Assembly: GCA_012838865.1 (NCBI GenBank)
Contig: DUOK01000122.1
Coordinates: 1 to 32,732 of the forward strand
Direction: 5' to 3'
Length of the DNA stretch: 32,732 nucleotides
Source of the DNA: Bacteroidales bacterium
Lineage (GTDB): Bacteria > Bacteroidota > Bacteroidia > Bacteroidales > Marinilabiliaceae
Position numbers and translations under genes: made by a program. Below the pieces are notes generated by a model. It was not told where the DNA came from and made no database searches. It worked only from the letters and a program-made list of their open reading frames with translations. Below are positions 1 through 32,732 of this stretch, piece after piece. The first letter of the stretch is position 1. Each line of letters opens with the position of its first letter.

Positions 1-444
1 GCGGAGGTGGTGGGACTGATGTGTCTGCGGGTGTTCTATGTGGAGGATGACGCAGCGTATGAAGCCTTAAAACATCCGGCCCGTAAACTGGGGGAGGCTT
101 TTCAGAAGGTGAACTTTTTAAGAGATGCGCAGGACGACTACCAAAACAAGGGGCGCATTTACTTTAAGGACATTGACTTTGACCATTTTACTCCTGGAGT
201 CAAGCGAAAGATAGAGGCCGAAATTCAACACGATTTTAACGAAGCTTTTAAGGGAATTGTGCAATTAAAACCTCAGGTCCGGCTCGGAGTTTATCTGGCC
301 TACCGCTACTACCTCAATCTCTTCCACAAAATCAAATACGCCCAGCCGGAAGCCATTCTAAAGCAGCGCTACCGGGTCTCCAATCCCCAAAAAGGCGTAC
401 TCATGTTCAAGGCCTCCCTACGCAACGCCGTGGGCCTGTTTTAA
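1..444 (+). CDS. crtB: Phytoene/squalene synthase family protein, C-terminal part (5' end outside window)
   Basis: The frame is open from base 1, so the gene starts upstream; 147 residues are visible. The opening AEVVGLMCLRVF and the block NFLRDAQDDYQNKGRIYF match the second substrate-binding region of trans-isoprenyl diphosphate (head-to-head) synthases. In this family, NxxRDxxxD-type aspartates bind Mg2+ and the prenyl diphosphate. Phytoene synthase condenses two geranylgeranyl diphosphates as the first committed carotenoid step, on the cytoplasmic face of the membrane. The N-terminal half with the first Asp-rich motif is not visible, so squalene or dehydrosqualene synthase cannot be excluded; a carotenoid role is an inference. 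The protein ends in KASLRNAVGLF, and the DNA coding for this end is repeated at 1061-1104, beyond the toxin-antitoxin genes. Confidence 0.85.
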   Translation, partial: AEVVGLMCLRVFYVEDDAAYEALKHPARKLGEAFQKVNFLRDAQDDYQNKGRIYFKDIDFDHFTPGVKRKIEAEIQHDFNEAFKGIVQLKPQVRLGVYLAYRYYLNLFHKIKYAQPEAILKQRYRVSNPQKGVLMFKASLRNAVGLF

Positions 445-452
445 AAGAGGTA
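409..452 (+). repeat. Direct repeat copy A spanning crtB 3' end
   Basis: This 44-base segment matches 1061-1104 at 39 positions by eye. It contains the last 11 codons and stop of crtB. On the opposite strand it also encodes NYLF-stop, the same ending as the outer-membrane protein gene at 1093-2430. The two copies flank the toxin-antitoxin pair, with starts 652 bases apart. Confidence 0.8.
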
Positions 453-453
453 A

Positions 454-741
454 TTACAGATCTGAAGGCTTTTGATAATTGTTCCAGAATCTAAGCAATT
501 CAACCGTATCAAACTCCAAAAGTCGGTAAAATAATGAAACCTGGGAGCAAATAACACAACGATAGACTCCAGGCATATCGGTTTTCTCAAACTCGACATT
601 TCCTCGTTTAAGGAGCTGTTCAACATGATCTGCTGCATCGATAAAATTTTGAGCCGTTTGCTCCGACCATTCCATCAACAAATAGTCGATATTGTCATAA
701 TAGTCCTGCCTGGCAAGGGAGGTCCAGCAAATCCGCCTCAT
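454..741 (-). CDS. ParE/RelE-family toxin of a type II toxin-antitoxin module
   Basis: A 95-residue protein with the ParE/RelE fold pattern: an N-terminal beta strand (RRICWTSLARQD), an Asp/Tyr-rich first helix (YYDNIDYL), a central MPGVYRCVI strand, and the characteristic end ELLRFWNNYQKPSDL, equivalent to the usual RFWDNRQDP tail of this family. RelE members cleave mRNA on the ribosome and ParE members poison DNA gyrase; the sequence alone does not separate the two. The ATG start overlaps the antitoxin stop by four bases (ATGA), so translation is probably coupled. The gene ends 9 bases from crtB and runs convergently with it. Homologues are usually silenced by the upstream antitoxin. Confidence 0.85.
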   Translation of the reverse strand: MRRICWTSLARQDYYDNIDYLLMEWSEQTAQNFIDAADHVEQLLKRGNVEFEKTDMPGVYRCVICSQVSLFYRLLEFDTVELLRFWNNYQKPSDL

Positions 742-983
742 TTGAATCGCAATTTTGGAAATCGCTTTTGAGCCTCTTCCTTCACATCTTGAGACGAATA
801 TCCTTCTTCCCGCTCACTGGCTTCGAGGGCAGCATCTATGGCGCGACGTTCTGATACAGAGAGCTCATACACGCCTTCTTCCTGAAGCAAGGCCAGAACC
901 TTATGATAGAACGCTTCCAACGCCGCCTCCTCCAACTTATCTATCCGTCTAAACAACTCCAGTTTTAGCTCAGCTGTATTCAT
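738..983 (-). CDS. Antitoxin partner of the ParE/RelE toxin
   Basis: An 81-residue, highly charged, helical protein directly upstream of the toxin, overlapping it by four bases, which is the standard antitoxin-first order. The ATG at 983 is preferred over a TTG one codon upstream because AAAGGA lies at a suitable distance. The N-terminal half (LKLELFRRIDKLEEAALEAF) is amphipathic. The C-terminal half (SERRAIDAALEASEREEGYS) resembles the toxin-wrapping tails of small addiction-module antitoxins commonly paired with ParE-like toxins in Bacteroidota. No obvious ribbon-helix-helix or helix-turn-helix motif is visible, so DNA-binding autoregulation is not demonstrated. The family identity rests mainly on gene context. 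Confidence 0.75.
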   Translation of the reverse strand: MNTAELKLELFRRIDKLEEAALEAFYHKVLALLQEEGVYELSVSERRAIDAALEASEREEGYSSQDVKEEAQKRFPKLRFK

Positions 984-998
984 CAAAATCCTTTTTCA

Positions 999-1030
999 CC
1001 AAGTTAGGAAAAAATAGAAACAGCGACAAA
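999..1030 (-). promoter_or_regulatory. Putative Bacteroidota-type promoter of the toxin-antitoxin operon
   Basis: On the minus strand TTTG (1027-1030) is followed after exactly 20 bases by TAACTTGG (999-1006), a 7/8 match to the Bacteroidota -7 element TAnnTTTG. The antitoxin ATG lies 16 bases downstream of the -7 box, giving a very short leader. The promoter lies inside the inserted segment, so the module carries its own transcription start. Confidence 0.45.
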
Positions 1031-1060
1031 ACAATCACCGCATATTCCATAATCGCATTA

Positions 1061-1096
1061 AAAGCCTCCATACGCAAGGCTGTGGGCTTGTTTTAA
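1061..1096 (+). pseudogene. Remnant of a second phytoene-synthase 3' end
   Basis: In the plus strand this reads KASIRKAVGLF-stop, compared with KASLRNAVGLF-stop at the end of crtB. Of the five base differences in the 44-base repeat, three are synonymous in the crtB frame; the other two give L to I and N to K. The frame stays open upstream to about 986, but convincing similarity to crtB stops at 1061. No start codon or gene body exists, so this is a tail fragment only. Confidence 0.7.
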
Positions 1097-1104
1097 AAGA
1101 GGTA
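1061..1104 (+). repeat. Direct repeat copy B, overlapping the Omp85-type gene 3' end
   Basis: Second copy of the 44-base sequence at 409-452. Here the crtB-like stop (TAA, 1094-1096) overlaps the opposite-strand stop of the outer-membrane protein gene (1093-1095) in the tetramer TTAA. This suggests that the two genes were originally convergent with overlapping stop codons before the toxin-antitoxin segment arrived. Confidence 0.8.
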
Positions 1105-2430
1105 GTTGAGTCCGATGTAGAGCCCGGAGCTGCCGTCCTGGCTCTTTACAGCGCGACCATAATCTACCGCCACAATAAAATTGCGGTTCATGGCAATACG
1201 CAGCCCCGCACCATAACTCACATGCAGGGCTTCGGCACCAAAGTCAAAATAAGCGGCATCGGCTGCCTGCTCTGCACTTAAACGCTCTTCTACATCTATT
1301 AGGCTGGTGGCGCGACCGGCATCCAGAAAGCCGTTTACGCCCAGATAAAAATCCTGATTGATCAACTGAAAGTACCAGGCCTTCCAGCGCAATTCAAAAT
1401 TGCCGAAAACCATGCCGTCGCCTACAATGCGATTGCGCATGATGCCCCGCAGGGTACGGGCGCCGCCCAGTCCGGTCGACGAGGCGCCGGTCATTACGGA
1501 GGTGACGACTTGCGATTGGTAATAAAAGGGGACCTCACCCGCCAGGGTTTGCTGCCAGCCCAACCGGTAAGCAAAGGCCAGATCGTCGGGCACCAGGGTG
1601 AAGTACTGCCGGTGGGTCAGGGCCAGCTTCAGGAATCCGCTTTCTGCTCCCAGAAACTCCGGTGCCCCGACCAGAACAGCCTCGGTCCATACCCCCTTCA
1701 TGGGATGGGGGCGATTGTCGCGGGTGTCGTACACGAAGCCGGCTTTTAATTCGGGGACGAAGCCGCCGTCGGCTTCGTCGGCGGTAATAAGACCCCACTC
1801 CTGATAGCGCTCAAACAAACCGGGTTGCTCCGATACCTGCGGAAGCTTGTCCGCATCGGACTGACCCTTGTTCAGTTTGTCTACATCTACCGAGGCGAGT
1901 TTAAAATTCAAAAGGTTCATACCGGCCAGCCAACGCCAGGGACCATCGCCCAGGGGGCCCTGAAAGTCGGTCTTGAAGCGAAACAGGCGCTGGTCCATTT
2001 TATAAAACATACGACTGCGGTAGTCCGGCGAACGGTCGTCTTCCCAGGCGCTGTTGTAAACCGACTCATAGCCGTTGAAGCCGTAGAAATCGTAGGCCTG
2101 CTCGGGCATATAGGTCACGTCGGCCGTCAAACGCACGCGTCCCAGCAAGCGGTCTGAGTCGTAGTAGAAACGATAAATACCGCTTCCGCGGGTGTAACGC
2201 GACACCTCAAAATACAGGGAGTGGTCGTAAAGCGGAAAGCGACTGCCGTCGCCATAGTTATAGAGGTTCACCAAACCGCCGTATTGAAAACCCAGGTCGG
2301 CGTCAAAAGAGACTGCCGGCAAAACGCCGAAATTCCATCCACTTTTCCCTTCCTTCTTTTCAGCACCCTCCTGGGCCGACAAGGATAAGCCCACCAACAA
2401 GAACAGTGCGACCAGAAATACCTTTCGCAT
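1093..2430 (-). CDS. Omp85/BamA-TamA family outer-membrane beta-barrel protein (surface antigen D15-like)
   Basis: About 445 residues. The start is taken as ATG at 2430, since the only upstream option in frame is TTG (2439). MRKVFLVALFLLVGLSLSAQ is a clear Sec signal peptide. The rest is alternating aromatic/hydrophobic beta-strand sequence. GFVYDTRDNRPHPMKG is the DxRDN-x-P-x-xG turn typical of Omp85-family barrels, and the protein ends in Phe (LNYLF), the outer-membrane assembly signal. There are no visible POTRA domains, so it is a short barrel-only member like many Bacteroidota proteins of unknown cargo, not BamA itself. It follows the LiaF-like gene after 10 bases and is probably co-transcribed with it. 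Its stop overlaps the crtB-like remnant. Confidence 0.8.
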   Translation of the reverse strand: MRKVFLVALFLLVGLSLSAQEGAEKKEGKSGWNFGVLPAVSFDADLGFQYGGLVNLYNYGDGSRFPLYDHSLYFEVSRYTRGSGIYRFYYDSDRLLGRVRLTADVTYMPEQAYDFYGFNGYESVYNSAWEDDRSPDYRSRMFYKMDQRLFRFKTDFQGPLGDGPWRWLAGMNLLNFKLASVDVDKLNKGQSDADKLPQVSEQPGLFERYQEWGLITADEADGGFVPELKAGFVYDTRDNRPHPMKGVWTEAVLVGAPEFLGAESGFLKLALTHRQYFTLVPDDLAFAYRLGWQQTLAGEVPFYYQSQVVTSVMTGASSTGLGGARTLRGIMRNRIVGDGMVFGNFELRWKAWYFQLINQDFYLGVNGFLDAGRATSLIDVEERLSAEQAADAAYFDFGAEALHVSYGAGLRIAMNRNFIVAVDYGRAVKSQDGSSGLYIGLNYLF

Positions 2431-2440
2431 AAAAAACAAT

Positions 2441-3142
2441 CTAGTAATTCAACACTTCGCCTCCGCCCAACACACAGGAGCCTTTTATGAGCAAAACACC
2501 CGGGGTAGAGGGTTGATCGCCACCCATCAAACGCTTGTCGCTAAAACTGCCCAGTACATTACTGACGTCGATCTGCACCTGCCAATTACGGGGTACAAAT
2601 ATCTTAACATTACCCAATACGGCCGACACGTCCAAAACGGCACCCTGGTCGGACAAGCGGGCTTCGGACAAATGAAGCATACAGGATCCTAAAACAGTGG
2701 TGACCTCTCCGCCCCTGAAATTGGCGGAGCGACTCCAAATACTGGCATTGCCCAGCACGGTGGTCTCATCGAGCACATCCTTTTGGGCCTCCTTAGGCAC
2801 CTCATCCTTTTTAGTTCCGGGCCCTCTGCGGCCCCAGAGCATGGACAAGCCACCCACAATCAACAGCACGGGCCAAAAACGCCAGAAGTCGTACCAATCA
2901 AAATTGTGCAAAATACGGGGCAAGAGAAAATACACGCCGATTAGGGTGAAAATTAAGCCCACAGTACGCTGTCGGTGAATGAAATTGATGAGTCCCACCC
3001 CCACCAAAATCATGGGCCAGCTGACAAGAACCCTGCGCCAGGGCCAGGGAAGTAATTCCAGGTTGGCCAACAAAAGAATTATACCTGCCAATACAATAAC
3101 GATCCCGGTACCAAATCGTTTGGATGAATGAATGTTTTCCAT
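2441..3142 (-). CDS. LiaF-like membrane protein (four-helix membrane domain plus C-terminal beta domain)
   Basis: About 233 residues from ATG 3142; a GTG at 3148 is an alternative. Residues 10-100 hold four membrane segments (GIVIVLAGIILLLANLELL, LVSWPMILVGVGLINF, VGLIFTLIGVYFLLP, FWPVLLIVGGLSMLWG), as in DUF5668-type modules. A charged linker (GPGTKKDEVPKEAQKD) leads to a repetitive beta-rich domain with recurring VLGN/VLGS turns (TTVLGNASIW, TTVLGSCML, SAVLGNVKI, SNVLGSF). This is typical of the LiaF C-terminal/DUF2154 adhesin-like fold. LiaF in Bacillus inhibits an envelope-stress kinase; the role in Bacteroidota is not established, and no LiaS/LiaR pair is adjacent. It is the first gene of a two-gene unit with the Omp85-type protein. 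Confidence 0.75.
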   Translation of the reverse strand: MENIHSSKRFGTGIVIVLAGIILLLANLELLPWPWRRVLVSWPMILVGVGLINFIHRQRTVGLIFTLIGVYFLLPRILHNFDWYDFWRFWPVLLIVGGLSMLWGRRGPGTKKDEVPKEAQKDVLDETTVLGNASIWSRSANFRGGEVTTVLGSCMLHLSEARLSDQGAVLDVSAVLGNVKIFVPRNWQVQIDVSNVLGSFSDKRLMGGDQPSTPGVLLIKGSCVLGGGEVLNY

Positions 3143-3183
3143 GGCCACTGCATATTATTTAAACCTAAGATTTATTTCTGCCT

Positions 3184-3191
3184 CAAAAATA
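3184..3191 (-). promoter_or_regulatory. Putative -7 box for the LiaF-like/Omp85 operon
   Basis: TATTTTTG on the minus strand, a full match to TAnnTTTG, about 40 bases upstream of the LiaF-like ATG. A TTG lies about 22 bases further upstream in place of a clean TTTG. Confidence 0.35.
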
Positions 3192-3260
3192 AGGAAGTAA
3201 GTCGACATCTTCGCAATTTTTTGAATACTTAAAAATGCTTAAAGCACATAAACCTTTTGA

Positions 3261-3268
3261 CATCTTTG
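3261..3268 (+). promoter_or_regulatory. Possible -7 box for the TonB receptor gene
   Basis: CATCTTTG is one base from TAnnTTTG and lies 15 bases before the ATG at 3284. No TTTG is seen at the expected -33 position, so the call is weak. TTTGACATC (3256-3264) is shared with the region before the next gene (5720-5728). Confidence 0.25.
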
Positions 3269-3283
3269 GCAGTTTTATTGATT

Positions 3284-5644
3284 ATGCGCGCACTTATTCT
3301 GGTTTGGGGACTCCTTTTGTGGTCGTTAACGCTGGCGGGACAGTCCTACCACGTGGCGGGACTGGTACTTGACGAGCTGAATCAGCCTATGCCGGGCTGC
3401 TATGTACGCAGCAACGGAAGTGCTGCCGTGACCGACGTCAACGGCCGCTTCATTTTCAACCACCTGAGTAAGGAAGAACTGCATCTGGAAGTCTCCTTTC
3501 TGGGCTACCTGCCCTTCGACACGCTGCTGAGGGCAGATGGGCACCACCACCTGCGCATCAACCTTAAGCCCGATGCCGTTCAACTGGCCGAAGTGGAAGT
3601 GGAAGGCCGCCGCCTGCAAACCGCATCAAACCAAAGCCGCACCCTGGTTCAGACCCTGGAGCTGGACCGACAGCACAGCGGCACCCTGGTACGCACCCTC
3701 GACCGCCAGGTGGGTTTCAACAGCATGGACATTGGAGCCTCTGCCTCTAAGCCCGTTATTCGGGGCATGAGTTTTAACCGGGTGGTGGTGGTCAGCAACG
3801 GCGTGAAGCAGGAAGGCCAGCAATGGGGCGCCGATCACGGTCTGGAAATGGACCCCTTTTTAAGCGAGCAGGCCGAAATCATCAAAGGAGCCGCCTCCCT
3901 GGAATACGGCAGCGATGCCCTCGGGGGCATCCTGCAACTGACCAGCAACCGCATTCCCGCAAAGGGCCTCAGCGGAAAGCTGCAACTCTTGGGCAAAACG
4001 GTGAATGAAACCGGGGGAATCTCGGCCCTGCTCCAGGGCAGCGATGGCCGCTGGTTTTTTAAAGGCCGCGCTACCGCCCTGGACTATGGCGACTATCGGG
4101 TGCCGACCGATACGGTGGTTTACCTCACGCGCCAATTGCCCATTCACAAGGAACGTTTGAAAAACACGGCCGGGCGGGAAATGGACGGCTACCTCCAGTT
4201 GGGAAGGACCGGTGACCACTGGCGCAGCAGTGTGTCGCTCAGTCGGGTGGACCAAAAATCGGGCTTTTTTCCGGGCGCACATGGGGTGCCCGACGCCCAG
4301 CGCGTTGCCGACGACGGCAACACGCGCAACATCGACTTCCCCCATCAAGAGGTGCGTCACTGGAATGTGACTTCCAACACCCTGGTACAAACCCCGCATT
4401 CGGCCCTCTCCCTGGATGCCGGCTACCAACGCAACCACCGGCAGGAATGGTCGGAGTTTCACACGCATTACGGTACGCAGGAGGCACCGGACGAGCAGGC
4501 CAATCTGGAACTGGACTTTTTACTGGAGACCTGGAGTGCCAACGCAGGCTGGAACTTTCGTGTGACCCCCAAATATGCCTTTACCCTGGGCGGGCAATAC
4601 CAGTATCAGCAAAACCAATCGGCCGGCTACAGCTTTTTACTGCCGGAGTTTGAGCGCCAAAGCAGGGGCCTTTTTCTGAAACACGATTATAAGCTGGGAG
4701 AGCATTGGGTATTGAACGGGGGACTGCGTTACGACTGGGTGGATTTACAGACGGAGGGTTACTACGACCCGCTACTGTTTGCCTACCTTGTGGAGCGGGG
4801 GCAGACCAACGAGACGGCTGCGGCCTATGCGCAAAGGGCTGCCAACAGCAAACGAAACTTTGGCGCGCTTAGTTGGGCGGGGGGATTAAGTTACCGGCCT
4901 GTTGAGGGACTGAAACTGGCCCTGAATCTGGGAGAGAGCTTTCGTGCTCCCACACCCAACGAACTCACCACCAACGGGGTGCACCACGGGGCCTTTCGAC
5001 ATGAGCAAGGTTGGGGCGACCTTTCACCCGAACGGGGTTTTTACACCGATGTGCTGGTCGAATACCAACAGGAGGAGCGACGCCTCAGCCTCTCGCCCTA
5101 TCTCTACCATTTTTCCAACTACATTTTCCTGAATCCCTCCGGCACCTGGAGCCTCTTGCCGCATGCGGGGCAAGTGTACCGTTACACCGAAAGCGAGGCG
5201 GTGTTGACTGGTTTGGAGCTGCAGTACAGCGACCGCTATGGCGAACATTGGCAAGTGGAACTCAACGGAGAGTGGATCTACAATTATCAGCGGGGCGACA
5301 ATGCTTACCCCCTGCCCTTTTCGCCCCCGGCCAACCTCTTTGGGGAGTTGAGCTACCTGCACACCTTTTCGCCCAACCGCGAGCCCATACGCTGGAGCCT
5401 CAACACCAAGGCAGTGGCAGCACAAAACAGGGTGGCACGCAACGAAGCCACTACCCCCGGTTACCTCCTGCTGGGCGCCGCCATCGGTCTGCCCCTGCGC
5501 GCCGGTCGCTTGCCCATGGAGCTGAACATTCAGGTGCAAAACCTGCTCAACACCCGCTACTACAACCACCTGAGTTTTTACCGGCGACTCGAAATTCCTG
5601 AGCCGGGACGCAATGTCCAGGTGTTGCTCAACATCCCGTTTTAA
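3284..5644 (+). CDS. TonB-dependent outer-membrane receptor, probable metal importer (ZnuD-like)
   Basis: 786 residues from ATG 3284, chosen over an upstream TTG (3257) because MRALILVWGLLLWSLTLAGQ then forms a signal peptide. Order: signal; carboxypeptidase-regulatory-like beta domain (about 22-110, VAGLVLDELNQPMPG ... LPFDTLLRADG); plug domain (about 120-230, with PVIRGMSFNRVVVVSNGVKQ and EIIKGAASLEYGSDALGG); and a 22-strand-type barrel ending in Phe (VLLNIPF). The plug sequence RGMxxNRVxVxxNG with a following DH resembles ZnuD-type zinc receptors, and a surface-loop candidate holds His residues (EFHTHYG). Substrate choice (Zn, Cu, Fe or haem) is inferred. It is followed by a small Cys/His protein and a His-tipped lipoprotein, supporting a metal theme. 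Confidence 0.85.
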   Translation: MRALILVWGLLLWSLTLAGQSYHVAGLVLDELNQPMPGCYVRSNGSAAVTDVNGRFIFNHLSKEELHLEVSFLGYLPFDTLLRADGHHHLRINLKPDAVQLAEVEVEGRRLQTASNQSRTLVQTLELDRQHSGTLVRTLDRQVGFNSMDIGASASKPVIRGMSFNRVVVVSNGVKQEGQQWGADHGLEMDPFLSEQAEIIKGAASLEYGSDALGGILQLTSNRIPAKGLSGKLQLLGKTVNETGGISALLQGSDGRWFFKGRATALDYGDYRVPTDTVVYLTRQLPIHKERLKNTAGREMDGYLQLGRTGDHWRSSVSLSRVDQKSGFFPGAHGVPDAQRVADDGNTRNIDFPHQEVRHWNVTSNTLVQTPHSALSLDAGYQRNHRQEWSEFHTHYGTQEAPDEQANLELDFLLETWSANAGWNFRVTPKYAFTLGGQYQYQQNQSAGYSFLLPEFERQSRGLFLKHDYKLGEHWVLNGGLRYDWVDLQTEGYYDPLLFAYLVERGQTNETAAAYAQRAANSKRNFGALSWAGGLSYRPVEGLKLALNLGESFRAPTPNELTTNGVHHGAFRHEQGWGDLSPERGFYTDVLVEYQQEERRLSLSPYLYHFSNYIFLNPSGTWSLLPHAGQVYRYTESEAVLTGLELQYSDRYGEHWQVELNGEWIYNYQRGDNAYPLPFSPPANLFGELSYLHTFSPNREPIRWSLNTKAVAAQNRVARNEATTPGYLLLGAAIGLPLRAGRLPMELNIQVQNLLNTRYYNHLSFYRRLEIPEPGRNVQVLLNIPF

Positions 5645-5715
5645 AAACCTTTTTCCAATCCAAATGTTTTCTCTTCTTGCTTGGGTGCCTTACGCAAAAA
5701 AACAAGAAGTGGTAT

Positions 5716-5723
5716 TATCTTTG
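5716..5723 (+). promoter_or_regulatory. Putative -7 box before the small Cys/His protein
   Basis: TATCTTTG matches TAnnTTTG exactly and lies about 45 bases before the likely start. No TTTG is seen 20 bases upstream. CTTCTTG (5673-5679) and CAAGAAG (5703-5709) form a 7-base inverted repeat just upstream, which could be an operator or a weak stem. Confidence 0.4.
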
Positions 5724-5768
5724 ACATCCGTTTAAAGCATCTGAAAACCTAAAAGAAAGACCTTGCCG

Positions 5769-6143
5769 GTGGCACAAAAATGGAAAAACATGGCCCTTTT
5801 GCTCCTGCTCTCCTTCCTGATTACGGAGAGCGGCAAGAGCGTGCACTTTTTGTTTTTCCACCATCCCCAGGCCCATCAAGAATGCAGCGCCCATTGCAGC
5901 GACACCCAGTCCGCTGAAAACCTGCAAACCGAAGGGCCCACAGCGCTAAAATCTACCGAGGCACCCTGCCCCTACGAAAAAGTCAACTACTTTCCCTTTG
6001 AGGCAGCCCTGAGCCTGCTTCAGGTACGGCGGGTCGACAGACTTTACGAGTTTAGGCCCGCTGCCCCTTCTTTTTTCACAATCAGTCTGCCGCTCACACG
6101 CTTTTTGCGTGGTCCTCCCGCAACAGCCTCTTTTAGCGCATAA
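5769..6143 (+). CDS. Small exported or membrane-anchored protein with Cys and His residues, unknown function
   Basis: No family recognised. The start is uncertain: GTG 5769 is preferred because an AAGAAAGA stretch ends 8 bases before it; TTG 5763 and ATG 5790 are alternatives. The GTG form has about 124 residues. It opens with a basic stretch and one hydrophobic helix (MALLLLLSFLI), then FLFFHHPQAHQECSAHCSD, a dense cluster of four His and two Cys within about 20 residues that could bind a metal. A later Cys (EAPCPYEK) and an aromatic, Pro-rich tail follow. It lies between a TonB receptor and a DUF4625 lipoprotein on the same strand, so a part in metal capture or handling is a reasonable but unproven inference. 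The coding frame is supported by codon use and position rather than homology. Confidence 0.6.
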   Translation: MAQKWKNMALLLLLSFLITESGKSVHFLFFHHPQAHQECSAHCSDTQSAENLQTEGPTALKSTEAPCPYEKVNYFPFEAALSLLQVRRVDRLYEFRPAAPSFFTISLPLTRFLRGPPATASFSA

Positions 6144-6166
6144 ACCCTTCCCGAGGCAACACTCCG

Positions 6167-6202
6167 GGCAGGACGGATCGTGTTACACAACAGCGTCCTG
6201 CC
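6167..6202 (+). promoter_or_regulatory. Hairpin between the Cys/His gene and the DUF4625 lipoprotein gene
   Basis: GGCAGGACG (6167-6175) pairs perfectly with CGTCCTGCC (6194-6202). Inside the 18-base loop, TGTT and AACA can form a further short stem around ACAC. There is no T-run after it, so it is not a classical terminator; an mRNA-processing or leader element is more likely. Confidence 0.45.
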
Positions 6203-6232
6203 TGAACACAAACACTTTTAAACAAATACACC

Positions 6233-6682
6233 ATGTACAGCAAGTATATACTGGCCCTGCTGACGGGCCTCTTCCTGCTTTCGTGCAACGACGACGAAAG
6301 CACCGATACGACTCGTCCTGAGATCGAGATTCTGACTCCTGCCGACGACAGCCATTTTCATGCGGGCGACAGCTTTGAGCTGCGCGCGCAGCTCAGCGAC
6401 AACGAGGCTTTGGCTTCCTGGAAGGTGAACATCCATTTCAATGGAGACGGACACACCCACAAAAGCAGCTCAACGGAAGACACAGCAGTGGAGTGGGAAG
6501 CTGAGTGGACCGGCGACCTTGCGGGCAGCGAAACCTCGTTTTTGCTGGAACAGCCCATCGAAATCCCTGCAAACGCAGAACACGGCGAATACCACCTTGT
6601 AGTGATGGCCTTAGACCGTCAGGGCAATGAAACGGCTGCCTACAGCAGCTTTGAAGTAGAAGCAGAAGACCATCAACACTAA
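6233..6682 (+). CDS. DUF4625-type lipoprotein
   Basis: 149 residues. The signal ILALLTGLFLLSC ends in a lipobox with Cys18 as the lipidated residue, followed by acidic NDDES, as in surface-exposed or outer-membrane Bacteroidota lipoproteins. The mature part starts TTRPEIEILTPADDSHFHAG and continues with ELRAQLSDNEALASWKVNIH, an immunoglobulin-like beta-sandwich pattern typical of DUF4625. It contains GDGHTHKS and ends DHQH, so His residues sit both in a loop and at the C-terminus. DUF4625 proteins are often found next to TonB receptors; binding of a metal or metal complex for the receptor at 3284-5644 is an inference. It is the last gene before a strong terminator. Confidence 0.75.
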   Translation: MYSKYILALLTGLFLLSCNDDESTDTTRPEIEILTPADDSHFHAGDSFELRAQLSDNEALASWKVNIHFNGDGHTHKSSSTEDTAVEWEAEWTGDLAGSETSFLLEQPIEIPANAEHGEYHLVVMALDRQGNETAAYSSFEVEAEDHQH

Positions 6683-6703
6683 GAGAAGGCCTTAGTTTAC
6701 TAC

Positions 6704-6735
6704 AACGGCGCTCCCTTACCGGGGCGCCGTTTTTT
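6704..6735 (+). terminator. Rho-independent terminator after the TonB/DUF4625 locus
   Basis: AACGGCGC (6704-6711) pairs with GCGCCGTT (6724-6731), followed by an uninterrupted T-run to 6735. It lies 22 bases after the lipoprotein stop and separates this locus from the menaquinone operon. Confidence 0.85.
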
Positions 6736-6774
6736 GCCCCCTGCTGCACAAGGCAGCGGTGGGAATAAATTTAT

Positions 6775-6782
6775 TATCTTTG
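6775..6782 (+). promoter_or_regulatory. Putative -7 box of the menaquinone operon promoter
   Basis: TATCTTTG, followed by CAC, is a textbook Bacteroidota -7 element about 40 bases before the menF ATG and just after the preceding terminator. A TTTG at -33 is not evident. Confidence 0.5.
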
Positions 6783-6823
6783 CACGTTTGTAACCAACAG
6801 CCGGACACCGGGACGTAAAGCAC

Positions 6824-7903
6824 ATGGAGCAAGAGATCAGCACGACATTGAGGGACTTACTGAACCACGAAACGCCATTTTTTGCCTATCGTCGTCCGGA
6901 GGAGGACAACTTGCACCTGGGTCGCATCACCACAGCTCGCAGCTTCAAGTATGACATGTTGGAGCAGATGCCCGAACAAGCAGGCTTTGTCATGGTCCCC
7001 TTCCATACCGGGGAAGCCCGGGCCTGGTGGCTGGGTACCGAAAAAATGGAAGCCGTCAAGCTGCCCCAAAAAGAGCGCAGACCGAACCAGTCCCCGGTGC
7101 AGAATCAGGAGGAAGACCCCGAATCCTTTGCATCCTACGCCGAACAATTCAGGCAAATGATGAGCGCCCTGACAGCCGGAAAGGTCCAAAAAGTCATTTT
7201 GTCACGGACCATCACCCTAAATCGGGATTTGAAACAAGACCTGCCCGGTATTTTTCTTCGTTTAACACAACGCTATCCCGCGGCCTTTTGTTACCTGGTG
7301 GCGAGTCCCCAAACCGGCATTTGGCTGGGCGCCTCTCCCGAATTGCTTTTTGCGCAACAAGACCGGCAATGCACTACGGTATCGCTGGCGGGGACCCGCT
7401 CCAGTGAAGGCAGTCCTTCCGACTGGACGGCCAAAGAGCGGGAGGAACAGGGGCTGGTCAGTTCCTACATCGACCAGCTTTTGGGGGACTTTGGGGTAAG
7501 CACTTATCAAAAAAACGGACCCGAAATAATAAAAGCCGGTAATCTGACGCATTTGAAAACAAGCTACAGCTTTAAACAGTCCGAAATACACAAGCTGGCA
7601 CAGTTTGTGGAAGCCTTGCATCCGACACCGGCCCTCTGCGGGGAACCCAAAATGCAGGCCATGGCACTCATCCGAAAGGTGGAGCAGCACCAACGCTTGT
7701 ATTATGGCGGTTTTATGGGTCCACTGGGAAATGCCGACTGCCACTTATTTGTCAACATTCGTTGCATGAATACAGCGCCTGGCCACAGCACCCTGTATGT
7801 AGGGGGCGGCTTAACCCGTCAATCGGAACTGCACAGCGAGTGGAACGAGACCGTCATGAAAAGCCGTACGCTTTTATCGGTACTGTCCCCCCGGCAGGCC
7901 TAA
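6824..7903 (+). CDS. menF: Isochorismate synthase
   Basis: 359 residues; cytoplasmic. It converts chorismate to isochorismate, the first step of the o-succinylbenzoate menaquinone route. The N-terminal part (1-110) is variable. The chorismate-binding domain follows: KVQKVILSRT (about 122-131), a WLGASPELLF block, SLAGTRSSEG, the acidic catalytic region ALHPTPALCGEPK, then YYGGFMGPLGNADCHLFVNI and YVGGGLTRQSELHSEWNET, whose Glu residues bind Mg2+. Somewhat shorter than E. coli MenF (431 residues), as is common in Bacteroidota. Anthranilate or salicylate enzymes of the same family are alternatives, but adjacent menD and menB settle the pathway. There are 39 bases between this gene and menD. Confidence 0.93.
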   Translation: MEQEISTTLRDLLNHETPFFAYRRPEEDNLHLGRITTARSFKYDMLEQMPEQAGFVMVPFHTGEARAWWLGTEKMEAVKLPQKERRPNQSPVQNQEEDPESFASYAEQFRQMMSALTAGKVQKVILSRTITLNRDLKQDLPGIFLRLTQRYPAAFCYLVASPQTGIWLGASPELLFAQQDRQCTTVSLAGTRSSEGSPSDWTAKEREEQGLVSSYIDQLLGDFGVSTYQKNGPEIIKAGNLTHLKTSYSFKQSEIHKLAQFVEALHPTPALCGEPKMQAMALIRKVEQHQRLYYGGFMGPLGNADCHLFVNIRCMNTAPGHSTLYVGGGLTRQSELHSEWNETVMKSRTLLSVLSPRQA

Positions 7904-7942
7904 GACCTTTTCTTTTATTGAATCTCAAACAATTCCCTTATA

Positions 7943-9637
7943 ATGAGCAAACCTATTTCTGACAAACCTATTGTAAAATCGCTGGTTGAACTCTGCCATC
8001 TGCACGGCGTGGAGCAGGTCATTCTGTCGCCCGGCTCCCGCAACGCACCGCTGATCATATCCTTCACCGGTTGCGAAAAATTTGAGTGTCTCAGCATTAC
8101 CGATGAGCGCAGCGCCGGCTATTTTGCATTGGGCCTGGCTCGTGAAACGTACAAACCCGTGGCCCTGGTCTGCACCAGTGGCACGGCTGCCCTCAATTAT
8201 GCCCCGGCTGTTGCCGAGGCCTATTACCAGCAGATACCCCTGGTGGTAATAACGGCCGACCGCCCCAAAGAATGGATTCATCAGGCCGACGGGCAGGCCA
8301 TAGAACAACCGGGCATTTACCACAATTTTATTCGCCACGAATGTACCCTGCCTTTGTCGGGGGGACATGCAGACGATGAGTGGTACATGAACCGCATCCT
8401 CAATGAGGCCTTTCATAAGTGCAAGGGCGTACATCCGGGCCCCATACACATTAATGTGCCCATGCGGGAGCCGCTCTACGGCAAAACCGTGTATCCCGAT
8501 AAACCGGCACGGAAAATTGAATTGCTGACCGGCGACAGCCGCCTCTCCGAAGAAGCCATAAGCACCCTGACCCAGGAAATTACCCGCTACGAGCGGGTTA
8601 TGGTCATCACCGGCGCCATGCATCACCAGCCCCAGCTCAAGGCGGCCCTCGATGCCCTGGCCGCCAAAGGGGTAGTGATCCTTACGGAGACCTTGTCCAA
8701 TCTCGATGGCGACCATTACATCCGCAACATGGACCGGGTAGTGGCTACCGTGTCGGAGGACGAGCAACTGTTCTTCAGCCCCGACCTCCTCATTACCCTG
8801 GACGTGCCGGTGCTTTCTAAAATGGTCAAGAAAATCATTCGTCAGCGCAAACCCCACCTGCACTGGCATTTCAGCAACCAGACCCATGTGACCGACACCT
8901 ACCAGTCGCTCACCCGCCTGATCAAAGGCGACGCAGCACACATTCTGCAACAGGTGGCCGACGGCATGGAGCCGCGCGAAAAACGCTTCAGCGACACATG
9001 GACCAAACGTGCAGCCCAGGCGGCTGAACGCCACGAACAGTATTTTGAAAAACTGGCGTGGAGCGATCTAAAACTCTTTCGCCTGCTGAGTCGCACCACC
9101 CTGCCCCGTTTGCAGGTGCATCTGGGCAACAGCACTCCCGTACGCTACGCCCAGTTGTTCGACTGGCAAAAGGGACTCACCTGGTACGCCAACCGGGGCA
9201 CGAGCGGTATCGACGGTTGCGTGAGTACGGCAGCAGGAGCCGCCTATAAGGCAGAGCGACCGGTTTTACTGGTGGTGGGCGATTTATCCTTCTTTTACGA
9301 CAGCAATGGCTTGTGGAACAACTACCTGCCGACCAATTTCCGCATCATGGTCATCAACAATGGCGGAGGCGGCATTTTCCGTTTTATTGAAGGCCCCTCC
9401 GACACCGAAGAACTGGAACAATTCTTCGAAACCCGGCACAGCCACAACGCCAGGGGTATTGCAGAAACTTTTGGTTTGGACTATATTGCCTGTCGCGATG
9501 AAGAAAGTTTCAGTTCATCCCTGGCCACTTTCTTTGAACCTTCTGAAAAGCCCCGTGTTATGGAAGTGTTTACCCCCAACGTGGAAAACGGCAAGCTGCT
9601 GAAAAAATATTTCAAATACCTGAACAATCAACTTTAA
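7943..9637 (+). CDS. menD: 2-succinyl-5-enolpyruvyl-6-hydroxy-3-cyclohexene-1-carboxylate synthase
   Basis: 564 residues, near the usual family length. A thiamine-diphosphate enzyme that joins isochorismate with 2-oxoglutarate, releasing CO2. The N-terminal Pyr domain has VEQVILSPGSRNAPL and TDERSAGYFALGLA; the Glu in DERSAG is the conserved activator of the cofactor. The central domain includes IPLVVITADRPKEW. The PP domain holds the cofactor/Mg2+ motif starting VGDLSFFYDSNGLWNN (about 445-460) and ending INNGGGGIF. It is the second gene of a tight operon: only 6 bases separate its stop from the menB ATG. Confidence 0.96.
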   Translation: MSKPISDKPIVKSLVELCHLHGVEQVILSPGSRNAPLIISFTGCEKFECLSITDERSAGYFALGLARETYKPVALVCTSGTAALNYAPAVAEAYYQQIPLVVITADRPKEWIHQADGQAIEQPGIYHNFIRHECTLPLSGGHADDEWYMNRILNEAFHKCKGVHPGPIHINVPMREPLYGKTVYPDKPARKIELLTGDSRLSEEAISTLTQEITRYERVMVITGAMHHQPQLKAALDALAAKGVVILTETLSNLDGDHYIRNMDRVVATVSEDEQLFFSPDLLITLDVPVLSKMVKKIIRQRKPHLHWHFSNQTHVTDTYQSLTRLIKGDAAHILQQVADGMEPREKRFSDTWTKRAAQAAERHEQYFEKLAWSDLKLFRLLSRTTLPRLQVHLGNSTPVRYAQLFDWQKGLTWYANRGTSGIDGCVSTAAGAAYKAERPVLLVVGDLSFFYDSNGLWNNYLPTNFRIMVINNGGGGIFRFIEGPSDTEELEQFFETRHSHNARGIAETFGLDYIACRDEESFSSSLATFFEPSEKPRVMEVFTPNVENGKLLKKYFKYLNNQL

Positions 9638-9643
9638 GGAACC

Positions 9644-10459
9644 ATGCGCAACTGGAAAAGTGAAAAAGAATACAGCGATATTTTATTTGAGTCGTGGGAA
9701 GGCGTAGCCAAAATCACCATCAATCGACCCCGTGTGTACAACGCTTTCCGGCCCGAGACCGTAAAGCAACTGATTGAAGCTTTTGACATTTGTCGCGAGC
9801 GGCAAGACATCGGTGTAATTGTACTCACCGGCGCAGGCGACAAGGCCTTTTGCTCGGGTGGCGATCAAAACGTTAAGGGACACGGGGGCTACATCGATGA
9901 AGGCGGGGTACCCCGTCTGAATGTCTTGGATCTGCACAAGCGCATTCGCACCATGCCCAAGCCCGTAGTGGCCATGGTTAACGGTTATGCCATTGGGGGT
10001 GGACACGTGCTGCACGTAGTGTGCGACCTTACCGTAGCCAGCGAGAATGCCATTTTTGGTCAGAGTGGCCCCAAAGTGGGCAGCTTCGATGGGGGCTTTG
10101 GCTCCTCTTATCTGGCACGACACGTGGGACAGAAAAAAGCGCGTGAAATCTGGTTCCTTTGCCAGCAATACTCGGCCAAAGAGGCCGAAGACATGGGGCT
10201 CGTCAACAAAGTGGTGCCCCTTGAGCAACTGGAAGACACCACCATGGAATGGTGCAAGATTATGCTTCAACGCAGTCCCATGGCCCTGCGTATGATCAAG
10301 CGGGGACTCAATGCCGAACTCGACGGACAAACCGGCATTATGGAATTGGCCGGCGATGCCACCCTGATGTTCTACCTCATGGAAGAGGCCCAGGAAGGCC
10401 GCAAGGCCTTTCTCGAAAAAAGGGATCCCAATTTCGACCAGTTCCCCAAATTTCCATAA
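9644..10459 (+). CDS. menB: 1,4-dihydroxy-2-naphthoyl-CoA synthase
   Basis: 271 residues, a crotonase-fold enzyme that closes the second ring of menaquinone from o-succinylbenzoyl-CoA. Seen motifs: [15 protein letters not shown]; the CoA/oxyanion segment [11 protein letters not shown] (about 66-76); [19 protein letters not shown] with the second oxyanion Gly pair; and [19 protein letters not shown], which is characteristic of MenB rather than generic enoyl-CoA hydratase. The end [12 protein letters not shown] is also typical. menC and menE, which make its substrate, are not in this window, so the operon here is partial. No clear terminator follows. Confidence 0.96.
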
Positions 10460-10514
10460 AGCAGCATCCAAAAATATTCCGCGACGCTTGCACTGGTCTT
10501 CCCAAACTAAATCG

Positions 10515-10522
10515 TAACTTTA
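10515..10522 (+). promoter_or_regulatory. Possible -7 box before the GNAT/nitrilase gene
   Basis: TAACTTTA, one base from TAnnTTTG, lies 56 bases downstream of menB and about 100 bases before the next ATG. It would place the repeat cluster at 10524-10617 in the 5' leader. Confidence 0.3.
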
Positions 10523-10523
10523 T

Positions 10524-10617
10524 TCGTGCAATGAGCTCCGCTGATCTTCGACTCGTGCAATTAGTGGACCCAAATAAGTTAATCCCTTCGTGTAATTAGT
10601 GGACAAAATTAGTGGAC
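10524..10617 (+). repeat. Cluster of short direct repeats in the menB to GNAT/nitrilase interval
   Basis: TCGTGYAATTAGTGGAC occurs at 10553-10569 and 10588-10604 (16/17 identical, offset 35). The core AATTAGTGGAC recurs a third time at 10607-10617 (offset 13, in tandem). A shorter TCGTGCAAT is at 10524-10532. The last copy ends 2 bases before the ATG at 10620. They could be operator sites or the debris of a mobile-element end. Confidence 0.75.
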
Positions 10618-10619
10618 CC

Positions 10620-12161
10620 ATGAGCGACATCAAAAACGTAGAACTGCGCAACCTCAACATACAAGATTACGAAGAGCTGAAAAGTGCCATGATGAAGGCC
10701 TACGAAAAGTGGCCTGAGTCGTACTGGCGCGAGCACGAAATCAGGACCCTGCTCAATATTTTTCCCATGGGGCAGATCGGCGTACTGGTGGATGGCGTTA
10801 TTGTGGGCTGCGCCCTGTCCATTATCGTAAAATACGAGCTGTACAGCGATGAGCACAGCTACAAGGACATCACGGGCAACTATACCTTTTCGACCCACAA
10901 CCCCAAGGGCGATGTGCTGTACGGCATCGACATGTTTATCCAGCCCGACTACCGGGGGTTGCGACTGGGACGGAGACTTTACGATGCACGCAAGGAATTG
11001 TGCGAGCAGCTCAACCTCAAGGCCATTGTATTTGGGGGACGCATGCCCGGCTACCACAAAATGGCGGCCGAGCTCACCCCCAAAGAATACCTGCAGAAAG
11101 TCAAGAACAAGGAGATTTACGATCCTACGCTGACTTTTCAGATGGCCAACGATTTCCACGTTAAAAAAGTGTTGACCGAATATCTGCCGGGCGATAAGGA
11201 GTCGCGCGACTATGCGGTACTGATGCAGTGGGACAACATTTACTACACCAAAAAATCACGGGAGCTCAAGCAACAGAAATCGGTCATTCGCCTGGGTTTG
11301 GTGCAATGGCAAATGCGGCAGTACGCGACTTCGGAGGACATGTACGAACAGATCGAGTATTTTGTGGATGCCGTATCGGCCTACAAAAGCGACTTCATTT
11401 TGTTTCCGGAGTTTTTCAATGCGCCGCTCATGGCCAAATACAACCACCTGTCGGAGCCCGAAGCCATACGTAAACTGGCCGAATACACCGAAGATGTGCG
11501 CGACCGCTTCATACAGCTGGCCATCAGCTACAACGTCAACATCATCACCGGAAGCATGCCCATGGTGCGCGACGACAAGTTGTACAATGTCGGCTACCTC
11601 TGTCGCCGCAACGGCACCCATGAAATCTACGAGAAAATTCACGTCACGCCCGACGAAGTCAAGGCTTGGGGACTCTCAGGCAGCGACATGCTGCGGGTCT
11701 ACGAAACCGACTGCGGAAAAATAGGGGTGCTCATTTGCTACGATGTGGAGTTTCCGGAACTGGCACGGATACTGGCCGACCAGGGTATGAAAATTTTGTT
11801 TGTCCCCTTCCTGACCGACACACAAAACGGATACAGTCGGGTGCGCTACTGCGCCCGTGCACGGGCCATCGAAAACGAATGTTTCGTAGCCATTGCCGGC
11901 TCGGTAGGCAACCTGCCCAAGGTGCACAACATGAACATCCAGTACGCCCAATCCGCCGTGTTTACGCCCTGCGACTTTGCCTTTCCCACCAACGGGGTAA
12001 AGACCGAAGCAACACCCAATACCGAAATGATTCTGGTATCGGATGTAGATCTGGATTTGCTGTCCGAACTCCACACCTACGGCAGTGTGCGCAACCTGAA
12101 GGACCGTCGCACCGACGTTTTCGACCTCAAACTCATCAACGGAAAAGACAAGGACGCTTAA
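10620..12161 (+). CDS. GNAT acetyltransferase fused to a carbon-nitrogen hydrolase (nitrilase superfamily)
   Basis: 513 residues from ATG 10620; a GTG at 10599 within the repeats would add seven residues (VDKISGP) and is less likely. Residues about 5-190 form a GNAT domain: VELRNLNIQDYEEL, then DMFIQPDYRGLRLGRRLYDA, whose RGLRLGRRL matches the acetyl-CoA pyrophosphate loop R/Q-x-x-G-x-G/R. Residues about 225-500 form a nitrilase domain with the Glu-Lys-Cys triad: FILFPEFFNAP (Glu about 264), IYEKIHVTPDE (Lys about 338), GVLICYDVEFPE (Cys about 374). Bifunctional proteins of this layout are known in Bacteroidota and other phyla, but the substrate is unknown; amide hydrolysis coupled to N-acetylation is inferred. 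The stop overlaps the convergent MFS remnant by TTAA. Confidence 0.9.
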   Translation: MSDIKNVELRNLNIQDYEELKSAMMKAYEKWPESYWREHEIRTLLNIFPMGQIGVLVDGVIVGCALSIIVKYELYSDEHSYKDITGNYTFSTHNPKGDVLYGIDMFIQPDYRGLRLGRRLYDARKELCEQLNLKAIVFGGRMPGYHKMAAELTPKEYLQKVKNKEIYDPTLTFQMANDFHVKKVLTEYLPGDKESRDYAVLMQWDNIYYTKKSRELKQQKSVIRLGLVQWQMRQYATSEDMYEQIEYFVDAVSAYKSDFILFPEFFNAPLMAKYNHLSEPEAIRKLAEYTEDVRDRFIQLAISYNVNIITGSMPMVRDDKLYNVGYLCRRNGTHEIYEKIHVTPDEVKAWGLSGSDMLRVYETDCGKIGVLICYDVEFPELARILADQGMKILFVPFLTDTQNGYSRVRYCARARAIENECFVAIAGSVGNLPKVHNMNIQYAQSAVFTPCDFAFPTNGVKTEATPNTEMILVSDVDLDLLSELHTYGSVRNLKDRRTDVFDLKLINGKDKDA

Positions 12162-12870
12162 GCACGGGGCGCGTGTTGTGCCTCAGCGGCCGCTTGGCGT
12201 CTTTTCTTACGGATATAGCTGATTAAGAAAAGGAGGCTGCCTGCCAGACTCATCAGGGCTGCCAGGTAAATGGCGGCAGAAAAATTGCCGGACAAATCGT
12301 ACAAATACCCCCCGCTAAAAGGCCCCGCGATACCGGCGATGGCATAACCCAAAAACACATAGGGATAAACAAGCCCAAGATTGGCTACCCCAAATACGGT
12401 GGCGCAATGGCCACGCCCTGCAACAACAAAGCCATAAAGACATTGAGACTGGCACTCCAGTGATCAGTAAGAGCCCCCCAGGTCAGGCGACCCAAAAAAT
12501 TGGCCACGGCAAAAAGAGATACGCTGTGCACCAGTGTCACCGACGAAATACCTCCTTCTTCCCCAATTAACTTTAAACTGCCTATGATCAATAAACCGGC
12601 AAAAGTCCCCAGAAAAATCCCTGTAAAAAAGCGCAGGAAATAGCCCGAACGTAAAAACTGACGGACCGAAAGCTTGTCGCCCCGAACGATTTTAGCCTGA
12701 GGTCTTATCAGCAGAGAAAACAGCACAATGAGCGCACCATAGACCACCCCGACCAGACTGAGCAGTTGGAGCACATTGCGCCCGCTGTCCAGCACCAAAG
12801 CGGCCCATTCGGACATAAACACGGCACCCAGACCAAAACCTGCGGCAGCAATACCGGTAATCAGCCTCCA
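12158..12870 (-). pseudogene. Decayed MFS transporter (OFA/oxalate-formate antiporter-like), N-terminus missing and frameshifted
   Basis: Two minus-strand blocks in different frames together form the latter part of a 12-helix MFS protein. The upstream block starts LITGIAAAGFGLGAVFMSEW (from about 12864), typical of the helix-5 region of OFA-family transporters, and runs to about 12395 with clear membrane segments (LLSLVGVVYGALIVLFSLLI, FAVANFLGRLTWGALTDHW). The second block begins around VFGVANLGLVYPYVFLGYAI and ends with FLISYIRKKRR at 12158. The frame changes near 12390-12400. A TGA interrupts the frame at 12871-12873, and the first four to five helices are absent before trkH begins. A single sequencing error would not explain both the truncation and the shift, so this is most likely a true pseudogene. 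Confidence 0.8.
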
Positions 12871-12914
12871 TCAAAAGACCAATGATGAGAAAGCCCTAAT
12901 GACCCAAACGGGGC

Positions 12915-14360
12915 CTAACGCTCCCAGAAGGTACTGGTAAAGAGAATAAGCACGGTGGTGAGTTCCAAGCGTCCGATCAACATCAAAAAGGACAAGAGCA
13001 CCTTGCCGGCATCGGGCATGTGGGCATAGGTGGCTGCCGGGCCTACTGTTCCAATTCCAGGCCCCACACCGCCCATATTGGCGGCAACGGCTCCTACTGA
13101 GGTCAGGACGTCCTCCCCCAAAAAAACCATGATGATGGACCCGGCGGTGAAGGTCAGCAGGTACAAAACCAAAAAAGAAACGAGACTGCCCACCTTTTCA
13201 TCGTCGATTACCTCACCATTTATTTTCAGAAGACTGACGCTGTTGGGATGCACCATGCGCCGGAAGTGAAGCATCACATTGCGAAAGGAGACGACGTGTC
13301 GAATGACTTTTATACCGCCACCGGTACTGCCTACACTGGCCCCGACAAACATCAATAGAAAAATAAGCATCCAGGCTTCCTGCGGCCACTTCAAATAATC
13401 GGTGGTAGCAAAACCGGTGGTGGTCATGATGGAAACCACCTGAAAAAAACTGTCGCGCAAGGCCTGTTCCAGACCAAAATCTTCCTTGAAGTAAAGAACG
13501 GAGGCAATCAGCAGGGCAATTACCAAGACGATGCCGGAATAGGTGCGCAATTCCAGATTGGAAAAAACGCGCTTAAAACGCCCTTTAACAAAGTGATAAT
13601 GCAGATAAAAGTTGATCCCGGCCAGGAACATAAACAATAACACCACATATTGGGCATAGGACGAATAGGCCGCCATACTGGCATTGCGGGTACTGAAACC
13701 ACCGGTGGCCATCGTGCTGAAGGCGTGGTTCATGGCATCGAAAAAATCCATGTCACCGGCCCATAAAAGGCCCATAAGCACAAAAGTGAGCGTAACATAA
13801 ACGCCCCATAGTCGCTTGGCGGTGCTGGCGGTCTTGGGGGTCAGCTTTTCATAAGAAATTCCCGAAGCCTCATTCTTAAACAGGTTGTAGCCCCCAATAC
13901 GCAACAGGGGCAGGATGGCTACGACAAGAACAATGATGCCCATGCCGCCGATCCAATGGGTGAGACTGCGCCAATACAGGATGCTCTTGGGCAGCACCTC
14001 AATGTCGTTAAGTATCGACGACCCGGTGGTGGTAAATCCGCTGACCGTTTCAAAAACCGCGTCGTAACCATTGGGTATGGCTCCGGTAAGCAAATAAGGC
14101 AGCGTGCCGAAAATAGAAATAATGACCCAGGTAAAAGTCACCGTAAAATAACTGTCTTTAAGTCCCAGCTCCTTTTTAAGGTCGCGCAGCGTGAAAAAAT
14201 ACATGGCTGTACCGGCGGCCAGGGTCAGGAGCGACGACAACAGAAGCTCGCCGATAACTTCCTCCTTGTAAACCAGGGCCCAAATGATGCTGGTGAGCAT
14301 AAAGGCGCCCAACAAGATGAGCACACGACCAAAAATATTTAGGATAAAGCGAAAGTTCAT
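12915..14360 (-). CDS. trkH: TrkH/KtrB-family potassium uptake channel subunit
   Basis: 481 residues, inner-membrane K+ transporter of the superfamily of K transporters. The four pore loops are visible in order: VSGFTTTGSS, FSTMATGGFST, VSIMTTTGFATTDY and ANMGGVGPGIGTVG, each with the selectivity-filter Gly. Between them are MPM-type membrane helices, and THWIGGMGIIVLVVAILPLL is the conserved post-filter segment. TrkH normally works with a cytoplasmic nucleotide-binding TrkA partner; none is adjacent (the upstream gene is an rRNA methyltransferase, the downstream one a pseudogene), so TrkA must be encoded elsewhere. A good promoter sits directly upstream. Confidence 0.93.
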   Translation of the reverse strand: MNFRFILNIFGRVLILLGAFMLTSIIWALVYKEEVIGELLLSSLLTLAAGTAMYFFTLRDLKKELGLKDSYFTVTFTWVIISIFGTLPYLLTGAIPNGYDAVFETVSGFTTTGSSILNDIEVLPKSILYWRSLTHWIGGMGIIVLVVAILPLLRIGGYNLFKNEASGISYEKLTPKTASTAKRLWGVYVTLTFVLMGLLWAGDMDFFDAMNHAFSTMATGGFSTRNASMAAYSSYAQYVVLLFMFLAGINFYLHYHFVKGRFKRVFSNLELRTYSGIVLVIALLIASVLYFKEDFGLEQALRDSFFQVVSIMTTTGFATTDYLKWPQEAWMLIFLLMFVGASVGSTGGGIKVIRHVVSFRNVMLHFRRMVHPNSVSLLKINGEVIDDEKVGSLVSFLVLYLLTFTAGSIIMVFLGEDVLTSVGAVAANMGGVGPGIGTVGPAATYAHMPDAGKVLLSFLMLIGRLELTTVLILFTSTFWER

Positions 14361-14379
14361 TCTCAGGGACTAAGCAAAA

Positions 14380-14411
14380 CAAAGTTAAGCGTTCTTTCAA
14401 GGCGGCGCAAA
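14380..14411 (-). promoter_or_regulatory. Promoter of trkH
   Basis: On the minus strand TTTG (14408-14411), a 20-base spacer, then TAACTTTG (14380-14387), a perfect Bacteroidota -33/-7 pair. The -7 box lies 19 bases upstream of the trkH ATG, so trkH can be expressed apart from the genes before it. Confidence 0.6.
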
Positions 14412-14439
14412 TGTAGTCAAATATGCGACATCATAAAAA

Positions 14440-15810
14440 CTATTGGGGCAAAGACATCCGTATCCGCCAGGGAGCAGGAAACAGATTGTTGATGCGACGA
14501 CCAATGTTTTTTCCGAAACCCAGGGCAGCACCCGCATAGCTGAGCAAGACATAGCCCCTGGGCAGGTCCTGTGGCGCCTCGAGCGCCTCTCCCTTCAGAT
14601 AGCGCAGGGCGGCAGACAAGTCTGGTTCATATCCCGGGAAGGCCCCGGGATGTAAAGAAGTGCTCAGTGCCAGTTCGGCGGCGGGCACCCAATGCGCCTT
14701 TAAAGCCTGTCCCAAAAGCACCCCATAACTCAACACATCCACGTGCCGCTGCAGAAGCTGCAATAAGCCCTGCTGTTCCGCTGGGAAGGCGCGCCATCCT
14801 TCCTGCGCCTCTTCAAAATGCCACGCACCCGACACCAAAAGTCGATTGAGCTCAGCAGGGACTGCCGCTTTCCGGTCTTTCTTTTTTTCAGCCTTGGGGG
14901 CCGAAAATGCAGAAACCCCACTGGTTTTACGCAACAGAGCCACAAAAAAGCCCTCTCCCTTTACCTTATGCGGATAAAAAGCCAGGCCGTTGCCCTGGTC
15001 CACCGGCAGAGCCACCGTACCCCAGTCTCCCGGCACCCGCAATGGCAAGATCTCTGCACCGTACTCAGCGGCCAACCAGCGCAAATGGGCCTCGTTTTCC
15101 TCGGGATTAAAGGTACAGGTGCTGTAAATCAGGTAACCGCCCTGCTTAAGGGCGGGCCAGGCCGCACTTAAAATACGCTGCTGACGCAGGGCACAATGCC
15201 GGGCATTGTCGCTGCTCCATTCCTCAATGGCCCGGACATCCTTGCGGAACATGCCCTCGCCGCTACAGGGGGCATCGACCACCATCAAATCAAAAAGACC
15301 TTCCAATGCTGAAAAAGCCGATGGGTCGCTGCGTGTAACCACTTGGTTTACCTGTCCCCATTTGGCCATATTTTCAGCCAAAACATTGGCGCGGGACTTG
15401 ATGACCTCATTGCTGACGAGCAAGCCTCTGCCGTCCAAAAAAGCGGACATCAGGGTGCTTTTGCCACCGGGTGCTCCACACAAATCGAGCAAAACGGGAT
15501 CATCTGGCAGCCGGTCGTCCAACTGCTTCAAAATCCAGTCCAACACCATACTGCTGGCTTCCTGTGGATAGTAAGAGCCGGCATGAAAAAAGGGATCGAG
15601 GGTGTAAACCGGCTTCTCCGGCAAATATCTTCCGTTGGCACACCAGGGAACCATTTCAGCCTGGTCAAAATGGGGCGGACTCACTTTTTGAGGATTCAAT
15701 CGCAGCGAAACGGGTGCCGGGGCCTCCAGCGCCTGAAAAAAAAGCTGCTGCTCACTCCCCATTTGGGCGGCGATGCGACTGCGAAAGGCTTCCGGCAAAA
15801 TAAGGGTCAT
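14440..15810 (-). CDS. rRNA cytosine-C5 methyltransferase, RsmF/NOL1-NOP2-Sun type
   Basis: 456 residues. S-adenosylmethionine-dependent methylation of cytosine-5 in rRNA (RsmF in E. coli acts on C1407 of 16S RNA; the exact target here is not shown). The N-terminal RNA-binding region includes SLRLNPQK and AGSYYPQEASSM. The Rossmann methyltransferase core has LLDLCGAPGGKSTLM (SAM binding), VSNEVIKSRANVL, VVDAPCSGEGMFRKD (motif IV with the release Cys) and YSTCTFNPEENE (motif VI with the catalytic Cys). The C-terminal roughly 150 residues form the RsmF-type PUA-like extension (LRYLKGEAL, RGYVLLSYAGAALGFGKN). Five bases separate it from the upstream nucleoid-protein gene, suggesting one transcript. 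Confidence 0.92.
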   Translation of the reverse strand: MTLILPEAFRSRIAAQMGSEQQLFFQALEAPAPVSLRLNPQKVSPPHFDQAEMVPWCANGRYLPEKPVYTLDPFFHAGSYYPQEASSMVLDWILKQLDDRLPDDPVLLDLCGAPGGKSTLMSAFLDGRGLLVSNEVIKSRANVLAENMAKWGQVNQVVTRSDPSAFSALEGLFDLMVVDAPCSGEGMFRKDVRAIEEWSSDNARHCALRQQRILSAAWPALKQGGYLIYSTCTFNPEENEAHLRWLAAEYGAEILPLRVPGDWGTVALPVDQGNGLAFYPHKVKGEGFFVALLRKTSGVSAFSAPKAEKKKDRKAAVPAELNRLLVSGAWHFEEAQEGWRAFPAEQQGLLQLLQRHVDVLSYGVLLGQALKAHWVPAAELALSTSLHPGAFPGYEPDLSAALRYLKGEALEAPQDLPRGYVLLSYAGAALGFGKNIGRRINNLFPAPWRIRMSLPQ

Positions 15811-15815
15811 AGTGC

Positions 15816-16865
15816 TTACATTTCACTCTCAAAAAAGAGCTTGTAAAAATTCATTCCCCGCTGGGCATCAAAACCCTTTTCAATGTAATCGCGCTTCCCG
15901 TGCACGTAAACATGAAAATTCTTATCCAGTTTGAGTACCGACTTAAAATGTTTCTTCTCCGATTTAACGGCACTCTTGCTGATGTCGAAACTGTCGTTCA
16001 AAGGAATGCCCCGGCTTTCTTCAAACTGGGTACGGTAGTCGGCAAAGGCATCGGCCACTTCTGGGAAACGCACCACTTCCTGCTCAAAATCTTCCTGCTT
16101 AAAGGTGCCCTTCTTATCGAAAAAATCCAGGGAACGATTCAGAAAATCAAACTGCTCGGGACGCGGCACCTGGTTTTCGTTGTTGTACACATCCTGCACA
16201 AAACCCTTACACATATTCATGTAATTCTGGGTAAAGTAGTAGCTGTCCTCGCGCGGCTGAAGGGCCAAAAAATCCTCTTTCCAAAAACGCGCCTCATTGC
16301 CCTTGTTGATGTTATCGACCATCACCGCCTTAAAACCCTGGGCCCTTTCGGTATTGAAAATGATGCAGCCCTTGTCCATTTTACGGATGTTGATGCCTTC
16401 CTGGGCACCCAGGATGAAGTTCTCCTCCTTCAAAAAGACTTTTAAAAAAGTATCCTTATTCTCGCTCTTGAACAAGCCCAGTCCGTCCACTACCTCCCCA
16501 TCTACCACACAGTTGCGGAAGAGGGCCACATAAAATTCGCCACCGCGAATTTTGGGATGGTTGCTTTGCTGATGCAAAAATTCGGCCAACTGCAAAGAGG
16601 ACGGATAAAATTGGGAGGGATCGTCAAAAATGGCACAGGCCTGCTGATACACCAAACCTGCGGCGCCTTCCTCTGCCCCTATGAAATTGTAATACGCCTC
16701 GGTTTTAAATGCGGAGAAAAAGTAGGTTTTGAGCACGCTGCCCACCATCTCCTCATCCTGCAGCCGCATGCTGCTTTTCGAAAAACGTACGGGCTCGCCA
16801 TCGGCACGGGTTCCTACATGGTGTACCACCAGTTCATCAATCACTACCTGGGAATGTTCAATCAT
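15816..16865 (-). CDS. Nucleoid-associated protein, NdpA/YejK (37-kDa NA37) family
   Basis: 349 residues, close to the length of E. coli YejK (335). The N-terminus (QVVIDELVVHHVGTRADGEP, then DEEMVGSVLKTYFFSAFK) and the central block (GGEFYVALFRNCVVDGEVVDGLGLFKSENKDTF in two parts) match the NA37 family. YejK associates with the bacterial nucleoid; its biochemical role remains poorly defined. There is no signal peptide or membrane segment. It lies between a GH13 enzyme gene (50 bases upstream) and the rRNA methyltransferase gene (5 bases downstream), all on the minus strand. Confidence 0.85.
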   Translation of the reverse strand: MIEHSQVVIDELVVHHVGTRADGEPVRFSKSSMRLQDEEMVGSVLKTYFFSAFKTEAYYNFIGAEEGAAGLVYQQACAIFDDPSQFYPSSLQLAEFLHQQSNHPKIRGGEFYVALFRNCVVDGEVVDGLGLFKSENKDTFLKVFLKEENFILGAQEGINIRKMDKGCIIFNTERAQGFKAVMVDNINKGNEARFWKEDFLALQPREDSYYFTQNYMNMCKGFVQDVYNNENQVPRPEQFDFLNRSLDFFDKKGTFKQEDFEQEVVRFPEVADAFADYRTQFEESRGIPLNDSFDISKSAVKSEKKHFKSVLKLDKNFHVYVHGKRDYIEKGFDAQRGMNFYKLFFESEM

Positions 16866-16915
16866 TAGAATGTGCTTTTTTTACTTCAGCAAAGATAAAA
16901 ATTTTAGCCAAACCC

Positions 16916-18622
16916 CTATTCCACGGCACTGCCGCTCAATTCGTAAACTGCGGCAGTGCGTGCAGCCATACGTGCGCCCAGGCCCCCATTCAGGGCGATT
17001 TGAGCCGGGAACTGCAGCTTCCGTGCCCCACCCAGCAAATCCTTGCCCGCGTAAAACCAAGCTGCCTTCATGCCGCAGACTTGCATGGCGTCGGACGGAA
17101 TCCGCAATTTAAAGCTTTGCTCCTGTTCGCTGAAATTGGCCACGACCAAATACTGGCGCCCTTCATGGTAACGCAGAAAGGCAAAAAGCGCTGCAGCGTC
17201 GAATGCAGGATTATCCTTATTGGCCCACATCAAATCGTAGAAACGGCCCTTAACAAAGGCGGGATGTTCCTGCAGCACTTTCATTAAGCGCTTGTACGCA
17301 GCGCGAAGCCGTCGGGACGCTTCGCTGAGTCCTTCCTCGCCCCAATGGCCCTGCTGCCAGAGCTGCAGCGTCTGCGGATGCCAGTAATCGAAGATGCTGG
17401 TGCGACCGTCCACTCCGCTGAAGCCTTCTTCGTCCATTCCCGGCTCCCCCAATTCCTGACCAAAATAAAGCAGGAGCGGATTATTGAACATGGTGGCCGT
17501 TACAACCATTCCCGGAAGGGCACGGGCGCCGTCGCCCAAAAAGAAATCCGAAGCCAAACGCTGCTCATCGTGGTTCTCAAGAAAATAAAGCAAGAAACCA
17601 TGCAGTCCGTCGGTCTGCTGCCAGGCGGCAGTCAGCGCAGAAGCCGCTGCCTTTCCTTCCAGCACGGCCCTTAAGGTATCGTAAAGCACCACCTTGTCGT
17701 ACAAATAATCAAAACCGGCCTTAAAAATGAAATCGTGGTAACGCTCCTGTTCGTAGACTTCGGCAATAAACAAGAGCTTTGGGTAGCGTCGGCGTACTTC
17801 GCCAATCATCCAACGCCAGAAAGCAATCGGCACCATACCGGCCATGTCGCAGCGAAAGCCGTCGATGCCTTTATCGGCCCAATACAGCACCACGTCGCGC
17901 ATCTTCAACCAGGTATCCGGTTCAGGGTCAAAATCTTCGGGACTGTCGCCCACAAAATCCACCCCATAGTTGAGCTTAACCGTCTCGTACCAGTCGCCGT
18001 GCCCCGGGTTGGCTTTAAAGCAATCGTTGCCGGTGGCCCGTGCGGGTTCCTCTTCCCAGCGTTCACCCCGCTCCTCGGCTTCGGGCGAATCAAAGCGGGC
18101 ACCCGGCAGATAGTAAAAGTTGTTGTCCTTATGAAAGGCCAAATCCCGACGATCGCCGGCCCCAAAATCAACCACCCCTTCAGGAGCGGCATCCGACACA
18201 TATTGTCGGGCCAAATGATTCGGCACCAGGTCGATCAATACTTTCAAACCCTGCTTATGCGTCCGCTCCACCAAAGCCTCAAACTCTTTCATGCGCCGAT
18301 CCACCACATCGGCCAAATCCGGATCCACATCGTAATAATCCTTAATGGCATAGGGCGACCCGGCTTCCCCTTTAACCACATCGCGCGAATCGCGCACAAT
18401 CCCATAAGCACTGTAATCGGTGCAGGTGGCATGCTCCAGCACGCCGGTATACCAAATATGGGTGGCACCCAAATCGGCAATGGCCGCTAAAGCCGCCTCA
18501 TCAATGGCAGAGAATTTTCCACTGCCGTTTTGTGCCAGGGTGCCCCCTTTTATATTGCTGCTCTGCTTGTTGCCGAACAAGCGCGGCAAAAGCTGATAAA
18601 TGACCATCCGTCGTTTTTCCAT
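16916..18622 (-). CDS. GH13 alpha-amylase-family glycoside hydrolase, cytoplasmic
   Basis: 568 residues, no signal peptide. The (beta/alpha)8 barrel shows the GH13 regions: LIDLVPNHLARQY (region I, Asp/His), GFRCDMAGMVP (region II, nucleophile Asp at about 260), LLFIAEVYEQ (region III, acid-base Glu at about 286) and YFLENHDEQRLAS (region IV, stabilising Asp at about 352). The barrel starts at VIYQLLPRLFGN, and a beta-sandwich domain follows at about 470-560. It probably acts on intracellular alpha-glucans or maltodextrins; the exact specificity (hydrolase or transferase) is not visible. There are no sus-type partners nearby. The start codon ATG 18622 lies in a 116-base divergent region shared with the large exported protein gene. 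Confidence 0.9.
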   Translation of the reverse strand: MEKRRMVIYQLLPRLFGNKQSSNIKGGTLAQNGSGKFSAIDEAALAAIADLGATHIWYTGVLEHATCTDYSAYGIVRDSRDVVKGEAGSPYAIKDYYDVDPDLADVVDRRMKEFEALVERTHKQGLKVLIDLVPNHLARQYVSDAAPEGVVDFGAGDRRDLAFHKDNNFYYLPGARFDSPEAEERGERWEEEPARATGNDCFKANPGHGDWYETVKLNYGVDFVGDSPEDFDPEPDTWLKMRDVVLYWADKGIDGFRCDMAGMVPIAFWRWMIGEVRRRYPKLLFIAEVYEQERYHDFIFKAGFDYLYDKVVLYDTLRAVLEGKAAASALTAAWQQTDGLHGFLLYFLENHDEQRLASDFFLGDGARALPGMVVTATMFNNPLLLYFGQELGEPGMDEEGFSGVDGRTSIFDYWHPQTLQLWQQGHWGEEGLSEASRRLRAAYKRLMKVLQEHPAFVKGRFYDLMWANKDNPAFDAAALFAFLRYHEGRQYLVVANFSEQEQSFKLRIPSDAMQVCGMKAAWFYAGKDLLGGARKLQFPAQIALNGGLGARMAARTAAVYELSGSAVE

Positions 18623-18699
18623 CCTTCAAATCCCTCCAAACTGAAACCATTATTACCTGGTAAAAATAACACAAACTTCGCTGCCAATTACATAATTCT

Positions 18700-18707
18700 T
18701 ATCTTAG
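18700..18707 (+). promoter_or_regulatory. Possible -7 box for the protease/propeller/barrel gene
   Basis: TATCTTAG, one mismatch from TAnnTTTG, about 31 bases before the ATG. No TTTG at -33, so support is limited. Confidence 0.3.
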
Positions 18708-18738
18708 TCTGCTGAATTCTTCACACGCCAGTCGCTGT

Positions 18739-21711
18739 ATGTCCATGAGAAGCTTACTGTTGATCATCAAGCTCCTGCTGTCCGCACCGCTCTTCGGTCA
18801 ATACTACCACGCGGGCAACAGTCCCGCCCGGCTGCGCTGGCAGCAAATAGAAACACCGGCGGCGCGACTCGTTTTTGAAAAGGGCTTTGCTCAGCAAGCT
18901 TTGCAACTGGCTGCTTTTATGGACAGTGTGGCACCCTTGGTGGGCGCCGGCATGCGACACCGCCCCCCTTCCATCGACCTTTTGCTGCACAACCATACGG
19001 CCTATGCCAACGGCTTTGTCACCTGGGCACCGCGCCGGTCCGAATGGTTCACCCTGCCGCCGCAGCAACTGCAACCCACTCCCTGGCTGCAACACCTGGC
19101 ACTGCACGAATACCGCCATGTGGTGCAAATCGACCAACTGAACCGTGGTTTTACCAAAGGCCTGTCGTGGCTGCTGGGCCAGCAGGCAGTGGGCGGCGTG
19201 CTGGGCGCCTACGTACCCATGTGGCTGCTGGAGGGAGATGCCATCCTGGCAGAAACCACCCTGAGTGAGAGCGGCAGAGGCCGCTCCCACGCCTTCAACG
19301 CCGAACTTAAGGCGCAGTTGCTCGAAAAAGGCCGCTATTCCTACGAAAAGGCCTATCTGGGCTCCTACCGGGATTATGTGCCCGACTACTACAAAATGGG
19401 CTACCTGATGGTAAGTAAGGGGCGCGAGTGGTGGGGACCGCCGGTATGGGAACAGACTTTGAAGTTTGTGGGGCGGCGCAGCTGGCATCCCAGGGCCTTT
19501 GAAAGGGGCTTGAAACGACAAACAGACATGGGCCAACGGGAGCTGTACCAAAAAACTTTCGACGATTGGACCAAACAGTGGAGGGCAGAAGCCGAGCATA
19601 TTCAACCGTCGTCCTTCCTGGCACTGCCTGTTGTGTCGGACGATTACCGCAACTACCGCTGGCCTGTGGCGGTGGACAGTCAACGAATTGTGGCAGAAGT
19701 GGAGGGTCCGGGACTGCGGCGACAAATACAAATCCTGAATGAGGTGGACGGCACGGCCAACACCCTGCTGTACCTGGGCTGGCGCGCCCAGGAAGCGCTG
19801 TCGGCCAATGAGCAGGGGGTGGTGTGGACCGAGTTGCGGCAGCACCCGCGTTGGGAGCAGGAGGTGTGGTCGGAGCTTTGGCATGCCTCCCTCGAGACGG
19901 GACAGCGTAGAAGGCTGAGCAGTAAAACCCGCTATTTTTCTCCCGCTCTGCATCCCGAAAAAGCAGAGGTGGCGGTAGTCGAAGCGCATACCGACCTGCG
20001 TTTTGCACTGGTGGTCCTCGATTTGGAAAGCGGCCGGGAACTGCAACGCTTTGCCGCTCCCGAGCATTGTCAGCTGCTTACACCCAGATGGAACGCAAAG
20101 GGAAACGGACTCCTGCTCTTCTTGCAAGGCCCAGAGGGACGGGCCCTGCATACCCTGAACCTCAACACAGGCCACTGGCAGCAAGTCCTGCCCTGGTCAC
20201 ACAAGGACTTCCGCAACCCGGTGCAGCAGGGCGACAGCATTTGGTTTACGGGTCCCGCCACCTACAACGACGAAATTTTCCTTTTATCAGGCGAAGATGC
20301 AGCGCCCAGGGTGGTGACCCAAACCGACTACGGGGCCGACTATGCCAACCCCACGCCGGAGCGGGGACTGCTTTACAGTCGCTACACTGCCCAGGGCTAC
20401 CGGGTGAGTCGCCATTTGCAGAACGCAGCAGAAACCAACACCGCAAATGCCTCCGCTATAGAAACAATGGCGCGACTGCTGACCGAACAGGAAAAACAAA
20501 TACAGGCTGAACTGCCGCCGGCCGACTCCACTTCGACAAAAGAATATACCCCGCGTCGCTACAGCAAATGGAATATCCTGCAGTTGCACAGCTGGGCACC
20601 GGCCTTTGTCGACCTCGAAGGCGGCGCCTTGTACACGGGCATCACCGCCTTCTCTCAAAACCTCTTGGGCACCACCTTTGTTTCAGCAGGCTACAACGCC
20701 AATCCTGCCCACACCCACGAACGCTTTCAGCTGCGCATCGACTACCGCGGTTTTTACCCCCTGCTGTCCCTTCGCTTTCAAAGCGGCTACCAGCCCTTTG
20801 AAGAACAGGGCTTCCTGAGTAACGAACAATACTTTTATTACATCAACAGCAAGGAGCGCGTAAATCAACGCAGTCTGAAAGCCGGAATAAGTCTGCCCCA
20901 CGACTTCAGTCGTGGCCCCTGGTCGCGCCACCTGCAGGCCTCCCTGCGTTTCAGTCTGCAGCAAAGGCAAAACCTCAACGTGCCCCTTACGCAATACCGA
21001 CTGGCAGGCAACGAACTGCTGCCTACCGGCATCACCCTGTATTACCGACAGGAACGCATCGATTTTAAGGGCTTGAATTACACCCTTAGCCTGCGCAACA
21101 TCCGGCGTGGCAGCAGTCGCGATGCAGCCACCCGAATGGGACAGGCTGTCTCCCTCTTCTACCGGCATGCCGCCATGGGAAGTACCGACAATGGAAGTAT
21201 TGGGGGTTTAATGTCGCGTGTTTACCTGCCGGGACCAGGAAAGCACGATGCACTGTACCTCAGTGCAGATTTCCAAAAAAGAACCTGGGGAGAACCGGTG
21301 GCCAACAATGAGGGCCTCCGTTACCGGCAAAGCAATGTCATCAATTACCCCCGCGGCTATGATTTTGTACCCAACGATAAAATGTGGTTACTGAGCGCCA
21401 ACTACCAGTTTCCCTTATGGCTGCCAGATGTCCGCCTGGGCAAATTGGCCTACATCAAACGCCTCAGGATGAATATGTTTTACGACCAGAGCTTCAGTAC
21501 ATATGAACAGCAACTACAGCCATTTTCAATCAATGTGCAACATCACCTTCGACCGGCATCGACAGGCCTCGAATTGTTTGCAGACACCCACCTGCTGCGC
21601 TTCATCAGCCCTTTCAGCATCGGAGGCCGGGCAGGCTGCACCAGCGAAGGCGACTTTTTTGGCGGCTTCATCTTCAGCAGTGCACTGAGTGGCTTTTTGG
21701 TTAACCAGTAA
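18739..21711 (+). CDS. Exported HExxH metallopeptidase-like, beta-propeller and outer-membrane beta-barrel protein
   Basis: 990 residues. ATG 18739 or an ATG two codons later both give a signal peptide (MRSLLLIIKLLLSAPLFGQ). Residues about 25-280: a peptidase MA-like domain with HEYRH (123-127), an exact HExxH zinc motif, and EGDAILAE with Glu165 38 residues after the motif as the likely third ligand. Residues about 290-560: a TolB-like propeller with repeated strands (YRWPVAVDSQRIVAE, TRYFSPALHPEKAEVAVVEA, LLTPRWNAKGNGLLLF). Residues about 610-990: amphipathic strands of an Omp85-like barrel (SKWNILQLHSWAPAFVDLEG, GTTFVSAGYNANP, LLSANYQFPLW). Such three-part proteins occur in Bacteroidota without a known role; a barrel-anchored protease is inferred. 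The C-terminus (GFLVNQ) lacks the usual final aromatic residue. Confidence 0.75.
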   Translation: MSMRSLLLIIKLLLSAPLFGQYYHAGNSPARLRWQQIETPAARLVFEKGFAQQALQLAAFMDSVAPLVGAGMRHRPPSIDLLLHNHTAYANGFVTWAPRRSEWFTLPPQQLQPTPWLQHLALHEYRHVVQIDQLNRGFTKGLSWLLGQQAVGGVLGAYVPMWLLEGDAILAETTLSESGRGRSHAFNAELKAQLLEKGRYSYEKAYLGSYRDYVPDYYKMGYLMVSKGREWWGPPVWEQTLKFVGRRSWHPRAFERGLKRQTDMGQRELYQKTFDDWTKQWRAEAEHIQPSSFLALPVVSDDYRNYRWPVAVDSQRIVAEVEGPGLRRQIQILNEVDGTANTLLYLGWRAQEALSANEQGVVWTELRQHPRWEQEVWSELWHASLETGQRRRLSSKTRYFSPALHPEKAEVAVVEAHTDLRFALVVLDLESGRELQRFAAPEHCQLLTPRWNAKGNGLLLFLQGPEGRALHTLNLNTGHWQQVLPWSHKDFRNPVQQGDSIWFTGPATYNDEIFLLSGEDAAPRVVTQTDYGADYANPTPERGLLYSRYTAQGYRVSRHLQNAAETNTANASAIETMARLLTEQEKQIQAELPPADSTSTKEYTPRRYSKWNILQLHSWAPAFVDLEGGALYTGITAFSQNLLGTTFVSAGYNANPAHTHERFQLRIDYRGFYPLLSLRFQSGYQPFEEQGFLSNEQYFYYINSKERVNQRSLKAGISLPHDFSRGPWSRHLQASLRFSLQQRQNLNVPLTQYRLAGNELLPTGITLYYRQERIDFKGLNYTLSLRNIRRGSSRDAATRMGQAVSLFYRHAAMGSTDNGSIGGLMSRVYLPGPGKHDALYLSADFQKRTWGEPVANNEGLRYRQSNVINYPRGYDFVPNDKMWLLSANYQFPLWLPDVRLGKLAYIKRLRMNMFYDQSFSTYEQQLQPFSINVQHHLRPASTGLELFADTHLLRFISPFSIGGRAGCTSEGDFFGGFIFSSALSGFLVNQ

Positions 21712-21720
21712 GGACCAGGC

Positions 21721-22983
21721 TTACATCACCTCAGACCCGAGCGGTCCACGCCGCAGCTTAATGATGGTGATCTCCGGCGGCATGCCGACCCGGGCAGGCA
21801 GACCATGGTAACCCAGGCCCCGGTTCACGTACAAAAACTGCTTGCCTTCCTGGTAGAGACCTGCCCAGCGCTTTTGAACGTATTGGGCGGGACTCCAGCG
21901 AAAGTCTCCCTTTTCAATACCAAACTGCATGCCGTGCGTATGGCCCGACAAAGTGAGATCAAAAATCCCCTGGGGGCGAATTTTATGGTCCCAATGGTCG
22001 GGATCGTGCGAAAGCAAAATGCGAAAACCTTGTTCTTCGAGTCCACGAGCAGCCAGCTGCTCATCTCCCGTCTGCGGAAAGGAGGCGGTTCCCCAGTTCT
22101 CCACCCCGGCCAGACCAATGCGGTCGCCATTTCGGCTCAAAACCAGGCCCTCGTTGCGCAGCAACTGAAAACCCAGACGACGATAACCATCAGTAATCCC
22201 CCTGAAATTGGCAGCTTTTTTGGATTCGGAAGGCCAGCGACTGTAATTGCCGTAATCGTGGTTGCCCAAAATGGCATACTTACCCATAGGCGCCTTTAAA
22301 GGCGCAAAAACGGATTCCCAGCCGCGCACCTCAGCCGCAAAATTATTCACCAAATCGCCGGTGAATAAGAGCAAGTCGGGCTGCTCTGCATTAATTAAAG
22401 CGATGGCTTCTTTCAAGGGTGCTCTGCGATCGCCAAAACTGCCAATATGTAAATCCGATATTTGAGCAATGCGCAAGCCATCAAAACCGGCAGGCAAATT
22501 GGGGAAACTTAGTGTCAAATGCCGGGTATAAAAAGCGTAGCGGCCTTTAAAGGCACCAAACAAAAGGGAAACAAAGGGCGCTGTAGCCATAACAATTCCC
22601 ACCTGACTCAAGAACTTCCTGCGCGACATCCGGGGGTAGTGGTGCACCTTTTCTTCGCGCTTTGACCAAAGTCGGTTTAGGGCCAACTGCAAACCATGAA
22701 AACCAGTAAAGAGAAACTTACTGAGGTATACCAACAAAAAAAGGAATAAGAACCAGCCAAAATCACGATAAATCTGTGCACCATCGGTCTGGGGCATACG
22801 CAGGCCCAGATAGATAAAACCTATGCTGGCAACAAGAGGAAGCAAGCCAAAAAAAGAAAGTGCAAACAACCTTGAAGCGGGAGACTTAAAACCCTTACTC
22901 TTTTTCCAACGCCAAAGCAAAAAGGCATCGATCAAAACCACCACAATCACTACCAACCACACCAGAGCAAACTGATACTTCAT
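21721..22983 (-). CDS. Membrane-anchored calcineurin-like metallophosphoesterase (YkuE/YaeI type)
   Basis: 420 residues. Three N-terminal membrane helices (about 4-24, 39-61, 75-98) come first. A basic stretch follows with SRRKFLS (Arg121-Arg122), a twin-arginine motif just before a fourth hydrophobic segment (VGIVMATAPFVSLLFGAF). The phosphoesterase domain has ISDLHIGSFGD (Asp177, His179), LLLFTGDLVNN (Asp210), ILGNHDYGNYSRW (Asn241-His242), LLSHDPDH and LSGHTHGMQ, the complete dinuclear metal site. YkuE of B. subtilis is a Tat-exported wall enzyme of this family. By the positive-inside rule the catalytic domain would face the periplasm. The physiological substrate (lipid-linked pyrophosphate, nucleotide or other) is unknown. 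Its 3' end is 9 bases from the convergent neighbour. Confidence 0.88.
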   Translation of the reverse strand: MKYQFALVWLVVIVVVLIDAFLLWRWKKSKGFKSPASRLFALSFFGLLPLVASIGFIYLGLRMPQTDGAQIYRDFGWFLFLFLLVYLSKFLFTGFHGLQLALNRLWSKREEKVHHYPRMSRRKFLSQVGIVMATAPFVSLLFGAFKGRYAFYTRHLTLSFPNLPAGFDGLRIAQISDLHIGSFGDRRAPLKEAIALINAEQPDLLLFTGDLVNNFAAEVRGWESVFAPLKAPMGKYAILGNHDYGNYSRWPSESKKAANFRGITDGYRRLGFQLLRNEGLVLSRNGDRIGLAGVENWGTASFPQTGDEQLAARGLEEQGFRILLSHDPDHWDHKIRPQGIFDLTLSGHTHGMQFGIEKGDFRWSPAQYVQKRWAGLYQEGKQFLYVNRGLGYHGLPARVGMPPEITIIKLRRGPLGSEVM

Positions 22984-23060
22984 ACGCTTTTCTGTTAGGA
23001 AGCATGTGCTTCAACACAGGCAACAAAAGCCTGAAAATGAAAGACTCCACACGGACTCGT

Positions 23061-23092
23061 TTACAACAAAATCCGTTGCAAAGTTACAACAA
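23061..23092. repeat. Direct repeat TTACAACAA x2 flanking a minus-strand promoter
   Basis: TTACAACAA occurs at 23061-23069 and 23084-23092, offset 23 bases (about two helical turns). The second copy overlaps the -7 box of the metallophosphoesterase promoter, so they may be regulator half-sites. Confidence 0.45.
23079..23086 (-). promoter_or_regulatory. Putative -7 box of the metallophosphoesterase gene
   Basis: TAACTTTG followed by CA on the minus strand matches TAnnTTTG fully; about 95 bases upstream of the ATG at 22983. The leader would contain a short palindrome, GAAGCA-TG-TGCTTC (22999-23012). No TTTG is seen at -33. The remainder of 22984-23240 holds no convincing gene. Confidence 0.4.
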
Positions 23093-23228
23093 CCCTGCCG
23101 CCGGAGTGATAAAAAAAGTTAAGCTTTTACAAGGACTGTTGCGCGGGCTTGGAGTCCTGCTTTGGTCATTTCGGGAACACATATTGGCAAATCGCTCCAT
23201 GGTAAGACCAATTACCACTCAAAAGCAT

Positions 23229-23236
23229 TATTTTTG
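23229..23236 (+). promoter_or_regulatory. Possible -7 box directly before the LytS-type kinase
   Basis: TATTTTTG matches TAnnTTTG but ends only 4 bases before the ATG, which would give a nearly leaderless mRNA. No TTTG at -33. Confidence 0.25.
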
Positions 23237-23240
23237 AAGC

Positions 23241-24326
23241 ATGAGCAAAAAGACGGAAAACGCGGACGATTTTCTGCGGATTCATGAAGGCATCATGAAA
23301 CCGGGCCTTTCCTCCTCGCTGAGGCGCATAGCCTATGTTTCCCTGATAGGCGTTGCCAGCATGCTCCTTCTGGGAGAATTGCTGGATCTGTCGGATGTGT
23401 CGGACATCTATTCGCGTCCCATCGCAATCATTATGGCTGTACTGGGGATCAATTTATTGAGTGAAGGCAACATCATCATCAACAGAGTGCTTAACCGGCG
23501 CATGCCCTGGAGCAAACAATTGAAAAGACGGATTGGCCTACAGCTTGCACTGAGCTTCGCCTGGCTTACAATTATTTACCTCTTCTTCTATCTGACCTCA
23601 CCACGCAGCCTGTCTAAAGGCGCTTTGATTTCCTTCATATTTGGCACCATTTTCATCATGGGCTTTAACGGGGTGCTGATTCTCCGGAACTTTGCCTACA
23701 ACTGGCGACAATCCATTCTCGAAAACGAAGAACTCAAACAGGCCAAACTGCATGCCGACTATATGGCGCTGCAAAACCAACTCAATCCGCATTTCCTTTT
23801 CAACAGTTTCAGTGTATTGATCTCGGAAATTCAATACAACCCGATAAGCGCTGTTGAGTTTGCACAAAAGATGTCGGACGTTTACCGTTACGTGTTGCAA
23901 CAGCGCAACGCCACCACCACTGCCCTTAAATCGGAACTGGATTTTATTGCCGATTATTACTATCTTCATCAAATCCGCATGGGCGAGACCCTGGATTTGA
24001 AAACAGATATCGATCCCGAGCACCTTAATCTGGAAATCCCTCCCCTTACCCTGCAAATTCTGATTGAAAATGCCATCAAGCACAACCGGGCTACGGAGAA
24101 AAAGCCGCTGCAGATAAGGGTGAGCAGCAGACCCGATCGCAGGATTCAAGTCAGCAACAACATTCACCGAAAAAGCAGCACCTATTCTACCGGAACCGGA
24201 CTCGAAAATATAACCAAACGCTATCGTCTGCTCACACCAAAAGCGCTTATTATCGAAGACGACAATGGGGTTTTTCAGGTCAGTCTCCCCTTGCTCGAAA
24301 AGCACGAGCTGCCCAAACCCATTTAA
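23241..24326 (+). CDS. LytS/YehU-type sensor histidine kinase
   Basis: 361 residues. Four membrane helices occupy about 28-150 (AYVSLIGVASMLLLGELL, RPIAIIMAVLGINLLSEG, LALSFAWLTIIYLFFYL, SFIFGTIFIMGFNGVLIL) with little periplasmic sequence, so the signal is probably sensed in the membrane. A short coiled linker (ENEELKQAKLHADYMALQ) leads to the His_kinase (PF06580) block QLNPHFLFNSFSVLISEI, with the phospho-acceptor His at about 183, and an ATPase domain with LQILIENAIKHN and a Gly-rich STGTGLENITKRY. This is the standard partner of LytTR response regulators; the regulator gene follows after 18 bases. The signal and regulon are unknown. Confidence 0.92.
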   Translation: MSKKTENADDFLRIHEGIMKPGLSSSLRRIAYVSLIGVASMLLLGELLDLSDVSDIYSRPIAIIMAVLGINLLSEGNIIINRVLNRRMPWSKQLKRRIGLQLALSFAWLTIIYLFFYLTSPRSLSKGALISFIFGTIFIMGFNGVLILRNFAYNWRQSILENEELKQAKLHADYMALQNQLNPHFLFNSFSVLISEIQYNPISAVEFAQKMSDVYRYVLQQRNATTTALKSELDFIADYYYLHQIRMGETLDLKTDIDPEHLNLEIPPLTLQILIENAIKHNRATEKKPLQIRVSSRPDRRIQVSNNIHRKSSTYSTGTGLENITKRYRLLTPKALIIEDDNGVFQVSLPLLEKHELPKPI

Positions 24327-24344
24327 ACCTAAAATTTGCATCCG

Positions 24345-25127
24345 ATGAATACCAAACCAACACGCATCCTGATTGTAGAGGATGAATTGCCTTCACAGCG
24401 CCTCCTGAAAAACATGATTGAAGAGCTGCGACCCGACTGGCAGGTGGTGGCCACCACCACCGGAGTGGAGGAAACCGTGGAGTGGCTGCAAAACAATCCC
24501 CACCCCCAGCTGATCTTTTTAGATGTCCAGCTGTCGGACGGCCTCAGTTTCGAGATATTTGACCAAATTAAGCCCCAATCGGTGGTGGTCTTTACAACGG
24601 CTTACGACGAGTACGCCATTCATGCCTTCAAGGTCAACAGCATCGACTACCTGCTCAAACCCATTCGTCCCGAGCAGCTTGAGGACAGCCTGAAAAAGTA
24701 CGAGCGCATTATGCGGACACTGACACCCCGCATTGACCTTAGTGAACTGAAAAACTTAAGCGCCTTGCTGCAAGAAGGCAAACCGACTTACCGCAACCGC
24801 ATTTTGGTGCCTGCCGCCGACGGCTTCCTTAAACTCAATGTGCGCGATGTGGCTTTCTTTCACAGTTCTCAGAAGGTTACCACAGCCCTAACCCACAATC
24901 AGCAACCACATATTGTGGATATGACCCTGGAAAAACTGGAAGAAGAGCTCGACCCCGACTTGTTCTTCAGAGCCAATCGTCAGTTTATTCTGCACATCGA
25001 TGCCATTCAACGCATAGAAACCTGGTTCAACGGCAAACTGGTTGTAAAAACCCGCCCCGAGGCCGATGAAAAAATTGTGGTCAGTCGCGAAAAGGCCAGA
25101 AGTTTTAAAGATTGGATCAACCGCTAA
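24345..25127 (+). CDS. LytTR-family DNA-binding response regulator
   Basis: 260 residues from ATG 24345; a TTG three codons upstream is rejected. Receiver domain 1-120: VEDELPS, LIFLDVQLSDG (phospho-acceptor Asp at about 60), VVFTTAYDEYAIHAF (switch Thr) and DYLLKPIRPEQL (Lys). The LytTR DNA-binding domain lies at about 150-258: RILVPAADGFLKLNVRDVAF, then LEKLEEELDPDLFFRANRQF and WFNGKLVVKTRP. It is the target of the LytS-type kinase just upstream. The gene ends 34 bases from the convergent DUF1858/DUF2249 gene. A link to the neighbouring hemerythrin genes is possible but not shown. Confidence 0.93.
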   Translation: MNTKPTRILIVEDELPSQRLLKNMIEELRPDWQVVATTTGVEETVEWLQNNPHPQLIFLDVQLSDGLSFEIFDQIKPQSVVVFTTAYDEYAIHAFKVNSIDYLLKPIRPEQLEDSLKKYERIMRTLTPRIDLSELKNLSALLQEGKPTYRNRILVPAADGFLKLNVRDVAFFHSSQKVTTALTHNQQPHIVDMTLEKLEEELDPDLFFRANRQFILHIDAIQRIETWFNGKLVVKTRPEADEKIVVSREKARSFKDWINR

Positions 25128-25161
25128 CTACGCATTATTCCGGCATGCGACAACAAACAGG

Positions 25162-25671
25162 CTAAGCTTTCATGATATAACAAACCACCTGCAAGTCCCC
25201 TTGTCGGGCAAAAACCAGATAACCCTTCTCTTTCAACTGATCCAGGAGGGGCACCGGTTCAAAAGGAGCTTGCAGCTCCAAAATCTCATCGCCCTGCAGC
25301 TGATGGGCGGCACTGAGGACTCCGGCCAGGGGACTTTCTCCCTTTTGAATAAGGCTGGAAGCATCATAAATCCGCACCACCCGGCTTTCAGAAAACCATT
25401 CGGGCGGGACAGCGACCAGATAACTGTGCGCCTCTGATCCCGCCTCTGTGCCGTGTTGACCCACGGCCTCCCGCAGATTTCTGACCAAGTCATCAACGGG
25501 CAACTGCCCAATAGCGGCTGCCTGTTGCAGGGTGGCAACCCGACCCACCGTTCTTCGTAAAACGGGATGCTTCAACTTTTCAAAGGCGGGCGACAAAGCC
25601 ACCAGAACCTGTTCCAGCTCAGGCCACTGGTCGAGCAGCTCCCCCACCTTTGTTTTTGGTGTAATCAACAC
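25162..25671 (-). CDS. DUF1858 plus DUF2249 protein, associated with hemerythrin-PAS proteins
   Basis: About 169 residues from GTG 25671 (TTG 25668 also possible); 6 bases after the stop of the DUF438 protein gene, so almost certainly co-transcribed with it. The N-terminal 65 residues (ITPKTKVGELLDQWPELEQV, then FEKLKHPVLRRTVG and TLQQAAAIGQLPVDDLVRNL) fit DUF1858, a helical domain found with hemerythrin and iron-sulfur repair proteins. The C-terminal part (about 95-169: VVRIYDAS, GDEILELQAPFEPVPLLDQL, KEKGYLVFARQGD) fits the DUF2249/TusA-like fold. In the TusA position there is no conserved Cys-Pro motif, so sulfur-carrier activity is doubtful. A role in redox or nitric oxide response is inferred from its partner. 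Confidence 0.75.
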   Translation of the reverse strand: MLITPKTKVGELLDQWPELEQVLVALSPAFEKLKHPVLRRTVGRVATLQQAAAIGQLPVDDLVRNLREAVGQHGTEAGSEAHSYLVAVPPEWFSESRVVRIYDASSLIQKGESPLAGVLSAAHQLQGDEILELQAPFEPVPLLDQLKEKGYLVFARQGDLQVVCYIMKA

Positions 25672-25677
25672 TATCTT

Positions 25678-26907
25678 TTATTTTGAGTAATTCAAAAGTC
25701 TCTGCTCGCCCTCCAGGGCCCGCAACTTGGTCAAATCCTGGGTAAACTCAACCGTGCCCAGGTATTCCCCTTCGGATCCGCGCATGGCAAAATATTCGAT
25801 GTAAATAAAACGCCCCTGAAACTGAATCCAAAATGCAGCACTGCTTTCCTTCCCGCTTTTAAAGTCCTCAATAATCTGATCCACAATATGCACACTACCG
25901 GGTGGGTGACACATACGTACATCACGTCCCAAAATAGCACGGTTGCGGGCAAAAATGCGCTTGGGACCGTGGGAAAAGAATTTCACCTTATCGTCCTTGT
26001 CCACAAAGGTGAGGTCGATGGGCAGGGTGGAAAACAAGGAAGATAACTCATCCATATTAAAGGCGCCGGTCGGGAGGCGCACATTGCCTCCGACGCCATA
26101 TTCCACCTGCGAAGCACTGGCTCCCTCGGGTCGCCACTCTACCTGCGGATCGACCAGACAAAAACCGTATTCCGGTGTTTGCTGATGCACCTGCATCCAC
26201 TCCTCCTCAGTCAGGGTGTCCATGCTCATAGGCAGCAAAATCTCCTCCTCTTTCATGATCATATCCAAAACCGACTGAACGGCTGGCTTCACCGCGCCTT
26301 CTACCACCAGGGGCAACTCATCCAGCTGCAGCGTGTCGTGCTGACTCACCGCGGCTATGGCGGCTTTTAAATAACTGCGCGTTTCGTCGTGTTTGCCCCA
26401 CATCACTTTGGGGGGACCGGTAATGCCGTGGGCTTCCATGAAGGGAAACAGCAGGTACTCTTTCTTCAAATAGTGCTTGTCCACATCCATCAGCGCATTG
26501 AGTTTGCCGTGCAGGGCAATTAACCACTTGGGCACCTCATCCTGCTGCAGACCCGAGCGTTGCTTCAACAAATCCGCGACTTCCTCAGCAACTGCCTCCA
26601 GGGCTCTGTTTTCCTGCTTCAAGACATCCACAGGGTGCCCCTCGGGCACCGGTGCGGCGCCGCTTTGGTCGATATGCCCATCCAAGACCTGGGTGTGGAC
26701 ATCACAGAGCTTGAGGACTTCCTCCACCGGAAGTCCCTCCGATATCAGCTCTTGTTCCACTTCCACCACATCGTCGTAGGGAATGTATTGCAACAGATCG
26801 ACCAAGCGCTGCTTGACCTGCTCGGGGGCCTGACCGCGGTGCAATTCCAAAATCATGTGCTTAAGAATTTCCTTGCGCTTCTCCGAATTGTTGATGAGCT
26901 CACTCAT
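25678..26907 (-). CDS. DUF438-hemerythrin-PAS protein, paralogue A
   Basis: 409 residues, cytoplasmic. Order: DUF438 domain (about 8-80) with its conserved LCDVH (67-71); GHPVDVLKQEN (His91); hemerythrin-like four-helix domain (about 95-235) with candidate di-iron ligands His133, His145, Glu150, His173 and Glu220-222; and a PAS domain (about 290-395) beginning LPIDLTFVDKDDKVKFFS and containing CHPPGSVH (Cys333-His334). Proteins with this build are thought to sense or handle O2, NO or iron, but no precise function is established. There is no kinase or DNA-binding domain, so output is probably by protein contact. It faces paralogue B (27129-28352) across a 221-base control region. Confidence 0.88.
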   Translation of the reverse strand: MSELINNSEKRKEILKHMILELHRGQAPEQVKQRLVDLLQYIPYDDVVEVEQELISEGLPVEEVLKLCDVHTQVLDGHIDQSGAAPVPEGHPVDVLKQENRALEAVAEEVADLLKQRSGLQQDEVPKWLIALHGKLNALMDVDKHYLKKEYLLFPFMEAHGITGPPKVMWGKHDETRSYLKAAIAAVSQHDTLQLDELPLVVEGAVKPAVQSVLDMIMKEEEILLPMSMDTLTEEEWMQVHQQTPEYGFCLVDPQVEWRPEGASASQVEYGVGGNVRLPTGAFNMDELSSLFSTLPIDLTFVDKDDKVKFFSHGPKRIFARNRAILGRDVRMCHPPGSVHIVDQIIEDFKSGKESSAAFWIQFQGRFIYIEYFAMRGSEGEYLGTVEFTQDLTKLRALEGEQRLLNYSK

Positions 26908-26910
26908 ATG

Positions 26911-26998
26911 CCTGCATTTAAAATTAAAACAAAGCTGTCGTTATTTAGCCTGCATTATTCATAAATTATCTATTACGACAACTTATGAATAAAGCAGG
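26911..26998. promoter_or_regulatory. CCTGCATT-type repeats and inverted repeat between the two DUF438 genes
   Basis: CCTGCATTATTCATAA (26949-26964) and the reverse complement of TTATGAATAAAGCAGG (26983-26998) agree at 15 of 16 positions, separated by 18 bases. A third CCTGCATT lies at 26911-26918, covering the ribosome-binding region of paralogue A. Arms are 34 bases apart start to start. This looks like operator sites for a dimeric regulator or a stem-loop in the leader of paralogue A. Confidence 0.6.
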
Positions 26999-27026
26999 TT
27001 AGAATCAGTAAACAAAGATAAAAAAC

Positions 27027-27048
27027 AAAAAGACTTCAAAGTCTTTTT
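27027..27048. promoter_or_regulatory. Perfect 10-bp inverted repeat upstream of paralogue B
   Basis: AAAAAGACTT (27027-27036), CA, AAGTCTTTTT (27039-27048). It lies in a region upstream of both divergent genes, 24 bases before a -7-like box, so an operator is more likely than a terminator, although the A/T-flanked stem could terminate in either direction. Confidence 0.6.
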
Positions 27049-27071
27049 ACAGAAAAAATTTCTGATTTTTG

Positions 27072-27079
27072 TATCTTTA
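27072..27079 (+). promoter_or_regulatory. Possible -7 box for paralogue B
   Basis: TATCTTTA, one base from TAnnTTTG, 50 bases before the ATG at 27129. A similar CAGCTTTG on the minus strand (26930-26937) could serve paralogue A. Neither has a TTTG at -33, which would fit activator-dependent promoters. Confidence 0.3.
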
Positions 27080-27128
27080 ATGCATCTTTAGTCCCTTTCC
27101 GTCCATTCCGAAAAAAAAGATACAAACT

Positions 27129-28352
27129 ATGTCCGAATTAATCAACCAGCCTGAGCAGCGCCTGAAACAGTTGCTGGACTTTTGCCGAAGACTTATTGCA
27201 GGTGAAAACGGGAACGAGCTTTACCAGCACTACCGCCCGATAACAGACCGGGTTACAGCCACTGAAACCATGGAGGTGCTGGATCTGCTTCTTCGCGAGG
27301 GAATGCCGGTGGCTACGCTCAAAGCCTGGGTGCCAAAAATCCTGAATGTATTTCACCGTTCGCTCAAGGCAGGGGAATGGGAAAAGCCCGGCGAAGGGCA
27401 TTTTCTGTACTACCTGATGCAGGAAAATAGAAAAGCGGAGGCGCTTATGCAGAAAATAAAAGGCTGGTCGCGACAAGTCTTTCCCGACCTGCAAGCCACT
27501 CATCTCAAAGCCCTTAAAAACAGTCTCCACGAACTACGTGCCTACGAAAGCCATTACATCAAAAAAGAAAATATCCTTTTCCCCTATCTGGAGCAGGCCT
27601 TTCCGGGGCACCGTTGCCTGTCGGTCATGTGGTCCTTCCACGACGACTTCCGTAACAGCCTGAAGGTACTGGATGAGCTGCTCAGTCGCGACAAACCCGA
27701 TGCACGCCTGCTCAGCCGCGAACTGGGACGCCTCTTTTTTGTGGTGTTGCCCCTTATTTTCAGGGAAGAACAAATCGTCTTCCCGGTTGCGCTCAGGGCC
27801 ATCCCTGAGCGCCTCTGGCAAGAAATGCTGAATCAAAGTGCCGAGGTGGGCTGGTGCTACATTCCGGAACCAGATCTTCAGGCCGGCGCTGCAGAACGAC
27901 CAACATCCGCATCCTCCCTGCCGCAGGCCGGCCGCGCCCCTTCTAAGGTTATCGACCTCGAAACGGGTGTACTGTTGCCCGAGCAAATCAAATGGTTGCT
28001 GAACACCCTGCCGGTAGATGTCACCTTCATCGACGAAAACGATGAGGTGCGCTACTTCTCGGGAGGCGAACACCGTATTTTTCACCGGGCCAAGGCCATC
28101 ATCGGCCGAAAAGTTCAAAACTGCCACCCACCGGAAAGTGTGCACATGGTCGAGGAAATTGTAAACGCCTTTAAAAACGGGAGTCGCGACCATGCCGATT
28201 TTTGGATCAGCATGAAAGAACGCTTCATCCACATTCGCTACTTTGCCGTTCGCGACGAAGAAAAGCAATACAAAGGCACCCTGGAAGTCAGCCAGGATGT
28301 TACGGAAATTCGTGCCCTGGAAGGCCAGCGTCGACTGCTCGAATGGGAATAA
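27129..28352 (+). CDS. DUF438-hemerythrin-PAS protein, paralogue B
   Basis: 407 residues, sharing layout, length and the MSELIN start with paralogue A. The hemerythrin domain keeps candidate ligands His134 and His142, Glu147 (SHYIKKEN), His171 (MWSFHDDF) and Glu213-214 (REEQIVFP). The PAS domain (about 290-395: LPVDVTFIDENDEVRYFSGG) keeps CHPPESVH (Cys332-His333) and the end VTEIRALEGQRRLLEWE. The DUF438 part is diverged: the LCDVH motif of paralogue A is replaced by WVPKI at the same position, and GHP is changed to GHF. The linker before the PAS domain is rich in Ala, Ser and Pro. It probably arose by duplication followed by change in the N-terminal domain. Its stop is 6 bases from the convergent kinase gene. 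Confidence 0.87.
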   Translation: MSELINQPEQRLKQLLDFCRRLIAGENGNELYQHYRPITDRVTATETMEVLDLLLREGMPVATLKAWVPKILNVFHRSLKAGEWEKPGEGHFLYYLMQENRKAEALMQKIKGWSRQVFPDLQATHLKALKNSLHELRAYESHYIKKENILFPYLEQAFPGHRCLSVMWSFHDDFRNSLKVLDELLSRDKPDARLLSRELGRLFFVVLPLIFREEQIVFPVALRAIPERLWQEMLNQSAEVGWCYIPEPDLQAGAAERPTSASSLPQAGRAPSKVIDLETGVLLPEQIKWLLNTLPVDVTFIDENDEVRYFSGGEHRIFHRAKAIIGRKVQNCHPPESVHMVEEIVNAFKNGSRDHADFWISMKERFIHIRYFAVRDEEKQYKGTLEVSQDVTEIRALEGQRRLLEWE

Positions 28353-28358
28353 TGCAGA

Positions 28359-31300
28359 CTAGCCTGGGTTTGGGAGGGTAAAGCGGAAAGTGGTTCCTTT
28401 ACCTTCCTCGCTTTCGACGGAAACAACCCCACCATGCCTTTCAACAAATTCCTTGATCAACAAGAGCCCCAGTCCCGAACCTGCCTCACTGGCGGTTCCG
28501 GGCGTACTGATTTTCCCTTCCATAAGGAATAAAGAAGGCAGCAAACTCTTGGGAATTCCCACCCCATGATCGGCCACACTGATGGCCACACCATCGCTGA
28601 GCGAAGCGGCCGAAAGCAAAACTTTGTCGCCTGAAGAACTGTATTTTATGGCATTCGACAGCAGGTTTCGTAAAATACTTTGCAGCATCTGCGCATCGGC
28701 ATAGGCCTGCAGAGACAGGGGAACATCGGCCTCCAAACTGATGCTTTTACGCTCTGCTTCTCCGGTCAGACTGGCAAAAACCTCCTGAACCGTAACATAA
28801 AGCGACAGCTGCGCCGGAGCAAAATTAAGATGGCCGGTTTGCGAACGCGACCATTGCAATAAATTCTCAAGCAATTCGTAGCCGCGTAAAGCACTGGAAT
28901 AGATCAATTCAGCGTAGGAAACTACTTTCTGTTGCGACAATTTACTCAAACGGGAAACCAACAACTCGGAGAAACCGATTAAGGCATTAAACGGGTTCCT
29001 CAAATCGTGCGCAACAATGGAGAAAAAACGATCCTTGGTCGCATTGAGCAACTTAAGCTCCTCATTGGCTGCCCGCAACTGTTCCCTTTGTACACTCAAG
29101 GCCTCTTCGGCCTGTCTCTGGAGGGTAACATCACGCATAAAACCGACCAAACCAATAAGTTGTCCTCGACTGTTGATCAATGGACTCTTGGTTACAGCCA
29201 TCCGGCGCATCTCTTCACCCAGCGGAACCAACACCTCATCGTCTACTACAGGAAGACGTTCACGCAACAGCCTTCGCTCCTGTTCCCACAATTGTCCGGC
29301 CAAGGCTGGAGCATAGAAATCGTAATCGGTTTTGCCAACCAAATCCTTCTCAGAACTTGCGCCAAGCAGTTGAAGCATTCCCTGGTTCAAAATAAGATAA
29401 CGACTGTCGTTATCCTTAATAAAAACAGCATCCGACATGCTGTCGATCAGCGTCCTGAGCTGGTGCCTTTCGTCCAATATAGTAATATGGGCACGATGCA
29501 AAACCCTTCGCACATAAGCCCGCAATATCATGATCAAACTCAGGAGCAACAAAATGCCCAACAACAAGCGAAACCAAAGCTGCTGCCACCAGGGAGGCAA
29601 CACCACCAATTGAAACGGTTGAGAACGAACCGACCAGCTTGCACCACGATCCCCACTGGCCTCTACCCTAAAAACATAGTTGCCGGGCGACAGGTTGGTG
29701 TAATTGACCACACGACTTCGGGAGGAGCTTTCTACCCAACCCCGATCCACTCCTTCCAACCAGTAACGGTAGCGAATTTTATCCGGGTTGGTATAATTCA
29801 AAGCAGCAAACTCAATGCCCACCATGTTTTGATGGTACTTCAACTCGACCCTTTCTGCACCAACGATATTTGTGCTGAGCGCGCCGTCTTCCTGCACTTT
29901 CAGAGCTTGGTTAAACACTTTAAGATCGGTAAGCACCAAAGGCGCATCCAATACGGGCTCCTCTACCTCAACGGGGTTGAAGTACAACAGGCCTGAAGTC
30001 GTTCCAAAATACATCACACCATCAGGGTTCCGGTGGTAGGCCGACCAGTAAAACTGATCGGAAATAAGTCCTTCCGTCTCAGTAAACACCCTAAAGTGCC
30101 CTTCCTGGTAGTTAAAATGGGTCAGACCACGGTCTGTCGACAACCACAAACCCTTTTCGTCGTCTTCCAAAATGCCGTAAACAATGTTGTGGGCGAGACC
30201 ATTCCGAACAGAGAAATTAGAAAAAACAGCCTTATGTTTATCCGCACTTAAAGAGTCCAGGCGGTCCAGACCACTCCCAAAAACAGAAAACCACAACTGC
30301 CCGGTCCTGTCCTCCAACATACTTACAATGTGCGAACCGCTCATCCCTGAGGGATCTTCACTGCGATGTCCATAAAAATAAATGGTTTCGGGCTGAATGC
30401 GTGCCAAAGGCTCCGCATCACTTACCAGCTCGTACATATACAAACCATTGACCGTACCCACCCACAAACGCTCTTTCGAATCAATCAACAAACTGGAGAC
30501 ACCGCCAATAGTCTCCCCATTGAACTTGCAGCTCAACAAGTGAAAGCGGCCGGCTTTTGCATCAAACACTTCCACGCCCAAAGAACCACCCAGCCACAGA
30601 TTGTCGTGCCTGTCGCGATAAAGTGAGGAAATAAAGTAATTGCTTAAGCCGCCATGATCCGAATTGTACTGCTGCACCTTAAAGCTGGAATGGCCGGTGG
30701 GCCGGACGTGATTCAAGCCCCCGCCCCAGGTGGCTGCCCATACCCCCCCTTTGCCATCGGCTACAAGACCCGAAATGAAATTGTGACTCAAATCCTTGTG
30801 GGGCCTGTCGCCTTGCATCAGATAATGTGTCTTTCCGCTCTGCTTATCAATAACATTCAAGCCACCACCAGCAGTCCCTACCCACAAAAACGCTTGCGTT
30901 TCTACCACCGAGTTAACCACCTCATTATTGAGGGAGCGATAATCGGATCCGGGACGTCGATCAATATGCGAGAAGGGCTGAAAACTTTGGTTAAAACGGT
31001 TCACTCCTCCCTTTTCCGTCCCCACCCAAACATTGTCCTTCTCATCTACCCATACCACAGAAATAAACTCGTTGTTGATGCTGAAGGGCTCATTACCGGT
31101 CGGCAAACGATGAAACCGATCTCCAGCAAGCACAAAAACACCCCCCAAAGTACCTGCAATCATCCGACCTTTGCGATCTTGACCAATAGACCGAACCACC
31201 GCGTGCCCCAGACCACTGTTGTCGTCGGTACGGTAACTCCTGAGCACCTTGCCCCGATAATCAAATACCGTAATTCCAATTTCGTGTCCAACCCAAATGC

Positions 31301-32063
31301 GCCCCAGGTGGTCCTCATAGATGGTGTGGACCAAAGAGGCAGGAAGCTCTGCCGGAAAATAACCCTGGCCCACCGGCACAAGGGTAGCGTCGCTTTTGTC
31401 CAACTTAAACAAACCGCTGTTGTTGGCTATCCAAAGCTGACCGTGACTGTCTTCAAACAAATCGTTAATATTTGTATTCGAAACGCCAGACCGCCCCATA
31501 ACAGGGCGCAAATCGTAATGGACAAGCGAATCAACAAACTGCATCGCCTCATCCATAATCAAACGACTTACTACCCCATGCACGCTACCTACCCATATTT
31601 CATTGTCCGCGCCTACTGCGAGACTGGAAATTCCTCCACGCAAGCCGGCATCCAGACTTTCCTGATCCTGATAAACCAAATGAAAGCGATCCTGCTGGTA
31701 GGCGTACTTATTCAAGCCCTCCAGATTAAGCACCCACAAATCCCCCTTATTGTCCTGTCCCAGCTCCAGAATGACTCCGTCGGAAAGACTTCCGGCGGCA
31801 GTGTCGGGCAAAAATTGAAGCACATTGCTCCCGTCAAAGCGATTGAGTCCGTCCCAGGTCCCAAACCACATAAAACCATACACATCCTTAATGATGCTCG
31901 ACACATAATTGTGCGACAAACCCTGCGAGGTGGTTATTTTTTGTACACGGGCATTTTGATTTTGCCCCTGTATTGAACCCGCCATCAGGAACAAGAAAAA
32001 CATCGTGACAAGCCCCTTAAACCTGTTGATCAAAATCCGTTTATAAAATGAAGGTATGCGCAT
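28359..32063 (-). CDS. Periplasmic-propeller (Reg_prop/Y_Y_Y) PAS sensor histidine kinase
   Basis: About 1234 residues from ATG 32063; the open frame runs on to 32585 but those codons overlap another gene and have no signal sequence. MRIPSFYKRILINRFKGLVT with MFFLFLMAGSIQG is the signal region. About 14 two-component-regulator propeller repeats follow (MWFGTWDGLNRFDG, IWVGHEIGITVFD, LWVGTAGGGLNVID and others), making two seven-bladed propellers in the periplasm. Then a Y_Y_Y domain (YRYWLEGVDRGW), a membrane helix (FRLLLGILLLLSLIMILRAY), a PAS domain, HisKA (IVAHDLRNPFNALIGFS) and a HATPase (LLSNAIKYSS, ADHGVGIP, GSGLGLLLIKEF). There is no receiver or AraC domain, so it is not a full hybrid regulator; its response regulator is not in the window. 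Confidence 0.92.
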   Translation of the reverse strand: MRIPSFYKRILINRFKGLVTMFFLFLMAGSIQGQNQNARVQKITTSQGLSHNYVSSIIKDVYGFMWFGTWDGLNRFDGSNVLQFLPDTAAGSLSDGVILELGQDNKGDLWVLNLEGLNKYAYQQDRFHLVYQDQESLDAGLRGGISSLAVGADNEIWVGSVHGVVSRLIMDEAMQFVDSLVHYDLRPVMGRSGVSNTNINDLFEDSHGQLWIANNSGLFKLDKSDATLVPVGQGYFPAELPASLVHTIYEDHLGRIWVGHEIGITVFDYRGKVLRSYRTDDNSGLGHAVVRSIGQDRKGRMIAGTLGGVFVLAGDRFHRLPTGNEPFSINNEFISVVWVDEKDNVWVGTEKGGVNRFNQSFQPFSHIDRRPGSDYRSLNNEVVNSVVETQAFLWVGTAGGGLNVIDKQSGKTHYLMQGDRPHKDLSHNFISGLVADGKGGVWAATWGGGLNHVRPTGHSSFKVQQYNSDHGGLSNYFISSLYRDRHDNLWLGGSLGVEVFDAKAGRFHLLSCKFNGETIGGVSSLLIDSKERLWVGTVNGLYMYELVSDAEPLARIQPETIYFYGHRSEDPSGMSGSHIVSMLEDRTGQLWFSVFGSGLDRLDSLSADKHKAVFSNFSVRNGLAHNIVYGILEDDEKGLWLSTDRGLTHFNYQEGHFRVFTETEGLISDQFYWSAYHRNPDGVMYFGTTSGLLYFNPVEVEEPVLDAPLVLTDLKVFNQALKVQEDGALSTNIVGAERVELKYHQNMVGIEFAALNYTNPDKIRYRYWLEGVDRGWVESSSRSRVVNYTNLSPGNYVFRVEASGDRGASWSVRSQPFQLVVLPPWWQQLWFRLLLGILLLLSLIMILRAYVRRVLHRAHITILDERHQLRTLIDSMSDAVFIKDNDSRYLILNQGMLQLLGASSEKDLVGKTDYDFYAPALAGQLWEQERRLLRERLPVVDDEVLVPLGEEMRRMAVTKSPLINSRGQLIGLVGFMRDVTLQRQAEEALSVQREQLRAANEELKLLNATKDRFFSIVAHDLRNPFNALIGFSELLVSRLSKLSQQKVVSYAELIYSSALRGYELLENLLQWSRSQTGHLNFAPAQLSLYVTVQEVFASLTGEAERKSISLEADVPLSLQAYADAQMLQSILRNLLSNAIKYSSSGDKVLLSAASLSDGVAISVADHGVGIPKSLLPSLFLMEGKISTPGTASEAGSGLGLLLIKEFVERHGGVVSVESEEGKGTTFRFTLPNPG

Positions 32064-32067
32064 ATAT

Positions 32068-32099
32068 AGAAGATAGACCATTGATATTGTACACACAAA
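32068..32099 (-). promoter_or_regulatory. Putative promoter of the propeller kinase gene
   Basis: Minus strand TTTG (32096-32099), 20-base spacer, TATCTTCT (32068-32075), a partial match to TAnnTTTG. The -7 box ends 4 bases before the ATG, so the mRNA would be leaderless or start at an alternative position. Confidence 0.35.
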
Positions 32100-32171
32100 G
32101 CAGCAAAATGGTTTCAGCACGGACAGGTATTTATCATTTTTTTTACGAGTTTTGCAGCAAAGGAAAGTGCA

Positions 32172-32732
32172 GTGAGTAAGACCCTGAAAGAGCTGATAGC
32201 AGAAGGTGAACACCAACAGCAGGATTTCAAATACGCCATAAACGACTCCAAAAAAATTGCCCGTTCGCTGGCGGCCTTCGCCAACACAGATGGAGGCAGG
32301 TTGCTGGTCGGCGTTAAGGACAACGGCAGAGTGGCGGGCGTAGCTTCGGATGAAGAGTATTACATGGTAGAGGCAGCAGCCAATATGTATTGCAAGCCCC
32401 CGGTGCCTTTCGAAACCAGTATTTGGGAAGAAGACGGAAAAACCGTGTTGGAAGTAGTGGTTCCCAGGAGTGGACAAAAGCCCCACAAAGCACCGGCCAA
32501 GGACGGCAGCTATAAGGTTTATGTGCGCGTCAACGACCAAAACATCCTGGCCAATGGGGTACTGCTCAAGGTCTGGGCCCGACAAAAACGGAAGCAGGGG
32601 ACCTACCTCAAAATGACCCAGGCCGAAAATATTTTACTCTCGCACCTCTCTGAGCATCCCGCCATAAGCATGAGTGGCTTTCAGCGACTGGCGGGCATCA
32701 ACCGCTGGACAGCCGAAAAAATCATCGTCAAC
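32172..32732 (+). CDS. AlbA_2 (Schlafen-like) domain protein, 3' end outside window
   Basis: 187 residues visible, starting at GTG 32172 with AAAGGA before it. The N-terminal EGEHQQQDFKYAINDSKKIA and SLAAFANTDGGRLLVGVKDN are the hallmark of the AlbA_2/Schlafen AlbA_2 domain (often annotated as putative ATP-binding or transcriptional regulator), followed by PHKAPAKDGSYKVYVRVNDQ. The final visible part (MTQAENILLSHLSEHPAISM, then FQRLAGINRWTAEKIIVN) looks like the start of a winged-helix domain. Nucleic-acid or ATP binding is known or proposed for the family; the role here is unknown. It is divergent from the kinase gene, with a 108-base gap. Confidence 0.82.
   Translation, partial: MSKTLKELIAEGEHQQQDFKYAINDSKKIARSLAAFANTDGGRLLVGVKDNGRVAGVASDEEYYMVEAAANMYCKPPVPFETSIWEEDGKTVLEVVVPRSGQKPHKAPAKDGSYKVYVRVNDQNILANGVLLKVWARQKRKQGTYLKMTQAENILLSHLSEHPAISMSGFQRLAGINRWTAEKIIVN

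Follow-up and report, generated by a model that had tools for sequence, protein, structure and literature searches.

A single open reading frame in the stretch of DNA analysed here (the window, one whole contig of 32,732 nucleotides) encodes a protein of 990 amino acids, in whose single chain a conserved zinc-peptidase signature is followed by a TolB-like β-propeller and an Omp85-like β-barrel. This three-part composition, first noticed in a preliminary description of the DNA, is confirmed by the present analysis, and the interpretation offered with it is partly supported. The favoured reading, to which a probability of about 0.55 is assigned, is that of a periplasmic zinc protease tethered to the outer membrane, which, much as BepA does, would oversee the quality of barrel or exported proteins or process them. 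A signal peptide would direct export to the periplasm, and the Omp85-type barrel, whose fold is predicted, would anchor the protein in the outer membrane. By analogy with Omp85 topology, the peptidase and the propeller would lie on the periplasmic side, where the propeller could bind a partner or substrate for the peptidase to cut near the membrane. The most likely task of such an enzyme would be the quality control or processing of outer-membrane and exported proteins, as performed by BepA in E. coli, here with protease, platform and anchor united in a single chain.

The reading frame (18739-21711, forward strand) begins with an ATG start codon and its product is arranged, from the N- to the C-terminus, as a signal peptide, an HExxH+E (gluzincin-type) domain, a TolB-like propeller and a barrel. 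The full-length AlphaFold2 model is confident (pLDDT 89.7, pTM 0.88). Sequence databases are far less informative for the query on its own, as Pfam returned no family up to an E-value of 10, NCBIfam gave a weak TolB propeller match alone (E 0.038) and a search of the PDB with the single protein gave no match. The putative signal peptide (residues 1-20; 18739..18798, +) is a hydrophobic N-terminal stretch that is modelled, at low confidence, as a helix spanning residues 2-14. The mature protein probably starts at Gln21, which is conserved in 52 of 57 aligned proteins; this alignment comprises the query and 56 of 61 matches, duplicates (L001, L028 and L031) and two fragments from L025 having been dropped.

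The metallopeptidase-like domain occupies residues 30-288 (18826..19602, +) and is supported by a profile-profile match and by model confidences of 88-97 per ten-residue block between residues 31 and 290. It contains the sole HExxH of the protein, HEYRH (residues 123-127; 19105..19119, +), on a helix spanning residues 116-133, and the presumed third zinc ligand, Glu165 (19231..19233, +), which lies 38 residues past His127 in the sequence WLLEGDA, on a helix spanning residues 161-175. An HExxH is by itself weak evidence, since 896 of 20000 shuffled versions of the protein contain one (8 combine it with an EGxA 25-75 residues downstream), and conservation is the real test. A lack of conservation of HExxH and Glu165 in homologues had been named in the preliminary description as an observation that would overturn its proposal, and this was not what the homologues showed. 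Among 101 unique full-length proteins (open reading frames of at least 880 residues, the window's own counted), with domain identities to the query as low as 16%, His123, Glu124, His127 and Glu165 are jointly conserved in 100, that is, in 80 of the 81 nearer proteins (the window's among them) and in all 20 distant ones; Glu165 is present in all 101. It is proposed that His123, His127 and Glu165 coordinate zinc and that Glu124 acts as the base, an assignment for which this conservation argues. A predicted structure devoid of a zinc site had also been named as contrary evidence, and the model bears on part of this check: strand 99-104, the motif helix and the Glu165 helix follow one another in the gluzincin order, placing the putative ligands on helices in the right succession. 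The gluzincin-type combination, an HExxH with a downstream glutamate ligand on a later helix, is thus found in the predicted protein.

The lone exception to the four-residue conservation is one member of a tandem pair of this family (L049; G044:C2:124500-133000), whose copies are 35% identical. This member has no HExxH, although the later glutamate is kept, and is likely to be a pseudoprotease, whilst the other copy is intact. A non-catalytic copy therefore exists, which lends some substance to the idea that the peptidase domain binds its targets and does not cut. For the protein described here this appears extremely improbable, given that the ligands and the base persist in 100 of 101 proteins, including every one of the 20 distant relatives. 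Two other approaches to the domain were set aside. When modelled alone from its single sequence, without an alignment, it reached a pLDDT of 37.2 and the model was discarded, and a comparison of the catalytic profile with the PDB gave collagenase G as its best match (E 0.45), the rest being weaker, and was not counted as evidence. The full-length structural comparison with VIA-align returned rows covering the propeller alone, so the absence of peptidase folds from it is uninformative.

Family models connect the domain to known peptidases by way of its relatives. The query falls under the curated cut-off of Peptidase_MA_2 (PF13485), no Pfam family being found on it, and so differs from the members of that family in having no match to the model, although it shares with them an HExxH followed by a downstream glutamate in an EGxA context. 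A search of the genome for Peptidase_MA_2 was uninformative, as its controls gave no signal either. Within a set of 45 catalytic domains, Pfam found Peptidase_MA_2 in 2 (best E 6.5e-12) and DUF2268, a predicted zinc protease, in 6; the NCBIfam HExxH models for flagellinolysin and MXAN_6640 matched 12 (best E 1.9e-8) and 8 (best E 0.0002) of the same 45, but the query matches neither. The most distant full-length set consists of 12 proteins, of which 10 were hand-picked among the family-profile matches, in frames measuring some 1030-1140 residues, and two come from loci L122 and L123. Each of the 10 contains HExxH and EGxA. Both Peptidase_MA_2 and PD40 were found in 12 of these 12 at E-values of up to 1; the best Peptidase_MA_2 match had an E-value of 2.3e-10, and the first of the proteins scored 30.6 bits against a cut-off of 32.4. 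When the peptidase profile of the query's family was compared with that of these Peptidase_MA_2-bearing relatives, the probability was 99.6 (E 1.7e-24), against at most 1.0 for controls with mismatched domains.

The propeller (residues 289-570; 19603..20448, +) is recognized by profile matches to TolB structures, with E-values from 1.3e-18 to 3.3e-12, and by the alignment of the model with TolB (1crz) in VIA-align (Z 22.7, rmsd 2.7, 235 aligned residues, 13% identity). The likeness to TolB is one of propeller fold; TolB itself is not known to carry a peptidase or a barrel. As TolB is the best solved match of the propeller, the protein might be pictured as a cell-wall- or Pal-linked envelope component, with the propeller docking onto lipoproteins of the Pal type while the enzyme domain trims wall-linked proteins. 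This picture is very unlikely, however, as the TolB match amounts to 13% identity with other propellers close behind, among them designed Pizza propellers (Z 20-21.5 in VIA-align) and eukaryotic ones, and as the query falls far short of the NCBIfam TolB equivalog TIGR02800 (12.9 against a cut-off of 343.15 bits). The near-equal scores of these other propellers mean that the domain says little about function.

A linker (residues 571-613; 20449..20577, +), delimited by secondary structure, partly of lower confidence and containing a helix at residues 573-590, leads into the C-terminal barrel (residues 614-983; 20578..21687, +). The strands of the model extend from about residue 634 to residue 981, mostly at high confidence, and DSSP divides residues 634-981 into 17 long segments when 931-952 is counted as one strand, the Omp85 barrel fold having 16 strands. 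Among the best 50 Foldseek rows, the outer-membrane barrels number 8, namely seven A chains of BAM complexes, which we take to be BamA, and one TamA; no other kind of outer-membrane barrel occurs in these rows, and the whole-chain TM-scores of the eight are 0.24-0.32. The sequence PRGY (residues 871-874; 21349..21360, +) is followed by five strands, as in BamA, and stands at the position of the Omp85 loop-6 RGF/Y motif. It is well kept in the 57-protein alignment (P in 52, R in 50, G in 54) and among the 81 nearer proteins (R in 66, G in 76), and it fades in the 20 distant ones (R in 3, G in 11).

The sequence relationship of the barrel to Omp85 proteins is indirect. The Omp85 family PF01103 was found neither on the query nor on any of 32 barrels or 20 distant proteins, and was absent from the best 25 of 28 families obtained for 43 members; it appears in 1 of the 12 most distant proteins (E 6.2e-8). 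The barrel profile had no match in the PDB, and its direct comparison with BamA and TamL of the same group gave probabilities of 1.0 and 0.8, against 6.3 for a TonB control. Direct sequence homology to Omp85 is not claimed, because these matches are non-significant and lie below the control. A bridge in two steps gave stronger values, the barrel of the query's family matching those of the most distant relatives (probability 92.3, E 5.5e-7), and the latter matching BamA (77.8), TamL (89.6) and a group of Omp85 proteins of 620 residues (83.6), with TonB at 0.8. Barrels of middle distance reached 53.9 against the most distant ones and stayed low against BamA (7.5), TamL (1.7), the 620-residue Omp85 group (0.4) and TonB (0.8). 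The barrel is accordingly best described as Omp85-like, by its predicted fold and indirectly by sequence, and not as a proven Omp85 protein.

A propeller joined to a barrel of this kind has a precedent. Heinz and Lithgow (2014) described Omp85 subfamilies without POTRA domains and named one of them WD40-Omp85, likening it to a fusion of BamA with BamB (PMC4104836). In the terms of that description, the protein reported here is alike in having a TolB-like propeller ahead of an Omp85-type barrel (here Omp85-like) and no POTRA, but differs in the gluzincin-type domain that precedes the propeller; the section describing the subfamily mentions no peptidase, and the word 'peptidase' is absent from the main text of the paper. 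Together with the BAM-complex chains and TamA as best barrel matches in Foldseek, the comparison with BamA and BamB would allow the protein to be an assembly factor whose barrel and propeller work as BamA does with BamB, the peptidase regulating the process or clearing stalled substrates. We regard this as unlikely. No POTRA family was found on the query, where peptidase, propeller and linker fill residues 30-613, the barrel is distant from BamA in sequence, and the genome holds seven other matches to PF01103. In addition, the main text of the paper on the F. johnsoniae BAM complex uses the word 'protease' twice but makes no mention of a peptidase, a propeller or TolB (PMC12611786).

The same survey of Omp85 subfamilies contains a Metallo group that is called a metalloprotease yet is tied to PF00149, which in Pfam is a calcineurin-like phosphoesterase (PMC4104836). 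True fusions of a peptidase to an Omp85-type barrel may instead sit in the WD40 group. In the window itself, a second Omp85-type protein is encoded by a reading frame of 448 amino acids at 1093-2439 on the reverse strand (PF01103, E 1.7e-11), near a frame for a TonB-receptor barrel (3257-5644).

The end of the barrel bears on how the protein would be inserted. The preliminary description found no aromatic assembly signal at the C-terminus, and this was not borne out as stated: a last strand is present at residues 973-981, with a terminal hydrophobic position at Leu983 (21655..21687, +, for strand and position together), and is followed by a tail of 7 residues (984-990; 21688..21708, +) with a pLDDT below 50. 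The strand aligns with the C-terminal strand of relatives in an alignment of 82 rows, in which the window's protein is counted twice. The final strand position is occupied by F in 38 rows, L in 23, I in 15, V in 2, A in 2, R in 1 and Y in 1, and the number of residues beyond the last strand is 0 in 24 rows, 1 in 17, 3-4 in 11 and 6-10 in 30. The end strand is thus displaced by a short tail, and its last residue is a leucine in place of the frequent phenylalanine; the question of the missing signal is mostly resolved by the tail, and insertion by the usual route is plausible.

The suggestion that the enzyme acts at the cell surface fared less well. Passage of the N-terminal domains to the cell exterior by way of the barrel, for the processing of secreted or surface proteins, has parallels in a role formerly proposed for PlpD and in one of the options considered for enzyme-Omp85 fusions (PMC4104836). 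However, the authors of a later study of PlpD conclude that its enzyme domain remains periplasmic (PMC11116518), and Omp85 topology would place the peptidase there too, which leaves surface placement unsupported. Furthermore, a folded propeller and peptidase, together about 540 residues, would need to pass through the barrel, and at the C-terminus there is a barrel strand with a short tail. A surface protease is hence distinctly unlikely. PlpD resembles the present protein in that an enzyme domain is fused ahead of an Omp85 barrel, but differs in having a lipase-type enzyme and a POTRA where a metallopeptidase-like domain and a propeller are found here (PMC11116518).

For the favoured reading, a periplasmic protease held at the outer membrane, the closest functional comparison is BepA, which has a TPR part. 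BepA is described as a periplasmic zinc peptidase that promotes the assembly of a barrel protein at the BAM complex or degrades it (PMC8423444). The likeness is one of working only, that of a periplasmic zinc metallopeptidase acting on outer-membrane barrel proteins, since BepA is a member of the M48 family with no barrel attached. PF01435 was not found on the query; there are three M48 matches at other places in the genome.

The gene stands alone. Its upstream neighbours, all on the reverse strand, encode an alpha-amylase, NA37, an RsmF-type methyltransferase and TrkH; the downstream side holds a metallophosphoesterase (reverse strand), followed by a histidine kinase with a LytTR regulator (forward strand). 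An operon was considered and dropped, because the gene is divergent from its upstream neighbour and convergent with its downstream one. In a comparison of 21 regions, most of those from the same family share these neighbours; L069, L075 and the five more distant regions lack them, except that L080 has a protein related to the large histidine kinase. The gene is a stand-alone gene without a conserved partner across these 21 regions, and any substrate is for this reason a guess. Elsewhere in the window, two adjacent genes (25678-26907, reverse strand, and 27129-28352, forward strand) encode proteins with hemerythrin and PAS domains, one of which also has a DUF438.

The window's genome is close to that of Geofilum rhodophaeum HF401, where the protein (L031) shows 92% identity over all 990 residues. 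Searches with the single sequence gave a match in 49 of 61 genomes of near relatives and in 24 of 198 genomes of a class sample, the window's own genome being included in both; with 174 of the 198 lacking such a match, the protein is not indispensable in the class. A family profile, with two candidates scored per genome, extended the search to the phylum and produced near full-length matches in 30 genomes (own included) at an E-value of 6.7e-165 or better, and in these 30 the three parts stay together. A second layer of matches to this profile, partly full length, follows at about 1e-40 to 1e-88. The family-profile count of 289 of 296 genomes is not used as a prevalence, because matches to the propeller alone inflate it. 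With a profile of the peptidase domain, 182 of 296 phylum genomes (own included) had a match at 1e-5 or better, the best match in 27 of the 182 being weaker than 1e-20; the open frames among the matches listed measure 933-1282 residues, with one of 706. A genome from the same genus (L025; G002:C166) shows the match to the gene broken into several pieces, with a TAG stop in a second, partial copy, which points to a pseudogene or an assembly error.

No title or abstract opening in the open-licence literature searched describes the combination of peptidase, propeller and barrel. The protein represents a variant of the WD40-Omp85 architecture already published, and its well-conserved peptidase-like domain was not found described. 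Pfam overlooks the query entirely. Relatives of like layout are widespread in the phylum. The outer membrane of Bacteroidota is built with machinery of its own, and its quality control constitutes a gap. A broader proposal, put forward tentatively and judged rather unlikely, is that these proteins form a phylum-wide set of unrecognised envelope machines, in which a protease, a substrate platform and an Omp85-type barrel are fused and outer-membrane proteins would be inspected and cut during their stay at the barrel; on this view the WD40-Omp85 proteins would be proteases and not platforms of the BamA-BamB kind. If the peptidase is active, a published subfamily of Omp85 would be recast.
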